A stretch of DNA of 64,000 bases from Agromyces bauzanensis (GTDB lineage: Bacteria; Actinomycetota; Actinomycetes; Actinomycetales; Microbacteriaceae): contig NZ_BMMD01000010.1 in NCBI RefSeq assembly GCF_014645655.1, positions 62,001 through 126,000 of the forward strand. Reading direction: 5' to 3'. The position numbers and the translations under genes are program-made. The notes beneath the pieces were generated by a model. It ran no database searches and had not been told where the DNA came from. It saw nothing but the letters and a program-made list of their open reading frames with translations. Positions 1 to 64,000 of this stretch are shown piece by piece (within the stretch, counting starts at the first letter, position 1; each line of letters opens with the position of its first letter).

Positions 1-423
1 GGTCTCGGCGCGGGCCGAGACGCGCGAGAGCGCCGGGCCGAGCGCGGGGAGGAGCAGTGGGTCGGGCGTACCGCGAGAGAGGTCCAGGCGCACGGGATCG
101 TTCGGGGCGGCCATGCCGCGCATCCGCGGCGCCAGCCGGCTCGGGGAGGTCGGCCGCACGAAGCTGCCGGCGCGGCCGCGCGACTCGATGAGGCCCGCGC
201 GGGCGAGCGCCTGCCACGCCTGGCTCACGGTCGCGGGGCTGACCCCGAGGCTGCCGGCGAGTTCGCGCACGGTGGGCAAGCGGTCCCCGCCGGCGAGCTC
301 GCCGGTGTTCACGAGCCGTGCGATGACCCCGGCGATGCCGCCCGGACTCGTATCGGGGAAGTCGACGAGCGCGGTGAGCGTGGAGACGTCGGCAGGAGCA
401 GATCTCACCTGAATACCTGACAT
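1..423 (-). CDS. MocR/PdxR-type GntR regulator, 3' part cut by window edge
   Basis: Transcriptional regulator divergent from the pyrimidine-catabolic operon and its likely regulator. The visible 141 codons encode a winged-helix GntR domain (about residues 28-95, with LPTVRELAGSLGVSPATVSQ as recognition region) followed by the start of a second domain (RLDLSRGTPDPLLLPALGPAL). In MocR proteins that second domain is a PLP-binding fold-type I aminotransferase-like effector domain. Two in-frame ATGs exist (423 and 429). AGGAGG lies only 2 nt before 429 but 8 nt before 423, so 423 is chosen. The rest of the gene lies outside the window. MocR assignment is firm for the architecture; the regulatory target is inferred from divergence only. 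Confidence 0.8.
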   Translation of the reverse strand, partial: MSGIQVRSAPADVSTLTALVDFPDTSPGGIAGVIARLVNTGELAGGDRLPTVRELAGSLGVSPATVSQAWQALARAGLIESRGRAGSFVRPTSPSRLAPRMRGMAAPNDPVRLDLSRGTPDPLLLPALGPALSRVSARAET

Positions 424-501
424 GACCATTGCCTCCTCACGAAGCAGGCGACAGGATAAGTAACCACAGCGTCACAGAGTGAAACAAAAGAGAAATGTTC
501 A

Positions 502-541
502 CGCCGAACAATAACAGAACGGGTCGCAAGCTCGTTCGGCG
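502..541. promoter_or_regulatory. Inverted repeat in divergent regulator/operon promoter region
   Basis: Two 8-bp arms, CGCCGAAC (502-509) and GTTCGGCG (534-541), are perfect inverted repeats separated by 24 bp. They sit in the relatively A+T-rich stretch between the MocR gene and the catabolic operon. MocR proteins often bind spaced repeats in such divergent regions, so this is a candidate operator. The region 424-673 holds no other recognisable feature; both flanking genes carry AGGAGGCAAT leaders. Confidence 0.4.
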
Positions 542-673
542 GTTCCCCCGGGAGCAGCCACTCGGCATTTCCCTCTCGGCGCCAACGCAACGCCCGGTGA
601 GTCCCTGACACCAGCTCCACGCCAGGCACCCACCGAGCGGACGGCAACGGCGCCGACCGACTCAGGAGGCAAT

Positions 674-1522
674 ATGACGATCGTCAGAGCGGCCATCACG
701 CAGACGACCTGGACCGGCGACAAGGAGTCCATGCTCGACAAGCACGAGCAGTTCGCCCGCCAGGCGAAGGAGCAGGGCGCCCAGGTCATCTGCTTCCAGG
801 AGCTCTTCTACGGTCCGTACTTCGGCATCACCGAGGACGTGAAGTACTACGACTACGCGGAGCCCGCCGACGGCCCGATCGTGCAGCGCTTCGCCGCGCT
901 CGCGAAGGAGCTCGGCATGGTGATGGTGCTCCCCATCTACGAGGAGGAGCAGCCGGGCGTCTACTACAACACCGCGGTCGTCGTCGACGCCGATGGCACG
1001 ATCCTCGGTTCGTACCGCAAGCACCACATTCCCAACCTCGACAAGTTCTGGGAGAAGTTCTACTTCCGCCCCGGCAACCTCGGCTATCCGGTGTTCCAGA
1101 CCGCGGTCGGCCCGATCGGCGTCTACATCTGCTACGACCGGCACTTCCCCGAGGGGTGGCGCGAGCTCGGCCTCAACGGCGCGCAGATCGTCTTCAACCC
1201 CAACGCGACCAAGCCCGGCCTGTCGAACCGACTCTGGGAGATCGAACAGCCCGCCGCGGCCGCCGCGAACGGGTACTTCATCGGGGCCGCCAACCGTGTG
1301 GGCCTGGAGGACAACGAGTACGGCGACCTCGCGGTGGACTTCTACGGGAAGAGCCAGTTCGTCGACCCGCAGGGCAACATCGTCGGCGACTACGGTTCGG
1401 AGACCGACGAGGAGGTCGTGGTGCGCGACCTCGACATGGACATGATCCGGCAGGTGCGCAACGCGTGGCAGTTCTACCGCGACCGCCGGCCCGAGTCGTA
1501 CACCTCGATCCCCAAGCCGTAG
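674..1522 (+). CDS. Beta-ureidopropionase (N-carbamoyl-beta-alanine amidohydrolase), nitrilase superfamily
   Basis: Hydrolyses N-carbamoyl-beta-alanine to beta-alanine, CO2 and ammonia, the third step of reductive pyrimidine breakdown. The 282-residue protein is a single CN-hydrolase domain. The Glu-Lys-Cys triad is visible as E43 in FQELFYGPYF, K116 in YRKHHIP and C153 in YICYDRHFPEGWR; the last motif is typical of the beta-ureidopropionase/carbamoylputrescine branch. The ATG is preceded by AGGAGG. It is the first gene of a nine-gene plus-strand operon, followed directly by dihydropyrimidinase, which supports this substrate over carbamoylputrescine. Cytosolic. Confidence 0.85.
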   Translation: MTIVRAAITQTTWTGDKESMLDKHEQFARQAKEQGAQVICFQELFYGPYFGITEDVKYYDYAEPADGPIVQRFAALAKELGMVMVLPIYEEEQPGVYYNTAVVVDADGTILGSYRKHHIPNLDKFWEKFYFRPGNLGYPVFQTAVGPIGVYICYDRHFPEGWRELGLNGAQIVFNPNATKPGLSNRLWEIEQPAAAAANGYFIGAANRVGLEDNEYGDLAVDFYGKSQFVDPQGNIVGDYGSETDEEVVVRDLDMDMIRQVRNAWQFYRDRRPESYTSIPKP

Positions 1523-1530
1523 CCGATTCG

Positions 1531-1617
1531 GTGATGGAGTAGCGAGTGCAGCGGATCTCGGTACGGGCCTGGCGCCCCTACTCGATCACCGCAGGCAGGC
1601 GGCCTACTCGACCACCG
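1531..1617. repeat. Degenerate REP-like dispersed palindromic element
   Basis: The gap between the first two catabolic genes contains GGTGATGGAGTAGCGAG near its left side and the inverted CTACTCGATCACC at 1578-1590, with TCTCGGTACGGGCCTGGCG between them. A further CCTACTCGACCACC follows at 1603-1616. These match pieces of the better-preserved copy at 4137-4216. The element is noncoding here and could form a hairpin in the operon mRNA. Confidence 0.55.
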
Positions 1618-1633
1618 GGAACAGGAGCTCCAC

Positions 1634-3070
1634 ATGACCACCACCCTCATCTCCGGCGGCACCGTCGTGGGCGCGACGGGTCGCGCCCACGCCGACGTCG
1701 TCGTCGACGGCGAGACCATCGTCGCCGTCCTGCAGCCCGGCAGCGCACTGCTCGGCACGGATGTCGCGGCATCCGTCGACCGGGTCATCGACGCCACCGG
1801 CAAGTACGTCATCCCCGGCGGCATCGACGCGCACACGCACATGGAGTTGCCGTTCGGCGGCACCGAGGCATCCGACACCTTCGAATCGGGCACCCGAGCC
1901 GCCGCGCACGGCGGCACGACGTCGATCATCGACTTCGCGGTGCAGACCTACGGGCAGCGCATCGAAGACGGGCTCGCGGCCTGGCACGAGAGGGCCGACG
2001 GCAACTGCGCCATCGACTACGGCTTCCACCAGATCGTCGGCGACGTCAACGAAGCCTCGCTCGAGGCCATGAAGCGCCTGCCCGACGAGGGCATCACGAG
2101 CTTCAAGATGTTCATGGCCTACCCGGGCGTCTTCTACTCGGATGACGCGCAGATCCTCAAGGCCATGCAGGTGTCGCGCGACACGGGCATGCTCACGATG
2201 ATGCACGCCGAGAACGGCCCCGCGATCGACGTGCTCGCGCAGCAGCTCGTCGAGCAGGGCAAGACCGACCCGTACTACCACGGCGTCGCCCGTGCCTGGG
2301 AGATGGAGGAGGAGGCCACGCACCGGGCGATCATGCTCGCGAAGCTCACCGGCGCGCCCCTCTACGTGGTGCACGTGTCGGCGAAGCAGGCCGTCGAGCA
2401 GCTCGCGTGGGCGCGCGACAAGGGCCAGAACGTGTACGGCGAGACGTGCCCCCAGTACCTCTACCTGTCGCTGGAGGACCAGCTCGGCGCGAAGTCCGAC
2501 GAGTGGGGCGCGTTCGAGGGCGCGAAGTGGGTGTGCTCGCCGCCGCTGCGCAGCCGCGCCGAGGGCCACCAGGAATCGATTTGGCAGGCGCTCCGCACGA
2601 ACGACCTGCAGATGGTCTCGACCGACCATTGCCCGTTCTGCATGAAGGACCAGAAGGAGCTCGGGCTCGGCGACTTCCGGAAGATCCCGAACGGCATCGG
2701 CTCGATCGAGCACCGGATGGACCTCATGTACCAGGGCGTCGTGACCGGCGAGATCACCCTCGAGCGGTGGGTGGAACTCACGAGCACCACGCCCGCGCGG
2801 ATGTTCGGCCTGTACGGGAAGAAGGGCGTCATCCAGCCGGGTGCCGACGCCGACATCGTGGTCTACGACCCCGAGGGTCACACGTCGATCGGCTACGAGA
2901 AGACCCACCACATGAACATCGACCACTCCGCATGGGAGGGCTACGAGATCGACGGGCACGTCGACACGGTGATGAGCCGTGGGAAGGTCGTCGTGGAGAA
3001 CGACACCTACCTCGGCGCGAAGGGCGACGGCCGCTACCTCAGGCGCGGCCTGAGCCAGTACCTCATCTGA
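1634..3070 (+). CDS. hydA: Dihydropyrimidinase (hydantoinase)
   Basis: Zinc amidohydrolase opening dihydrouracil or dihydrothymine to the N-carbamoyl-beta-amino acid. The 478 residues match the usual length (about 460-480). Metal-site residues are visible: H67 and H69 in DAHTHM, the carboxylatable K158 in SFKMFMAYPG, H191 in MMHAEN, H247 in VVHVSA and D331 in STDHCPF. It lies between the ureidopropionase gene and the LLM oxidoreductase gene, which fixes the pathway. ATG with AGGAG upstream. Allantoinase and D-hydantoinase are close relatives, but the neighbours and the FKMFMAYPG motif favour dihydropyrimidinase. Confidence 0.92.
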   Translation: MTTTLISGGTVVGATGRAHADVVVDGETIVAVLQPGSALLGTDVAASVDRVIDATGKYVIPGGIDAHTHMELPFGGTEASDTFESGTRAAAHGGTTSIIDFAVQTYGQRIEDGLAAWHERADGNCAIDYGFHQIVGDVNEASLEAMKRLPDEGITSFKMFMAYPGVFYSDDAQILKAMQVSRDTGMLTMMHAENGPAIDVLAQQLVEQGKTDPYYHGVARAWEMEEEATHRAIMLAKLTGAPLYVVHVSAKQAVEQLAWARDKGQNVYGETCPQYLYLSLEDQLGAKSDEWGAFEGAKWVCSPPLRSRAEGHQESIWQALRTNDLQMVSTDHCPFCMKDQKELGLGDFRKIPNGIGSIEHRMDLMYQGVVTGEITLERWVELTSTTPARMFGLYGKKGVIQPGADADIVVYDPEGHTSIGYEKTHHMNIDHSAWEGYEIDGHVDTVMSRGKVVVENDTYLGAKGDGRYLRRGLSQYLI

Positions 3071-3084
3071 GCGACGGGAGCACC

Positions 3085-4101
3085 ATGGAATTCGGAGCGG
3101 TCCTGCAGACCAACCCCCCGGCATCGCGAACCGTCCAGCTCGCGAAGCTCGCCGAGGTGCACGGGTTCAGCCACGTGTGGACGTTCGACTCGCACATCCT
3201 CTGGCAGGAGCCCTACGTCATCTACAGCCAGATCCTCGCGCAGACCCAGCGCATCAAGGTCGGCCCGTTCGTCACGAACCCCGCCACGCGCGACTGGACA
3301 GTGACGGCGTCGGTCTTCGCGACGCTCAACGAGATGTTCGGCAATCGCACCGTCTGCGGCATCGGTCGCGGCGACTCGGCCGTGCGGGTCACGAACGGCA
3401 AGCCGACGACGATCGCCGAGTTGCGGGAGTCGATCCACGTCATCCGGGAGCTCGGCAACTCACGTGCGGTCGACTACCACGGCTCGAAGATCCAGTTCCC
3501 CTGGAGCCGCGGATCCGAGCTCGAGGTCTGGGTCGCCGCCTACGGCCCGATGGCGCTGAAGCTCGCCGGCGAGGTGGGCGACGGGTTCATCCTGCAGCTC
3601 GCCGACATCGACATCGCCTCGTGGATGATCCAGACGGTGCGGCGCGCCGCGGAGGACGCCGGTCGCGACCCGGCCGCGGTCAAGTTCTGCGTCGCCGCGC
3701 CCATGTACATCGGCGACGACTGGGAGCACATGCGCGACCAGTGCCGGTGGTTCGGCGGCATGGTCGGCAACCACGTGGCCGACATCGTCGCGAAGTACGG
3801 CAAGGCCGGCGAGGTGCCGACCGCGCTCACCGAGTACATCGAGGGACGCGAGAGCTACGACTACAACCAGCACGGCCGCGCCGGCAACGTGCACACCGAG
3901 TTCGTGCCCGACGCGATCGTCGAGCGGTTCTGCGTGCTCGGTTCGGCGCAGGAGCACATCGAGAAGCTCGAGCAGCTGAAGGCCCTCGGCGTCGACCAGT
4001 TCGCGGGCTACCTCCAGCACGACAACAAGGAGGAGACCCTGCGGGTCTACGGCGAGACCGTCATCCCCGCGCTCACCGAGCACATCCGGGCGAAGGCGTG
4101 A
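3085..4101 (+). CDS. LLM-class flavin-dependent oxidoreductase
   Basis: A 338-residue luciferase-like (beta/alpha)8 monooxygenase or F420/FMN oxidoreductase. Support: the N-terminal FGAVLQTNPPASRTVQLAKLAE pattern, VGPFVTNPATRDW, and GIGRGDSAVRV near residue 95, the usual cofactor-side loop. By start motif and company it resembles LLM proteins I recall beside dihydropyrimidinase genes (CPS_4043-like). Its position in the operon suggests a redox step on the pyrimidine or a derivative, possibly standing in for dihydropyrimidine dehydrogenase, which is absent here. That role is inference. Its stop overlaps the next GTG start by 4 nt. GGGAG precedes the ATG. Confidence 0.8.
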   Translation: MEFGAVLQTNPPASRTVQLAKLAEVHGFSHVWTFDSHILWQEPYVIYSQILAQTQRIKVGPFVTNPATRDWTVTASVFATLNEMFGNRTVCGIGRGDSAVRVTNGKPTTIAELRESIHVIRELGNSRAVDYHGSKIQFPWSRGSELEVWVAAYGPMALKLAGEVGDGFILQLADIDIASWMIQTVRRAAEDAGRDPAAVKFCVAAPMYIGDDWEHMRDQCRWFGGMVGNHVADIVAKYGKAGEVPTALTEYIEGRESYDYNQHGRAGNVHTEFVPDAIVERFCVLGSAQEHIEKLEQLKALGVDQFAGYLQHDNKEETLRVYGETVIPALTEHIRAKA

Positions 4102-5093
4102 CGGAGACCGACGTGCGCGAGACGGAGTCGGCCCGAGCTGGTCGAGGAGCGAGCGCAGCGAGCGTATCGAGACCCGGGTCTCGATACGGGCCTGGCGGCC
4201 CTACTCGACCGGCGAGGCGTGGCGGCCGGCGCCTCGCCACCTGGCTCTGGGGACTCGCGGGCATCGTCGCCATCGCGCTCATCTGGGAGGTCTACAAGCT
4301 GCTCGGACCGGCCGACGGCGTCGTGATCGGCGATGCGCGGGTCCTGCCGCGCACGACCGACCTCGCGATGCCGCACGTGTGGGACATGATCGCGCGTCTG
4401 GGCGAGCCGGTGACGCGCTCGGCGTCGGCGCAGCCGCTGTGGCTCGTGATCGTGCTCGCCGCGCTCTCGACGCTCGGGATCGCGGCGGTGGGATGGCTCG
4501 TGGGGCTCGTCGTCGGCGTGGGACTCGCGCTCGTGATGCAGCGCTGGCGCATCGCCGAATGGGGCCTCCTGCCCTGGATCGTGCTCAGCCAGACCGTGCC
4601 GCTCATCGCCTTCGCCCCCGTCGTGAAGAGCTGGGGGTCTCGCGTGGAGATCGGAGCGTTCGAGTGGCAGGACTGGATGTCGGTCGCGCTCATCGCGAGC
4701 TACCTCGCGTTCTTCCCCATCGCGATCGGTGCGCTCAAGGGCCTGCAGTCGCCCGACGTGATCCACGAGGAGCTCATGCGGAGCTACGCGGCGGGCTACT
4801 GGCAGACGCTCGTGAAGCTCAGGTTCCCCGCCGCCGTGCCCTACCTGCTGCCGGCGCTCCGGCTGGGCGCCGCGAACGCCGTGGTCGGCGCCGTCGTCGC
4901 CGAGGTGTCGACGGGCCTCCAGGGCGGCATCGGGCGCATCCTCATCCAGTTCGCGGGACAGGCCTCCGGCGACCCGGCGAAGGCGTGGGGGCCGATCTTC
5001 GGAGCCGTCGTGCTCGGCCTCGTGGCCGCCGGCTCGGTCGCGCTGCTCGGCGTGATCCTCGGGAACTACCGACGAACGGAGGAGGCTTCATGA
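4098..5093 (+). CDS. ABC transporter permease (pyrimidine/thiamine-precursor type), repeat-bearing N terminus
   Basis: Inner-membrane permease of the SsuC/ThiX-type BPD family, partner of the second permease, ATPase and NMT1/THI5-type binding protein downstream. GTG at 4098 overlaps the preceding TGA (GTGA). The membrane core starts around residue 53 (TWLWGLAGIVAIALIWEVYKLL). The EAA-like cytoplasmic loop near EELMRSYAAGYWQTLVKLRFPA contacts the ATPase. Oddity: residues about 14-40 are translated from a dispersed palindromic repeat (ARAGRGASAASVSRPGSRYG), an insertion without membrane or binding character. 331 residues, longer than the second permease (277). Confidence 0.85.
   Translation: MTETDVRETESARAGRGASAASVSRPGSRYGPGGPTRPARRGGRRLATWLWGLAGIVAIALIWEVYKLLGPADGVVIGDARVLPRTTDLAMPHVWDMIARLGEPVTRSASAQPLWLVIVLAALSTLGIAAVGWLVGLVVGVGLALVMQRWRIAEWGLLPWIVLSQTVPLIAFAPVVKSWGSRVEIGAFEWQDWMSVALIASYLAFFPIAIGALKGLQSPDVIHEELMRSYAAGYWQTLVKLRFPAAVPYLLPALRLGAANAVVGAVVAEVSTGLQGGIGRILIQFAGQASGDPAKAWGPIFGAVVLGLVAAGSVALLGVILGNYRRTEEAS
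4137..4216. repeat. REP-like dispersed palindromic element inside a CDS
   Basis: The core 4163-4188 is a perfect 26-bp palindrome built from CGTATCGAGACCC and its complement. It is flanked by GGTCGAGGAGCGAGCGCAGC on the left and CTACTCGACC on the right, which pair with each other. This is the Microbacteriaceae-type repeat found dispersed between genes. Here it lies wholly within the 5' coding part of the permease gene and preserves the reading frame. Confidence 0.8.
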
Positions 5094-5926
5094 GCGAGCC
5101 GGTCACGCAGGTCGCCGCGGTCGAGGTGCGCGGCGTCGACAAGGTGTTCGAGACACGATCCGGGAACGTGCAGGCGCTCGAGCCGATCGACCTCACGGTC
5201 GCCGCCGGCGAGTTCGTCTCGCTCATCGGACCGAGCGGATGTGGCAAGTCGACGCTCATGCGGCTCGTCGCCGACCTCGACGAGCCCACGGCCGGCACGG
5301 TCGAGGTGTTCGGCAAGACCTCGCGGCGGGCCCGGCTCGACCAGGAGTACGGCATCGCGTTCCAGCAGGCGGGGCTCCTGCCCTGGCGCACGGTCGCCGG
5401 GAACGTCGCGCTCCCCCTCGAACTGCACGGCGAGGCATCCGCCGCCCGCGCGTCGCGCATCGCCGAACTGCTCGACATGGTGGGCCTCGCCGACTTCGCC
5501 GACCGCTACCCCGACCAGCTCTCGGGCGGGATGCAGCAGCGCGTCGCCATCGCGCGCGCGCTCGCCGAGCGGCCGCGGCTCCTCCTCATGGACGAGCCGT
5601 TCGGCGCGCTCGACGAGATGACCCGCGAGAAGATGCAGACCGAGCTCGTGCGAATCTCGGCCGAGACCGGCGCCGCCGTGGTGTTCGTGACGCACTCGAT
5701 CCCCGAGGCGGTGTTCCTGTCGGACCGGGTGGTCGTGATGTCGCCCCGGCCGGGCCGCATCCGCGAGATCGTGGCGATGCGCCTCGGCGCCGAGGCCGAG
5801 CGCGCCGAGCGCACCGAGGAGCTCCGCGAGGAGCGCGTGTTCTTCGACATGGTGACCGCCGTGCGCGAGGCGCTGCACGGCGGCTCGCCCATCGGCACGG
5901 GCGCGCGCGGGGTGGAGACGCGCTGA
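5090..5926 (+). CDS. ABC transporter ATP-binding protein
   Basis: 278-residue nitrate/sulfonate/taurine-type ATPase driving the importer. Walker A is G47-T55 (GPSGCGKST), the Q-loop lies in IAFQQAGLLPWR, the signature is LSGGMQQRVAIARAL, Walker B with catalytic Glu is LLLMDEPFGALDE, and the switch His is in VFVTHS. ATG overlaps the upstream stop by 4 nt and is preceded by GGAGG. The C-terminal tail (RLGAEAERAERTEELREE) is charged and of unknown role. Cytoplasmic face of the membrane. Confidence 0.9.
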   Translation: MSEPVTQVAAVEVRGVDKVFETRSGNVQALEPIDLTVAAGEFVSLIGPSGCGKSTLMRLVADLDEPTAGTVEVFGKTSRRARLDQEYGIAFQQAGLLPWRTVAGNVALPLELHGEASAARASRIAELLDMVGLADFADRYPDQLSGGMQQRVAIARALAERPRLLLMDEPFGALDEMTREKMQTELVRISAETGAAVVFVTHSIPEAVFLSDRVVVMSPRPGRIREIVAMRLGAEAERAERTEELREERVFFDMVTAVREALHGGSPIGTGARGVETR

Positions 5927-6759
5927 TGAGCGCGGGCGCCGTCACCGCCGCGACCGCCCCCGGGCGGCCGAAGGGCATGGGCCCGCGCACCGAGGCGACG
6001 CTGCGCATCGTCGCGCCCGTGGCCGTGGGGCTCATCGTGCTGGGCATCTGGCAGTTCCTCGTGAGCGTCGTCGGGGTCTCGGACTACCTGCTGCCGAGCC
6101 CGGTCTCGATCATCGAGGAACTCATCGCCTCCTGGGACTCCATCGTGCAGGCCACGCTCATCACCGGCACCAACGCCCTCATCGGACTCGTGCTCGGATC
6201 GATCCTGGGCATCCTGCTCGCCGCGGTCGCGGCTCGCTGGCGCCCGATCGACCGCATGAGCGCCCCGGTCGTGGCGATGCTCGCCGTCGTGCCGATCGTC
6301 GCGCTCGCGCCCGTGCTCAACTCCATGTTCGGCGCCGACAGCCAGTTCGGGCGTCAGGCGATCGCGACACTCGCGTCGTTCGTCCCCGTGTTCCTGAACA
6401 CGCTGCGCGGCTTCCGCCAGACGGTGCCCGTGCACCGCGACCTCATGCGGGCGTACGCCGCGTCGTCGGGGCAGGTGCTGCGCACGCTCACCCTGCCCAC
6501 GGCCCGGCCGTTCATCCTCACGGGCATCCGCATCGCGTCATCGCTCGCCGTGATCTCGGCGCTCGTCGCCGAGTACTTCGGCGGCCCGCGCGGCGGTCTC
6601 GGTTCGCTCATCTCCACGTCGGCCGCGTCGAGCCAGTACGCCCGCGCCTGGGCGTACGTCGTGGCATCCATCGCACTCGGCCTCGTCTTCTACCTCGCGA
6701 CGCTCGGCCTCGAGCGCCTGCTGCAACGCCACACGCCCCAGGCGCGACGACGCCCCTGA
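5926..6759 (+). CDS. ABC transporter permease, second subunit
   Basis: 277-residue BPD permease pairing with the product of the repeat-bearing permease gene, so the channel is probably a heterodimer. About six membrane segments; the first is around residues 30-50 (APVAVGLIVLGIWQFLVSVV). The coupling loop is near HRDLMRAYAASSGQVLRTLTLP. ATG shares one base with the ATPase stop (TGATG). Two different permease genes in one operon fit pyrimidine and thiamine-precursor importers of this family. Confidence 0.88.
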   Translation: MSAGAVTAATAPGRPKGMGPRTEATLRIVAPVAVGLIVLGIWQFLVSVVGVSDYLLPSPVSIIEELIASWDSIVQATLITGTNALIGLVLGSILGILLAAVAARWRPIDRMSAPVVAMLAVVPIVALAPVLNSMFGADSQFGRQAIATLASFVPVFLNTLRGFRQTVPVHRDLMRAYAASSGQVLRTLTLPTARPFILTGIRIASSLAVISALVAEYFGGPRGGLGSLISTSAASSQYARAWAYVVASIALGLVFYLATLGLERLLQRHTPQARRRP

Positions 6760-6847
6760 CGCCCAAGCCACCGCGGCCCGCGGGCCCGGGGGAACACAGC
6801 ACAACCCGCACCGAGCAGCACACCCGAGAAGCACCGAAAGGACTGAC

Positions 6848-7996
6848 ATGAACCACAGCAGACGTCGCCTCGCGACGGTCGGCGGGCTCGCCCTCGCGGC
6901 CACGCTCGCATTCACCGCATGTTCGGCATCCGGCGACGGGTCGGGTGAGACGGACGGAGGGGGCGATCTCACGCCCGTGAAGCTCCAGCTCCAGTGGCTC
7001 CCGCAGGGCCAGTTCGCCGGCTACTTCGCGGCCCAGGAACTCGGCTACTTCGAGGAGGAGGGCCTGGAGGTCGAGATCATCCCCTCGGGCGGCGACATCG
7101 TGCCGCAGGACGCTCTCGCCAACGGCGACGTGGACTACGCCATCGCCTGGGTGCCGAAGGTGCTCGGCTCGATCGAGCAGGGCGCGAACCTCACCGACAT
7201 CGCCCAGATCTTCCAGCGATCGGGCACCCTCCAGGTGTCGTGGGCGGATTCGGGCATCGAGTCGGTCGCGGACTTCGAGGGCAAGAAGATCGGCTCCTGG
7301 GGCTTCGGCAACGAGTGGGAGATCTTCGCCGCAATGGCGGCCGAGGGCCTCGACTCGACGACCGTGCAGATCATCACGCAGGACTTCAACATGAACGCCT
7401 TCCTGCAGGGCGACATCGACGCGGCCCAGGCGATGACCTACAACGAGTACGCGCAGCTGCTCGAGGCGGTGAACCCCGACACGGGAGAGCTGTACACCGA
7501 GGACGACTTCAACGTCATCAGCTACGAGGACACCGAGGGCGCCATGCTCCAGGACGCGATCTGGGCCGACACCGCGCGGCTCGAGAGCGACGAGGCGTAC
7601 CAGGATACGACGGTCAAGTTCCTGAAGGCCGTCATCAAGGGCTGGGTCTACGCCGCAGAGAACCCCGAGGGGGCGTCGGAGATCACCATCGCCGCCGGCT
7701 CGGGCTGGGGTCCGAGCCACGAGCTCTGGATGGTCAACGAGACCAACAAGCTCATCTGGCCGTCGCCGGATGGCATCGGCATCATCGACGAGGCTGCGTG
7801 GGAGAAGACCGTGGCGGGTGCGCTCGCCGCGGTGAACGAGGCCGGTGCCCACCTCATCACCGAGGAGCCGCCGGCGACCGCGTGGTCGAACGAGTGGATC
7901 CAGCAGGCGCTCGATGAGCTCGAGGGCGAAGACCTCGACCTCACCGGCGAGGGCTTCGAGCCCATCGACGTCACCCTCGAGGAGGGCGGCAACTAG
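6848..7996 (+). CDS. NMT1/THI5-like ABC substrate-binding lipoprotein
   Basis: 382-residue extracellular solute-binding protein. An N-terminal signal (MNHSRRRLATVGGLALAATL) ends in a lipobox-like FTAC with lipidated C25. The mature domain starts with KLQLQWLPQGQFAGYFAAQE, the hallmark of the NMT1/THI5 family. That family binds HMP-like pyrimidines, riboflavin precursors, sulfonates or nitrate. Given the catabolic neighbours, a pyrimidine, hydantoin or related compound is the likely ligand (inference). ATG follows GAAAGGACTGAC. The 88-nt gap before it is G+C-rich and may hold a weak hairpin but no clear terminator. Confidence 0.88.
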   Translation: MNHSRRRLATVGGLALAATLAFTACSASGDGSGETDGGGDLTPVKLQLQWLPQGQFAGYFAAQELGYFEEEGLEVEIIPSGGDIVPQDALANGDVDYAIAWVPKVLGSIEQGANLTDIAQIFQRSGTLQVSWADSGIESVADFEGKKIGSWGFGNEWEIFAAMAAEGLDSTTVQIITQDFNMNAFLQGDIDAAQAMTYNEYAQLLEAVNPDTGELYTEDDFNVISYEDTEGAMLQDAIWADTARLESDEAYQDTTVKFLKAVIKGWVYAAENPEGASEITIAAGSGWGPSHELWMVNETNKLIWPSPDGIGIIDEAAWEKTVAGALAAVNEAGAHLITEEPPATAWSNEWIQQALDELEGEDLDLTGEGFEPIDVTLEEGGN

Positions 7997-8069
7997 CGAA
8001 CGGATGCCGCGTGGCCGGTGCATCCCGCCGGCCGCGCGGCGCCCCTCCCCAACGAAAGGCACCGAAGCC

Positions 8070-9398
8070 ATGACCGAGAACCTCGCCGAGGACCTCGACG
8101 CGCTCGCGCGCGAGCTCGACGCCGACCACGTCTTCCACTCGTGGTCGGCTCAGTCGCAACGCTCGACGCTCGTGGTCGCGAGCGGCCGCGGAACCCGCGT
8201 CTGGGACCACGCCGGTCGCGAGTACCTCGACTTCTCGAGCCAACTCGTGAACGTCAACATCGGCCACCAGCATCCGGCGGTCGTGCAGGCGATCCGGGAA
8301 CAGGCCGAGCTCCTCACGACCGTCGCGCCCTCCACCGTGAACCTCGCCCGCGGCGAGGCCGCGAAGCGCATCGTGGGCCACGCGCCGCCGGGTTTCGACA
8401 AGGTGTTCTTCACGAACGGCGGCGCCGACGCCATCGAGAACGCGATCCGGATGGCGCGGCTGCACTCGGGCCGCGACAAGATCCTCTCGACGTACCGCTC
8501 GTACCACGGCAACACGGGTGCCGCGATCGTGGCGACGGGCGACTGGCGGCGGATTCCGAACGAGTTCGCGCGTAGCCATGTGCACTTCTTCGGGCCGTAC
8601 CTCTACCGCTCCGAGTTCTGGGCCACGACGCCCGAGGAGGAGTCGGAGCGGGCGTTGCAGCACCTGCGACACGTCATCGAGTTCGAGGGGCCGTCATCGA
8701 TCGCGGCGATCCTGCTCGAGAGCATCCCCGGCACCGCCGGCATCCTCGTGCCGCCGCCCGGCTACCTGGCAGGCGTCCGCGAGCTCGCCGACCGGCACGG
8801 CATCCTGCTCATCCTCGACGAGGTGATGGCGGGCTTCGGCCGCACCGGACGGTGGTTCGCGTTCGACGGGTACGACGTGCGCCCCGACCTCATCGCGTTC
8901 GCGAAGGGCGTGAACTCCGGCTACATCCCGGTGGGCGGCGTGCTCATCTCCGACCCCGTCGCGGCGACGTTCGAAGACAGGGTGTTCCCAGGCGGGCTCA
9001 CGTATTCGGGGCATCCGCTCGCGATGGCCTCGATCGTCGCCGCGCTCGACGCGATGGCGTCCGAGGGCATCGTCGACCACGCGCGCGAGATCGGCGAGAC
9101 GGCGATCGGGCCGGGACTCGCCGGCCTCGCCGAACGCCATGCCGTGATCGGCGAGGTGCGCGGCGAGGGCGTGTTCTGGGCGATGGAGCTCGTCGCCGAC
9201 CGGGAGACCCGCGAGCCGTTGCCGGCCGCAGCCATGGCCCGACTCAAGTCGGCGCTCGTCGCGCGCGGGCTGCTGCCGTTCGTCGTGGACAACCGGATCC
9301 ACGTGGTGCCGCCGTGCGTGGTCACCGAAGAAGAGGTGGCCGAGGCCATGACGATCTACGATGGAGTACTGGGCACCGCACTCGAAGGAGAGGGCTGA
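8070..9398 (+). CDS. Class III aminotransferase, probable beta-alanine transaminase
   Basis: PLP enzyme expected to convert beta-alanine (or beta-aminoisobutyrate) to malonate (or methylmalonate) semialdehyde. 442 residues; fold-type I motifs are clear: GGADAIENAIRMAR near 118, LILDEVMAGFGRTG with D250 for the pyridine nitrogen, and Schiff-base lysine K279 in IAFAKGVNSGYIPVGG. The ATG sits in GAAGCCATG after AACGAAAGGC. The next gene, a semialdehyde dehydrogenase, starts 3 nt after the stop and uses the product, which is the main support for substrate. The family also includes omega-amino acid:pyruvate and 4-aminobutyrate transaminases. Confidence 0.85.
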   Translation: MTENLAEDLDALARELDADHVFHSWSAQSQRSTLVVASGRGTRVWDHAGREYLDFSSQLVNVNIGHQHPAVVQAIREQAELLTTVAPSTVNLARGEAAKRIVGHAPPGFDKVFFTNGGADAIENAIRMARLHSGRDKILSTYRSYHGNTGAAIVATGDWRRIPNEFARSHVHFFGPYLYRSEFWATTPEEESERALQHLRHVIEFEGPSSIAAILLESIPGTAGILVPPPGYLAGVRELADRHGILLILDEVMAGFGRTGRWFAFDGYDVRPDLIAFAKGVNSGYIPVGGVLISDPVAATFEDRVFPGGLTYSGHPLAMASIVAALDAMASEGIVDHAREIGETAIGPGLAGLAERHAVIGEVRGEGVFWAMELVADRETREPLPAAAMARLKSALVARGLLPFVVDNRIHVVPPCVVTEEEVAEAMTIYDGVLGTALEGEG

Positions 9399-9401
9399 CT
9401 C

Positions 9402-10952
<1,551 letters not shown>

Positions 10953-10964
10953 TCGGGCGAAGCG

Positions 10965-11744
10965 CTACTGGATGTCGGTCGGATCGGCCGCCGCGATCGG
11001 GCGCGGCCAGGTCGGCGCACCGAGCTCGCGCGACACGTTCCGGGCCGCCTCGCGGAGGTCGCTGATGACCATATCCGACGGGGGCCACTCGGTGGCCGGC
11101 AGCACGACCGCGATCGCGGCGATCACCTCGCCCTCGTCGGAGCAGATGGGCGCCGCGACCGACGCCTCGCCGATGACCGCCTCCTCGTTCTCGAACCCGA
11201 GCGCCTCCTGCCGGATGCGTTCGAACTCCTCCCGCATGCGGTCGGGCTCGGTGGTGGTCTCGGCCGTGAGGGCGATGAGCGGACGCGACAGCACGTCCGC
11301 GGCGTGCGCCGCGTCGTAGGCCAGGAGCACCTTGCCCATCGCCGAGGCGTGGCTCGGAATCGTCACGCCCGTCTCGGGCATCTGCTCGCTGCCGTCGGGC
11401 CGCCGGTTGTGGTGGATGACGATCACCTCGCCGAACAGCTCGACGCCGAGTCGGCTGGCGAGCCCGGTGCGGCTCGACAGCTCGTGCATCCAGCGCATCG
11501 ATCGCGCACGCACGTCGAGCGTGTCGAGGTAGACGCTCGAGAGCTTCAGCAGGGCAGGGCCCAGCACGTATCGATTCCCGCTCGGCTGCTGCGCGACGAG
11601 CCCATGTGACTGCAGCGACTTGACGATGCCGTGCACGGTCGACGGCGGCAGGTCGAGCGCGGCCGCCATCTCCGTGATGCCCATGCGGCGCGACCCCTGC
11701 AGCAGGCCGAGGATCTTCGCGGCCCGATCGATCGACTGGATCAT
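10965..11744 (-). CDS. IclR-family regulator, probably of the glpF-dhaKLM operon
   Basis: 259-residue repressor or activator. The N-terminal winged helix (IQSIDRAAKILGLLQ, then GITEMAAALDLPPSTVHGIVKSL) is followed by the IclR ligand domain (SLGVELFGEVIVIHHN region and IAAIAVVLPA). The ATG at 11744 is chosen because GGAGGT lies 8 nt upstream; an upstream GTG-like extension lacks this. Divergent from glpF, with twin palindromes between, so it more probably controls glycerol/dihydroxyacetone use than the convergent pyrimidine operon. Confidence 0.85.
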   Translation of the reverse strand: MIQSIDRAAKILGLLQGSRRMGITEMAAALDLPPSTVHGIVKSLQSHGLVAQQPSGNRYVLGPALLKLSSVYLDTLDVRARSMRWMHELSSRTGLASRLGVELFGEVIVIHHNRRPDGSEQMPETGVTIPSHASAMGKVLLAYDAAHAADVLSRPLIALTAETTTEPDRMREEFERIRQEALGFENEEAVIGEASVAAPICSDEGEVIAAIAVVLPATEWPPSDMVISDLREAARNVSRELGAPTWPRPIAAADPTDIQ

Positions 11745-11804
11745 CGCGTCCCACCTCCCGCTGTGTCGTCGCGGCCCTGCGCCGCCTTCCATTCTGTCGG
11801 GTTC

Positions 11805-11833
11805 TTGACAGGCCGAAGACTGAGGTGCAGTAT
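11805..11833 (+). promoter_or_regulatory. Putative sigma70-type promoter of glpF-dhaKLM
   Basis: TTGACA at 11805-11810 is a perfect -35 hexamer. Seventeen bases downstream, CAGTAT (11828-11833) is a weak -10. The two palindromic operators follow immediately, so a bound repressor would cover the start site. Confidence 0.5.
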
Positions 11834-11847
11834 TCGGTATTACCGAA
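11833..11847. promoter_or_regulatory. Palindromic operator 1 upstream of glpF
   Basis: TTCGGTA-T-TACCGAA is a perfect inverted repeat of 7-bp arms around one base, just downstream of the putative -10. It is probably a regulator site, possibly for the divergent IclR protein or a second regulator, since its sequence differs from the neighbouring palindrome. Confidence 0.55.
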
Positions 11848-11850
11848 GGC

Positions 11851-11869
11851 GATTCGACAATGTCGAATC
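11851..11869. promoter_or_regulatory. Palindromic operator 2 upstream of glpF (IclR-like)
   Basis: GATTCGACA-A-TGTCGAATC is a perfect inverted repeat of 9-bp arms around one base. Its length and layout suit an IclR dimer half-site pair. Together with operator 1 it lies between promoter and glpF start, 60 nt upstream of the ATG. Confidence 0.6.
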
Positions 11870-11929
11870 TAACACGGTTCCCGAGCCCACGGGCTCTCCC
11901 GGTTCCAACGGTTCAAAGGAGAACGCAAC

Positions 11930-12685
11930 ATGGACGACAACAGGACCTGGCAGCGGCTCGCTGCCGAGTTCCTCGGCACGGCCTTCCTCGTATTCGTCGG
12001 CGTCGGCTCGGTGCCGGCGTTCGCACTCGTGCGGGGCGACGCGCCGTTCGCACCAGCCGACCTCGGCTTCATCTCGCTGGCATTCGGCACGATCGTCGTC
12101 GCGACGGTGTACGTGTTCGGGTACATCTCGGGCAACCACATCAATCCCGCCGTCACCCTGGCACTCGCGGTCACCGGAAAGTTCGCCTGGCGCGAGGTGC
12201 CGGGATACCTCGTCGCGCAACTGCTGGGCGCCACGGTCGGCGCGTTCGCGATCGTCGGGGCGCTCGGTCCGCAGGCGAGCGAACTCGGACTCGGCGTGGC
12301 GGCGTACGGCGACATCCCCATCTGGCAGGCGTTCACGGCCGAGTTCCTCGGCACGTTCCTGCTCGTGTTCACCGTCTTCGGCGTGATCCACCGCAAGGCG
12401 GCGCCCGGATTCGCGGGCCTCGTGATCGGTCTCGTCGTGTTCGCCGCGATCATTCCGGTCGCGCCGGCGACCGGTGCCTCCATCAACCCCGCCCGCACCA
12501 CCGGGCCGATGCTCGTGCAGCAGATCCTCGGCGGCACGGTGCAGTGGGAGCAGTGGCCGGTCTACGTCATCGCCGAGGTCGCCGCCGGCATCCTCGCGGG
12601 CGTGCTGTTCGGCCTGATCTCGCGCACGCAAGCAGACCGCACCACCCTTACGGAAGCGCTCGTCGAAGAGGAGGCCCGCGCATGA
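11930..12685 (+). CDS. glpF: MIP-family glycerol/dihydroxyacetone facilitator
   Basis: Inner-membrane channel for small polyols. 251 residues, six predicted membrane helices and both signature half-helices: NPA at 72-74 (SGNHINPAVTLAL) and NPA at 186-188 (SINPARTTGP). It opens the dhaKLM operon, so glycerol or dihydroxyacetone is the probable solute; a water-selective aquaporin is possible from sequence alone. ATG follows AAAGGAGAACGCAAC. The last codons overlap dhaK by 4 nt. Confidence 0.85.
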   Translation: MDDNRTWQRLAAEFLGTAFLVFVGVGSVPAFALVRGDAPFAPADLGFISLAFGTIVVATVYVFGYISGNHINPAVTLALAVTGKFAWREVPGYLVAQLLGATVGAFAIVGALGPQASELGLGVAAYGDIPIWQAFTAEFLGTFLLVFTVFGVIHRKAAPGFAGLVIGLVVFAAIIPVAPATGASINPARTTGPMLVQQILGGTVQWEQWPVYVIAEVAAGILAGVLFGLISRTQADRTTLTEALVEEEARA

Positions 12686-13674
12686 AGAAGCTCATCAACG
12701 CACCGGCGGCGGTGCTCGCCGACGCACTCAAGGGCGTCGCGGCGGCCCATCCCGATCTCAGCGTCGACTTCGCCAACCGCGTCGTCTCGCGGGGGTCGGT
12801 GACGCAGGGGAAGGTGGCGCTCATCTCGGGCGGCGGCTCGGGTCACGAACCGTTGCACAGCGGCTTCGTCGGCCTCGGGATGCTGGATGCCGCGTGCGCC
12901 GGCGAGATCTTCACGTCGCCGACACCCGACCAGATGCTCGCCGCCGCACAGACGGTGAGCGCCGGGGCCGGAGTCCTCTATATCGTGAAGAACTACACCG
13001 GCGACGTGCTCAACTTCGAGATGGCCGCCGAACTCGCCGAGGCGGAGGGCATCGCGGTGAAGACCGTGCTCGTGGCCGACGACGTCGCGGTCGAGGACTC
13101 GACGTGGACCGCCGGTCGGCGGGGCGTCGGCACGACGGTGCTGGTCGAGAAGATCGCCGGCGCCGCCGCCGAGGCGGGCGCCGACCTCGAGGCCGTCCAT
13201 GCGATCGCCACGCGCGTCTCCGAGAACGGCCGGTCGATGGGCGTCGCGCTCACGAGCGCCACGCTGCCCGCCGTCGGGAAGCCCAGCTTCGACCTGCCCG
13301 AGGACGAGATCGAGATGGGCGTGGGCATCCACGGGGAGCCGGGTCGGAAGCGAGTGCCACTCGTACCCGCGGCCGAGATCGCCGAGGAGCTCGTGTCGTC
13401 GATCCTCGCGGACTTCGACTTCACGGGCGCCCCCGTGATCGCGATGCTCAGCGGCCTCGGCGGCACGCCCCTCATCGAGCTGTACGCGATGTACGGCGAC
13501 GTCGCCGCCCTGCTCGAGCAGCGTGGCGTCACCGTCGAGCGGGCGCTCGTCGGCGACTACATCACGAGCCTCGACATGGCCGGATGCTCGATCACCCTCC
13601 TCCGCGCGGATGAGGAGCTGCTTCGCCTCTGGGACGCGCCGGTCAGCACCGCGGCGCTTCGCTGGGGGGTATGA
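12682..13674 (+). CDS. dhaK: PTS-dependent dihydroxyacetone kinase, substrate-binding subunit DhaK
   Basis: Binds dihydroxyacetone covalently as a hemiaminal and passes it to DhaL for phosphorylation. 330 residues. Features: ISGGGSGHEPLHSGFVG near 48-64, TGDVLNFEMA around 106-115, and the substrate-linking His H217 in GVGIHGEPGR. Length and the separate dhaL and dhaM genes mark the bacterial phosphotransfer type, not the ATP-dependent single-chain kinase. ATG overlaps the glpF stop by 4 nt. Confidence 0.93.
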   Translation: MKKLINAPAAVLADALKGVAAAHPDLSVDFANRVVSRGSVTQGKVALISGGGSGHEPLHSGFVGLGMLDAACAGEIFTSPTPDQMLAAAQTVSAGAGVLYIVKNYTGDVLNFEMAAELAEAEGIAVKTVLVADDVAVEDSTWTAGRRGVGTTVLVEKIAGAAAEAGADLEAVHAIATRVSENGRSMGVALTSATLPAVGKPSFDLPEDEIEMGVGIHGEPGRKRVPLVPAAEIAEELVSSILADFDFTGAPVIAMLSGLGGTPLIELYAMYGDVAALLEQRGVTVERALVGDYITSLDMAGCSITLLRADEELLRLWDAPVSTAALRWGV

Positions 13675-13678
13675 GGCG

Positions 13679-14338
13679 ATGCGCACGCTCGAGGACAGCC
13701 GACTCACGGTCGACGACCTGATCGCGTGGCTGATGCGATTCGACGAGCAGATCACCCGGCAGGCCGAGCGCCTGACTGAGCTCGACTCCGCGATCGGCGA
13801 CGCCGACCATGGCACGAACATGGCCAGGGGCACCGCCGCCGTGCGGTCGCGGCTCTCGGCCGCGCGTCCCGACGACGCGGGCGCGCTGCTGAAGTCCTGC
13901 GGCATGGCGCTCGTGTCGACGGTCGGCGGTGCGAGCGGATCGCTGTACGGCACGCTGTTCCTCGAGATGGCCAGGCGCGTCGGCGCGGCCTCGGAGCTCG
14001 ACAGGACCGTCTTCGCCGCTGCGTTCCGCTCGGGCGTCGCCGGCGTCGTCGCCCGGGGCCGCGCCGAGCTCGGCGACAAGACCATGGTCGACGCGCTCCA
14101 GCCGACGGTCGACGTCCTGGACACGGCCGCTGCCGACGGCGTCCCCCTCGCGGACGCACTGCGGTCCGCGGCGGACGCCGCCGCGGCCGGACGGGATGCG
14201 ACCATCCCGCTCGTCGCCCGCAAGGGTCGCGCCAGTTACCTGGGCGATCGCAGCGCCGACCACCTCGATCCCGGTGCGACCTCCGCGGCGATCCTCGTGC
14301 AGGCGTTGGCGGACTCGCTGGCGGAGCGTGGCCGGTGA
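13679..14338 (+). CDS. dhaL: Dihydroxyacetone kinase, ADP-binding subunit DhaL
   Basis: Carries a permanently bound ADP that is rephosphorylated by DhaM and phosphorylates dihydroxyacetone on DhaK. 219 residues; the Mg-ADP aspartates are D36, D41 and D43 in ELDSAIGDADHGTNM, followed by the GGASGSLYGTLF loop. The ATG at 13679 is chosen 4 nt after the dhaK stop; the ATG inside the dhaK stop is out of frame. GTG of dhaM overlaps its stop. Confidence 0.92.
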   Translation: MRTLEDSRLTVDDLIAWLMRFDEQITRQAERLTELDSAIGDADHGTNMARGTAAVRSRLSAARPDDAGALLKSCGMALVSTVGGASGSLYGTLFLEMARRVGAASELDRTVFAAAFRSGVAGVVARGRAELGDKTMVDALQPTVDVLDTAAADGVPLADALRSAADAAAAGRDATIPLVARKGRASYLGDRSADHLDPGATSAAILVQALADSLAERGR

Positions 14339-15081
14339 TCGGGCTCGTCATCGTCTCGCACAGCCCTCGGCTTGCGGAGGCGGCGGTCGAGCTGGCGCTG
14401 CAGATGGTGCACGGGAGTGTTCCGCCGACTCGCATCGCCGCTGGCGTCGAAGGGCGCTTCGGCACGGATGCCGCGGCGGTCGCGGCGGCCATCGACGAGG
14501 TCGGAGGCTCCGACGGCGTGCTCGTCATCGCCGACCTCGGCTCGGCCGTGCTGAGTGCCGGGCTCGCCCTGGAGCTCACGGGGTCGAGCACGGAGGTGAT
14601 CCTGAGCGGCGGTCCGTTCGTCGAAGGCATCACCGCGGCGCTCGTCCTCGCCGCGACCGGTGCGCCGTTGGCGGAGGTCGCGCGCGAGGTCTCCTCCGCG
14701 CTCGACGCCAAGGCCGCGCAGCTCGAACCGCTGCCGGAGGCGGCGGTCGCCGCCGCTCCGGACACTTCGGATGTTCCGGATGCGCCTGATCCGCGTTCCG
14801 CCGACGAGGTGCTCATCAACCCCGAAGGCCTGCACGCCCGGCCCGCCGCCATGTTCGTGCAGGCCGTCGGCGGCTACGACGCCGTCGTCGACGTCACCAA
14901 CCTGACCACGGGCACCGGACCGGTCACGGCGAAGAGCCTCATCGGCCTGCTGTCGCTCGGGGCCAAGCAGGGCCACCGCATTCGGCTCGACGGACAGGGG
15001 CCCGACGCGGCGACGGCGGTCGGCGCGCTCCGCCGCCTGCTCGTCGACGGGTTCGGCGAGGCGACGTCGGCACCTGGCTGA
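14335..15081 (+). CDS. dhaM: DhaM phosphotransferase: EIIA-Man-like domain fused to HPr
   Basis: Relays phosphate from the PTS to DhaL-ADP. 248 residues in two parts. Residues 1-125 are a mannose-type EIIA domain with active H9 in IVSHSPRL. An Ala/Pro-rich linker (132-155) follows, then an HPr domain with active H167 in EGLHARPA and the regulatory-type serine S201 in TAKSLIGLL. The enzyme-I-like third domain of E. coli DhaM is absent, so it must be fed by the cell's own enzyme I. GTG start in a GTGA overlap. It ends the operon. Confidence 0.9.
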   Translation: MIGLVIVSHSPRLAEAAVELALQMVHGSVPPTRIAAGVEGRFGTDAAAVAAAIDEVGGSDGVLVIADLGSAVLSAGLALELTGSSTEVILSGGPFVEGITAALVLAATGAPLAEVAREVSSALDAKAAQLEPLPEAAVAAAPDTSDVPDAPDPRSADEVLINPEGLHARPAAMFVQAVGGYDAVVDVTNLTTGTGPVTAKSLIGLLSLGAKQGHRIRLDGQGPDAATAVGALRRLLVDGFGEATSAPG

Positions 15082-15119
15082 CGACCCGATGCTGTAGGCG
15101 TTCGGCCGCGGTCGGCACG

Positions 15120-15593
15120 TCAGGCGAGCGCGTCGCGCAGCAGCTCGAGCCCGGCTCGCACGGTCGCGTGCACGACTTCCGACGGGTCGCCGTCGAACTG
15201 GAAGTGCACATCGCGGATGTCTCCGCGTACCGCTACGGCCGCGTAGACGCTGCCCGCCGGCTCCCCGTCGTCGGGCTCGGGGCCGCCGACCCCGGTCACG
15301 CTGACCGCGGCATCCGCCCCGAGGAGTCGGGCGACCCCGGTCGCGAGTTCGCGCGCGCACTGCGCCGAGGTGATGTCGTCGGCGGTGACGCCGAGGAGGT
15401 CTCGCTTCACCTCCTCGGCATAGGCGATCACGCCGCCGCGCAGCCATTCCGAGGCATCCGGTGCCGCGCCGAGCGCGTTGGTGATGGCGCCGCTCGTGAG
15501 CGATTCCGCCGCCGCGACGGTGAGGCCCGCGGCCGTGGCTCGGCGCGCGACCTCCGCCGCGAGCCCGGCGAACTCGTCGGCCGGATCCTGCAT
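15120..15593 (-). CDS. pncC: CinA C-terminal-type nicotinamide-nucleotide amidase
   Basis: 157-residue stand-alone CinA-CTD protein (PncC), recycling NMN to nicotinic acid mononucleotide. Motifs: AAAESLTSGAI near 33-43 with the candidate catalytic serine, WLRGGVIAYAEEVKRDLLGV, and SVTGVGGPEPDDGEPAGSVY with the TG.GGP loop. AGGGGGAC precedes the ATG at 15593; longer upstream frames are low-complexity and lack homology. Convergent with dhaM across a 38-nt gap. Confidence 0.85.
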   Translation of the reverse strand: MQDPADEFAGLAAEVARRATAAGLTVAAAESLTSGAITNALGAAPDASEWLRGGVIAYAEEVKRDLLGVTADDITSAQCARELATGVARLLGADAAVSVTGVGGPEPDDGEPAGSVYAAVAVRGDIRDVHFQFDGDPSEVVHATVRAGLELLRDALA

Positions 15594-15630
15594 GTCGTCC
15601 CCCTGTTCGCTTCCGATCGCCCCGCGCGCG

Positions 15631-16431
15631 TCAGTCCCGCGGCCGCGAGCCGCGCTGCGAGGCCCCGGTGAACGCGGCGATGGCCGCCTGCGCGTCGGGT
15701 GTCTCGAACGAGGCCGCGATCGTGCGCGCTTCGTCATCGAGCGCCTCCTGGAAGGCGCGTCCGAGTCCGGACCGCACCAGCCGCTTGGCCTGTCCGAACG
15801 CCGCCGTCGCGCCGGAGAGCCACGAGTCCGCGACCGCGCGGGCGCGCGCCGCGACCGCATCGGCCGGAACGACCTCGCTCACGAGTCCCCAGTCGAGCGC
15901 CTCGGCGGCGCCCAGCGTGCGGGAGGTGAGGGTGAGCTCGAGCGCGCGCCGCGTGCCGACCGCCTCGGGAAGCAGCGTGCTGACGCCGCAGTCCGGCGTG
16001 AGTCCAACGTCCGAGTAGCGGCTCGCGAACGTCGCGGCCTCCGAGGCGATGATGAGGTCGGCGACCAGCATGAAGCCGAGGCCGCCGCCCACCACCGGCC
16101 CCTGCACGGCCGCGACGATGGGCTTCGAGCTCTCGCGGAGCGTGCGATGGCCGTCGTGGATCCGGTCGGCGAGGCCCTGGATGATACGGCCGGCGTCGGG
16201 CTGGTCCGCAGCGAGACCCGACATCGCGATCACGTCGCCGCCCGCGCAGAAGGCGCGGCCGACCGCGTCGAAGAGCACCGCGCCGATGTCGTCGCGCTCG
16301 GCGATCTCGTGCGTGATCGACTGCCAGCGCCCGATCGCGTCGGGATCGACTGCGTTGAGTCGTGCGGGTCGGTTGAGCGTGACATGGGCGAGCCCCTCGT
16401 GGACATGGAACAGGATCGCGTCGTCGCTCAT
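15631..16431 (-). CDS. Enoyl-CoA hydratase/isomerase (crotonase) family protein
   Basis: 266 residues with the crotonase fold: TLNRPARLNAVD near 18-29, oxyanion-hole segments FCAGGDVIAMSG and VQGPVVGGGLGFMLVADLIIA, then a C-terminal helical part. The canonical catalytic glutamates are not obvious in SDVGLTPDCGVS, where an Asp stands, so the reaction (hydratase, isomerase or other) cannot be assigned. Transcribed with pncC. It lies 30 nt downstream of the LysR-type regulator gene on the same strand, which may control it. Confidence 0.85.
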   Translation of the reverse strand: MSDDAILFHVHEGLAHVTLNRPARLNAVDPDAIGRWQSITHEIAERDDIGAVLFDAVGRAFCAGGDVIAMSGLAADQPDAGRIIQGLADRIHDGHRTLRESSKPIVAAVQGPVVGGGLGFMLVADLIIASEAATFASRYSDVGLTPDCGVSTLLPEAVGTRRALELTLTSRTLGAAEALDWGLVSEVVPADAVAARARAVADSWLSGATAAFGQAKRLVRSGLGRAFQEALDDEARTIAASFETPDAQAAIAAFTGASQRGSRPRD

Positions 16432-16461
16432 GGTGCTGGAGTCTACTTCGCGGCACCGGGA

Positions 16462-17379
16462 TCAGACCTCGGCGTGGGCCTCGGCCAGCCGGGCGGCCCG
16501 CGCCACGAGCACGTCGAGCACCGTGCGCACGGCGAGCCGCTCCGCGACATCCGGACGCAGCAGCGCGACGATCTGGCGCGCCGACGCGACGCCGCGGACG
16601 GGCTTCAACACGACCCCGGAGGTCATCGTGCCCGACGTGAGCCTGGGCACGAGGGCGATGCCGAAGCCCGCCTCGATGAACGCCTCGACGATGCGCATGT
16701 CGCTGAAGCGCTGGGCGACATGCACCCGCTTGCCGCCCTCCTGCTCGATGGCGTGCAGGATGCGTTCGAACGGGAACCCGGGCGGCACGCCGAGCCAGGT
16801 CTCCTCGACGAGGTCGGCCGGCGTCACGTATGCCCGGTTCGCGAGACGGTGGTCGGCCGGGACGCCGACATCGAGCGGTTCGGTGAGGAGCGGGACGGCC
16901 CTGAGCCCGCGACCGCCCCACGGCAGTTCGCCCGGCATGGTGTGCGCGAGCACGATGTCGAAGTCGGCCGTGAGGTCGGGGAATTCGGCGAGCTCGGGAT
17001 CAAGGTCGGTGCAGTGGACCACGAGCCCCGCGACCTGCGCGAGGTCGGTGAGCACGGCGGGCAGCAGGGTGGCGCCGATCGTGGGGAACGTGAGCAGCGT
17101 CACCTCCCCGCTCGGGTGGTTGCGGAACTCGTCCCACAGCGCAGCGGCGTGCTCGACGGCGATCGCGACCTCGGCGGCGCTGCGTGCAAGTGCCTGCCCG
17201 GCGCTGGTGAGCACGAGGCCGCGGCCGCTGCGGGCGGTGAGCGGCATCCCGGCCTCGCGCTCGAGCACCTTGAGCTGCTGGGACACGGCCGACGGGGTGC
17301 GGCCGGTGGCCTCGGCGACCGCAGTGACGCTGCCGCGCTCCGCGAGTTCCCTGAGCAAGTCGAGCCGCCCAACGTCCAT
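16462..17379 (-). CDS. LysR-family transcriptional regulator
   Basis: 305 residues. The N-terminal HTH is RLDLLRELAERGSVTAVAEATGRTPSAVSQQLKVLE in outline (residues 5-40), followed by a two-lobed co-inducer domain with DFDIVLAHTMP and IVEAFIEAGFGIALVP. ATG at 17379 begins MDVGRL. A 6-bp-arm palindrome overlaps the start codon and may be an autoregulatory site. It is upstream of, and codirectional with, the crotonase and pncC genes and divergent from a 40-residue membrane peptide gene. Inducer unknown. Confidence 0.88.
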   Translation of the reverse strand: MDVGRLDLLRELAERGSVTAVAEATGRTPSAVSQQLKVLEREAGMPLTARSGRGLVLTSAGQALARSAAEVAIAVEHAAALWDEFRNHPSGEVTLLTFPTIGATLLPAVLTDLAQVAGLVVHCTDLDPELAEFPDLTADFDIVLAHTMPGELPWGGRGLRAVPLLTEPLDVGVPADHRLANRAYVTPADLVEETWLGVPPGFPFERILHAIEQEGGKRVHVAQRFSDMRIVEAFIEAGFGIALVPRLTSGTMTSGVVLKPVRGVASARQIVALLRPDVAERLAVRTVLDVLVARAARLAEAHAEV

Positions 17380-17394
17380 GTAGCCAGACTACAT
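17378..17394. promoter_or_regulatory. Palindrome over the LysR gene start codon
   Basis: ATGTAG-CCAGA-CTACAT, 6-bp arms around five bases, spans the start codon of the LysR gene in the divergent region. It does not fit T-N11-A exactly, so assignment as a LysR box is tentative. Confidence 0.4.
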
Positions 17395-17515
17395 CGTCAG
17401 TGAAGGATCGTGCGCTTGTGCTGCATGGTCCGCGGCGCAATGATTGAAGGGTCGAACACGTGCAACGGCGCCTCCGTCGCTCGACGAACCGTCACTCCGT
17501 CGAAAGGAACCAACC

Positions 17516-17638
17516 GTGTTCACGCTTCTGGTCATGCTCGGTATTGCTTCTGTCGCCGGCATCGTCGGCTCCATCGTCGTCTCCGCGCGCGACGGCTACC
17601 GCCGTCAGCCGCGGGAGACGTTCGCACGCACCGTCTGA
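17516..17638 (+). CDS. Small single-span membrane protein
   Basis: A 40-residue peptide beginning VFTLLVMLGIASVAGIVGSI, one hydrophobic helix, followed by a basic tail (SARDGYRRQPRETFARTV). GTG at 17516 is preferred over an upstream ATG because GAAAGGA stands 8 nt upstream and the hydrophobic segment then starts at residue 1. Similar tiny proteins occur in Microbacteriaceae (recollection, not searched). Function unknown. A tandem hairpin follows. Confidence 0.65.
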   Translation: MFTLLVMLGIASVAGIVGSIVVSARDGYRRQPRETFARTV

Positions 17639-17649
17639 GGTCGTCGCAC

Positions 17650-17709
17650 CACCCGGCGCGACCGGGTGCAGGGCCGCAGGGCGGGGAGGAACACCCCCCG
17701 GAGCGGCCC
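17650..17709 (+). terminator. Tandem hairpins after the small membrane protein gene
   Basis: Stem 1: CACCCGG (17650-17656) with CCGGGTG (17662-17668). Stem 2: GGGCCGC (17671-17677) with GCGGCCC (17703-17709). There is no U-tract, as usual in such G+C-rich genomes. Probable intrinsic terminator. Confidence 0.5.
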
Positions 17710-17805
17710 TTCGTCGTTCCGCGTCAGCAGCCGCGCTCCTTGCCGTCGTCGACCAGCGGCGATAGCGTGTGCCGGGATGCAGCATCCGTGACAGGAGGCG
17801 TGGCG

Positions 17806-19206
17806 ATGACCGACGACCCCGTCGATCGCGCGGTGCTTCGGCGCTTCCTCCTCGGCCTGGCCGAGGGAATGATCGCCGCCGCCGAGTCCGTCGACCGCAT
17901 CAGCGACACGATGACGCAGGTCACCCGATCGTACGGGCGGCGGGACAGCGACTTCCTCGTCCTGCCGACGGCGATCATCGTCGAGACCGGCGTCGGTGAG
18001 GAGGGCCGGGTCGCCATCCGGTCGGCGGTGAACGTCTCGTTTCGGTTCGACCAGATTGCCGCGCTGTACGTGCTCATCGAGCAGGCTCGCCGGGGTGCGG
18101 TCGACCCCGCCGAGGGCATCCGTCGGCTGAACGAGATCGGGGCGATGCGGCCGCGGCACGGATGGTTCGTACGTACCCTGGGCCACGCGCTGCTGACCAC
18201 GGGACTCGCAGTACTCCTCACCCCGACGTGGCAGGGCGCGCTCGTGGCGTTCGTGCTCGGTTGGTTCATCGGCCTTGCGAAGCTCGTGCGCTCGCCCACT
18301 CTGCAGCTCGTCTTCCCCGTTTTCGCCGCCTTCGCGTGCGGGCTCGCCGTGTTCATCCTCGCGCAGCACGTGGAGGTCGGCGACCCCGTCCGCGTGCTCA
18401 TCGCCCCGCTCGCTACGTTCCTGCCCGGCGGTGCCCTCACGACCGGGACCGTCGAGCTCGCCGCGGGTCAGATGTTGGCCGGCGCGTCACGTCTCGTGTT
18501 CGGTCTCGTCCAGCTCGCGCTGCTCGCGTTCGGAATCATCGCCGCCGGCACGGTCGTCGGGGTCGCGAGCTCGACCTACGAGACGCTCGAGGCATCCGGG
18601 ACCTTTCCCTGGTGGACCGCGGCGCTCGGCGTGCTGCTGTTCGCAATCGGCAACCATCTGCACTTCTCCGCGCCGCCCTCGACATTCGGCTGGGTGCTGC
18701 TCACGCTGGTCGTCGCCTACGCGGGACAGTCGCTCGGATCCGCACTCATCGGGCCTACGGTGAGCGGCTTCATCGGCGCCGTCGCGATGACGCCCGTCGT
18801 GCTCTGGATCGCGAGCCTCCGGAACGGGGCTCCGTCGCAGCTCACGTTCCTGCCCGCCTTCTGGCTGCTCGTTCCCGGCGCGGCCGGGCTCGTCGGGCTC
18901 ACCGAGGCGGTCGGATCCAGCCAGGGTGTCGACGACTTCGTCACGGCGCTCACGTCGGTCATGTCGATCGCTCTCGGCGTGCTGATCGGCACGGCGTTCT
19001 ACCGGGTGGCGCACCACGGCGCCCAGGAGATCGCAGAATTCCACATCGACGTGCCCGCCCTCGCCGACGAGACGGCGCCTCCACTGTGGGCGAGGCTCGT
19101 CCCGGGAACGCCGAAGTCCTTCTGGGGGCGGCGGCGGGCCGATGCCTCCCGAACGGGGCGCACGCCCGCGGCATCCGAACCTTCCTCTCAGACAGGGGAG
19201 TCGTAG
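17806..19206 (+). CDS. ThrE-type threonine/serine exporter family protein
   Basis: 466 residues combining an N-terminal DUF1212-like cytoplasmic part (residues 1-120: GMIAAAESVDRISDTMTQVT, then DFLVLPTAIIV) with about ten membrane helices (125-430), the ThrE architecture. LPGGALTTGTVELAAGQM near 208 is a family motif. ATG at 17806 is chosen: AGGAGG lies 7 nt before it, but only 1 nt before the upstream GTG. The C-terminal 35 residues are hydrophilic. pyrE starts 9 nt after its stop, so co-transcription is likely, although a functional link is not evident. Confidence 0.82.
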   Translation: MTDDPVDRAVLRRFLLGLAEGMIAAAESVDRISDTMTQVTRSYGRRDSDFLVLPTAIIVETGVGEEGRVAIRSAVNVSFRFDQIAALYVLIEQARRGAVDPAEGIRRLNEIGAMRPRHGWFVRTLGHALLTTGLAVLLTPTWQGALVAFVLGWFIGLAKLVRSPTLQLVFPVFAAFACGLAVFILAQHVEVGDPVRVLIAPLATFLPGGALTTGTVELAAGQMLAGASRLVFGLVQLALLAFGIIAAGTVVGVASSTYETLEASGTFPWWTAALGVLLFAIGNHLHFSAPPSTFGWVLLTLVVAYAGQSLGSALIGPTVSGFIGAVAMTPVVLWIASLRNGAPSQLTFLPAFWLLVPGAAGLVGLTEAVGSSQGVDDFVTALTSVMSIALGVLIGTAFYRVAHHGAQEIAEFHIDVPALADETAPPLWARLVPGTPKSFWGRRRADASRTGRTPAASEPSSQTGES

Positions 19207-19215
19207 AGTATTCGG

Positions 19216-19788
19216 GTGACCCTTGCGCCTCAGGACCGGAGCACCGACACGCGCCGCCAGCTCATCGAGCACATCGCGGCCGACGCGGTGTTCCACGGCG
19301 ACTTCACGCTGGCCAGCGGAAAGAAGGCGTCGTACTACGTGGACCTCCGCAAGGTCAGCCTCGACCACCGCGTCGCGCCGCTCATCGGGCAGGTCATGCT
19401 CGACCTCATCGGCGACATCCCCGACGTCGCCGCAGTCGGGGGAATGACCATGGGCGCCGACCCGATTGCCGCCGCCGTGCTGCACCAGGGCGTCGCGCGC
19501 GGCCTCGCGTTCGACGCGTTCGTCGTGCGGAAGGAACCGAAGGACCACGGCCGGGGCAAGCAGGTCGAGGGTCCGGATGTCGCGGGCAAGCGTGTCATCG
19601 TGCTCGAGGACACCTCGACCACCGGTGGTTCCCCGCTCAAGGCGATCGAGGCGCTGCGCACGGCGGGTGCCGAGGTCGTCGCCGTCGCCGTGGTCGTCGA
19701 CCGTGCAACGGGTGCACGTGAAGTGATCGAGGCGGCAGGTGTGCCGTACCGCGCCGCAGTCGGCCTCGAAGACCTTGGATTGGCCTGA
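19216..19788 (+). CDS. pyrE: Orotate phosphoribosyltransferase
   Basis: Joins orotate and PRPP to give OMP in de novo UMP synthesis. 190 residues with the PRPP loop VIVLEDTSTTGGSPLKAI around 135-152, SGKKASYYVDLRKV near 34 and RKEPKDHGRGKQVEG near 104, the catalytic hood loop. GTG start 9 nt after the exporter gene. Its stop shares one base with the ATG of the large Pro-rich protein gene. Confidence 0.93.
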   Translation: MTLAPQDRSTDTRRQLIEHIAADAVFHGDFTLASGKKASYYVDLRKVSLDHRVAPLIGQVMLDLIGDIPDVAAVGGMTMGADPIAAAVLHQGVARGLAFDAFVVRKEPKDHGRGKQVEGPDVAGKRVIVLEDTSTTGGSPLKAIEALRTAGAEVVAVAVVVDRATGAREVIEAAGVPYRAAVGLEDLGLA

Positions 19789-22700
19789 TGAACCGCGACG
19801 GGCGAGACGCCGACGACGCCGACTGGCTGCTTGCGCAACTCGCAAGCGGCCGGACCCCGGCTCGTCAGGACCCGCCGGTCGCCCCCCCGCCCGTCGCGCA
19901 GCCGCCGGCGCAGCCCATCGTCACTCCGACCCCGGCACCGCGCAGCGAGGAGGTCCTCGACTGGTTCTCGCTCGCCGAGCCCGAGGGCGAGCCTGCGGAC
20001 GTGACGCGTGCACTGCCCGGGGTCGGCCCATCCGCAGAGCGGGTCGAGCCGCCCGCCGTGACGCCGCCCCCGGCGCCGCCAGTGCCTCCCACGCCGCCGG
20101 TGCCTCCCGCTGCGGTGCCGCCGGCCGCGGTGCCGCCCGTGCCTCCCACGCCGGCCGTGCCTCCCACGCCGGCCATGCTTCCCACGCCGCCGGTGCCCCC
20201 CACGTCGGCCGTGCCTCCCACGCCGCTGCCGCTGACCTCGGTCGAGCCGCCCGTCGGCGCCGTGCCGACGTCCGAGCGGGCCGCACCGCTGTCGCCGCCC
20301 GAGCGCATCGCATCGCTGCCGCCGCAGGAGGCCGCGCCGGTCCTCCCATCCGAGCCCGTCGCTCCCGCCCCGCCGCCGGGTCCCGTGACGCCGCCCGCGC
20401 AGTTCGCCCTCACGTGGGGCGGTGGCGACCTCGACTCCGAGGAGGCGGTCCGTGCCGCGTTCCGCAGCCTCTCGACGTCGGGGCTGGCGATGCCCGAGAC
20501 GACGCCCGCCCCATCGGCCGGGCCTGCTCAGCCGCCGCATCCGCACGTTCCGGATGCCGCGGCTTCGCCCCCGGGCGAGGCCTCGACCCCACCCGACCCC
20601 TTCGCCGGCCATCTGCCGCCGCCCGTGGCGCATCAGTCGTTCACGCCGGTGACGCGTCCGACGCCCCAGCACCATCCGATCGCGCCGACGACCGCACCGC
20701 CGAGCTGGGAGGAGCGTGCCGCGCAGCCGACAGCTCCAACGCACTTCGATGACGAGTTGTGGTCGGCGCTCAATGAGGACGACGAGCAGCCGGCCTCCGC
20801 CACGCCGTCGTCGGCCGCTGCGGTCGAGCCCGCCGCGACGGAGCCGCCCGCCGCGGAGCCGCCTGCTGCGGTGCCGCCGCCTGTCGCCCCTTCGGTGCCG
20901 CCCACGACGGTCGTGCCGCCGGCCGAGACGGCGGGCCCTGCCCTCCCGTTCGAGCAGTGGGCTGCCGCGCTGGAATCGGCTGCGCCGGTGCAGCCGGCCG
21001 CTTCGTTGCCGTCGGCGGCGAGCCAGCCGCCGCCGGCTCATCCGGTTCCGCCCGCTCCGATGCAGCAGCCGCCGGCGGCAACGCAGCCGCCGATGCCGCC
21101 CGCTCCGCTTCCGCCGGCCGCTGCGGTGCCACCGCCGGTCACGGCCGTGCCGCCGGCGGTCGCTCCGATGCAGCCGGCCGTGCCCTTCGAGATCCCGTCC
21201 GCTCCCGCAACCACCACCGCCTCGGCCGGGTCGTCGCACTCCCAGGGATTCCCGTTCATCGAGGTGCGTGGCGAGGCCGGCTCACCGGTGCCGACCGTGG
21301 GCGCGACGGCCGCCGGGTCGATGGCCGATCGACGCGGTCCGTTCCCGGTGTTCGCGTCGAACGGAGGCGACGACCGGCCCGAGCGCGGCGAGGAGCAGCC
21401 CAACGCACCCGTCGACGACCTGCTCGCGGCGCTCGGCGGCGGGATCCGATCCTCCCGTGACGACGGGACCGGCGACCGGAACGGCGCCGACCGCTTCGGG
21501 ACCGCGCGGCGCGGCGATCTGCCGCCCCGGGAGCCGTCCGGGCCGTCCGGCGATGGACCGGATGCGTTCGGATTCGGGCACGACGACCACGACGACCACG
21601 ACGACCGCGACGACCGCGACGGAGCCGACGACGACGGTCGGAGCGACGAAGAGGTCGAGTCGACGATCGCACGTGAGATCGCCGAGACCGGCTACTTCTG
21701 GAACCTGACCCCGGATCCCACGGCGTCCGATCCCAAGGCGGCGCGGCAGGCCGACACCTCGGTGCCCTCGCCATTCGACCAACCGTCGCCGTTCGCCGTC
21801 GAGCCCGAGGGCGTCCAGGAGCCGCCTGCGGACTTCGAACCCGCGCCTGTGTGGCAGCCCGAGCCGGCGTGGCAGGCGGAGCCAGAATGGCAGGCCGAGG
21901 TCGAGCCCGCATGGCAGCCCGAGCCCGAGCCCGAGCGCGAACCTGAGCCCGACCCCGAGTGGTCGTTCGGCGGCGATGACCTGAGCGCGATGTTCCCCCC
22001 GGCCGCGGCGTCGACGCGGCCGGCGGCCCCGGCTCCTGCGTCACCGACCCCGAACACCACCGACGACGACGATCCGCTCGCCTCCCTCTTCAGCGCATCG
22101 GCCGCTCAGCAGTCGGGCGCGGCCCCGTGGCCGCCTGCCGCGGCATCCGCGCCGACGGCGTTCGCGTCCCCGGCGGCCGGCATCGCGTCGCCACCCAGCA
22201 ACCCCGTGGCCATGCCCGCACCGGGCGGTGCCGGCGCCGGGAGAGGTCCCGGCGGCGGCTCGGCCGGGGGCTCAGGCGGCAACCGAGCCGTGCGCACCCT
22301 CCTGTGGATCGCGGGCGGCCTCGTCGTGGCCATGGTGCTCGCCGGCCTGTTCTACCTCGGCACCCAGCTCTCGGGCGGCGTCGGGGCGGAGTCCCCGTCG
22401 GCATCGCCGAGCGCCACCGAGGCGCCCGTGGCGGAGCCCAGCGCACCGCAGCCGATGGGCGTGCACGCGTGGAACACGCTCTTCGGCGGCGAGTGCATCG
22501 ATCCGTTCGAGTCGGCGTGGGCCGAGGAGTTCACGGTCGTCGACTGCGCCGCCCCGCACACCGCCCAGCTCGTGTACCGCGGGGAGTTGCCCGACGATGC
22601 GGCCGCACCGTTCCCCGGGGAGGAGGCCATCGCGGCGCAGATGGGCCAGCTCTGCAGCACGTCCGGCATCATCGATGTGGGTCTGGTCGCAGGCGTCCCC

Positions 22701-22838
22701 GACCTGCAGGTCCAGGCCGCGTTCCCGGTCACCGAGGAGCAGTGGACGAGCGGTGAGCGCACGTACTACTGCTTCGCGAACCGCTCGGGCGGCGAGCCCC
22801 TGACCGGCTCGATCCAGGGCCCGGGGCCCACGGCGTAG
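19788..22838 (+). CDS. Large Pro-rich membrane protein with extracellular septum-formation-type domain
   Basis: 1016 residues. Residues about 20-400 are a low-complexity Pro/Ala/Val segment with repeated VPPTP and VPPA units. Around 595-615 is an Asp/His-rich acid patch (HDDHDDHDDRDDRDG), and about 680-725 is a Trp/Glu/Pro stretch (WQPEPAWQAEPEWQAE). A single transmembrane helix lies near 845-865 (LLWIAGGLVVAMVLAGLFYL). The outside C-terminal domain (about 890-1005) contains GGECIDPFESAWAEEFTVVD and SGERTYYCFANRS, matching the Septum_form/DUF4190-associated family by eye. So a long disordered cytoplasmic arm carries a small secreted domain, perhaps at the division site. Translationally coupled to pyrE. 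Confidence 0.75.
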   Translation: MNRDGRDADDADWLLAQLASGRTPARQDPPVAPPPVAQPPAQPIVTPTPAPRSEEVLDWFSLAEPEGEPADVTRALPGVGPSAERVEPPAVTPPPAPPVPPTPPVPPAAVPPAAVPPVPPTPAVPPTPAMLPTPPVPPTSAVPPTPLPLTSVEPPVGAVPTSERAAPLSPPERIASLPPQEAAPVLPSEPVAPAPPPGPVTPPAQFALTWGGGDLDSEEAVRAAFRSLSTSGLAMPETTPAPSAGPAQPPHPHVPDAAASPPGEASTPPDPFAGHLPPPVAHQSFTPVTRPTPQHHPIAPTTAPPSWEERAAQPTAPTHFDDELWSALNEDDEQPASATPSSAAAVEPAATEPPAAEPPAAVPPPVAPSVPPTTVVPPAETAGPALPFEQWAAALESAAPVQPAASLPSAASQPPPAHPVPPAPMQQPPAATQPPMPPAPLPPAAAVPPPVTAVPPAVAPMQPAVPFEIPSAPATTTASAGSSHSQGFPFIEVRGEAGSPVPTVGATAAGSMADRRGPFPVFASNGGDDRPERGEEQPNAPVDDLLAALGGGIRSSRDDGTGDRNGADRFGTARRGDLPPREPSGPSGDGPDAFGFGHDDHDDHDDRDDRDGADDDGRSDEEVESTIAREIAETGYFWNLTPDPTASDPKAARQADTSVPSPFDQPSPFAVEPEGVQEPPADFEPAPVWQPEPAWQAEPEWQAEVEPAWQPEPEPEREPEPDPEWSFGGDDLSAMFPPAAASTRPAAPAPASPTPNTTDDDDPLASLFSASAAQQSGAAPWPPAAASAPTAFASPAAGIASPPSNPVAMPAPGGAGAGRGPGGGSAGGSGGNRAVRTLLWIAGGLVVAMVLAGLFYLGTQLSGGVGAESPSASPSATEAPVAEPSAPQPMGVHAWNTLFGGECIDPFESAWAEEFTVVDCAAPHTAQLVYRGELPDDAAAPFPGEEAIAAQMGQLCSTSGIIDVGLVAGVPDLQVQAAFPVTEEQWTSGERTYYCFANRSGGEPLTGSIQGPGPTA

Positions 22839-22839
22839 C

Positions 22840-23817
22840 GTGGCGGCATCCGCTCGGGTCGTCGTCTTCGGCTCGCTGAACGTCGATTCGACGAGCTACG
22901 TCGCGTCGTTCCCCGCGCCCGGGGAGACGATCCTCTCGTGGGGCTTCCAGGTCGCGCTCGGCGGCAAGGGGTCGAACCAAGCGGTTGCGGCACACGTGGC
23001 AGGCGCTGCCGTCGAGCTCGTGGCGCGGGTCGGCGCGGATGCCGCGGGGGACTTCGCCGTGGCCGCGCTGGACCGATTCGGCCTGCCGACCGGTGCGATC
23101 GCACGCGAGACGGATGCCCCGACCGGCGTCGCCCAGATCACCGTCGCCGACTCGGGCGAGAACACGATCGTCGTGACGGGCGGCGCGAACCTCGCGCTCA
23201 CGCCGGCCGTCGTCGACGCCGAACGCGACCGGATCGCCGCCGCCGTGCTCGTGCTCACGCAGGGCGAGCTTCCCGTCGCGACGATCGACCGACTCGCCGC
23301 CGTCGCCGACGAGGCAGGCGTGCGCTTCATGCTCAACCTCGCGCCGCCCGCCGGCGTCGCACCCGAGACGCTCGCCGTCGCCGATCCGCTCGTCGTCAAC
23401 GAGCACGAGGCGCGGGCGGTCGGGATCGGCACGGATGCCGCGGTCGCGACGCTCGAGGACTGGCGCTCGGTCGCGGCATCCGCCGCCGGCACGGTCTCCC
23501 GCTCCGTCGTCGTGACGCTCGGGTCGGCGGGCGCCGTCGCGGCCTCGGCCGACGGCGCGTGGTCGGTCGCAGCACCGAGCGTGACCGTGGTCGACACGAC
23601 GGGGGCGGGCGACGGCTTCACGGGCACGTTCGCGGCGTTCCTCGCCGAAGGCCTCCCGTTGAGCGAGGCGCTGCGCATCGCGGTGGCGGCGGGTGCGCTC
23701 GCGGTGCAGGATCGCGGCACGGTCGGCGCCTATGCGCCGCGCGAGGCAGTCCTCGAGGCGGCGCGACGCGCCGCGCCGGAGCGCACGGCTCCCGCCGGGG
23801 GAGCGGCGCCCGCATGA
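22840..23817 (+). CDS. rbsK: PfkB-family carbohydrate kinase, ribokinase-like
   Basis: 325 residues. N-terminal VFGSLNVDSTSYVASFP, the first PfkB signature region GGKGSNQAVAAH (41-52), and the second signature VDTTGAGDGFTGTFAA with catalytic D258. These fit ribokinase most closely. GTG at 22840 starts one base after the previous stop, and the ATG of the nucleoside hydrolase overlaps its stop by 4 nt. Coupling suggests it phosphorylates the ribose released from nucleosides. Confidence 0.85.
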   Translation: MAASARVVVFGSLNVDSTSYVASFPAPGETILSWGFQVALGGKGSNQAVAAHVAGAAVELVARVGADAAGDFAVAALDRFGLPTGAIARETDAPTGVAQITVADSGENTIVVTGGANLALTPAVVDAERDRIAAAVLVLTQGELPVATIDRLAAVADEAGVRFMLNLAPPAGVAPETLAVADPLVVNEHEARAVGIGTDAAVATLEDWRSVAASAAGTVSRSVVVTLGSAGAVAASADGAWSVAAPSVTVVDTTGAGDGFTGTFAAFLAEGLPLSEALRIAVAAGALAVQDRGTVGAYAPREAVLEAARRAAPERTAPAGGAAPA

Positions 23818-24746
23818 GAAGCCCCGTGATCGTCGACTGCGACCCCGGGCACGACGACGTCTTCGCACTGTGGCTCGCGGCGGGGCATCCGTCGCTCGAG
23901 CTCCGTGCCGTGACGACCGTCGGCGGCAACGTACCGCTCGAGCACACGAGCCGGAACGCGCGCATCGCGCTCACGGTCGCGGGCGTGACCGACGTCCCCG
24001 TCGCCGCCGGCGCGGAGGGGCCGCTCAGCCGCGTGCTCGAGACCGCGGAGTGGATCCACGGTGAGAACGGGCTCGGCGGCCCCGAGCTGCCCGAGCCCGC
24101 GGTGCCACTCGACGCCCGCGGAGCGACCGAGCTCATCGCCGACACCCTGGCCGCCTCGGATGAGCCCGTCGCCATCGTCGCGACCGGCCCGATCACGAAC
24201 GTCGCGATCTTCCTGCGCGACCGGCCCGAGCTGGCGCACCGCATCCGCGAGATCGTGTGGATGGGCGGCTCCACCGAGCGAGGCAACGTGTCGCCGTACG
24301 CGGAGTTCAACGCGTGGGTCGACCCCGAGGCGCTCTCGATCGTGGTCGGCAGCGGCATCCGCCTCACCATGGTCGGCCTCAACGTGACCCATCACGCGCT
24401 CGTGACGACCGCGGTGCGCGAGCGTCTCGCCGCGGTCGGCACTCGCACGGCGGCATTCGGCGACGAGCTGCTCGAGTTCTTCTGTCGCACGAACGACGAG
24501 GTCTTCGGCATGCCCGACAGTCCCCTGCACGACCCGGTCGCGGTGGCCGTGCTCGCCGATCCCGGCTCGGTCGAGCTCACGTACACGAGGCTCGATGTCG
24601 AGCTCGCCGGCACCGAGACCTCCGGGGCGACGAGCGTGGATCTCGGCGGCATGCTGCGGCGGGAGCCGAACGCGTGGGTCGCGACCCGGCTCGACGTCGA
24701 CCGGTTCTGGGGCGTCGTCGAGGGGGCCGTCGCTCGGCTCGCCTGA
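23814..24746 (+). CDS. Inosine-uridine preferring nucleoside hydrolase
   Basis: Cleaves nucleosides to base and ribose. 310 residues; the calcium-binding cluster is DCDPGHDDVFAL with D8, D10, D14 and D15 (here DPGHDD, against DPGIDD/DPGHDD in relatives). Further motifs are ATGPITNVAIFLR, WMGGS and SPLHDPVAVA with the late Asp. ATG overlaps the kinase stop (ATGA), so hydrolase and ribokinase form a salvage pair. Substrate range cannot be read from sequence. Confidence 0.9.
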   Translation: MRSPVIVDCDPGHDDVFALWLAAGHPSLELRAVTTVGGNVPLEHTSRNARIALTVAGVTDVPVAAGAEGPLSRVLETAEWIHGENGLGGPELPEPAVPLDARGATELIADTLAASDEPVAIVATGPITNVAIFLRDRPELAHRIREIVWMGGSTERGNVSPYAEFNAWVDPEALSIVVGSGIRLTMVGLNVTHHALVTTAVRERLAAVGTRTAAFGDELLEFFCRTNDEVFGMPDSPLHDPVAVAVLADPGSVELTYTRLDVELAGTETSGATSVDLGGMLRREPNAWVATRLDVDRFWGVVEGAVARLA

Positions 24747-24774
24747 CGCCGCAGCACCCGGCGGGGCGGCGTGC

Positions 24775-25572
24775 CTACAGCTCGGTCTCCACGGGCTCGC
24801 GCACCACGAGCTCGCTCACGCCCGAGAGCACCTCGTCGGGGCGGAACGGGTACTTCTCCATCTCGGCGTGGTCGCTGATGCCCGTGAGCACGAGCACCGT
24901 GTGCAGGCCGGCCTCGATGCCCGCGACGATGTCGGTGTCCATGCGGTCGCCGATCATCGCCGTGTTCTCGGAGTGCGCGCCGATCTTGTTGAGGGCCGAG
25001 CGGAACATCATCGGGTTCGGCTTGCCGACGACGTAGGGCTTCTTGCCCGTGGCCTTCGTGATGAGGGCGGCGATCGCCCCGGTGGCGGGCAGGGGGCCCT
25101 CGGCGCTCGGCCCCGTGGCATCCGGATTCGTGACGATGAACCGCGAGCCCTTGCCGATGAGCCGGATCGCCTTGGTGATCGCCTCGAACGAGTAGTTGCG
25201 CGTCTCGCCGACGACGACGAAGTCGGGGTTCGTCTCGGTCATCACGAATCCCGCCTCGTGCAGCGCGGTGAGGATGCCGGCCTCGCCGATGACGAATGCG
25301 GTGCCGCCGGGCAGCTGCTGCTTGAGGAAGTCGGCCGTTGCGAGGGCCGAGGTCCAGATGCGCTCCTCGGGAACGTTGAGCCCGCTCGCCCGCAGCCGGG
25401 CCGACAGGTCGCGAGCCGTGAAGATCGAGTTGTTCGTGAGCACGAGGTACGGCGTGCCGGCATCCTCCCACTGCTGCAGCAGCTCGTCGGCGCCCGGCAG
25501 CGCGTGGTTCTCGTGCACGAGCACGCCGTCCATGTCGGTCAGCCAGGCCTCGACCTCTTCACGTCGTCCCAT
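24775..25572 (-). CDS. HAD-IIA family hydrolase (NagD-like)
   Basis: 265 residues. HAD motif I is D13-M-D15 in WLTDMDGVLVHEN, motif II LTNNS, a C2-type cap domain in the middle, then VGKPNPMMF with motif III Lys and motif IV GDRMDTDIVAG. NagD-like proteins dephosphorylate nucleotides, sugar phosphates or p-nitrophenyl phosphate; the natural substrate here is unknown. ATG start; a short decayed reading frame follows upstream. Confidence 0.88.
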   Translation of the reverse strand: MGRREEVEAWLTDMDGVLVHENHALPGADELLQQWEDAGTPYLVLTNNSIFTARDLSARLRASGLNVPEERIWTSALATADFLKQQLPGGTAFVIGEAGILTALHEAGFVMTETNPDFVVVGETRNYSFEAITKAIRLIGKGSRFIVTNPDATGPSAEGPLPATGAIAALITKATGKKPYVVGKPNPMMFRSALNKIGAHSENTAMIGDRMDTDIVAGIEAGLHTVLVLTGISDHAEMEKYPFRPDEVLSGVSELVVREPVETEL

Positions 25573-25581
25573 GCGGCAAGC

Positions 25582-25860
25582 CTAGGATGCCCAGGTCGCA
25601 AGCCGATGAACGCGGGATGCCGCGAGCGCACGCTCAGTGCAGCCGCGTAGTGGATGCCCGCGCCTTCGGCGAGCGTGACGTGCCGCGCGTCCGGGGCGGA
25701 CGTGAGCGAGACCGCCTCGCAGGGCGCGAAGACGCGCACGCCGAACTTGAACGCCTGCATGGAGGCCTGCGCGGTCAGCTGATCGCCGCTCACGACGGCG
25801 AGGTCGACCGTGGGATCCTCCTCGGGCGCGTAGGCCAGGCACGAGGTCGAGCCGACGGAG
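25582..25860 (-). pseudogene. Relic of a thioredoxin-reductase-like FAD oxidoreductase
   Basis: On the minus strand one frame reads VVSGDQLTAQASMQAFKFGVRV followed closely by VFAPCEAVSLTSAP and then GAGIHYAA. In intact thioredoxin-reductase-like proteins these pieces are the ISG.ELA.RA..QA..FGA segment, the AV.L segment and the .GAG.HYAA segment. About 40 intervening residues, both dinucleotide-binding GxGxxG motifs and the CxxC are missing. Preceding in-frame text (STSCLAYAPEEDPTVDLAVV) is of unclear origin. It has no start or full domain, hence a decayed fragment between the HAD and mntR genes. Confidence 0.55.
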
Positions 25861-25887
25861 GCGCGCCGCGGGAGGGGCCTGCGAAGA

Positions 25888-26550
25888 TCATGCGGAGATC
25901 CAGATGCCCTCGGCCGCCGCGCGGGCGATGGTGCGGGGGGTGCCTTCGACGGCGACGGTGAGGGCGACGGATGCCGCGCCCGCCGCGTCGACCAGCTTCA
26001 GCTCGCATCCCGGCCTCACGCCGGCGTCGTCGAGCTCCCGCAGCACGGCGGGGTCGCGGTCGCTGATCCGGATGACGCGGCCGGCGTGACCCGCGGGCGC
26101 CTCGTCGAGGCGCACGCACGGCTCCGACACGAGCGAGCCGTCGGCCGCGGGGATGGCGTCGCCGTGCGGATCCCGCTGGGGCCGCCCGAGCCGCTCGTCG
26201 ATCGCCTCGAGCAGACGGTCGGAGACGGCGTGCTCGAGGATCTCGGCCTCGTCGTGCACCTCGTCCCACGCGTAGCCCATCTCGCGCACGAGCCAGGTCT
26301 CGATGAGCCGGTGCCGCCGCACGACCGCGAGCGCACGGGCCCGGCCGGCATCCGTCAGCCGGATCGCACCGTACGGCACGTGCTGCACGAGGCCCTGCGC
26401 CGCCATCTTCTTCACCATCTCGGTGACCGACGACGGCGCGACGCCGAGCGCCCCGGCCAGGCCCGAGGGCGTGATGGAATCGGGCTGCCACTCGGTGTGG
26501 GCGTACACCGTCTTGAGGTAGTCCTCGATGGCGGGGCTGTTGGCGGGCAT
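25888..26550 (-). CDS. mntR: DtxR/MntR-family metal-dependent regulator
   Basis: 220 residues in the DtxR three-part layout: winged helix (IEDYLKTVYAHTEW, then GLAGALGVAPSSVTEMVKKMA), a metal-binding and dimerisation region (VREMGYAWDEVHDEAEILEHA with the His/Glu/Met ligands), and a C-terminal SH3-like FeoA domain (about 145-218). ATG at 26550. It lies downstream of mntH on the same strand, so manganese sensing is more likely than iron. It is separated from mntH by a 50-bp perfect palindrome. Confidence 0.85.
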   Translation of the reverse strand: MPANSPAIEDYLKTVYAHTEWQPDSITPSGLAGALGVAPSSVTEMVKKMAAQGLVQHVPYGAIRLTDAGRARALAVVRRHRLIETWLVREMGYAWDEVHDEAEILEHAVSDRLLEAIDERLGRPQRDPHGDAIPAADGSLVSEPCVRLDEAPAGHAGRVIRISDRDPAVLRELDDAGVRPGCELKLVDAAGAASVALTVAVEGTPRTIARAAAEGIWISA

Positions 26551-26591
26551 CGGCCTCAGGATACCCGGGGGGTCGGCGTCGCGCCGTGTTC

Positions 26592-26641
26592 CCGTTCGCG
26601 CGTGAGGTGCCCGCCCGGGCGGGCACCTCACGCGCGAACGG
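26592..26641. terminator. Perfect 50-bp palindrome between mntH and mntR
   Basis: Bases 26592-26616 are the exact complement of 26641-26617, 25-bp arms with no spacer (outer end CCGTTCGCGCG, centre CCCGGG). Transcribed, it gives a very stable hairpin in either direction. Placed after the mntH stop and before mntR, it probably terminates or attenuates the mntH transcript; a repeat element is another reading. The rest of 26551-26676 shows nothing else. Confidence 0.7.
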
Positions 26642-26676
26642 AAACGTCAGGCGCGGGAGCGCGGCGGCGCATCCGC

Positions 26677-28032
26677 TCAGGCCCCCGTGAACACCAGCCA
26701 GAGCAGCAGGCCGTTGAGGGTGATCAGGAAGACGGATGCCGCGACGCCGAGCCCGGTGGTGACCCAGTGATTGGCGAATCGGCCGAGCACGGTTCGCCTG
26801 GCCGTGATCGACACGAGCGGCACGAGCGCGAACGGGATGCCGAACGAGAGCACCACCTGGCTGAGCACGAGCGAGATCGTGGGGTCGAACCCGAGGCTCA
26901 GGATGACGAGCGCGGGGATGAGCGTGACGAGTCGGCGGGCGAGCAGCGGCACGCGCACGTGCAGCAGCCCGTGCATGATCTCGGCGCCGGCGTAGGCACC
27001 GACCGAGGTCGACGCGAGGCCCGACGCGAGCAGGCCCACGGCGAACAGCGTGGCGATGATGGGGCCGAGCGACGACTCCAGGGCCGCGTGCGCGCCCTCG
27101 AGGCTGTCGGTGCCCTCCACGCCCGCGAGGTTCGCGGCGGCCAGCAGCAGGATGCACAGGTTCACGCTGCCGGCGATCAGCATCGCGATCGACACATCCC
27201 AGCGAGTGGCGACGAGCAGGCGCGCGGTGGGGATGCCGCGGCCGACCTCGATCGGCTGCTCGGTCTCGTGGCGGCCGGCGGCGCCGCCCGCGGGCCGGCG
27301 GTTCGGCGCGAAGCGGTCGCGGCTCAGGGCCGAGTGTGCATAGATGGCGTGCGGCATGATCGTGGCGCCCAGGATGGATGCCGCGAGGAGCACCGAGTTC
27401 GTGTCCGCGAACCGCGGCACGAGACCCGCGAACAGCCCGGCGGGGTCGGGCGGCGCCACGAAGACGCCGACGCTGAACCCGACCGCGATGATGACGAGTA
27501 GGCCGACGATGACGAACTCGAACGGGCGGGCTCCGCGCCGCGACTGGATGACGAGCAGGATGAGCGAGATCGTGCCCGTGATGAGCCCGCCCCAGACGAG
27601 CGGCACACCGAAGAGGAGGTTCAGGGCCACCGCGCCGCCGATGACCTCGGCGAGGTCGGTCGCCATGGCGACGAGTTCGGCCTGCAGCCAGTAGGCACGA
27701 CGGCCCCACCGGTTGCCGATGCGTTCGCCGAGGACCTCGGGCAGGCTCTTGCCGGTGACCACGCCGAGTTTCGCCGACAGGTACTGGATGAGCCACGCCA
27801 TCACGTTGCCGAGCACGACGACCCAGACGAGCAGGTACCCGTATTGGGCGCCCGCGGTCATGTTGCTCGCGACGTTGCCCGGATCGAGGTAGGCGACGCC
27901 GGCGACGAGCGCCGGGCCGATCAGCCACGCGAGGCGCGGCACCGAGGGCAGCGCGGGGGGAGCGCCCGCGGGGGCGGGCACGGCTTCGTCGACGGCGGTA
28001 CGCGCCGGCGCGGCATCCGGAGGTTTCGGCAT
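26677..28032 (-). CDS. mntH: Nramp-family divalent metal transporter
   Basis: Proton-coupled Mn(II) importer in the membrane. 451 residues, eleven or so helices; metal-binding helix 1 motif DPGNVASN and helix 6 motif MPHAIYAHS are intact. The ATG at 28032 gives MPKPPDAAPARTAV. A GTG 27 nt upstream is less likely because both lie in an array of operators. No Shine-Dalgarno is visible, so a leaderless message is possible. A 30-residue hydrophilic N-terminus precedes the first helix. Confidence 0.9.
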   Translation of the reverse strand: MPKPPDAAPARTAVDEAVPAPAGAPPALPSVPRLAWLIGPALVAGVAYLDPGNVASNMTAGAQYGYLLVWVVVLGNVMAWLIQYLSAKLGVVTGKSLPEVLGERIGNRWGRRAYWLQAELVAMATDLAEVIGGAVALNLLFGVPLVWGGLITGTISLILLVIQSRRGARPFEFVIVGLLVIIAVGFSVGVFVAPPDPAGLFAGLVPRFADTNSVLLAASILGATIMPHAIYAHSALSRDRFAPNRRPAGGAAGRHETEQPIEVGRGIPTARLLVATRWDVSIAMLIAGSVNLCILLLAAANLAGVEGTDSLEGAHAALESSLGPIIATLFAVGLLASGLASTSVGAYAGAEIMHGLLHVRVPLLARRLVTLIPALVILSLGFDPTISLVLSQVVLSFGIPFALVPLVSITARRTVLGRFANHWVTTGLGVAASVFLITLNGLLLWLVFTGA

Positions 28033-28039
28033 ACCGAAA
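28024..28039. promoter_or_regulatory. Operator over the mntH start (MntR-box candidate)
   Basis: TTTCGG-CATA-CCGAAA, 6-bp arms, overlaps the mntH ATG. It is nearly identical to the palindrome 27 bp upstream. Probably the binding site of the adjacent DtxR/MntR regulator. Confidence 0.65.
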
Positions 28040-28050
28040 TCGTATCGAGA

Positions 28051-28066
28051 TTTCGGCACCCCGAAA
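28051..28066. promoter_or_regulatory. Upstream mntH operator (MntR-box candidate)
   Basis: TTTCGG-CACC-CCGAAA, second copy of the same palindrome, 27 bp from the first (start to start), placing both near the likely promoter core of mntH. The trmH-like gene starts on the other strand 56 bp beyond. Confidence 0.65.
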
Positions 28067-28121
28067 AGTCCCCCGGATGCCTGTCACATCCCGGATGCGG
28101 GCGAGCGGCTAGCGTGGTCGC

Positions 28122-28820
28122 GTGACGCACGAGCCGACGGATGCCGCGGGGCCCGAGCCCGGCCGCGAGCCCGAGCACCCGCGCGACGAGACCGACCACC
28201 CCGAGCCCACGCTCGCGCACGGCGTCGGCCCGTGGCCCGGCGGCCCCGACGCCTGGCCCGACGATCCGCGCTATGACGCCGAGCTGCTCGCGCACGGCGA
28301 CACCCGCAACGTCGTCGACCGCTACCGGTACTGGCGCCTCGACGCGATCGTCGCCGACCTCGACGAGCGGCGGCACCCGTTCCACGTGGCGATCGAGAAC
28401 TGGCAGCACGACCTCAACATCGGCTCGATCGTGCGCACCGCGAACGCCTTCGCCGCCGAGACGGTGCACATCATCGGGCGACGCCGCTGGAACCGGCGCG
28501 GTGCGATGGTGACCGACCGCTACCAGCACCTGCTGCATCACCCGGATGTCGCCGACTTCGTCGCGTGGGCGCGCTCGCAGTCGCTGCCGATCGTGGCCGT
28601 CGACAACGTCGAGGGCGCCCGGCCCGTCGACGACGTGGAGTTGCCCGAGCGCTGCGTGCTGCTCTTCGGGCAGGAGGGCCCGGGGCTCAGCGCCGAGGCC
28701 CTCGCCGCGGCCGACCTGGTGGTCGAGATCACGCAGTACGGGTCGACGCGGTCGATCAACGCGAGCGCGGCCGCGGCGATCGTCATGCACGAGTGGGTGC
28801 GCAGGCACGCGCGTCGCTGA
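28122..28820 (+). CDS. SpoU/TrmH-family RNA 2'-O-methyltransferase
   Basis: 232 residues. The SPOUT knot motifs are present: ENWQHDLNIGSIVRTANAF (motif 1, N and R), LLFGQEGPGLS (motif 2) and IPQ-like ITQYGSTRSINASAAAAI (motif 3). The acidic, Pro-rich N-terminal 45 residues are not conserved-looking. It methylates ribose in tRNA or rRNA using SAM; the exact target is unknown. GTG start at 28122. Its last 38 bases overlap the convergent MFS gene. Confidence 0.88.
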   Translation: MTHEPTDAAGPEPGREPEHPRDETDHPEPTLAHGVGPWPGGPDAWPDDPRYDAELLAHGDTRNVVDRYRYWRLDAIVADLDERRHPFHVAIENWQHDLNIGSIVRTANAFAAETVHIIGRRRWNRRGAMVTDRYQHLLHHPDVADFVAWARSQSLPIVAVDNVEGARPVDDVELPERCVLLFGQEGPGLSAEALAAADLVVEITQYGSTRSINASAAAAIVMHEWVRRHARR

Positions 28821-30129
28821 GGTCGACGGATGCCGCAACCTGGCCCGCCGGTCGCGGAGCGCCGAGCGCAGCCGCACTCGTCTCGGAACCCGCTCGCTTC
28901 GGCCGGCGGCGCCGCGCGGCCCGCACCACGACCAGTCCGGCGACGACCATGACGATGACGACGATCGCCGTGCCGCCGAACAGCGCGAGCGGACCGCCGA
29001 GCTCGTACGCCACGCCAGACAGCGCCGCCGCGACGGTGGCGGTGAGCAGGCCGAACGCGCGCATGAACCCCTGCGACGCGCCGGCGCGCTCGGCAGGCAC
29101 GGCCTGCGCCATGGCGGCGGCCGCCCCGATGAACGCGAGCGCCTGGCCGCTCGACTCGACGAAGCCCACGCCCGTGGCGACCCACGGGTCGCCGATCACG
29201 CCGTAGAGCGCGACGATCGGCATGAGCACGACGGCGCCCCGCACGAACGCCGAGACGCCGCCGCGCCGATCGGCGAGCCGCCCGGCCCAGCCCGCGACGA
29301 TCGCGTAGGGCACCGCGAACAGGGTGTAGCTGAGCGCGGTGAGCTGCTCGCTCGCGCCGATGTCGGCCATGAACCGCGGCCAGATGCCGTCGTAGGCGCC
29401 CGTGGGCACCATGATGGCGCCGTAGAGCAGGAGGACGCCGACGACGCGGGGCGAGCGCAGCAGCCCGAAGCTCACCCGCGGGGTCGCTCCAGCGGGTTCG
29501 GCGGATGCTGCGGCCGCCCCCTGCGCCGTCACCGTCGCCGCGACGCGCTCGCGGAAGGCGAGCGCCACGGGTGCCACGCCGAGGAGCACGGCCGCCGCCG
29601 ACCATCCGAGGATCGCGCCCGGCACAGAGATCGCGATCGCGAGGCCGGAAGCGAGCGGGCCGAGCGAGACGCCGGCGAGCTCGGCCGCGCCCAGCCTGCC
29701 AAGTGACTCGCCGGCGCGCAGCGGGTCGGCGCGCACTAGCAGGGCGCTGGCCGCGGCCATGAAGACGCCGAATCCGAATCCGCCGACGGCGCGACCGGCC
29801 ACGAGGTGCCATGCCTCGGTCGCGAGGGCCGATCCCGTGAGCGCGGCCGCCATGAGGAGCACGCCGGCGACGCCCATGAGGCGGGCACGCCCGCGGTCGG
29901 CGAACGGCGCGACGATGAGCTCGGCGGCGAGCGACGCCGCGAAGCCGGCGGCGGCGACGACGCCGACGTCGGCGGTGGAGATGCCGAGCTGCAGCTGGAG
30001 CGCCGGCAGCAGGGGGAAGATCACCATGGCGCCCGACGACATGAGCACCGTCGCGACGACCACTCCGATCGTGAGCCGACGGCGGTGCACGTCGACGGCG
30101 TCGGGGGTCAGGACCCTTCTTGTCCACAT
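28783..30129 (-). CDS. MFS transporter, TetR-controlled
   Basis: 448 residues, about twelve membrane helices. Motif A-like LIVAPFADRGRARLMG between helices 2 and 3 and GWAGRLADRRGG in the second half mark the major facilitator superfamily; drug or metabolite efflux is likely. The ATG at 30129 lies inside a TetR operator and has no Shine-Dalgarno, so translation may be leaderless; an in-frame ATG at 30159 lies inside the second operator. Divergent from the TetR gene, with which it probably forms a regulated pair. Its 3' end overlaps the trmH-like gene tail to tail. Confidence 0.85.
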   Translation of the reverse strand: MWTRRVLTPDAVDVHRRRLTIGVVVATVLMSSGAMVIFPLLPALQLQLGISTADVGVVAAAGFAASLAAELIVAPFADRGRARLMGVAGVLLMAAALTGSALATEAWHLVAGRAVGGFGFGVFMAAASALLVRADPLRAGESLGRLGAAELAGVSLGPLASGLAIAISVPGAILGWSAAAVLLGVAPVALAFRERVAATVTAQGAAAASAEPAGATPRVSFGLLRSPRVVGVLLLYGAIMVPTGAYDGIWPRFMADIGASEQLTALSYTLFAVPYAIVAGWAGRLADRRGGVSAFVRGAVVLMPIVALYGVIGDPWVATGVGFVESSGQALAFIGAAAAMAQAVPAERAGASQGFMRAFGLLTATVAAALSGVAYELGGPLALFGGTAIVVIVMVVAGLVVVRAARRRRPKRAGSETSAAALGAPRPAGQVAASVDLSDARACAPTRA

Positions 30130-30135
30130 GGACAG
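30120..30135. promoter_or_regulatory. TetR operator, MFS-proximal
   Basis: TTGTCC-ACAT-GGACAG, an almost perfect palindrome covering the MFS start codon. Same sequence family as the site 30 bp away. Confidence 0.7.
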
Positions 30136-30149
30136 TAGGCTAGCAGCCG

Positions 30150-30165
30150 TTGTCCGCATGGACAA
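30150..30165. promoter_or_regulatory. TetR operator, TetR-proximal
   Basis: TTGTCC-GCAT-GGACAA, perfect 6-bp arms. Two such sites spaced 30 bp (about three helical turns) in the divergent region suggest cooperative binding that represses both genes. Confidence 0.7.
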
Positions 30166-30184
30166 GAGCGGTAGGATCGGTGGC

Positions 30185-30883
30185 ATGGCGACCCGACTCG
30201 AGCCCGCAGCGCGGCGGGACCAGATCCTCGCTGCGACACTGCGGCTCGTGGCACGCGACGGCTTCGCGCGCGTGACGTTGCGCGACGTCGCGGCCGAGGT
30301 CGGTGTCGTGCACGGGCTCATCCGGCACTACTTCCCCACGCGCGAGCAGCTCATGGCCGAGGCGTTCGATGCCGCCGTGCTCGCCGAACTCGAGGGCGAC
30401 GAAGAGGTCGCCGAACGCGTCGAGCCCGTCGAGGCGCTCGCCGACTGGCTCACCACGACACCGCGTGACCACTACTTCGTCTGGATCGACGCGTGGAGCG
30501 AGGCGCACCGCAATCCCGAGCTCCTCGCTGCCCTCACCCGCCACCACCGCGACTGCGAGCGCCGCCTCGCGCGCATCATCGAGCGGCTCGCCGAATCCGG
30601 CCGCGGCGCGAGCGCCGACCCGGCGGCAGATGCCAAGATTCTCACGGCGCTCGTCGACGGCCTCGCCGTGCAGCACCACGCTATCGACCTCATCGACCGC
30701 GCTGAGGCCGACCGCGTCGTCTTCACCGCGGCCGAGGAGCGGCTCGGCCTCGAACGGGGCACGCTCGCCGCCTCCCGTCCGACGGCGGCCCGCGGCCAGT
30801 GGGCGGCCGCTGGTGCGGCCGCCGGTGCTCGTGCCGTCGTCGCGAGCGGCCCGGCCGAACACCGCGGCCGAGGCATCCGCTGA
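30185..30883 (+). CDS. TetR-family repressor
   Basis: 232 residues. N-terminal HTH: RRDQILAATLRLVARDGF, then TLRDVAAEVGVVHGLIRHYFP (residues 10-50). The C-terminal ligand domain includes YFVWIDAWSEAHRNPELLAAL. The tail after about 190 is Ala/Arg-rich and low in complexity. ATG at 30185 with AGGA upstream. Most likely it represses the divergent MFS gene through the two TTGTCC-N4-GGACAA sites. Confidence 0.85.
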   Translation: MATRLEPAARRDQILAATLRLVARDGFARVTLRDVAAEVGVVHGLIRHYFPTREQLMAEAFDAAVLAELEGDEEVAERVEPVEALADWLTTTPRDHYFVWIDAWSEAHRNPELLAALTRHHRDCERRLARIIERLAESGRGASADPAADAKILTALVDGLAVQHHAIDLIDRAEADRVVFTAAEERLGLERGTLAASRPTAARGQWAAAGAAAGARAVVASGPAEHRGRGIR

Positions 30884-30938
30884 CCCGCTGCCGCGTGTCG
30901 GCGGCGTCCGGCGTGCGACGCGCACGAGACTGGACCCG

Positions 30939-31955
30939 ATGCCCGTCGTCGACAACGCGATCTACCTGGGCGGCCACCGTGTCGCCACCCCCGGGAGCCT
31001 CGATGAGACCTTCGAGGCTCTCGTCGAGCACGGCGGGTTCGCGTGGATCGTCCTCTACCGCCCCACCGACCAGGAGCTCGACTCGCTCGCTCGGGAGTTC
31101 GACCTGCACCACCTCGCCATCGAGGACGCCGGCAAGGGCCACCAGCGCGCGAAGCTCGAGCGGCACGGAGAGACCCTCTTCGTCGTGCTGCGGCCCGCGC
31201 GCTACCTCGACGACGTCGAGCGGGTCGAGTTCGGCGAGCTCCACGTGTTCATCGGGCGGAACTTCGCCATCACGATCCGCCATGCCGAGTCCCCCGACCT
31301 CGGGCGTGTTCGCCGCCGTCTGGAGCGGACGCCCGAACTGCTCGCGAAAGGGCAGGAAGCCGTGCTCTACGCGGTGCTCGACGAGGTCGTCGACGAGTAC
31401 TCGCCCGTGCTCGCGGGCCTCGAGAACGACATCGATGAGATCGAGGAGCAGCTCTTCGACGGCGACCCCGCGGTCACCCGCCGCATCTACGACCTGGCGA
31501 GCGAGGTGATGGAACTGCAGCGGGCCACGAACCCGCTCCAGGACATGATCACCGCGCTGCAGCGGGGGTTCGAGAAGTACGGGGTCGACCCGGAGCTGCA
31601 GCACTACCTGCGTGACGTGCTCGACCACTCGATCCGCATCTCGGAGCGCGGCGAGTCGTTCCGGGCGCTCCTGCAGAACGCCATGCAGGTGCACGCGACG
31701 CTCGTGGCGCAGCGGCAGAACGACGAGATGCGGCTGCTCAGCGAGACGAACATCGCGCAGAGCGAGGAGGTGAAGAAGATCTCGGGCTGGGCCGCGATCA
31801 TCTTCGCGCCCACGCTCATCGGCACGGTGTACGGCATGAACTTCAGGAACATGCCCGAGCTCTACTGGGAGTACGGCTACGCCTTCGCGCTGCTCCTCAT
31901 GGTCGGCTTCGGCGTCGCGCTCTACGTCATCTTCAAGCGCCGCAACTGGCTCTGA
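30939..31955 (+). CDS. corA: CorA-family Mg/Co transporter
   Basis: 338 residues. A large cytoplasmic N-terminal domain (1-270) with long helices is followed by two membrane helices and the invariant GMN signature in TVYGMNFRNMPEL near 295. The basic end KRRNWL is typical. ATG at 30939. Pentameric Mg(II) channel. The gene stands alone, 55 nt after the TetR gene. Confidence 0.9.
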   Translation: MPVVDNAIYLGGHRVATPGSLDETFEALVEHGGFAWIVLYRPTDQELDSLAREFDLHHLAIEDAGKGHQRAKLERHGETLFVVLRPARYLDDVERVEFGELHVFIGRNFAITIRHAESPDLGRVRRRLERTPELLAKGQEAVLYAVLDEVVDEYSPVLAGLENDIDEIEEQLFDGDPAVTRRIYDLASEVMELQRATNPLQDMITALQRGFEKYGVDPELQHYLRDVLDHSIRISERGESFRALLQNAMQVHATLVAQRQNDEMRLLSETNIAQSEEVKKISGWAAIIFAPTLIGTVYGMNFRNMPELYWEYGYAFALLLMVGFGVALYVIFKRRNWL

Positions 31956-32027
31956 GCCTCCTGCCGGCATCGCCCCGGGACCGCTCCGCGTTTTTTGCGG
32001 GCATCCGATCGCGGTTAGCGTTGGAGG

Positions 32028-32396
32028 ATGACCGAGATCACCGACGATCTGCCCGCCCGGCTCCTGCACGAGGAGCACGCCGGATGGAAGGCGATCCTCG
32101 ACGGTCGCGGCGGCGAGCACTACCAGCGCGCCATGACGCGCGACGCACTCATGGTCGTGGAGGGCGCGATGCTCGGCCGTGACGACGTCCTCGCCGCGTT
32201 CCGCAGCGCGCCGACGTGGGATTCCTACGAGCTGCACGAACCGGCCGTCATCCGCCTCGGCGACCACGCCGGCATCCTCGTCTATCGCGCCATCGCGCGT
32301 CGCGGCGACGACACGGCGAACCTGCGGATGTCGACGACGTACCTCTACGACGACGGCGCGTGGCGCGTCGCCGCGCACCAGCTGACCCCGGCCTGA
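32028..32396 (+). CDS. NTF2-like (DUF4440/SnoaL-type) small protein
   Basis: 122 residues with the pattern of the NTF2 cone fold: an N-terminal helix (LLHEEHAGWKAILDGRGGEHY), MTRDALMVVEGAMLGRDDVLAAF, then strands ending STTYLYDDGAWRVAAHQLTPA. Such proteins are enzymes, immunity factors or ligand binders; no catalytic residue can be named. ATG at 32028. Confidence 0.7.
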   Translation: MTEITDDLPARLLHEEHAGWKAILDGRGGEHYQRAMTRDALMVVEGAMLGRDDVLAAFRSAPTWDSYELHEPAVIRLGDHAGILVYRAIARRGDDTANLRMSTTYLYDDGAWRVAAHQLTPA

Positions 32397-32523
32397 CGTT
32401 CCTGCGCGTCCGGCGAGAGCAGGATGACGATCGTCGCCAGGACGGGCACCGAGCTGATCGCCACGGCGAGGGCGATCGAAGGAGGTGCCCGATGGCCTGC
32501 GGCACCGATCCTCCTCGTCGGCC

Positions 32524-33996
32524 CTACTGCAGCGCCGACGTGAGCCGGGCGATGCCGTCGAGGAAGGTGGCGGATGCCGGCTCCCGCTCCCACTCCTCGA
32601 GCGTGAGCTCGCGCCCGATGGCCCGGTATCCGGCTTCGACGTCGCGCATCTGCGCGACGAACGACCGACCCCGCACGAGCATCGTGACCTCGAAGTTGAG
32701 GACGAACGAGCGGATGTCCATGTTGCTCGAGCCGATCACGGCGACGTCGTCGTCGATCGACACGTGCTTCGCGTGCAGGATGTACGGGCCCGGATACAAC
32801 CAGATGCGTACCCCGGCGCGCAACAGCGCACCGTAGTAGGAGCGTTGCGCGTGCCAGACGGAGCCCTGGTCGCCGATCTCGGAGACGAACAGCTGCACGT
32901 CGAGACCACGGAAGCTCGCCGAGGTGATCGCGTAGACCATGGCCTCGTCGGGCACGAAGTACGGGCTCGTGATGATGACCTGTCGTTGCGCCGAGTTGAC
33001 GAGCGCGAGGAACTGGCGGAGGTTGTTCTCGCCGTCGTACGCCGGCCCGCTCGGCACGATCTGACAGTCGAGCGCGTCGGGAGAGGTGTCGAACGCGACC
33101 TGCTCGGCCGGCACGTTCTCCGTCTCGAGGAGCACCTCGTCGGTCTCGGCGTACCAGTCGGAGAGGAAGACGGCGTTGATGCCCGTGACGACCGGCCCGG
33201 TCACACGGGCCACCAGCTCCTGCCATTGGAGTCCGCGCTTGAGGTTCTTCTTGGCGTTGTAGCTGCGGTCGATGAGGTTCTGGGAGCCCAGGTATCCGAC
33301 CCTCCCGTCGACGACCACGAGCTTGCGGTGATTGCGGAGGTCTGGTCGCTGGAACTTGCCCTTGAGCGGTTGCACGGGAAGCATGAAGCTCCATTTCGCG
33401 CCGATCCGGTCGAGCTCGGCGTACGTCGCCTCATGGGTCGCCGAACGCCCGGTGGAGATGTGGTCCAGGAGCACGTGCACGATCACGCCTCGCTGCACGG
33501 CACGCTCCATCGCCGCGAAGAAGCCCTTCGTCGTCGTATCCAGTGACACGATGAAGAACTCGACATGCACGAAGCGCTCCGCCGTGTCGATGTCGGCCGC
33601 CATCGCATCGATCGACGCCTGGTAGTCGCCGATGAGGGTGGCGGTGTTGCCGCCGACGACCGGAAGGGCGCCGAGCACCCGGTTCTGCTCGACGACTGAA
33701 GCGAACCAGGTGGGCCAGTCGGATCGGTCCGCGATGAGGTCGCCCTTGTCGCCGTGCTCGGCGATGATGCGGTCGATCTCGTGCTGGCGCTCTCGACGCT
33801 GCTTCGGCAGCTTGAAGTTGCCGATGAGGAGGAACAGCAGGATCCCGATGAAGGGGATGAGGAAGATCGCGAGCAGCCACGCCATCGCCGCCGTCGGCTT
33901 GCGATCGCGAGGGATGATGATGAGCGCCGCGATGCGTATCGCCAGGTCGACGAGGATGAGCACGCCGCCGACGATGTTGGCGGTCTCGGCGTTCAC
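32524..33996 (-). CDS. cls: Cardiolipin synthase
   Basis: Condenses phosphatidylglycerols to cardiolipin at the membrane. 490 residues: two N-terminal helices (about 8-28 and 38-60), then two phospholipase-D domains with complete HKD motifs, HRKLVVVDGRVGYLGSQN near 222 and HAKHVSIDDDVAVIGSSN near 405. ATG at 33996. Monocistronic; a divergent promoter region of about 140 nt separates it from argG's 3' end. Confidence 0.9.
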   Translation of the reverse strand: MNAETANIVGGVLILVDLAIRIAALIIIPRDRKPTAAMAWLLAIFLIPFIGILLFLLIGNFKLPKQRRERQHEIDRIIAEHGDKGDLIADRSDWPTWFASVVEQNRVLGALPVVGGNTATLIGDYQASIDAMAADIDTAERFVHVEFFIVSLDTTTKGFFAAMERAVQRGVIVHVLLDHISTGRSATHEATYAELDRIGAKWSFMLPVQPLKGKFQRPDLRNHRKLVVVDGRVGYLGSQNLIDRSYNAKKNLKRGLQWQELVARVTGPVVTGINAVFLSDWYAETDEVLLETENVPAEQVAFDTSPDALDCQIVPSGPAYDGENNLRQFLALVNSAQRQVIITSPYFVPDEAMVYAITSASFRGLDVQLFVSEIGDQGSVWHAQRSYYGALLRAGVRIWLYPGPYILHAKHVSIDDDVAVIGSSNMDIRSFVLNFEVTMLVRGRSFVAQMRDVEAGYRAIGRELTLEEWEREPASATFLDGIARLTSALQ

Positions 33997-34138
33997 GAGC
34001 GCTGACCTGTACGGATCATGAGAACAGCGTCCATCGCGCCCCCCTCCGTCCGGTAGCGTCCCCCGTCACCAGAATCCGCGTGACGGGCAGTCGTCTGAGT
34101 ATGGCATCGCTGCCGCGCTCGGGAAAGTGCCGCGGGCG

Positions 34139-37505
<3,367 letters not shown>

Positions 37506-37516
37506 GCGTCCCTCCG

Positions 37517-38014
37517 TCAGGAGGTCGGCGGCCAGGCCTGCGGCGGGGGCGCCTGCACTTCCGCGGGCGGCGCCGTGGTGCCGGCTGCACCGGTCGCGGC
37601 ATCCGACCCGGCCCGTTCGGCGAGCACGCGGCGCGCGAGTTCGTCGCGTTGCCGCCGCTCGGAACGCATCACCGCTCGTCCGATCGCCGCGATCCCGGCG
37701 GCCACGAGACCGGCGAGCAGGCCGTAGATGATGATGGCGAACATCGCCGAGACGTCGAAGTAGCCGGTGTCCCCGACCGGTCGGGGCGGGAAGATGTCGC
37801 GGAAGGGCTGCATGTACGGCTGCGACACGCGCAGCACGAACGCCGCGAACCCCGCCTCCGGATTCGCACCGAACAGGATCAGGAACACCCGGAGCGTCAG
37901 GGCGACGATTCCGACGATGACCCAGACGTAGAGGACCCACGCGAAGACGCGCAGCACCGTCAGGTACCACGGCACGTGGATGTCCGGAAGCGCGTCCGGA
38001 GTGGTTCGGCTCAT
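37517..38014 (-). CDS. YggT-like membrane protein
   Basis: 165 residues. Membrane segments near 17-45 (VLRVFAWVLYVWVIVGIVAL) and 92-115 (AMFAIIIYGLLAGLVAAGIAA) flank the family-like FVLRVSQPYMQPFRDIFPP motif. The Pro/Ala-rich C-terminal tail is cytoplasmic. Start at 38014 is chosen for GGGGGA 5 nt upstream. YggT proteins relate to osmotic or division functions in other bacteria; here the role is unknown. Convergent with purA. Confidence 0.7.
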   Translation of the reverse strand: MSRTTPDALPDIHVPWYLTVLRVFAWVLYVWVIVGIVALTLRVFLILFGANPEAGFAAFVLRVSQPYMQPFRDIFPPRPVGDTGYFDVSAMFAIIIYGLLAGLVAAGIAAIGRAVMRSERRQRDELARRVLAERAGSDAATGAAGTTAPPAEVQAPPPQAWPPTS

Positions 38015-38149
38015 GAGATCCCCCTCGTCGGCGCGCATCCTCCGGCGCGGCCCCGGTCTCAGGATCCCACTTCGGCGTCATTTGTGCGAGGCCCGGCGAG
38101 CGCGCGATGCTCCGGGCATTTCCGGGCCGTGGCCGCGGTCAGCCGTGGG

Positions 38150-38335
38150 CCGACGGCACGGGCCGCTCGATCCACTCCTTCAGGCGTGCGAGCTGCACGC
38201 CGTCCTCCCGGGCGATCGCTCGGCGGATCAGCGGTGCGAAGAGCGTCGTGATCCCGGATCTCGCGACGCCCGGCCCCGACGCCGTTCGGTACGTGCCCGA
38301 TCCCGAGGCTGCGTTCCGCTGATATGCGGCCGGAT
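38150..38335 (-). pseudogene. C-terminal relic of an SRPBCC-like protein
   Basis: The minus strand reads SGTYRTASGPGVARSGITTLF then APLIRRAIAREDGVQLARLKEWIERP, which looks like the end of a polyketide-cyclase/START-like protein (an A.LIRR.IA.E...LARLK.W helix). Upstream the frame is only low-complexity Arg/His text, so the rest of the gene is gone. Within the 600-nt gap 38015-38616 this relic, the hairpin at 38404 and a duplicated GCGCACCGGTCCGTCA (near 38512 and 38556) are all I see. Confidence 0.4.
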
Positions 38336-38403
38336 GGCGCCGTCGGGCAGCCGCAGCGGCCTGAGGGTGGGCGCGGGGCGGATGCCCCGGGCGGACATGA
38401 CGA

Positions 38404-38435
38404 GGGCGGATGCCGCGGCAACGCGACATCCGCCC
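38404..38435. terminator. Hairpin of the GGGCGGATG...CATCCGCCC type
   Basis: GGGCGGATG (38404-38412) and CATCCGCCC (38427-38435) pair perfectly across a 14-nt loop. The same outer stem recurs in the terminator at 45451-45495. Probable terminator or dispersed hairpin element. Confidence 0.5.
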
Positions 38436-38616
38436 CATTCGTGGGTCTCGGCACACCGGATGCCGCCGCGGGAGGATTCCCACCGAGCTTCCAGCCGGGC
38501 CATCGGACCCGCGCACCGGTCCGTCATCCGATCGCCGCCCGAGGCCACCCGGCCGCGCACCGGTCCGTCACCCGATGGCTTCCGGAGGGTCACCCGGCAC
38601 GTGCGAGACTTGACCG

Positions 38617-39270
38617 GTGACCGCGCGACGCCCGGCAGATGCACCGCTCATCGGCCGCTTCCTCACCCTCACGCCGATGACCCCCGCGGACTACGCCGCG
38701 CTGGCCGAGGCGATCGCGAAGCCCGAGGTGTTCGCCGGCGGCTTCGGCGGCGGTGCGGGCGGGCTGCAGCGCGACGCCGACGGGTGGCAGCGCTTCGCGG
38801 CCGCCTCGTACACGCCCGCGGACGACGCGATCCCCCTCGCCGTGCGCGTGCGCGGCGGCGACGACGACGGTACGATCATCGGCGCGACGAAGCTCGGCGA
38901 CATCGACCTCGCGAACGAGTCGGCGCACCTCGGCTGGACCGCCTACGACCCGCGCGTGTGGGAAACGGTCGTCAACCCCGAGGTGAAGCTGCTCGTGCTC
39001 GGCCTCGCGTTCGAGCACGGGTTCGGCCGGGTGAAGATTCAGGCGGATGCCGCGAACGCGCGTTCCCGTGCCGCAATGGCGAAGCTCGGCGCCCGCTTCG
39101 AGGGCATCGCCCGCCGGCACAAGCGGCGCGCCGACGGCACGTGGCGAGACACCGCCATCTCCTCGATCATCGTCGACGAGTGGCCGGGGGTGCGAGCCGG
39201 ACTCGAGGCGCGCGTCGCGGCCTGGGGCGGCGGGCCCCTGCGGCTCGGGCCGCCGGAACGCGCGGAGTAG
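38617..39270 (+). CDS. GNAT-family N-acetyltransferase
   Basis: 217 residues resembling the RimJ/RimL-like branch: RFLTLTPMTPADYAALAEA, IGATKLGDIDLANESAHLGWTAYDP, then KLLVLGLAFEHGFGRVKIQAD and NARSRAAMAKLGARFEGIARR, the acetyl-CoA side. The acceptor is unknown. GTG start at 38617. The CT-rich 39271-39340 after it shows no feature. Confidence 0.85.
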   Translation: MTARRPADAPLIGRFLTLTPMTPADYAALAEAIAKPEVFAGGFGGGAGGLQRDADGWQRFAAASYTPADDAIPLAVRVRGGDDDGTIIGATKLGDIDLANESAHLGWTAYDPRVWETVVNPEVKLLVLGLAFEHGFGRVKIQADAANARSRAAMAKLGARFEGIARRHKRRADGTWRDTAISSIIVDEWPGVRAGLEARVAAWGGGPLRLGPPERAE

Positions 39271-39347
39271 CGGCATCCGGTCGCCCTGCCTTGCCCTGCC
39301 CCACCCTGCATTGCCTTGCGGCGCTCGCCGGCACCGGGAGCACGCGC

Positions 39348-40817
39348 TCAGCGGGTCTCGTGCTCGGGCACGTGCAGTCGCGAGAGGAACGCGTCGACGC
39401 CGCGCGGCACCCGCCCACGGTCGGCGCGCGACACGAACACGGTGACGAGCACGGCGATCGGCACGGTCCATGCGGCGGGCTGCTCGAGCAGCGGCCGCAC
39501 GCCGGGCACCGCCGCCGAGATGGCCGCACCGCCGAGGATCGCCGCCCCCGACAGCACGGCGCCCGTGATCATGCCGGCGATCGCGCCGCGCGCGGTGAGC
39601 CCGCGCCACCAGATGCCGAGGAGGAGCACCGGGCACAGCGTCGACGCGGTGAACGCGAACACGAGTCCCACGCTGCCCGCGAGGCCCGCCGGCTCGGTCG
39701 CGAGCGCGACGAGGAGCGGCACCATCGCGGAGGCGACGGCCGCGATGCGGAAGCCGCGCACGCTGCCGCCGAGGAGGTCCTGGCTGATGACGCCCGCGAG
39801 CGAGACGACGAGCCCCGACGACGTCGAGAGGAAAGCCGCGAACGCGCCGCCGATGACGAGCGCCGTGAGCAGGTCGCCCCAGAGCCCCGGCACGAGCCGT
39901 CCGGGCAGCAGCAGCACGAGCGCGTCGGCCTCGCCGGTCGTCGCGAGGTCGGGGGCGAAGGCGCGACCGAGCAGGCCGAACGCCGTCGGGAACAGGTAGA
40001 ACACCGAGAGCAGGCCGAGCACGATGAGCGTCGTGCGGCGGGCGGCGTCGCCGTCGGGGTTCGTGTAGAAGCGCACGAGCACGTGTGGCAGCCCCAGGGC
40101 GCCGAGCAGGAGCGCCACCATGAGCGACACCGTGCGGTAGACGTCATGGTCGCCGGGGCCGGCCGACGGCGGGAACGCCTCGACGGGGGGCAGTGCGGCA
40201 GGCGCGCCGCTGGCGACCACGAAGAGGAGCGCGAACACCGGCACCGCGAGGGCGGTGAGCTTCAGCCAGAACTGGAACGCCTGCACGAACGTGATCGACC
40301 GCATGCCGCCCGCAGCGACGACGCCCGCCACGATGACGGCCACGGCGACCGACCCCACCCAGCTCGGCAGTCCCGTCGCGATGCGCACCGTGAGGGCGGC
40401 GCCCTGCAGCTGCGGCACGATGTAGAACCAGCCGATGACGATCACGAGGATGCTCGTGACCCGACGCGCCCACGGCGACTCGAGCCGCGCCTCGGTGAAG
40501 TCGGGGATCGTGTACGCGCCCGATCGGCGCAGCGGCGCCGCCACGAAGAGCAGCAGCATGAGGTACCCCGCGGTGTAGCCGATGGGGAACCACAGCGCGT
40601 CGGACCCCGTGAGCAGGATGAGCCCGGCGATGCCGAGGAACGAGGCAGCCGAGAGGTACTCGCCGCCGATCGCCGACGCGTTCCACCACGGCCGCACCGT
40701 GCGCGAGGCGACGTAGAAGTCGCTCGTCGTGCGCGAGACGCGCAGCCCGTAGAAGCCGATGAGCGCCGAGGCGATCGCGACCGCGGCGATCGCGACGTAG
40801 CCGATCGCGGGGTTCAC
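39348..40817 (-). CDS. Sodium:solute symporter (ActP-like), copy 1
   Basis: 489 residues, about thirteen helices. SSS-family motifs: WWNASAIGGEYLSAASFLGIAG near residue 50, GGMRSITFVQAFQFWLK, and LPHVLVRFYTNPD in mid-protein. These are shared with the second symporter at 43782, so acetate or another short carboxylate is likely. GTG at 40817 overlaps the stop of the small membrane partner (GTGA). It ends a four-gene minus-strand operon with a LytS-type kinase and LytTR regulator. Confidence 0.87.
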   Translation of the reverse strand: MNPAIGYVAIAAVAIASALIGFYGLRVSRTTSDFYVASRTVRPWWNASAIGGEYLSAASFLGIAGLILLTGSDALWFPIGYTAGYLMLLLFVAAPLRRSGAYTIPDFTEARLESPWARRVTSILVIVIGWFYIVPQLQGAALTVRIATGLPSWVGSVAVAVIVAGVVAAGGMRSITFVQAFQFWLKLTALAVPVFALLFVVASGAPAALPPVEAFPPSAGPGDHDVYRTVSLMVALLLGALGLPHVLVRFYTNPDGDAARRTTLIVLGLLSVFYLFPTAFGLLGRAFAPDLATTGEADALVLLLPGRLVPGLWGDLLTALVIGGAFAAFLSTSSGLVVSLAGVISQDLLGGSVRGFRIAAVASAMVPLLVALATEPAGLAGSVGLVFAFTASTLCPVLLLGIWWRGLTARGAIAGMITGAVLSGAAILGGAAISAAVPGVRPLLEQPAAWTVPIAVLVTVFVSRADRGRVPRGVDAFLSRLHVPEHETR

Positions 40818-41254
40818 GGCCGCTCCTCGTCGCCGAGCTCCGACAGCGAGCGATACCGTGCCTCGTTGCGGCTCGCCGCCCGCACGTAGATGGCCGCGAC
40901 GGTGAGGGCGAGCGGGTAGACGCCCACGGCCAGGAGCAGCCACGACACGGGAACGCCTGCGATCGTCCACACGTCGAGCGCTGGGGTGAGCGCGAGGGCG
41001 ATCGCGAACAGCGCGGTCGCGACGGCGAACCCCGCGGCGAAGACGAGCCCGATCCGCAGCTGCGAGCGGATGAGCGAGCGCACGTACACGCCTTGGATGT
41101 CGCTCGTGGGGGCGTGGGGCGCGACGCCTGCGGCGCCGGGCGTCGGGCGCCGGATCGGCCCGGTGCGGGCGGGCGCGGATGCCGCGGGCGGACCGTTCCG
41201 CGGCGCCGTCACGCGCACCCGCTGCGGCGGCGCGGCGGGCTGCTCGTCGGTCAC
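40814..41254 (-). CDS. Small membrane partner protein of symporter copy 1
   Basis: 146 residues: a Pro/Ala-rich cytoplasmic N-terminus (1-60), then two membrane helices (about 75-98, LRIGLVFAAGFAVATALFAI; 105-130, VSWLLLAVGVYPLALTVAAI) and a polar end. This layout resembles DUF485/YjcH proteins that accompany ActP, although direct similarity is weak. GTG overlaps the regulator's stop, and its own stop overlaps the symporter start: strict coupling of 41254-39348. Confidence 0.65.
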   Translation of the reverse strand: MTDEQPAAPPQRVRVTAPRNGPPAASAPARTGPIRRPTPGAAGVAPHAPTSDIQGVYVRSLIRSQLRIGLVFAAGFAVATALFAIALALTPALDVWTIAGVPVSWLLLAVGVYPLALTVAAIYVRAASRNEARYRSLSELGDEERP

Positions 41255-42000
41255 GTCCGAGGCCGTAGGGTCGCCGCCTCGAGTCGGTCGCGGAGTGCGG
41301 GCAGCAGGCGTCGGCTCACGGGGAGCTCGACCGGCCCGACCGAGATCGTCGGACGGTCGGCGCCGAGCCGCACGCGAGTGACGTGGGCGAGCGAGACGAG
41401 GTACGAGCGGTGCACGCGGACGTAGCCGGCATCCGCCCACTGCCGCTCGAGGTCGGCCATCGGCACCCGCACGAGGTAGCTCGCCTCGTCGGTGTGCAGC
41501 CTGGCGTAGTCGCCCTGCGCCTGCACGTAGCGCACCTCGTCGCGCCGGATCATGCGGGTGGTGGCGCCGAGCGTCACGGCGATCATCTCGAGTGCGGGCG
41601 CCGACGTCGCGGCATCCGCTGCCCCTGTGCCCGCCGCCTTCATCGCCTCGACGATGCGGGTGACCGACCGCGCCAGCCGCTCGGCGCGCACGGGCTTCAG
41701 CAGGTAGTCGACGGCGGCGAGGTCGAACGCCTCGAGCGCCCCCTCCTCGTCGGCGGTGACGAACACGAACGCAGGGCGGTGCTCGAAGCGCTGCAGCGCC
41801 CGCGCGAGGTCGAAGCCCGTGAGGCCCGGCATGTGGATGTCGAGGAACGCTGCGTCGACCGGCTCGCGGGTGAGCAGGCGGATCGCCTCGGACCCCGAGT
41901 CGGCCCGGTGGATCGTGCCGACGCGCGGATCCTGCCCGAGCAGGAACGCCAGCTCGTCGACGGCGGGCTGCTCGTCGTCGGCGATGAGCACGGAGATCAC
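41251..42000 (-). CDS. LytTR-family response regulator
   Basis: 249 residues. Receiver domain 1-118 with acidic pair D8-D9, phospho-acceptor D54 in AFLDIHMPG and K102. LytTR DNA-binding domain about 140-245 (RYVQAQGDYARLHT, VRVHRSYLVSLAHV, LPVSRRLLPALRDRL). GTG at 42000 overlaps the kinase stop by 4 nt. It probably binds the 21-bp-spaced repeats at 43241-43292 and controls both transport operons. Confidence 0.9.
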   Translation of the reverse strand: MISVLIADDEQPAVDELAFLLGQDPRVGTIHRADSGSEAIRLLTREPVDAAFLDIHMPGLTGFDLARALQRFEHRPAFVFVTADEEGALEAFDLAAVDYLLKPVRAERLARSVTRIVEAMKAAGTGAADAATSAPALEMIAVTLGATTRMIRRDEVRYVQAQGDYARLHTDEASYLVRVPMADLERQWADAGYVRVHRSYLVSLAHVTRVRLGADRPTISVGPVELPVSRRLLPALRDRLEAATLRPRT

Positions 42001-43223
42001 GGCACCAGTCTCCCATCGGGTCGCGAGACGGCGTCGACGGATGCCGCGGTGCGGCCGGGCTGGGACTTCGGCACCCGCATACGCACGAGCGTGCCCGCCC
42101 CGACGTTCGTCTCGACGACGAGCCCATGCTCGTCCCCGTACACCTGCCGGAGGCGCGCGTCGACGTTGCGGAGCCCGACGTGCTCGCCCGGGGTGCCGCC
42201 CGCGAGCACGTCGGCGAGCCCCTCGGGGTCGATGCCGACGCCGTCGTCCTCGACGGTGATCTCGGCGAACGCGCCCTGGTCCTCGGCGGTGATCGTGATG
42301 CGGCCGCCGCCCTCCTTCGACTCGAGCCCGTGCCGCACGGCGTTCTCTACGAGCGGCTGGATCGAGAGGAACGGCACGACCGTCGAGAGCACCTCGGGCG
42401 CGACCTGCAGGGTGACCGTCAGCCGGTCGCCGAAGCGGGCGCGCTCGAGCTTCAGGTAGGAGTCGATCGAGCGCAGCTCCTCGGCGACGGTCGTGAAGTC
42501 GCCGTGCCGGCGGAACGAGTACCGCGTGAAGTCGGCGAACTCGAGCACGAGCTCGCGCGCCTTCGCCGGGTCGGTGTTGATGAACGACGCGATCGCGTTG
42601 AGCGAGTTGTAGATGAAGTGCGGGCTGATCTGCGCGCGGAGCGCTCGCACCTCCGCCTCCGCGAGGGCGGTGCGCGACGCGTCGAGCTCCCCGAGCTCCA
42701 CCTGGGCCGCGACCCAGTCGGCGACCTCGCCCGTGGCGCGCACGAGCCCCGCCCGGACGGGAGCGGAGAAGGCCACGATCGCGCCGACTGCGGCGCCGCC
42801 CGCGCGGATCGGCGCGGCGACGGCATCCGTCTCCGCAGTGTCCGTCGCGAGGGCGATGCGTCGCTGCACCTGCGGCTTCCCGGTCGCGGTAGCCTCCTCG
42901 GCGAGGCGCTCGGCGACCCTTCGCACCGACTCGTCGCCGTCGATCGCCACGAGTCCGTGCGGCATCACGATCGCGAGGCTGTCGGCGCCGAGCATCGAGC
43001 GCAGGTGGCGGCCGGCGCGCGCGGCATCCGCCTCGGTCATGTCGCCGCGCAGGTGCTTCGCCGCGCGGGAGGCGAGGTGCAGCGTCTCGTAGGTGGCCCG
43101 CTCGGCGTCGGTGCCGAGCTCCTTCGACGTCACCACGAGCCGGCGCAGCAGCACCACGACGCCCACGGCGAGCGCGCCCGCGACGACGCCGGCGGCAGCG
43201 GCGAGCAGCATCGACTCGGGCAT
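41997..43223 (-). CDS. LytS/YpdA-type sensor histidine kinase
   Basis: 408 residues: one N-terminal membrane helix (about 4-27), a GAF-like sensory region (about 60-180), the His_kinase motif ALRAQISPHFIYNSLNAIASFI with phospho-acceptor His, and a HATPase domain (NAVRHGLES N-box; DDGVGIDPEGL; GLRNVDARL). No CHASE or 5TM domain, so the signal is probably sensed in the cytoplasm or at the membrane. ATG at 43223 lacks a clear Shine-Dalgarno. First gene of the minus-strand operon. Confidence 0.9.
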   Translation of the reverse strand: MPESMLLAAAAGVVAGALAVGVVVLLRRLVVTSKELGTDAERATYETLHLASRAAKHLRGDMTEADAARAGRHLRSMLGADSLAIVMPHGLVAIDGDESVRRVAERLAEEATATGKPQVQRRIALATDTAETDAVAAPIRAGGAAVGAIVAFSAPVRAGLVRATGEVADWVAAQVELGELDASRTALAEAEVRALRAQISPHFIYNSLNAIASFINTDPAKARELVLEFADFTRYSFRRHGDFTTVAEELRSIDSYLKLERARFGDRLTVTLQVAPEVLSTVVPFLSIQPLVENAVRHGLESKEGGGRITITAEDQGAFAEITVEDDGVGIDPEGLADVLAGGTPGEHVGLRNVDARLRQVYGDEHGLVVETNVGAGTLVRMRVPKSQPGRTAASVDAVSRPDGRLVP

Positions 43224-43240
43224 GCACGCCAGCGTAGCCG

Positions 43241-43292
43241 TCGTTCGTCGTCGCAATGGAGCCGTTCGTCGCACGGTGGACGCCGTTCACCG
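43241..43292. promoter_or_regulatory. Three direct repeats with 21-bp period, LytTR-box array
   Basis: TCGTTCGTCG (43241), CCGTTCGTCG (43262) and CCGTTCACCG (43283) are direct repeats, each start exactly 21 bp after the previous one (two helical turns). LytTR proteins recognise 9-10-bp direct repeats with CGTT-like cores about 21 bp apart. CGACGAACGG at 43294-43303 is an inverted copy. The array lies between the two divergent operons. Confidence 0.7.
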
Positions 43293-43404
43293 ACGACGAA
43301 CGGCAGGCGGCCCCTGCGGCGGGCCGCGAGGGTGAGCATTGGTGCACTGCGAACGCAGCGGCGAGGCTGCCGCCCCGCTGATTCCCACTCGAAGGAGAGA
43401 CGCC

Positions 43405-43782
43405 ATGGGCAATGACGCCCTGAGCGCGGAGGTCGACCTCAGTCACGTCGACTATCACGCGGTACAGCAATCGCCAGAGTTCCAGAAGCTCCGCAAGACG
43501 CACCGGAGCTTCGTCTTCCCCGTCCTCGCCGCATGCCTCGTGTGGTACTTCGCTTACGTGCTGCTCGCGGTCTACGCCGTGGAGTTCATGTCCACCCGGG
43601 TCTTCGGGAGCATCAACATCGCGATGCTGCTCGGTCTCGCACAGGTCGTCACGACCTTCGCGGTGACCATGTGGTACGTGCGGTGGGCCGACACGCACTT
43701 CGACCCGAAGGCGGAGCAGATCCGCGACGAGATCGAGACGGGCGTGTTCTTCGACAAGGCCGATGAGGGGGTGGCTCGCTGA
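43405..43782 (+). CDS. DUF485-family membrane protein (YjcH-like)
   Basis: 125 residues: a hydrophilic N-terminus ending in the family-typical SPEFQKLRKTHRSFVFP, two helices (about 42-65 and 78-100), and TMWYVRWADTHFDP. DUF485 proteins accompany acetate permease ActP. ATG at 43405 follows AAGGAG with 7-nt spacing; the upstream frame extension is not needed. Its stop shares one base with the actP ATG. Confidence 0.9.
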   Translation: MGNDALSAEVDLSHVDYHAVQQSPEFQKLRKTHRSFVFPVLAACLVWYFAYVLLAVYAVEFMSTRVFGSINIAMLLGLAQVVTTFAVTMWYVRWADTHFDPKAEQIRDEIETGVFFDKADEGVAR

Positions 43783-45395
43783 TGCTGCACCTCGAAGCGG
43801 CGAGCACCTCGCCCGGCAACCCCTGGCTCAACATCGGCATCTTCGGCGCGTTCGTCGCGATCACGTTAGTGATCGTCTTCCGTGCCAGCCGGAACAACAA
43901 GACCGCGGCCGACTACTATGCGGCCGGGCGCTCGTTCACGGGCGGCCAGAACGGCTCGGCCATCGCGGGCGATTACCTGTCTGCGGCATCCTTCCTCGGC
44001 ATCGTCGGCGCGATCGCGACGACCGGCTACGACGGTTTCCTCTACTCGATCGGTTTCCTCGTGGCCTGGCTCGTCGCGCTGCTCCTCGTCGCGGAGCTCC
44101 TCCGCAACACGGGCAAGTTCACCATGGGCGACGTGCTCTCTTTCCGGCTCAAGCAGCGCCCGGTCCGCATCGCGGCGGCCATCACGACGCTCGCGGTGTC
44201 GTTCTTCTACCTGCTCGCGCAGATGGCGGGCGCCGGCGGCCTCGTGTCGCTGCTCCTCGGCATCGGCGACGGCGTCGGCCAGGCCGTGGTCATCACCGTG
44301 GTCGGCGGCCTCATGATCCTCTACGTGCTGGTCGGCGGCATGAAGGGCACCACCTGGGTGCAGATCATCAAGGCCGTGATGCTCATCGTCGGCGCCGGCG
44401 TGATGACCGTGTGGGTGCTCGCCCTCAACGGGTTCGACTTCTCGGCGCTGCTCGACCGCGCCGTCGAGGTCGCCGGCAACCCCGCGATCCTCGACCCGGG
44501 CCTGAAGTACGGCGTCTCGGACCTCGCGAAGGTCGACTTCCTCTCGCTCGGCCTCGCGCTCGTGCTCGGCACCGCGGCACTCCCGCACGTGCTCATGCGC
44601 TTCTACACCGTGCCCACGGCCAAGGAGGCCCGCAAGTCGGTCGTCTGGGCGATCTGGCTCATCGGCATCTTCTACGTGTTCACGCTCGTGCTCGGCTACG
44701 GCGCGGCGGCCCTCGTCGGCCCCGAGGTCATCGCGGCAGCGCCCGGGGGCCCGAACTCTGCGGCACCGCTGCTCGCGTTCGCGCTCGGCGGCCCGCTGCT
44801 GCTCGGCATCATCTCGGCGGTCGCCTTCGCGACGATCCTCGCGGTCGTCGCGGGGCTCACGATCACCGCGGCGGCCTCGTTCGCGCACGACATCTACGCG
44901 TCGGTCGTGAAGAAGGGCAAGCCCGAGCCGGGCGCCGAGGTGAAGGTCGCGCGTCGTACCGTGGTCATCATCGGCATCGTCGCGATCATCGGCGGCATCG
45001 GGGCGAACGGCCAGAACATCGCGTTCCTCGTGGCGCTGGCGTTCGCCGTCGCGGCATCCGCCAACCTGCCGACCATCGTGTACTCGCTGTTCTGGAAGCG
45101 CTTCACGACCCGGGGCGCCCTGTGGAGCATGTACGGCGGACTGATCTCGGCCATCGTGCTCATCGCGTTCTCGCCCGTCGTGTCGGGATCCGCCACCTCG
45201 ATGCTGAAGACCGAGGGGATCAACTTCGCCTGGTTCCCGCTGTCGAACCCGGGCATCGTCTCGATCCCGCTCGCCTTCCTCCTCGGGTGGATCGTGAGCG
45301 TCATCGACAACCGGCGCGAGGACCCGGCCAAGCAGTCCGAGATGGAGGTCCGCTCGCTCACGGGCATCGGCGCCGAGAAGGCGACGCACCACTAG
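43782..45395 (+). CDS. actP: Cation/acetate symporter ActP, copy 2
   Basis: 537 residues, about thirteen helices of the SSS fold. Motifs: GSAIAGDYLSAASFLGIVGAI near residue 60, GGMKGTTWVQIIKAVML, LPHVLMRFYTVPTAKEARKS, and NLPTIVYSLFWKRFTTRG. With the DUF485 partner this is the usual acetate or short-chain carboxylate uptake system. It ends at a strong double hairpin. Confidence 0.92.
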   Translation: MLHLEAASTSPGNPWLNIGIFGAFVAITLVIVFRASRNNKTAADYYAAGRSFTGGQNGSAIAGDYLSAASFLGIVGAIATTGYDGFLYSIGFLVAWLVALLLVAELLRNTGKFTMGDVLSFRLKQRPVRIAAAITTLAVSFFYLLAQMAGAGGLVSLLLGIGDGVGQAVVITVVGGLMILYVLVGGMKGTTWVQIIKAVMLIVGAGVMTVWVLALNGFDFSALLDRAVEVAGNPAILDPGLKYGVSDLAKVDFLSLGLALVLGTAALPHVLMRFYTVPTAKEARKSVVWAIWLIGIFYVFTLVLGYGAAALVGPEVIAAAPGGPNSAAPLLAFALGGPLLLGIISAVAFATILAVVAGLTITAAASFAHDIYASVVKKGKPEPGAEVKVARRTVVIIGIVAIIGGIGANGQNIAFLVALAFAVAASANLPTIVYSLFWKRFTTRGALWSMYGGLISAIVLIAFSPVVSGSATSMLKTEGINFAWFPLSNPGIVSIPLAFLLGWIVSVIDNRREDPAKQSEMEVRSLTGIGAEKATHH

Positions 45396-45405
45396 CGGGC
45401 GCAGC

Positions 45406-45443
45406 TTCGACGCGGCGGGAACGCCTGCCCGGGCCGCGTCGAA
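45406..45443. terminator. First hairpin after actP
   Basis: TTCGACGCGGC (45406-45416) pairs with GCCGCGTCGAA (45433-45443), an 11-bp stem with a 16-nt loop, just after the actP stop. Confidence 0.6.
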
Positions 45444-45450
45444 TGAACAG

Positions 45451-45495
45451 ACGGGGGCGGATGCCACGACGGCGAGTCGTGACATCCGCCCCCGT
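45451..45495. terminator. Strong bidirectional terminator
   Basis: ACGGGGGCGGATG (45451-45463) and CATCCGCCCCCGT (45483-45495) form 13 perfect pairs. An inner CACGAC/GTCGTG stem closes on a GGCGA loop. It sits between two convergent genes and can stop both. Confidence 0.8.
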
Positions 45496-45522
45496 TGTCA
45501 TGCCCGGGAGCCGACCCCGCCG

Positions 45523-45906
45523 TCAGGGTTCCTCGCGCTCCGCGCCTGACTGGTGCCTCTGGCTGAGCACGGTCACGAGGAGGGTGTACCCGCCGAAGAT
45601 CACTCCGGACGTGAGTGCCGTCACGTACAGCGCCTCCTCGGCGCCGGGCCAGACACCCACGATCACGAGCATCAGGCTGCCGACGATGACGAGGTGCAGT
45701 GGCAGTCCGACGACGGGGAAGAATCGATCGATCGGTTCGGGCTCCCGGTTGAACGCCCTCAGGTCGGCCGTGCGGTTGAGGCCGAAGACGGCGATCACCC
45801 AGACAGCGACTGCCGCCACGGCGCACGACAGCCAGAGCGTGCGATCTTCCACCCCGTAGCGGTTGACGGCTATCTCGGCGAAGTGCACGAACAGGTCGGT
45901 TTCCAT
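45523..45906 (-). CDS. Hypothetical membrane protein, about three spans
   Basis: 127 residues. Hydrophobic segments about 27-45 (LSCAVAAVAVWVIAVFGLN), 68-86 (LPLHLVIVGSLMLVIVGVW) and 93-112 (VTALTSGVIFGGYTLLVTVL). Charged ends; no known motif recognised. ATG start at 45906. It lies downstream of lpdA on the same strand with a 55-nt gap. Confidence 0.65.
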   Translation of the reverse strand: METDLFVHFAEIAVNRYGVEDRTLWLSCAVAAVAVWVIAVFGLNRTADLRAFNREPEPIDRFFPVVGLPLHLVIVGSLMLVIVGVWPGAEEALYVTALTSGVIFGGYTLLVTVLSQRHQSGAEREEP

Positions 45907-45961
45907 GATCCCCCCGGGTCAGATTCTCGATCCGCTCGGGTCGGGACGCAACGAACGCACC

Positions 45962-47362
45962 TCACATGTTGATCATGTGGCCCACGAGCCCGTGGAACGC
46001 CTCCTGCAGTCCCTCCGAGAGCGTCGGGTGCGTGTGCACGTTGCGCGCGAGCTCGACGGCGCCGAGGTCCCACTTCTGCGCGAGGGTCAGCTCGGGCAGC
46101 AACTCCGAGGCATCCGGCCCGATGATGTGGCCGCCCAGGAGCTCGAGGTACTTCGCGTCGGCCACGAGCTTGACGAAGCCCACGGGGTCGCCGAGGCCGT
46201 GCGCCTTGCCGTTGGCCGAGAACGGGAACGTCGCGACCTTGACGTCGTGGCCCTCGTCGCGCGCCTGCTGCTCGGTGAGGCCGAAGCTCGCGACCTGCGG
46301 CGAGCAGAACGTCGCGCGCGGCATCATGCGGTAGTCGCCGAACGCCATGGTCTCGGCGCCGCCGATCGTCTCGGCCGCCACCACGCCCATCGCCTCGGCG
46401 ACGTGCGCGAGCATGAGCTTCGCGGTCACATCGCCGATGGCGTAGATGTGCGGCACGTTCGTGCGCATGAAGTCGTCGATGGCGATCGCCCCGCGGTCGG
46501 TGAGCTGCACGCCCGTCGCCTCGAGGCCGAAGCCCTCGACGTTCGGCGCGAAGCCGACGGCCATGAGCACTCGGTCGACCTCGAGCGAGCCCGGCTGCCC
46601 GTCCGACCCCTCGTAGGCGACGGTCACGCTCGCCCCGTTGTCGGTGACGGTCTGCACCTTCGTCGAGGTGAGGATCGGCACCCCGAGCTTGCGGTACTGC
46701 CTGGTGATCTCCTTCGAGACGTCGACGTCCTCGTTGGGCAGCGCGCGGTCGAGGAACTCGATGATCGTCACCTCGACGCCGTAGTTGCGCAGCACGTAGG
46801 CGAACTCCATGCCGATGGCGCCGGCGCCGACGATCGCGATCGACCTCGGGAGGTCGCGGCTCAGGATCTGTGTCTCGTAGGTGACGATGTTCTGCGAGAG
46901 CTGCACGCCGGGCAGGAGGCGCACACGCGAGCCGGTCGCGATGATCGCGTTGTCGAAGGTGAGCGTCTCGGTGGAGCCGTCGGCCTTCGCGACGTCGATC
47001 GTGTTCGCGTCACGGAACGTGCCGCGGCCGTCGACCTCGGTGATGCCGTTCTTCTTCATGAGGAAGTGCACGCCCTTGACGCGGCCGTCGGCCACCTGGC
47101 GGCTGCGGTCGAAGGCGACGCCGTAGTCGAACGTCGCCTCGCCCGAGATGCCGAACGTCTTGGCCTGCGCGTGGAAGATGTGCGCGAGCTCCGCGTTGCG
47201 CAGGAGCGCCTTCGAGGGGATGCATCCGACGTTGAGACAGACGCCGCCCCAGTAGCGTTCCTCGATCACGGCGGTCTTGAGTCCGAGCTGGGCGGCGCGG
47301 ACGGCGGCGACGTAACCGCCGGGACCGGCGCCGAGGACGACGACATCGAAATGGCTGGTCAT
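45962..47362 (-). CDS. lpdA: Dihydrolipoyl dehydrogenase
   Basis: E3 subunit of 2-oxoacid dehydrogenase complexes. 466 residues: FAD motif [13 protein letters not shown], redox disulfide C42/C47 in [16 protein letters not shown] motif [11 protein letters not shown] near 180, [17 protein letters not shown], and the C-terminal [13 protein letters not shown] with the active-site His-Glu pair. No E1 or E2 gene is adjacent. Confidence 0.95.
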
Positions 47363-47515
47363 GCTGCCAGCCTAGGCGTGCGCCCGGGGGACTCGGAAAC
47401 GCGGCGGAATCGGCGCCTCGTCGGTGCGATCCCTCGAGCTCGCGGCCGTCGCGGCACTCAGCCGTGTCATAGCCGGGCGAGTCACGATCGGCTCAGGTCG
47501 AGGAAGGAGATCGCG

Positions 47516-49009
47516 GTGACCCGCTGGTCGACGCGATGGTCGCGCCATGGTGCGCCGCTGGTCGGCGTGCTCGCCGGCATCCTCGCGCACGTCGGCGCGG
47601 GCGTTCCCTCGTATTGGGGCGACGAGGCGGCAAGCGTGCTGTCCGCGGAGCGATCCGTTCCGGGCCTCATCGGCCTCCTCGGCCGGGTCGATGCGGTGCA
47701 CGGCGCCTACTACCTGTTCCTGCACGAATGGATCCGGCTGGTCGGCACCTCCGAGGCGGCCGTGCGCATCCCGAGTGCGGTGGCGATCGGCGTTGCCGCT
47801 GCCGGCGTCGTCGTGCTCGGCTCGCGCCTCCTCGGCCCGGGGATCGGGGTCCTCGCCGGCCTCGTGTTCGCGGTGCTGCCGATCGCCACGCGCATGGGCA
47901 TGGAGGCGCGTTCCTACGCGTTCGCGATGGCCGCGGCGGTCTGGCTGACCGTGTGGCTGCACGAGCTCGTGCAGCGTCGCGAGTCGCGGTGGTGGGCGTG
48001 GGCGCTCTTCGCCGTCGGGTTCGCCGGTGGCGTGTACCTGTTCCTCTACCTCGCCCTGCTCGCGCCCGCGCACCTCGCGATCGTGCTGGGCGCCCGGGCG
48101 TCGCGCCCCGTGGTCCTGCGCTGGGTCGCGGCATCCGTCGGCGCCGCCGTGCTCGCCGCGCCGATCCTCGTCCTCGCGATGTCGCAGCGAGAGCAGATCG
48201 GCTTCCTCGCGCGCCGCGACTACGCCACGGCCGGCGCCGTGCTCGTGGAGCAGTGGTTCGGCTCGGCCTGGGTCCTCGCCGTCGCCGCGTGGTGCGCGAT
48301 GGCGGTCGCCGTGGCGACGGCCGCATTCGCGCAGGCCGGTCGTTCGACGCGCTCGGGCGTCGTGGTCGTGGTCGTATGGATGGCGGTGCCCACTGCCGTG
48401 CTCCTCGCGGGCGACGCTTGGCTCACCCCCCTGTACAACCCTCGGTACCTCGCGTTCTGCGCCCCGGCGGTCGCGCTGCTCATCGCGGCCGGGCTCCGCG
48501 CGCTCGGCGTGTACGCGGCGAGGCTCGCCGCGCGGCCGATGCTGCTGCGCACCGTGCCGCTCGTCGGTCTCGGGCTGGTCGTCGCGCTCGCCGCGCCCGC
48601 CTACGTCGCCCAACGCGGTCCGTACGCGAAGGACGGCGGGAGCGACCTCCGCCAGACCGCCGAGGTGATCGCGGCGCACGCGGTCGAGGGCGACGCGATC
48701 GTGTTCGATCGCACGGTCAAGCCGTCGCGGCGCCCGCGCCTGGCACTGAACCTGTACCCCGACAAGTTCGCCCGCGTCGAGGACGTCGAACTCGTGAAGC
48801 CCCACGAGGCACATACCAGTCTCTGGGACGAGGTGGCGCCGCTGCCCGAGGTGGCCGACCGGGTGCTGGCGCACCAGCGGGTGTGGGCGGTCGAGAGCGA
48901 TGCCGATGCGTCGGATGTCGCGGCGCTGCGCCTCCTCGGGTACCGGGTCGAGCGCACCATCCCCGTGCATCGCACGATGATCTACGAACTCGTGAGGTCG
49001 CAGCCATGA
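47516..49009 (+). CDS. GT-C fold glycosyltransferase (GT39/ArnT-like)
   Basis: 497 residues, about ten membrane helices and a C-terminal soluble tail (about 375-497). The luminal loop SYWGDEAASVLSA near 33 carries the Asp-Glu typical of polyprenyl-phosphate sugar transferases, and MGMEARSYAFAMAAAVW and LYNPRYLAFCAPA are further family-like motifs. It probably transfers a sugar from a lipid carrier to a cell-wall or protein acceptor. GTG at 47516 follows AAGGAG. A (decayed) GtrA gene overlaps its stop, as in many lipid-linked sugar clusters. Confidence 0.82.
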   Translation: MTRWSTRWSRHGAPLVGVLAGILAHVGAGVPSYWGDEAASVLSAERSVPGLIGLLGRVDAVHGAYYLFLHEWIRLVGTSEAAVRIPSAVAIGVAAAGVVVLGSRLLGPGIGVLAGLVFAVLPIATRMGMEARSYAFAMAAAVWLTVWLHELVQRRESRWWAWALFAVGFAGGVYLFLYLALLAPAHLAIVLGARASRPVVLRWVAASVGAAVLAAPILVLAMSQREQIGFLARRDYATAGAVLVEQWFGSAWVLAVAAWCAMAVAVATAAFAQAGRSTRSGVVVVVVWMAVPTAVLLAGDAWLTPLYNPRYLAFCAPAVALLIAAGLRALGVYAARLAARPMLLRTVPLVGLGLVVALAAPAYVAQRGPYAKDGGSDLRQTAEVIAAHAVEGDAIVFDRTVKPSRRPRLALNLYPDKFARVEDVELVKPHEAHTSLWDEVAPLPEVADRVLAHQRVWAVESDADASDVAALRLLGYRVERTIPVHRTMIYELVRSQP

Positions 49010-49256
49010 CCTCGCCGGCCGAATCGCCCAGCGGCCGTGCGCGCGACCTGCGGCGGCTGGCGCGGCAGGTCGTCGCGTTCGCCGCAGTCGGCGGCGCCGG
49101 GGTGTTCGTCGACGTCGGCGGCTTCAACCTGCTCACCGCCACCGCGCTGTCTGCGCACATGGCCTGCTCGGCTCGGCGTTCCGCTTCGTGGCGTACCGCA
49201 CCTGGGTCGACGGCCCACGCCGCCTCGCAGCAGCGAGCGAAGCAACTCTGCAATAA
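49006..49256 (+). pseudogene. GtrA-family flippase gene with internal deletion and frame change
   Basis: The ATG overlaps the glycosyltransferase stop. The frame gives QVVAFAAVGGAGVFVDVGGF then NLLTATALSAH, the first GtrA helix. The C-terminal GtrA motif GLLGSAFRFVAYRTWVDG follows at once but in another frame (from 49161) and ends at TAA 49254-49256. About 70 residues with two membrane helices are missing. In the first frame the reading continues into the ArsR gene, which would give a meaningless fusion. Confidence 0.75.
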
Positions 49257-49274
49257 TCTGCGTATGAATGCAGA
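49247..49274. promoter_or_regulatory. ArsR promoter/operator, probable leaderless start
   Basis: TCTGCA (49247-49252) and TGCAGA (49269-49274) are inverted repeats spanning the ArsR start codon. AATAAT at 49252-49257 stands 6 bp before the ATG, where a -10 of a leaderless transcript would be. No Shine-Dalgarno is visible. Confidence 0.55.
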
Positions 49275-49635
49275 TACCGAAGACGCGTGCGGGCGCCTTC
49301 CCGACAGCCAGTACGTGGAGCTCGCGGTGGAGGTCTTCGCGATGCTGGCCGATGCGACGCGGGTGCGCCTGATCCTCGCACTCAAGGAGTACGGCGAGCT
49401 GTCGGTGAACCGGCTGGCGGATGTCGCGGGCAAGTCGCCGGCGGCCGTCTCGCAGCATCTGGCCAAGCTGCGCCTGGCGCGCATGGTGTCGACGCGCCAC
49501 GACGGCACGCGGGTGTTCTACCGGCTCACCGACGAGCACGCGACGCAGCTCGTCACCGCCGCCATCCTCCAGGCCGAGCACGCGCTCGGAGGAACGCCTC
49601 GCCACCACCACGCCGACGCGGGAGTCGGCGAGTGA
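49264..49635 (+). CDS. ArsR/SmtB-family metal-responsive repressor
   Basis: 123 residues: winged helix with VFAMLADATRVRLILALKEYGELSVNRLAD and GKSPAAVSQHLAKLRLARMV; C-terminal RHHHADAGVGE-type His cluster. The His-rich ends suit Zn/Co/Ni sensing (CzrA/KmtR-like). ATG at 49264. Its stop overlaps the GTG of the CDF exporter by 4 nt, so repressor and exporter form one metal-induced operon. Confidence 0.88.
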   Translation: MNADTEDACGRLPDSQYVELAVEVFAMLADATRVRLILALKEYGELSVNRLADVAGKSPAAVSQHLAKLRLARMVSTRHDGTRVFYRLTDEHATQLVTAAILQAEHALGGTPRHHHADAGVGE

Positions 49636-50711
49636 GCACGCACAGCCGCATGCCGGCGCACCCGCAGGGCCACGACCACGACCACGATCACGACCACGAC
49701 CATGATCACGACCACCACCACGACCACGACCACGATCACGACCACGATCACGACCACCCGGGCGGGTTCCGCGGGTTCGTCCGCGAGCTGTTCCTCCCGC
49801 ACACCCATGACGCCGCCGACGCCGTCGACGACGCGCTCGAGGCGAGCGCACAGGGGATCCGCGCGCTGAAGGTCAGCCTGTGGCTCCTGCTCACGACCAC
49901 GGCCCTGCAGTTCGTCGTCGTGATCATCAGCGGCTCGGTCGCCCTGTTGGCCGACACGGTGCACAACTTCTCCGATGCGCTCACCGCCGTGCCGCTGTGG
50001 GTCGCCTTCGCGCTCGGCCGGAGAGCCGCCACCCACCGGTATCCCTACGGATACGGTCGTGCCGAGGACCTTGCGGGGCTCTTCATCGTCGCGGTCGTGG
50101 CGCTCTCGGCGGTCGTCGCGGCATGGCAGTCGATCGGGCGGCTCGTCGACCCGCAGCCGATCGAGCACCTCGGCTGGGTCATCGTGGCGGGCCTCATCGG
50201 GTTCGCCGGCAACGAGGCCGTCGCGATCTACCGCATCAGGGTCGGGCGACGCATCGGCTCGGCGGCGCTCGTCGCCGACGGCGTGCACGCCCGAACCGAC
50301 GGCTTCACGTCGCTCGCGGTCGTGCTCGGTGCCCTGGGTGTCATGGCGGGATTCCCGCTCGCCGACCCGATCGTCGGCATCGTCATCTCGGCCGCGATCG
50401 TCGTGCTCCTCTGGGGCACGATGCGGAGCATCGGGCGCCGGCTGCTGGACGCCATCGAACCCGAACTGGTGGAGCGGGCCGAACATGCGCTGGGCCACGT
50501 CGACGGCGTGCTGGCCGTCGAGGAGCTCCGGCTGCGGTGGGTCGGGCACCGACTGCAGGGTGACGCGCTCGTGAAGACGGCGGATCTTCCGCTCGGCGAG
50601 GTGGAGCGGATCCTCGAGGAGGGGGAAGCGCAGGTGCGCGCCCACCTGCGGACCGTCGAGGTGATGCACGTGCGGGCGACGACCGGCGGGTCCTCGTCCG
50701 GAAGTCACTAG
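49632..50711 (+). CDS. Cation diffusion facilitator with long His-Asp N terminus
   Basis: 359 residues. Residues 14-42 are an almost pure His-Asp repeat, then six helices with the metal sites DTVHNFSDALT (helix 2) and DGVHARTDGFTS (helix 5), and a C-terminal ferredoxin-like domain (about 275-350). Zinc (or Co/Cd) exporter of the CzcD type. The His-Asp run is encoded by a GACCAC/GATCAC hexanucleotide array at 49674-49758. GTG start coupled to the ArsR stop. Confidence 0.9.
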   Translation: MSTHSRMPAHPQGHDHDHDHDHDHDHDHHHDHDHDHDHDHDHPGGFRGFVRELFLPHTHDAADAVDDALEASAQGIRALKVSLWLLLTTTALQFVVVIISGSVALLADTVHNFSDALTAVPLWVAFALGRRAATHRYPYGYGRAEDLAGLFIVAVVALSAVVAAWQSIGRLVDPQPIEHLGWVIVAGLIGFAGNEAVAIYRIRVGRRIGSAALVADGVHARTDGFTSLAVVLGALGVMAGFPLADPIVGIVISAAIVVLLWGTMRSIGRRLLDAIEPELVERAEHALGHVDGVLAVEELRLRWVGHRLQGDALVKTADLPLGEVERILEEGEAQVRAHLRTVEVMHVRATTGGSSSGSH

Positions 50712-50827
50712 ACGGCGGGTCCGCCGGCCCGAAGCGACCGTCTCGAGGCTGCCTGCCTCCGGCGGATTCCGGACACGACGTTCCGCGGGCCTCGCCGACG
50801 GTCGGGGGTGCGGCATACGCTCGATCA

Positions 50828-51835
50828 GTGAGCACCGATACCGCCTCTCGATCCGCCGTCGCACAGCCCGCGGCATCCGCCCCGAAGCGTCCGGGCCGGC
50901 TCTCGACCTGGGTGCAGTTCCTCGCCATGGGCACCGTGTGGGGCGCCAGCTTCCTGTTCATGAAGGTCGCACTCGAGGGCGTCTCGTTCGGGCAGATCGC
51001 GTGGTCGCGCACGGTGCTCGGTGCGCTCGCGCTCGGCGTCATCGTGCTCGTCACGCGACCGAGGGTGCCTCGGGCCGACGGCACGCCGGGGCCCGTGCTG
51101 CCGCGTGAGCGGGTGGTGTGGCTGCACTTCCTCGTCGTGTCGCTCACGACGTGCGTCATCCCGTACCTCGCCTTCGCGTGGGCCGAGCAGTACGTCTCGT
51201 CGAGCCTCGCCTCGATCTACAACGCGACGACGCCGATCATGACGGCCATCATGGCCACGCTCGTGTTCCGCGTCGAGCGGCTCGGCCTCAGCCGGTGGGT
51301 CGGGGTGGGCGTCGGCATCCTCGGCGTGCTCGTCATCATCGGGCCCTGGCAGTACCAGGCGCTGACGGGCAGCCTCGCCGGACAGCTCGCCTGCCTCGTG
51401 GCGACCGTCTGCTACGGCTTCACGTTCGGGTACCAGCGCCGGTTCCTGAGCCACCGGCCCATCGCCCCCGCGACCTTCGCGTTCCTCTCGATCGGCGTCT
51501 CGGCGGTGGTGATGCTCGCGCTCACGCCGTTCATCGCGCTCTCACCGGTCGACCTCGACTGGCGCATCGCGGGCTCGCTCCTCGCGCTCGGCCTGCTCGG
51601 CACCGGTCTCGCATACATCTGGAACATCAACGTGCTGCGCGCCTGGGGCCCGACGGGGGTCTCGACGGTCACGTACGTCACGCCCGTGGTGGGGGTCGCG
51701 CTCGGCGTGATCCTGCTCGGCGAGCGGTTCTCGTGGCACGAGCCGGTCGGCGCCGTGCTCGTGCTCCTCGGCATCCTGCTCGCGCAGGGCCGGCTGCGGA
51801 TGCCGCGGCGACGCGTCGCGGCATCCGACACCTAG
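50828..51835 (+). CDS. DMT-superfamily EamA transporter
   Basis: 335 residues with ten helices in two EamA repeats (about 38-165 and 180-315). Motifs GTVWGASFLFMKVAL, SLASIYNATTPIMTAIMA, and GPTGVSTVTYVTPVVGVALGV. Metabolite exporter of unknown substrate. GTG at 50828. It is followed by a clear hairpin. Confidence 0.85.
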   Translation: MSTDTASRSAVAQPAASAPKRPGRLSTWVQFLAMGTVWGASFLFMKVALEGVSFGQIAWSRTVLGALALGVIVLVTRPRVPRADGTPGPVLPRERVVWLHFLVVSLTTCVIPYLAFAWAEQYVSSSLASIYNATTPIMTAIMATLVFRVERLGLSRWVGVGVGILGVLVIIGPWQYQALTGSLAGQLACLVATVCYGFTFGYQRRFLSHRPIAPATFAFLSIGVSAVVMLALTPFIALSPVDLDWRIAGSLLALGLLGTGLAYIWNINVLRAWGPTGVSTVTYVTPVVGVALGVILLGERFSWHEPVGAVLVLLGILLAQGRLRMPRRRVAASDT

Positions 51836-51900
51836 CCCCGGCGCGCCGCCTCGCGCCGGTCCGGCAGCGGCATCCGCCTCTGCGCCACTTCGGCGGTTCG

Positions 51901-51941
51901 TGCGCCACTTCAACTGGCGCAGCGCGCGCTGAAGTGGCGCA
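51901..51941 (+). terminator. Terminator after the DMT gene
   Basis: TGCGCCACTTCA (51901-51912) pairs with TGAAGTGGCGCA (51930-51941). TGCGCCACTTC also occurs at 51881-51891, so an alternative hairpin can form with the same right arm. Confidence 0.6.
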
Positions 51942-51974
51942 GGGTGGCCGGTGGCGGCCATCGTACGGGCGGGG

Positions 51975-52026
51975 TTGACACGCGTGCGCGAACATGGTTG
52001 GTTAGTTACACAAGTAATGAACCAAC
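51975..52026 (+). promoter_or_regulatory. Promoter and operator of the GntR-ABC operon
   Basis: TTGACA (51975-51980) is a consensus -35. Downstream GTTGGTT (51997-52003) and AACCAAC (52020-52026) are perfect inverted arms, with GTTAC/GTAAT inside. The palindrome covers the probable -10 and start site, suiting autorepression by the YtrA-type regulator. No clear -10 hexamer was identified. Confidence 0.6.
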
Positions 52027-52041
52027 GAACTGAGTAGCCAT

Positions 52042-52401
52042 ATGGATGAATCGCGGCCGATCTTCCTGCAGATCGCGGAGCAGGTGGAGAACGACATCAT
52101 CGAGGGCGTCCTCAGGGAGGACGAGCAGATCCCGTCGACGAACGAGCTCGCCGCGTTCCACCGCATCAACCCGGCCACCGCACTGAAGGGGGTGAATCGC
52201 CTGGTCGACGACGGCATAGTGGCGAAACGGCGGGGGATCGGCATGTTCGTGGCGCCCGGTGCCCGCGCCCGACTCATCGAGCGTCGCCGGGCCGACTTCG
52301 CCGCCGAATACCTGCGGCCCCTCATCATCGAGGCCGAGAAGCTCGGCATCGACATCGACGAACTCGCGGGGCTTCTCCGCGCGGAAAGGATCCAGTCATG
52401 A
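52042..52401 (+). CDS. YtrA-subfamily GntR regulator
   Basis: 119 residues: winged helix (QIAEQVENDIIEGVLREDEQ, then IPSTNELAAFHRINPATALKGVNRL) with only a short helical dimerisation tail and no ligand domain, the YtrA layout. Such regulators repress their own ABC operon and respond to cell-envelope stress. ATG overlap (ATGA) with the ATPase gene shows co-translation. Confidence 0.88.
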   Translation: MDESRPIFLQIAEQVENDIIEGVLREDEQIPSTNELAAFHRINPATALKGVNRLVDDGIVAKRRGIGMFVAPGARARLIERRRADFAAEYLRPLIIEAEKLGIDIDELAGLLRAERIQS

Positions 52402-53306
52402 CCCGCACCGTGGTCCGCGCCAGCGGGCTCACCAAGCGCTACGGTTCCTTCACGGCCGTGGAAGCCGTGGACTTCACCGTCGAGGAGAACCGCATCTACG
52501 GGCTCCTCGGGCGGAACGGGGCCGGCAAGACCACCATCATGCAGCTGCTCACCGGCCAGATCTTCCCGACCGCGGGCGAGCTCGAGGTGTTCGGCCGCCC
52601 GCCCGCCGAGCACGCCGACGTGCTGCGTCGCATGTGCTTCATCGCGGAGTCGCAGCGGTATCCCGACGCGTACAAGCCGCTGCACCTGCTTCGCGCAGCC
52701 CCGTGGTACTTCGAGAACTGGGACGAGGAATTCGCCAGGCGCCTCGTCGATGACTTCAGGATTCCCCTGAACCGCTATGTGAGGAAGCTCTCCCGCGGCC
52801 AGCTCTCGGCGGTCGGCGTGACCATCGGCCTGGCCTCACGCGCCCCGATCACGTTCTTCGACGAGCCGTACCTCGGCCTGGACGCTGTCGCGAGGCACGT
52901 CTTCTACGATCGGCTCCTCGCGGACTACGCCGAGCACCCCCGCACGATCGTGCTCTCGACGCACCTGATCGACGAGGTCGCGAACCTCCTCGAGCACATC
53001 ATCCTCATCGATCAGGGGCGCCTCCTCCTCGATCGCGACGCGGAGGAGGTGCGGGGCTCGGCAACCACCGTCGCCGGTACCCGGGCCACGGTCGAGTCCT
53101 TCACCGCCGACCGGCCGGTGATCGGCCGCGAGCACCTCGGCGGACAGGCGTCCGTCACCATCGACGGCCGACTCGATCTGGCCGAGCGACTGCGTGCGAA
53201 AGAGCTCGGCCTCGAGCTCTCACCGGTCTCGCTCCAACAACTCATCGTCCACCTGACCGGAACCGACCTGCATGCCGGTTCAGCCGGAGAGGAGGCCGCA
53301 GCATGA
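52398..53306 (+). CDS. ABC transporter ATP-binding protein (YtrB-like)
   Basis: 302 residues. Walker A GRNGAGKTT (about 39-47), signature in the divergent form LSRGQLSAVG, Walker B ITFFDEPYLGLD, then IVLSTHLIDEVANL. The signature LSRGQ instead of LSGGQ is common in this subfamily. C-terminal 80 residues form a variable extra domain. Starts in a 4-nt overlap and hands over to the permease by another. Confidence 0.88.
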   Translation: MTRTVVRASGLTKRYGSFTAVEAVDFTVEENRIYGLLGRNGAGKTTIMQLLTGQIFPTAGELEVFGRPPAEHADVLRRMCFIAESQRYPDAYKPLHLLRAAPWYFENWDEEFARRLVDDFRIPLNRYVRKLSRGQLSAVGVTIGLASRAPITFFDEPYLGLDAVARHVFYDRLLADYAEHPRTIVLSTHLIDEVANLLEHIILIDQGRLLLDRDAEEVRGSATTVAGTRATVESFTADRPVIGREHLGGQASVTIDGRLDLAERLRAKELGLELSPVSLQQLIVHLTGTDLHAGSAGEEAAA

Positions 53307-54070
53307 GCGCCAGCACGGTCGTCTCAGCCGGCACGCAACGCACCGAGGCGCGCTCGCGCGCGCACGAGATCTGGCGCACCGTCCGATTGCACTCGGTGAC
53401 ACCGTATGTGTTCTTCGGCATTCCATGGCTCATCCTCGGCGGAGTCTGGGCGGTCACCATGGTCGCCGCGGTCATCCTCCGGGGCGCCGGGGTGTCCGAC
53501 GCCACCGACGGCTTCCGGTACAGCTGGGCGGTGCTCTCGCCGCAGTGGTACCTCGTCGTCGTGGGCGTGCAGGCGATCGCCTACACGTTCTCGTTCGCGC
53601 TGGGATTCGGCGCCACGCGTCGCGACTTCTGGCTCGGGACGAGCCTGATGTTCGTGCTCGTCTCGGTCGAGATGGCCGCCGCCATCGCCACGCTCGTGCA
53701 GATCGAGCAGGCCACCGGCGGTTGGTGGATCGGCGCCGGCATGTTCGACACCCTGTGGTACGGGCAGCAGGGCTGGTTGGTCGACTTCTACACGACGTTC
53801 GCGCTGCAACTGCTCGTGCTGTTCGTCGGTGCAAGCGTGACCACGGTCTACCTGCGCTGGCGCATGCGGGGCATGATGATCATGTTCTTCAGCGCCGCCG
53901 CCCTGGTGCTCATCCTCGTCGCCGGCCTCACGTTCACCGAGAGCTGGACGGCGGTCTTCGACTGGTTCGCCTCGATCGGCATCGTCGGCACCTTCACGGT
54001 GGTGCTGGCGAAGGCGCTCGCCTGGGCCGTCGTCGGGTACTTCGTCATCCGGCGGGCCACGCCGCGTTGA
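53303..54070 (+). CDS. ABC transporter permease of the GntR operon
   Basis: 255 residues, six membrane helices: about 35-60 (TPYVFFGIPWLILGGVWAVT), 85-108, 118-140, 165-187, 195-212 and 220-245. A hydrophilic N-terminus. No catalytic motif; an ABC-2-like or YtrC/D-like membrane subunit by position. ATGA overlap with the ATPase gene. Substrate unknown, perhaps an antimicrobial or lipid. Confidence 0.8.
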   Translation: MSASTVVSAGTQRTEARSRAHEIWRTVRLHSVTPYVFFGIPWLILGGVWAVTMVAAVILRGAGVSDATDGFRYSWAVLSPQWYLVVVGVQAIAYTFSFALGFGATRRDFWLGTSLMFVLVSVEMAAAIATLVQIEQATGGWWIGAGMFDTLWYGQQGWLVDFYTTFALQLLVLFVGASVTTVYLRWRMRGMMIMFFSAAALVLILVAGLTFTESWTAVFDWFASIGIVGTFTVVLAKALAWAVVGYFVIRRATPR

Positions 54071-54109
54071 TCGGGCGGGCTTCGACTCAGCCGCGGGCGG
54101 CCTATCCCC

Positions 54110-54480
54110 CGCGACAGGCCGCGGTGCGGCATCCGCGTCCCGCCCGACGCGTCGCTCGCCATCATGGGCGCATCGGGTTCGGGCAAGACGACGCTGCTGC
54201 ACTGCCTGGCGTGTGGAGATCACGGGGCTCAGCGAGCGCCGGCGCCGAGGAGTACGGTCGCGGCTGGCTCGCCGCCCTCGGACTCGCAGGTCTGGAGGAC
54301 CGCCGCATCCTCGACCGGCGCGACCTCTACGAGGCGCTCGGCCGGCTCGGCATGCCGACGAGCACGACGGACTCCGCACGCCGCCGTTCCGTCATGTCGC
54401 CGCTGCGCATCACCGCCATCGGCTCGGCGCTCACCGCCGCGGTGATGCGGGCGCATGAACCCCGTGGGGGCGCGCCTCCC
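54110..54480 (+). pseudogene. Remnant of a LolD/MacB-type ABC ATPase plus FtsX-like permease
   Basis: One frame gives DASLAIMGASGSGKTTLLHCLA, the ATPase Walker A. From about 54212 another frame gives VEITGLSERRRRGVR, which in intact ATPases lies 20-25 residues later. From about 54250 the third frame gives YGRGWLAALGLAGLEDRR and LGMPTSTTDSARRRSVMSPL then RITAIGSALTAAVM, like the C-terminal part of an FtsX-like permease. So most of both genes has been deleted and the pieces joined out of frame. This fills the gap 54071-54510. Confidence 0.6.
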
Positions 54481-54510
54481 CAACCCGCGGGGCGCGGGTA
54501 GGGTCGAGGT

Positions 54511-54840
54511 ATGAGCGACGGACCCATCGACGAACGGGATGCCGCGATGACCGAGCTGCTCGGCATCCGATCGAGCATCGACAACATCGACGCCGCCCTC
54601 ATCCACCTGCTCGCCGAGCGCTTCAAGTTCACGCAGCAGGTGGGCCGGCTGAAGGCCGAACACGGCCTGCCGCCGAGCGATCCTGAACGCGAGCGCCGCC
54701 AGATCGCACGGCTCCGGGCGCTGGCGATCGACGCGCACCTCGACCCCGCGTTCGCCGAGAAGTGGTTCAACTTCGTCGTCGCCGAGGTGATCCAGCACCA
54801 CGAGGAAATGGCTGGCAACGGGGCGATTGGCGAGCTGTGA
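54511..54840 (+). CDS. AroQ-class chorismate mutase
   Basis: 109 residues, all helical. RSSIDNIDAALIHLLAERFKF (helix 1), VGRLKAEHGLPPSDPERE and FAEKWFNFVVAEVIQHHEEM match the AroQ dimer with Arg and Lys for the chorismate carboxylates. Converts chorismate to prephenate. ATG at 54511; stop overlaps the SDR GTG (GTGA). No other aromatic amino-acid gene nearby. Confidence 0.87.
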   Translation: MSDGPIDERDAAMTELLGIRSSIDNIDAALIHLLAERFKFTQQVGRLKAEHGLPPSDPERERRQIARLRALAIDAHLDPAFAEKWFNFVVAEVIQHHEEMAGNGAIGEL

Positions 54841-55757
54841 ACTGGTACCCCATCGCCTTGCCGCCCCAGGCCGGGCGGCGGGTGCTCGTGACCGGTGCGA
54901 ACGCCGGTATCGGGTTCTTCACGGCGGCGCGGCTCGCGGGCGCGGGCGCGCACGTCGTGCTGAGCGGCCGCCGTCCCGAACGGCTTGACGCGGCGGTGGC
55001 CGCCATCCGCGACGTGCGGTCCGCGGCATGCGTCGAGACTCTCGTGATCGACCAGTCGTCGCTCGATTCGGTCGCCGCAGGTGCGAAACGGCTCCTCGCC
55101 GGGCCGACGCTCGACGGCGTCGTCGCGAACGCGGGCATGGTGCACACGCCGAAGGAGCGCCTCGAGTCGGTCGACGGCAACGAGCTCGTGCTCGCCACGA
55201 ACGTGCTCGGACACTTCGCTCTGCTCGGCCGGCTCCTGCCGCACCTCGCGCCGGGCGCCCGTATCGTCTCGCTCGGGTCGCTGTCATCGCGGCTCTCGAC
55301 GTTCCGCATCGACGACCTGCAGCTCGAACGCGGCTACGACTCCTGGCGGGCGTACGCGCAGTCGAAGACCGCGACGCAGGTGTTGGGCTTCGAGCTCGAC
55401 CGGCGGCTGCGCGCCGGGGCGCTGCCCGTCGCGAGCGTGGTCGCGCAGCCCGGGTACTCGATCAGCGGACGGACGCCGTTCGTGCCCGGCGTCAACGAGC
55501 CGAGCCGCGGTCGCCGATTCGTCGGTGCGCTGCAGGCGTCGGTGGCGCAGGGCAAGCATCGTGGGGCGGAGGTCGTGCTGCACGCGCTCACCGCGCCCGG
55601 CGTCGAGGGCGGCCAGTACTGGGGTCCCCGCTACCTCACCCGTGGCGAGCCTGTGCTGCAGGCGCCCACCCGGGCCTCGACCGACCGCGAGATCGCGGCG
55701 CGGTTCTGGACGTTCGCCGAGGGGGTGACCGCCCGGGCGTTCACGGTCGGCGGATGA
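54837..55757 (+). CDS. Short-chain dehydrogenase/reductase
   Basis: 306 residues. Nucleotide motif VLVTGANAGIGFFTAARLA near residue 18, NAGMVHTP near 100, catalytic Ser in SLGSLSSRLS and YAQSK with Tyr and Lys. The retinol-dehydrogenase-like SDR branch by its long C-terminus. Substrate unknown. GTG overlaps the chorismate mutase stop; the next gene overlaps its own stop. Confidence 0.87.
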   Translation: MNWYPIALPPQAGRRVLVTGANAGIGFFTAARLAGAGAHVVLSGRRPERLDAAVAAIRDVRSAACVETLVIDQSSLDSVAAGAKRLLAGPTLDGVVANAGMVHTPKERLESVDGNELVLATNVLGHFALLGRLLPHLAPGARIVSLGSLSSRLSTFRIDDLQLERGYDSWRAYAQSKTATQVLGFELDRRLRAGALPVASVVAQPGYSISGRTPFVPGVNEPSRGRRFVGALQASVAQGKHRGAEVVLHALTAPGVEGGQYWGPRYLTRGEPVLQAPTRASTDREIAARFWTFAEGVTARAFTVGG

Positions 55758-55948
55758 CGCAGGGCGCCCGTCGGGGCTGGTTCGCGTCGCCCCGGGTGCG
55801 TCGGGTGCTCGCCCGCATCGTGGTGGTCATCGGCGTTCTGCTCGGCCTCATCGGGCTGCTGACGGCGCGATGGGGACTCCTGTTCGTGGGCATCATCGTG
55901 ATCGGTCTCGGCGCCGCGATGGGGCCCGCGCGCATCCGTCGCGACTGA
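55754..55948 (+). CDS. Small membrane protein
   Basis: 64 residues: basic N-terminus (TQGARRGWFASPRVRRVLAR), two close hydrophobic stretches (IVVVIGVLLGLIGLLTA; GLLFVGIIVIGLGAAMG) and a basic end. ATGA overlap with the SDR gene shows it is translated with it. Function unknown. Confidence 0.7.
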   Translation: MTQGARRGWFASPRVRRVLARIVVVIGVLLGLIGLLTARWGLLFVGIIVIGLGAAMGPARIRRD

Positions 55949-56005
55949 CGCGTCCCGCGGGTTGCGGTGGCGCCTGCACCGTCCGTCGAGCAGGCCCACA
56001 CCAGG

Positions 56006-56746
56006 TCAGACCATGCCCGCGAGGAGATAGAGCGCGCCGAGTCCGACGAGGAAGGTGAGCGTGACGACGACCTTGCCGCGGGCGGTCTCCTCGTGCGAGA
56101 ACTCCGGAATCAGGTCGGCCGCCGCGATGTAGATGAAGTTCCCGGCCGCGAACGGGATGAATACCGCGACGTCGATGTCGCCGGACAGGAGGTAGGCGAC
56201 GTATCCGCCGACCAGGAACGTCGCGGCGGAGAGGACGTTGAACATCAGCGCCCGGCCCTTCCGCCACCCGCTGTGCACGAGCAGCCCGAAGTCGCCCAAC
56301 TCCTGGGGAACCTCGTGCGCGGCAGCGATCAGCCAGGTGATTACTCCGAGCTGGATGTCGATGATGAAGGCGCTGGCGACCCCGATCCCGCCGATGAAGT
56401 TGTGGAGTCCGTCGGCGGCCAGGATGAGGTAGCCCACGGGTCCGTGGCTCACGTGATTGTGGTCGCGATGGCAGTGATGCCAGTGCAAGAACTGCTCCAG
56501 CACGAGGAACGAGAGGAAGCCCAGCGCCACGAGCCCGTAGACCGAAAGCTCGTTGCCGAGCGCCACCACGGAGGCCGGCAGCATGTGGAACAACGCGCCG
56601 CCGAGCAATGACCCTGCGGCGAGAGCCACCAGCGGCAGGACGATGCGGTCGAACATGCGTGATGGCAGCACCAGCGTGACGCTGCCGATGAGCGCGAGCG
56701 CGCTCATCGCCACCCCGCTGATCGTGATCCAGGCGAGCGTCGACAC
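56006..56746 (-). CDS. ZIP-family divalent metal transporter
   Basis: 246 residues, about eight helices. The binuclear metal site motifs are DGLHNFIGGIGVA in helix 4 and AAHEVPQELGDFGLLVHSG in helix 5. A His-rich cytoplasmic loop (HWHHCHRDHNHVSHG) lies before helix 4. Zinc or other divalent-metal uptake; GufA/ZupT-like. ATG at 56746. Confidence 0.88.
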   Translation of the reverse strand: MSTLAWITISGVAMSALALIGSVTLVLPSRMFDRIVLPLVALAAGSLLGGALFHMLPASVVALGNELSVYGLVALGFLSFLVLEQFLHWHHCHRDHNHVSHGPVGYLILAADGLHNFIGGIGVASAFIIDIQLGVITWLIAAAHEVPQELGDFGLLVHSGWRKGRALMFNVLSAATFLVGGYVAYLLSGDIDVAVFIPFAAGNFIYIAAADLIPEFSHEETARGKVVVTLTFLVGLGALYLLAGMV

Positions 56747-56836
56747 TCAGCTCACCTCAGCTCGGTGCTCGTCGGCATCGGCGGAGGTCGACCTCTCGAC
56801 CGGAACCGGTCGAGTATCCCTGCGAGCACCGGGCGA

Positions 56837-57283
56837 TCAGCTGTGTCGGTGGATCAGGACCGGGCACGGAGCGTGATGTGCGCAGTAGCTCGCCACGGAC
56901 CCGAGGTGCGCGCCTTCGACGGCGCCGTACCGGTGGCTGCCGAGGACGAGCATCTGCGCGCCCTCGGCAGCTTCCACGAGTGCGAGGGTGGGACGCCACT
57001 CCACCATCCGGACCTCGACCTCCAGGTCGCCGGCATCCGCCAGCCCCTCTTCGACGGACCGATCGAGCAGTGCCTTGGCGTGTTGCGCGTAGTCCTCGTC
57101 GCGACTGGTCGGAGACACCATGATCGTCCAGGGCACCTCCCAGGCGGCGATGACGATCAGCTTCGCGCCGGTCATGCGTGCTTGGCCGACGGCCCATTTC
57201 AGCGCGTGGATGCTCGCATCCGTACCGTCCGCGCCCGCGACGATGAATGGCTTCCGACCGGTCTGCTCGTTCGTCTCCGACAT
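56837..57283 (-). CDS. Universal stress protein UspA family
   Basis: 148 residues, one Usp domain: IVAGADGTDASIHALKWAV at the N-terminus and the nucleotide-binding LGSHRYGAVEGAHLGSVAS (G-x2-G-x9-G-S like) near 112-130, ending CPVLIHRHS. ATG start. Probably ATP-binding. It lies upstream of the ZIP gene on the same strand with a 90-nt gap. Confidence 0.88.
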   Translation of the reverse strand: MSETNEQTGRKPFIVAGADGTDASIHALKWAVGQARMTGAKLIVIAAWEVPWTIMVSPTSRDEDYAQHAKALLDRSVEEGLADAGDLEVEVRMVEWRPTLALVEAAEGAQMLVLGSHRYGAVEGAHLGSVASYCAHHAPCPVLIHRHS

Positions 57284-57392
57284 GGCACCACCGTAGTATC
57301 CGCGTCAATCCGGCACTAGGGTCCAACCGCCCACGGCTGAGCCGCGGCTCAACCGGCGAGGCCCCGGGCGGCGCACGCCGCTACGGGCGCGA

Positions 57393-57515
57393 TCACGGGC
57401 GCCGGCTGGGATCGGTGTTGTCGACCACGATCGATGCTCCCTCCCATGGGCGCGCCGCAGCGAAGTGGAGCCGCTGCCCATCCATGTACCGACGCATCGA
57501 CTCGTGATCACTACC
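57393..57515 (-). pseudogene. C-terminal relic of a uridine-kinase-like P-loop protein
   Basis: The minus strand reads SMRRYMDGQRLHFAAARP then ASIVVDNTDPSRRP, the pattern RRYV.GQ.LY.A...P...A..V.DN.D at the end of uridine-kinase-like proteins. Nothing upstream continues the domain. The gap 57284-57704 otherwise holds the REP fragment at 57573 and no gene. Confidence 0.5.
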
Positions 57516-57572
57516 GGGGCGATGGCCTCGATCCCGTCGGTCACCGTTCCAGCTTGATGCATGGAGGGCGCG

Positions 57573-57606
57573 GGTTTCGAGACGCTCGCTGCGCTCGTTC
57601 CTCAAG
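57573..57606. repeat. Partial REP-like element
   Basis: GGTTTCGAGACGCTCGCTGC followed by GCTCGTTCCTCAAGC corresponds, with a few changes, to the complement of the left half of the element at 4137-4216 (GGTCGAGGAGCGAGCGCAGC). A degraded half copy. Confidence 0.6.
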
Positions 57607-57704
57607 CTGCGAACGCGCGGGAGCCCCGACACGTCGCATGCGGTTCACCTGCGCGCAACCATGTCGTCGGGTGGTGTTGCCACCCGATGCATACGGTGAT
57701 CGGC

Positions 57705-57851
57705 ATGTCCACACAGCGGAGTGCGGCGGATGCTGCGATCGTCGACCTGTTCGAGCGGTGGAGTGAGGCCGACGACGTCGATGAGCTCGACGTCGACCTC
57801 GTCGTCGACCTGCTCGGACTCATCGGTGCCCCGCGCCGCCGTCGCCGATAA
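57705..57851 (+). CDS. Small acidic hypothetical protein
   Basis: 48 residues: STQRSAADAAIVDLFERWSE then ADDVDELDVDLVVDLLGLIG, an acidic amphipathic helical peptide with a final Arg cluster. It stands 10 nt before the alcohol dehydrogenase gene. No strong Shine-Dalgarno precedes the ATG, so expression is uncertain. No family recognised. Confidence 0.45.
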   Translation: MSTQRSAADAAIVDLFERWSEADDVDELDVDLVVDLLGLIGAPRRRRR

Positions 57852-57861
57852 CGGGAGTCCC

Positions 57862-59019
57862 ATGCACACCATCACGCGGGTCGGCGACCTCGACGTCATC
57901 GTGAAGCCCTCGCCCGTCGCGATGGTGTGGAACGAGCCGGGGCGGCCGCACGACGCGCTCGCCGCACCCGGCGTTCGCCTCGCGCCGGGTGAGGCGCTCG
58001 TCGAGGTGGAGCTCGCCACGATCTGCGGCTCCGACGTGCGCGTGGCACGCGGCGAGGAGCCCGCGCCCGTGCCGCTCGTGCTGGGCCACGAGGCAGTCGG
58101 TCGCGTCGTCGCGATCGGCGAGGGCGCGCGGCGAGTCGACGGCGTTCCCCTCGAGCTCGGCGACCGCGTCGTGTGGTCGACGACCGTGAGTTGCGGCGAG
58201 TGCGATCGCTGCAGGCGGGGCGTGCCGCAGGCCTGCCGCACGCTCGGCCGGTACGGCCACGAGCGCGTGCACCGCGGCTGGGAGCTCTCTGGCGGGTTCG
58301 CGACGCACGTGCAGCTCCGCCGGGGCACCGGGATCGTGCGCGCACCCGAAGACATCCCGAGCCGCGTGCTCGCGCCCTCGTCGTGCACGGCGGCGACGGC
58401 CTTCGCGGCCCTCGACGCGGCATCCGCTCGGGTCGGCCTCGACGGCGCGCTGGTGCTCGTCACCGGCGCCGGGCTGGTCGGCCTCACCGTCGCGGCCATG
58501 GCGGTCGAGGCGGGCGCCGAGGTGATCGTGTCGGAGCCGGATGCCTCGCGCCGCGAGTTCGCCCGCCGGTTCGGCGCGGTGCCCGTGGACCCGGGCGCGC
58601 GCTCCACGTCACCCGACGGCCTCGGCACGGCGCTCGCCGCGTTCGAGCGCCGCGGTTTCGGCGAGGTGCACGTCGCGGTCGAGGCATCCGGTGCCGCGTC
58701 GGCGGTGCGCACGGCAGTGAACGCGCTCGGCGCGGGTGGCGTCGCCGTGCTCATCGGCACCGTCCCCGCCGGCTCCGAGGTCTGCCTCGACGCCGAGTCG
58801 CTCGTGCGGCGTCTCGTCACCGTCCAGTCCGTGCGCGACGCGACGGGCGAGCAGTTGCGCCAGGCCGTGGCGTTCCTCGAGCGGTCGTGGCGGTCGTTCC
58901 CGTTCGACGAACTCGTCGGCTCGACGCATCCGCTCGCCGATCTCGATCAGGCCATCGCCGAGGCGGCCGAGGGCTCGCACGTGCGAGTGGGCGTGGCTCC
59001 CGGGCGCCGCCCCGTGTGA
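57862..59019 (+). CDS. Zinc-dependent alcohol dehydrogenase (phosphonate-associated HpnZ-like branch)
   Basis: 385-residue MDR enzyme. Catalytic zinc ligands C55 (ICGSDVR) and H76-E77 (VLGHEAVGR); structural zinc cysteines C111, C114, C117 and C125; Rossmann motif VTGAGLVGLTVAAMA. AMVWNEPGRP near 20 and WSTTVSCGECDRCRRGVPQ, YGHERVHRGWELSGGFATH are features I recall from alcohol dehydrogenases proposed to act in phosphonate catabolism. No phosphonate gene is adjacent, so the substrate is open. ATG at 57862. Confidence 0.85.
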   Translation: MHTITRVGDLDVIVKPSPVAMVWNEPGRPHDALAAPGVRLAPGEALVEVELATICGSDVRVARGEEPAPVPLVLGHEAVGRVVAIGEGARRVDGVPLELGDRVVWSTTVSCGECDRCRRGVPQACRTLGRYGHERVHRGWELSGGFATHVQLRRGTGIVRAPEDIPSRVLAPSSCTAATAFAALDAASARVGLDGALVLVTGAGLVGLTVAAMAVEAGAEVIVSEPDASRREFARRFGAVPVDPGARSTSPDGLGTALAAFERRGFGEVHVAVEASGAASAVRTAVNALGAGGVAVLIGTVPAGSEVCLDAESLVRRLVTVQSVRDATGEQLRQAVAFLERSWRSFPFDELVGSTHPLADLDQAIAEAAEGSHVRVGVAPGRRPV

Positions 59020-59029
59020 GCATGGAGGG

Positions 59030-59449
59030 ATGATCAGCAGGGACCTCGCGCTCGCGCTCAAGGAGGCGGGCCTCGTGTGGCATCCCGAGTCGGGCGACCG
59101 CTTCCAGCTCGACCTGCCCGACAAGATGGAGTCCGAGGTCGAGGCCGACGTCTTCACGGTGAGCGAGATGACGATCGAGGCGCGCAGTTATCCCACCGGC
59201 ACGATCCTCGCGTTCAACGGCACCACCGAGTGGGCGCTCGATTCGGTGGCGTTCGCCGACGCGGTGTGGCTGCCGCGCGAAGACCAGCTGCGGGAGCTGC
59301 TGCGGGCGACGTTCCGGTCGCTCACGAGGCTCGAGGACTCGTTCGAGGTGTCGATCGAGCTGGGCGGCGCCGAGCTGCGGTTCGAGCATCCCGATGTCGC
59401 CGAGGCGTACGGACTCGCGCTCCTCGAACTGGTCGGCAGATCGCGATGA
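59030..59449 (+). CDS. Conserved hypothetical protein
   Basis: 139 residues: DLALALKEAGLVWHPESGDRF, EMTIEARSYPTGTILAFNGT then TEWALDSVAFADAVWLPRED, and AEAYGLALLELV. The same small protein occurs across Actinobacteria, sometimes under the doubtful name CpaE-like pilus assembly protein (recollection). No ATPase motif is present, so that name is not supported. ATG with GGAGGG just upstream. Its stop overlaps the next ATG. Confidence 0.7.
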   Translation: MISRDLALALKEAGLVWHPESGDRFQLDLPDKMESEVEADVFTVSEMTIEARSYPTGTILAFNGTTEWALDSVAFADAVWLPREDQLRELLRATFRSLTRLEDSFEVSIELGGAELRFEHPDVAEAYGLALLELVGRSR

Positions 59450-60057
59450 CGGATGCCGCGGGGTCGGATGCCACGGGGTCGGATGCCGCTGGGACGGATG
59501 CCGCTGGGACGGCGGATGCCGCGGGGACGGATGCCGTGGCCGGGGCGATCGCCCGCGTTCGCGAGCTCGTCGCGCGAGTCGCTGAGGAGCTGCGCGCCGC
59601 GGGCGCCCGGCAGGAGACGCTCGCCGAGTTCGTTCCCGGACGCCGGGTGCTCGGGATCCCGCGCGCCGCGCGCATGACGCCGGTCGGTCGGGTGTGGCGG
59701 CTCGGCGTGCTCCTCGTCGACGATCGGGGTGGGCTCTACGCCACCGGACGCGTCGTGCGTGCCGAGCGCTCGGCCCGCAAGAGCGTGACCGCCGAGTCGG
59801 TGGCGCAGCAGCGAGCGTTCCGTGCCGCGGCGGTGAAGGGCGGCATCGCCGAGGGTGAGACCGTGGACTTCGATGCGACGGCGGTGGACTTCGACGAGCT
59901 CGGTCGCGACGGGGCATCCGGCCCGCTCGTGCTCGACGCGACGACCGGAGTCGTGCTCGTGCGCTGGAGCCCGACGCAGCCCGACGCCCTCACGCCGCTC
60001 GACGCGTACCTGCGCGACCGCGCCGAGCTGCTCGCCCACCCGCCCGAGGGTGCGTGA
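59446..60057 (+). CDS. Conserved hypothetical protein with repeat-coded N terminus
   Basis: 203 residues. Residues 2-31 are imperfect pentapeptide copies (AAGSDATGSDAAGTDAAGT) coded by a 15-nt tandem array around 59449-59535. The body contains EFVPGRRVLGIPRAARMTPV, WRLGVLLVDDRGGLYATGRV then VRAERSARKSVTAESVAQQR, and LDATTGVVLVRWSPTQPDAL. No known domain named. Coupled to the preceding gene (ATGA), and its stop overlaps a GTG of a truncated gene. Confidence 0.65.
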   Translation: MTDAAGSDATGSDAAGTDAAGTADAAGTDAVAGAIARVRELVARVAEELRAAGARQETLAEFVPGRRVLGIPRAARMTPVGRVWRLGVLLVDDRGGLYATGRVVRAERSARKSVTAESVAQQRAFRAAAVKGGIAEGETVDFDATAVDFDELGRDGASGPLVLDATTGVVLVRWSPTQPDALTPLDAYLRDRAELLAHPPEGA

Positions 60058-60140
60058 GCAACGACGTTCCGAGAGGTGTCGAGGGGCTGGTGGCCGCCGG
60101 TGCCGAACCCGGCGAGATCGGTCGTGCGTACCGGAGACGA
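60054..60140 (+). pseudogene. 5' fragment of a host gene cut by the mobile module
   Basis: GTG overlaps the previous stop (GTGA), as a normal next operon gene. SNDVPRGVEGLVAAGAEPGE and IGRAYRRR read well; beyond that the sequence composition changes and the frame ends at 60251 without sense. Most likely the first 29 codons of a gene interrupted by the element starting near 60141-60180. Confidence 0.5.
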
Positions 60141-60147
60141 GCATTGT

Positions 60148-61617
60148 TCGATCTCGCTCTATTGGTCTCGCGCAGGGTGTTCGCAATTCCGGGTACACGG
60201 CCCAGGTGGCGTTGGTCTGGGCTGCGTGGTGGAGGGCGGTTCCGACGCTGATTCCGACGACGTCGGCAACGACGCTTGCTGGTAACTCTTGAACGAGTTG
60301 GTCGATCCTCGCCCGCTTCATGTCGCGTGGATGGATGCCGAGGGCGGTGAGCTGAAGGCGCACATTCGCCCAGCTCGTATGGTGCTGCGGCATTGTTCCC
60401 TCGAAGAGCCATTCGGACTCGGCCGCTTGGAAGATGCGTCGATCATGGCGACTTGCGAGGTGGCGACGAAGCAAAGCGGCGATCGAATGCGGAAGCGCGA
60501 CCGGCGTTGTTCCGAACGTGATCCATATGCATCCCCCGTCGTCGACGATGTCTGTTCGTCGTAGGCGAATGCATTCCAGCGGCTGTGCGAACACGAGGAT
60601 GAACAGTCCGATGATTCGTGTGGGCAGCATGATGGACTCGTCGTCAAGGAGGCGGTCGGCTCTATCCCAGAGGAACGCGTCGGGGATGGGTGTGTGCGGC
60701 TGGGAAGGTTGCTTGGCCACTACTGAGACCTGGCGTGTGAGGCGATGTCGGGCAGCCCAGTGGATGAACGTGCGCGCGACCTTGTGCGGATCGTGCTGGG
60801 CGATGAACCGATCGACTGCCGCTTGGTCAAGCGACGACAATTGTCGTCCGTCGGCGTCAAGCCACGCGAGCAGTTCTGCGATCTTGCGCAACTCGGCCCG
60901 GCGCGTGTTCGCCGCGCCCATCGTCAACGGAGTGGCTTCCGAGCGCTGTCGAAGTTTCCGCAGGACCTCCCACTTGAAGTACCTGGTCATGATCGACGCC
61001 TGTTCAGCCGCGAGGTCGACGAAGAGGTGAGCGGCGTAAACCTCGAGGTCGCTGAGTCGGACATCGATCGTTGGCAGTGTTCCAGCACTCATCAGCATCC
61101 GTCGGAAATAGCGGACGCGAGTGGACTCCGGCAAGTCGTTCAGCGTTTCGTGGCTGATCGGCAGCTGTCCCGCTGCCATCGCCTGGAGCGTGGTCCCGAT
61201 AGAGTCTCGGCGCAGCCAACGCGTCACTGAACGGGGGTCGCGAGCGCTCAGGAGGAAGTCGCCCAAGCTAACGAGGCTGGGATGGATCCGGCCGGTTTCG
61301 TCCGCGAGAAGTTCCTGCAGGCGATCGGTGAGCCGGCAGGACCCGCATTGGGAGCCGGTGAGCTGAATCTCGCTGCCGCAGGTCTTGCACCCGAACCGCT
61401 GCAGCGCTCCGGCGCACGCGGCACAAACGATCCGCCGTGATTGGTCATGGAATGCGAGAACCTTGGCCTGCCCACAGCCCGGACAGACCCCGGGGTGGCG
61501 CCGCAGTCGTGAATAGCACGTGTTGCAGATGCGCTGATCGAGAAGCTGGTACCGGGCCGGCACATCGCTACCACAGGAGTCGCAGCCGATCTGCGCGCGA
61601 ATCATCTCCCGCATCAT
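60148..61617 (-). CDS. Zinc-ribbon protein with degenerate tyrosine-recombinase fold
   Basis: About 490 residues to the probable element edge. Six CxxC pairs (C12/C15, C31/C34, C45/C48, C65/C68, C77/C80, C91/C94) form about three zinc ribbons. A helical core-binding-like region (about 180-320) and a C-terminal region with FVFAQPLECIRLRRTDIV (Arg I position) follow. The HxxR box is absent and replaced by RARIDQLVQELPASVVADVV; the end HHAAQTNATWAVYPEL lacks a clear nucleophile context. Likely an accessory DNA-binding partner, not a catalyst. The frame stays open past the boundary to 59188 over host DNA, so the true C-terminus is lost or altered. ATG at 61617 overlaps the HTH gene stop. Confidence 0.65.
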
Positions 61618-61973
61618 TCCGATGGGCGATGGAGCTTGGCGGGGACCGGTCGCAGGCGCCCGATCGCGGGCCCCTTCGACGTGCGTTCCGATCCGGCGGC
61701 TCGGCGCGGTTCCACCTGCACGGCGCGGACTTCGATCAGGTCGGTGGGTGTGCAGTCGAGGATCCGGCAAAGGGCGGCGAGCACTTCGACGTTGAGTCGT
61801 TCCGGCGTCTTGGTGACAAGCCGGAAGACCTGCTCGCGTGAGAGCTGCACGCCCTGTGCACGGAGCGGTTCGATCAGGTCGGTGGTCTGGAACATTCCTG
61901 CTGCTGCCATGAGCTGCCGCAGGTGCCAGGTGATCGGGGCTTCACGGCCGGGAGTCGGCATCGGGTCCTCCAT
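61614..61973 (-). CDS. Small Cro/C1-type HTH protein
   Basis: 119 residues: ITWHLRQLMAAAGMFQTTDL, then QLSREQVFRLVTKTPERLNV and EVLAALCRILDCTPTDLIEV, a YozG/XRE-like helix-turn-helix; a basic C-terminal 35 residues. ATGs at 61973 and 61961 are both possible. It sits between the two recombinase-like genes and overlaps both, so it is part of the module, perhaps its repressor or directionality factor. Confidence 0.8.
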   Translation of the reverse strand: MEDPMPTPGREAPITWHLRQLMAAAGMFQTTDLIEPLRAQGVQLSREQVFRLVTKTPERLNVEVLAALCRILDCTPTDLIEVRAVQVEPRRAAGSERTSKGPAIGRLRPVPAKLHRPSE

Positions 61974-63059
61974 AGATACGAGAAAGCAGCTCTGGTGATC
62001 ATTCGGTTCTTGAAGTCGTCGCCCACCGATGTGTAGATCGCCGTGGTCGACGCGTACGCGTGTCCGAAATGGTCTTGGACGAACTTCTCCGTGTAGCCCC
62101 ACTCGATGAGGTTGGTGACGTAGGTATGCCGGAGCGCGTGCACGCTGAGTTCGGACGGAACCCGAGCTCGTCGCGGATCGTCGCGAACCGGTGATCGATG
62201 TACCGCAGCGAGACCCGGCTCCCACGCTCGGTCGGCCACAGCGGCCCGCCCGGCGCGTCGGTGAACCGTGGGCGAGCCAGGTCAACCCACTGCGTGAGCC
62301 CTCGGTCACCCAGTCGAGCTCGGGAAGCGTCAGGACCGTTCTGCGGCGCGGCCCGGAGCCGTGTGCGCCTTTCCCCCAGCCCACTTCCACGGCGCCGAAC
62401 CGCCCGAATCTCGGAGCCTGACCGTTCGGCCGTAAGTCGGCGGTGTCCAGCCCGGCTGCTGCCGCACGGCGCAACCCGTAGGCGTAGATGGTCTTGAAGA
62501 TCTGTGCGTCCCGCAATGCGGCGAGGGCTCCCTTCCTGCCCTGCCGCATGATCGTCTCGACGCGGGCATCGGTGGCCGCGAAGAACTGCTCGAGCTCGTC
62601 GTACGTCAGCGCTCGGCGCGTCGACGGGCCCTCATAGTCGACGAGATGCGCGACCGTGTTCCACTCGTGACAGATCTGCTGCGGCACCGACCCGAACCTC
62701 CGCTCACACTCCGACGCCCAGTCGTACCGCGGGTCGGTGAGGTAGTCACAGAAGAGCCGAATAATCGCGTGATACCCCCGGATCGTGGACTTCGCCGCCA
62801 GCCGCCCCCCTGAGATCGCGTGAACCGTGAAATCCTCCAAGTCACCTGGCGCCCACTCCCACGGATACCGTCCAGCGAACTCGCCGAACCGCCGGATCAC
62901 GAGGACTCGACTCGAGACAGTGCTCGCCGCGAGCCCGCGACTGGCCTGCTGGTCACCCCAACCTGTCAACATCGTCTCGAACACGAAGCGTCCTTCATCG
63001 AGCGCACGCACGTTGCCCAGGAGCCGCAGCGGCGAGGTGCCACCTGAATCATTGGCCAC
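61874..63059 (-). pseudogene. Tyrosine recombinase split by two frameshifts
   Basis: GTG at 63059. Frame A gives the SAM-like N-terminal domain and Arg I (IYAYGLRRAAAAGLDTADL) up to LPELDWVTEG. Near 62295-62303 the homology moves to a second frame (LTQWVDLARPRFTDAPGG, WPTERGSRVSLRYIDHRF, ATIRDELGF), and near 62155-62165 to a third (PSELSVHALRHTYVTNLIEW, GYTEKFVQDHFGHAYASTTA, IYTSV). HxxR, GH and Tyr are intact in the third frame. Each break is healed by adding one base to a run (GGG to GGGG; CC to CCC), so real decay or homopolymer sequencing error is equally possible. The stop at 61874 overlaps the HTH gene. Confidence 0.8.
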
Positions 63060-63072
63060 GACTGTAGTATTG

Positions 63073-63101
63073 CATTAACTGCAACATTGTTGCAGTTAAT
63101 G
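63073..63101. promoter_or_regulatory. Perfect 12-5-12 palindrome upstream of the recombinase
   Basis: CATTAACTGCAA (63073-63084), CATTG centre, TTGCAGTTAATG (63090-63101). It lies 14 bp upstream of the recombinase GTG. It could be the operator of the module's HTH protein, or, by its arm and spacer sizes, a recombinase core site. No second copy was found in the window. Confidence 0.65.
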
Positions 63102-63320
63102 ATGCCTTGTCGACCCCCATGATCATTCCGGTCAGTGCTTCTCCTGTCCACGGCCTATGACGGTCGGTTCTCCTCAAGCGTTCGCGGTGCCGAACGCCAC
63201 TCGATCACAATCCCCGAGCAACCGCCGGGGTCATGGCGCCGCATGACCGCCGCTGCTCGCACTCGATCATTTGGACGCGGTAGAGGGGGAAGCTATTACA
63301 CAGGGAAGCCAGGCTACACG

Positions 63321-63854
63321 CTACGCCGACACTCGCGAAGCACGTCGCTTGCGAAGGCCCCCGATGATCCACACAGCAACGGCCAAGCCGAAGGCAAGAA
63401 TGGATGAGTACACAACGAGAGAGGCTGCCCATCCTCCCCCCGAACCCGTGCGGTATTCGGGACCCACAACGTTCGTAATCGCAATTGACATCGACCCGAG
63501 TGGCAATGCCCCGGACAAAGCCACAACACCGTACGCGGTGATCGAGGCAACGAAGATGCGCACGCTGTCGTCCGACCGCCTCGGAATGGCTGCGATCGTC
63601 GCTGCTGCCGCTGCTGCGATAGCCCAGATGACAGACGAGACCAGGACCTGCGTTACACCAGGCGGATGAAGGCGGGCCCACCCAGCTATCAGGTCCTCAT
63701 TGCCATGCATGGGCATCACTACATACACCCCCACTGCGATGATCGCCGCAGGAATAACGCACGCGGTGATGGCGAGCACTCGTCGGAGCACCGCGAACCG
63801 TCTCGTAGCTGACGAGCTACCCCCAGTTACAGAAAGCTGCGGGCGCGAAGCCAT
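63321..63854 (-). CDS. Hypothetical membrane protein
   Basis: 177 residues, four hydrophobic segments: about 25-48 (VLAITACVIPAAIIAVGVYV), 68-90 (VLVSSVIWAIAAAAAATIAA), 103-125 (IFVASITAYGVVALSGALPL) and 147-168 (LVVYSSILAFGLAVAVWIIG). No family recognised. ATG at 63854 overlaps the end of the upstream DUF2599-like gene by 38 nt. Lower G+C than the host average. The 260 nt between it and the palindrome show no gene. Confidence 0.65.
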   Translation of the reverse strand: MASRPQLSVTGGSSSATRRFAVLRRVLAITACVIPAAIIAVGVYVVMPMHGNEDLIAGWARLHPPGVTQVLVSSVIWAIAAAAAATIAAIPRRSDDSVRIFVASITAYGVVALSGALPLGSMSIAITNVVGPEYRTGSGGGWAASLVVYSSILAFGLAVAVWIIGGLRKRRASRVSA

Positions 63855-64000
63855 TCGCCACTACCCTTCCTGGACCTGATATGAACCAATCGGATTTGGC
63901 CGGCGTTGACAATTCGAGGTCCCACGTGTCCCATTCGGCCCACCCACCAGCGATGTGGCAGTCCCACTGCTGCTGCACCGACGCGCTCCCTACGCTTCTG
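63817..64000 (-). CDS. C-terminal part of a DUF2599-like protein
   Basis: Enters from the right edge. The 61 visible codons end at TAG 63817-63819 and read SVQQQWDCHIAGGWAEWDTW, DLELSTPAKSDWFISGPGRV and ANGFAPAAFCNWG. The Q/W-x-CH, tWDLE and CNW-type end match the DUF2599 pattern of small secreted actinobacterial proteins (by eye). It overlaps the following membrane-protein gene, so they are likely co-expressed. Confidence 0.6.
   Translation of the reverse strand, partial: RSVGSASVQQQWDCHIAGGWAEWDTWDLELSTPAKSDWFISGPGRVVANGFAPAAFCNWG

What the first reader, a model, noticed from the sequence alone, without database searches (positions are those of the whole stretch)
60141..63101. Three-gene mobile module: tyrosine recombinase, Cro-like HTH and a zinc-ribbon pseudo-recombinase
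Three overlapping genes encode one catalytic-type tyrosine recombinase, one small HTH protein and a roughly 490-residue protein with six CxxC pairs joined to a recombinase-like region lacking the HxxR box. Known tandem-recombinase systems (Tn554 TnpABC, RIT trios) use two or three active recombinases. A zinc-ribbon, catalytically degenerate partner plus an HTH protein looks like a distinct division of labour. This is the best candidate in the window for a poorly described system.
Basis: partly seen in the sequence, partly recalled or inferred. Interest (0 to 1): 0.75.

Follow-up and report, generated by a model that had tools for sequence, protein, structure and literature searches.

The report
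Actinobacterial island inserting into SRAP gene
This is the decayed end of a mobile DNA island of soil bacteria whose three genes (one working cut-and-join enzyme, one small regulator, one zinc-carrying enzyme look-alike that seems unable to cut) recur in many species, and in one branch the island is found at one exact spot in a DNA-repair gene.

Summary
The trio is real and conserved: of 54 places with the third gene (some near-identical copies), 52 have the HTH and recombinase genes upstream; one lacks upstream DNA, one is solitary. Intact recombinases keep R-K-HxxR-H-Y. The third protein has six CxxC pairs (12 of 12 Cys invariant in 13 homologues) and a predicted tyrosine-recombinase fold without the catalytic residues. 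The window's recombinase is frameshifted twice.

Comparing copies gave the ends: GGCATTATTC-type inverted repeats around islands of 3.2 to about 22 kb. In the window's branch the island follows nucleotide 27 of an SRAP (HMCES/YedK) gene: 15 of 29 loci show SRAP at one or both ends (12 right ends by tblastn; window and A. italicus right ends by eye). Three of four other sites resemble the SRAP start in register. Another branch sits at umuD/umuC.

Prior notice: Arthrobacter 'XER modules' (PMC6305408) are the same superfamily; the passages seen give no ends, SRAP, zinc ribbons or dead partner. SEs and GInts, similar in kind, also have a degenerate partner but two active recombinases. New variant of a known kind; movement untested.

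The parts
61951..63059 (-). tyrosine recombinase gene, broken by two frame changes near 62300 and 62167
   Evidence: tblastn with the R. qingshengii homologue; PF00589 on the C-terminal piece
61614..61961 (-). small HTH protein (HTH_26, Cro/C1 type), ORF intact
   Evidence: PF13443 E 4.9e-15; dN/dS 0.12 with A. italicus
60148..61617 (-). zinc-ribbon protein with degenerate tyrosine-recombinase domain; frame open and runs on past the element end
   Evidence: alignment A1, model and fold search, 917-aa open frame
63073..63101 (.). perfect 29-bp palindrome upstream of the recombinase; probable operator
   Evidence: 14-bp arms; similar TGCAWCAWTGWTGCA sequence upstream in relatives
60129..60150 (-). 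right end of the element: CGAACAATGC (inverted repeat of the left end) and the terminal bases to CCGGTA
   Evidence: comparison with relatives
60058..60128 (-). short, frameshifted stretch read as a remnant of the SRAP target gene
   Evidence: homology with A. italicus continues to 60104; no tblastn match to SRAP and the joined reading leaves the SRAP frame, so weak on its own
63321..63854 (-). cargo ORF, 177 aa, no Pfam match (membrane protein by look)
63817..64000 (-). end of a further ORF that runs off the window; contig ends 223 bp beyond

Best explanation
The trio is the integration module of a family of actinobacterial integrative islands. Shown by comparison: islands have imperfect inverted terminal repeats (left AATCTG-GGCATTGTTC, right CGAAYAATGC plus about 11-12 bases ending CCGGTA in the Agromyces copies), carry no cargo or several kb of it, and in the window's branch lie after nucleotide 27 of SRAP genes, behind the Met-Cys-Gly-Arg codons. 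Inferred: the recombinase performs strand exchange at a crossover of about 6 bp; the zinc-ribbon protein is a non-catalytic recombinase-fold partner that binds the ends or the target; the HTH protein binds the palindrome over the promoter and controls the operon. Insertion parts SRAP from its start and Cys2, which should inactivate that copy; a full SRAP remains elsewhere in the window's genome and in A. italicus (not tested for the other hosts). The window copy is decayed: its recombinase is frameshifted, and its left end lies on another contig of the same genome.
For: Order conserved in 52 of 54 places. Sharp shared blocks between copies at different sites; 3.23-kb trio-only copies 97-99% identical at three Rhodococcus sites. 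SRAP start plus left end: 7 of 20 records with the trio, one hit each, always 19 bases from codon 5 to the motif, reversed control 0; once in the window's genome, C3:226439. SRAP remainder right of the element in 12 loci by tblastn. One element (99.8-99.9% identical) in SRAP and at two look-alike sites. Empty site of pA2H2: about 7.55 kb between bases 2444 and 2445 of pA58H3. The flanks of the window island lie about 110 to 2,800 bp apart in 8 of 8 same-genus genomes fetched. Catalytic residues invariant in 14 recombinases. Third protein matches recombinases by fold.
Against: No movement, excision or activity was tested. In the 8 relatives fetched there is no SRAP at the window's locus, so the gene hit there was an extra copy of unknown arrival, not the core SRAP. 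11 of 29 loci show no SRAP, and none is annotated near the trio in six further plasmid regions (L173-L178). L056 does not resemble the site, and the three resembling sites score far below true SRAP starts (1.4 to 3.8 against 22 and 34). The window and A. italicus right-end remnants have no tblastn match. The in-frame joins are not independent, since I set the right boundary by eye. The roles of the zinc and HTH proteins are inferred.
Confidence: 0.72

Rival explanations
1. SRAP is not the target but a partner gene carried by the element; its pieces at the ends are remains of repeated cargo capture.
For: The A. italicus island carries its own divergent SRAP gene (PF02586 E 1.7e-15); relatives of the window lack SRAP at the locus.
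Against: The first 27 nt lie at one end and the rest at the other end in the same orientation; the same element sits outside SRAP at sites that resemble the SRAP start.
Confidence: 0.13
2. The trio is a plasmid or chromosome resolution cassette (Xer-like), not an integration module.
For: Nearest solved structures of the recombinase are XerA and XerD; 230 of 72,556 plasmid records have the third protein.
Against: Sharp insertion of whole islands with terminal repeats, one element at several sites, and a copy on a chromosome record.
Confidence: 0.05
3. The third protein still catalyses, with a shifted nucleophile (for example the conserved Tyr471), so that two active recombinases work as in SEs.
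For: Tyr471 is nearly invariant in A1 and invariant, like Trp468, in A3.
Against: HxxR, the second His and the Tyr at the usual place are absent by reading of the alignment; Tyr471 lies in the poorly modelled tail (residues 470-475 pLDDT under 50).
Confidence: 0.08

Closest known systems
XER modules of Arthrobacter plasmids (Romaniuk et al. 2018, PMC6305408; passages read)
   Same: Same three gene families in the same order in the one module examined, pA2H2: third protein matches profile A1 with 288 bits, recombinase A4 with 416 bits, HTH protein with 99 bits; cargo; inverted repeats GTGCTATT.
   Different: Third protein 828 aa with 18 CxxC motifs; inserted at umuD/umuC, not SRAP. The passages seen call it XerC and give no ends, target rule, zinc ribbon or loss of catalytic residues.
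[quoted passage not shown] PMC9345347: passages)
   Same: Operon with active recombinases and a recombinase-fold protein lacking RHRY (Tfp); imperfect terminal repeats; 6-bp stretch beside the end; cargo.
   Different: Two active recombinases and a fourth distal gene; [quoted passage not shown] the word zinc is not in the main text of PMC9345347.
GInts (PMC5385486: abstract and section 5)
   Same: Operon of recombinase-family proteins plus a small protein, island with cargo, GinC degenerate.
   Different: Three integrase-family genes, two of them with the full motif; GinD has no InterPro domain but a modelled HLH.
Tn554-like and RIT elements (PMC3414803: abstract and section 9 part 1)
   Same: Several tyrosine-recombinase-family genes in a row, many on actinobacterial plasmids.
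   Different: Two or three catalytic recombinases. Of 5 Famint36/41 plasmids searched, 3 have no match to our third protein and 2 weak partial ones; the pREL1 match has an HTH gene upstream, so a distant relation is not excluded.

Membership tests
XER modules (Romaniuk 2018) | core of recombinase, XRE/HTH regulator and third recombinase-family gene in this order | tested here: met
   one named module, pA2H2, scored against our profiles; pA8H1 not found under its accession, pA40H2 not fetched
XER modules (Romaniuk 2018) | insertion between umuD and umuC | tested here: not met
   window branch lies in SRAP
SE | two recombinases with RHRY (IntA, IntB) | tested here: not met
   only one of the three protein families has the residues
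SE | recombinase-fold protein without catalytic residues (Tfp) | tested here: met
   similar in kind by fold and alignment; homology to Tfp itself not tested
SE | no empty donor site, strand-biased circle | not testable with these tools
   needs experiment
GInt | ginABCD with three integrase-family genes | tested here: not met
   two recombinase-family genes, one of them catalytic
Tn554-like | TnpA and TnpB both catalytic, TnpC | tested here: not met
   one catalytic recombinase; homology to TnpC not tested
RIT | three adjacent catalytic tyrosine recombinases | tested here: not met
gamma-mobile-trio | GmtY model match over its cut-off | tested here: not met
   13.2 bits against a cut-off of 340, C-terminal piece of the broken window gene only

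The most novel reading that the evidence does not exclude
A widespread group of elements in which one active tyrosine recombinase is aimed by a zinc-ribbon, catalytically dead recombinase that reads the DNA of conserved starts of DNA-damage genes (SRAP Met-Cys-Gly-Arg codons in one branch, the umuD/umuC joint in another), the number of zinc ribbons and the target changing between branches; a site-selector subunit comparable in role to TnsD (recalled) but built from a recombinase.
Probability: 0.3. Interest if true: 0.82.

Novelty: new variant of a known kind. Interest (0 to 1): 0.62.

Why it matters
It gives a barely noticed actinobacterial trio its ends, a target and an anatomy, so excision and targeting can be tested directly. 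It adds a repair gene (SRAP/HMCES), at its catalytic start codons, to the integration sites known to me, and offers a system where one catalytic subunit and a seemingly dead, zinc-ribbon partner share the work, which bears on the open question in SEs, GInts and RITs of why several recombinase-family proteins are needed. Cargo includes arsenic and metal genes. Site choice on a very common gene could be useful for genome integration tools in actinobacteria.

Tried and rejected
Famint36/41 Tn554-like pairs (PMC3414803) as the same thing: profile A1 against 5 of the 6 listed plasmids gave two weak partial matches and three without; the pREL1 match has an HTH gene and a weak partial recombinase match upstream, so a distant relation stays open; the sixth, SCP1, is not held. 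GMT system: weak match only, and no paper on it in the listing. Palindrome 63073-63101 as the element end: dropped, since left ends were found farther out. Phage records: 0 of 50,697. Right end of the GA1 element: not resolved; its empty site is supported on the left side only. Metagenome and viral contigs: not scanned.

Weak points. The crossover bases are uncertain by a few positions. The 54 places include near-identical copies (L015, L049-L052; L037, L038, L044; L039, L040). The PWM was built from 8 SRAP insertions and 28 native starts (L037 and L043 missed, being on the other strand); L049 and L046 were in its training set; the background windows overlap and include the tested loci. In A3 four of the 12 Cys columns are only nearly invariant, L057 having been started late. 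L038, L044 and L051 are too short to judge for SRAP; L040 is the same insertion as L039 and is counted.

Full report
Setting. The window is part of contig C10 of a 3.7-Mb genome in 93 contigs. Agromyces italicus DSM 16388 (L036) is the same contig as G028:C5 by length and sequence, and G028 counts as same genus, so the window is from an Agromyces.

Observation. The three minus-strand genes are there. Pfam gives Phage_integrase (E 7.5e-9) on the C-terminal piece of the recombinase, HTH_26 (E 4.9e-15) on the small protein and double zinc ribbon (E 1.8e-4, below cut-off) on the third. The recombinase in the window is broken: homology to an intact Rhodococcus copy passes through three frames.

Conservation. 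tblastn with the third protein finds 230 of 72,556 plasmid records, the ten genera named in the output being actinobacterial, and 0 of 50,697 phage records. It is in 7 of 60 near relatives and in 29 of 396 genomes sampled over the phylum, the window's own genome counted in both (in one search only up to 4 candidates per genome were scored, and several matches are partial or weak). A scan of genome contigs with two short patterns gave 22 loci. Profile searches of the loci read gave 54 places with the third gene; HTH and recombinase lie upstream in 52, some being near-identical copies or cut by contig ends. L032 has no DNA upstream; L176 is solitary; L171 (pREL1) is a distant match. In 13 homologues all 12 cysteines are invariant, while HxxR, the second His and the Tyr nucleophile are missing by reading of the alignment; an Arg at the HxxR Arg place may remain in some. 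In 14 intact recombinases R198, K231, H309, R312, H335 and Y344 are invariant. dN/dS is 0.085-0.238 for nine gene pairs. A model of the window's third protein (pLDDT 84.5, pTM 0.56) matches XerH, XerA, an integron integrase and Tn1549 integrase (Foldseek E 1e-5 to 8e-4; TM-scores by query 0.26-0.39, by target 0.42-0.51). hhalign of the two families found nothing.

Ends. Pairwise comparison of relatives shows blocks with sharp ends, for example 2,979 bp between two Brevibacterium (90.8%), and 3,016 aligned positions between A. italicus and the window (79%). The right ends share CGAATAATGCC-type sequence. Searching left flanks for the SRAP start gave the left ends: 27 nt of SRAP, six bases, then GGCATTATTC, the inverted repeat of the right end. 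A pattern search of 20 records holding the trio found this arrangement in 7, once each, always with 19 bases between codon 5 and the motif, reversed control 0. The window's genome has it once, on C3:226439-226477, 0.65 kb from the end of that contig, with the same AATCTGGGCATTGTTC as A. italicus. C10 ends 223 bp beyond the window. So the island seems split between contigs. From the coordinates, the largest island with both ends found is about 22 kb (L048).

Target. Of 29 loci considered (window, L012-L017, L036-L057), SRAP sequence lies at both ends in 9 (window, L014, L036, L037, L043, L046, L048, L055, L057), at the right end only in 5 (L012, L013, L045, L047, L050), at the left end only in 1 (L049); 11 show none (L015, L016, L017, L039, L040, L041, L042, L052, L053, L054, L056) and 3 are too short (L038, L044, L051). 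Right ends rest on tblastn in 12 loci (L045 with E 5e-4; L037 5 kb beyond the trio) and on reading by eye in two (window, L036), which have no tblastn match there. Joining the flanks after nt 27 reads as SRAP in 8 of 9, with stops at codon 11 in L048 and 33 in L036; the window's reading leaves SRAP after the first codons. The boundary was set by eye, so the frame is not an independent test. SRAP is found in 59 of 60 genomes of the genus, mostly once, so adjacency by chance should be rare (inference). An element 99.8-99.9% identical sits in SRAP (L049) and at two other sites (L015, L052), and a 90% relative of the L046 island sits at another (L054): their left flanks fall in the top 0.009-0.017% of 364,082 background windows for the SRAP start, in register, though with low scores (1.4-3.8 against 22 and 34 for two true SRAP sites); L056 does not resemble it (0.53). 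No SRAP is annotated within the flanks of six further plasmid loci from other branches.

Empty sites. The two flanks of the window island are about 110 to 2,800 bp apart in 8 of 8 same-genus genomes fetched, chosen from the matches, without SRAP there (one search places it elsewhere). So the gene hit in the window strain was an extra SRAP. For the XER module of pA2H2 the uninterrupted umuDC of pA58H3 shows a clean insertion of about 7.55 kb, its ends being AACTAG-GTGCTATTCC and GTGCTATTTG. In Rhodococcus a trio-only 3.23-kb copy occurs at three sites, each beside a palindrome GATAATnnnnnTTATC. For the GA1 element an empty site supports the left end only.

Cargo. L046 island: ArsR, arsenite transporter, arsenate reductases and thioredoxin reductase by my reading of the ORFs; L013 has annotated arsenic genes left of the trio; L015 has ArsR and a P-type ATPase. 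A. italicus carries a divergent SRAP gene. Two trios stand in tandem in R. fascians pGS01.

Mechanism. Inferred: single catalytic recombinase; zinc-ribbon partner, probably dead, for end or target binding; HTH protein on the palindrome that overlaps the promoter. The best palindrome is centred 28 bp before the start in 10 of 17 loci; at most 21 of 300 shuffles reach it in 11 of 17, more than 120 in the other six.

Prior work. PMC6305408 (passages) named XER modules on three plasmids as putative integrative elements; the one examined, pA2H2, is the same superfamily. SEs and GInts have degenerate partners. I found no paper on SRAP as an integration site, nor on a zinc-ribbon dead recombinase, in the listings of nine searches of the held library; several listings were cut to the best 8 to 12 of many, and subscription papers are mostly not held.

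Noticed in passing
L036 2889-3518: The A. italicus island carries, next to its left end in the interrupted SRAP, a divergent SRAP gene whose product begins Met-Cys; possibly a replacement for the lost copy.
   Followed up: partly
L046 8420-13930; L013 1-4440; L015 7420-10405: Arsenic and metal resistance genes as cargo or neighbours of the trio in three genera.
   Followed up: partly
L181 4606-7541 and 9259-12236; L175 6759-10452 and 13414-17275: Two trios in tandem on one plasmid (in L175 the second set is by annotation only; its third protein was not matched by profile A1).
   Followed up: partly
L173 7190-7232, L179 2970-3000, L180 3000-3032: Each compact Rhodococcus copy lies beside a palindrome GATAATnnnnnTTATC that differs in its outer arms between sites; target rule or operator unknown.
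   Followed up: no
L176 9001-10422: Third protein without recombinase and HTH genes on an Arthrobacter plasmid.
   Followed up: no
G000:C18:68595-68786 (L002, L011): Short fragment resembling the third gene elsewhere in the same genome, perhaps remains of another copy.
   Followed up: no
L054 5301 and 14033: The Pseudoclavibacter terrae copy lies in what reads as a LuxR-type regulator gene on the opposite strand.
   Followed up: partly
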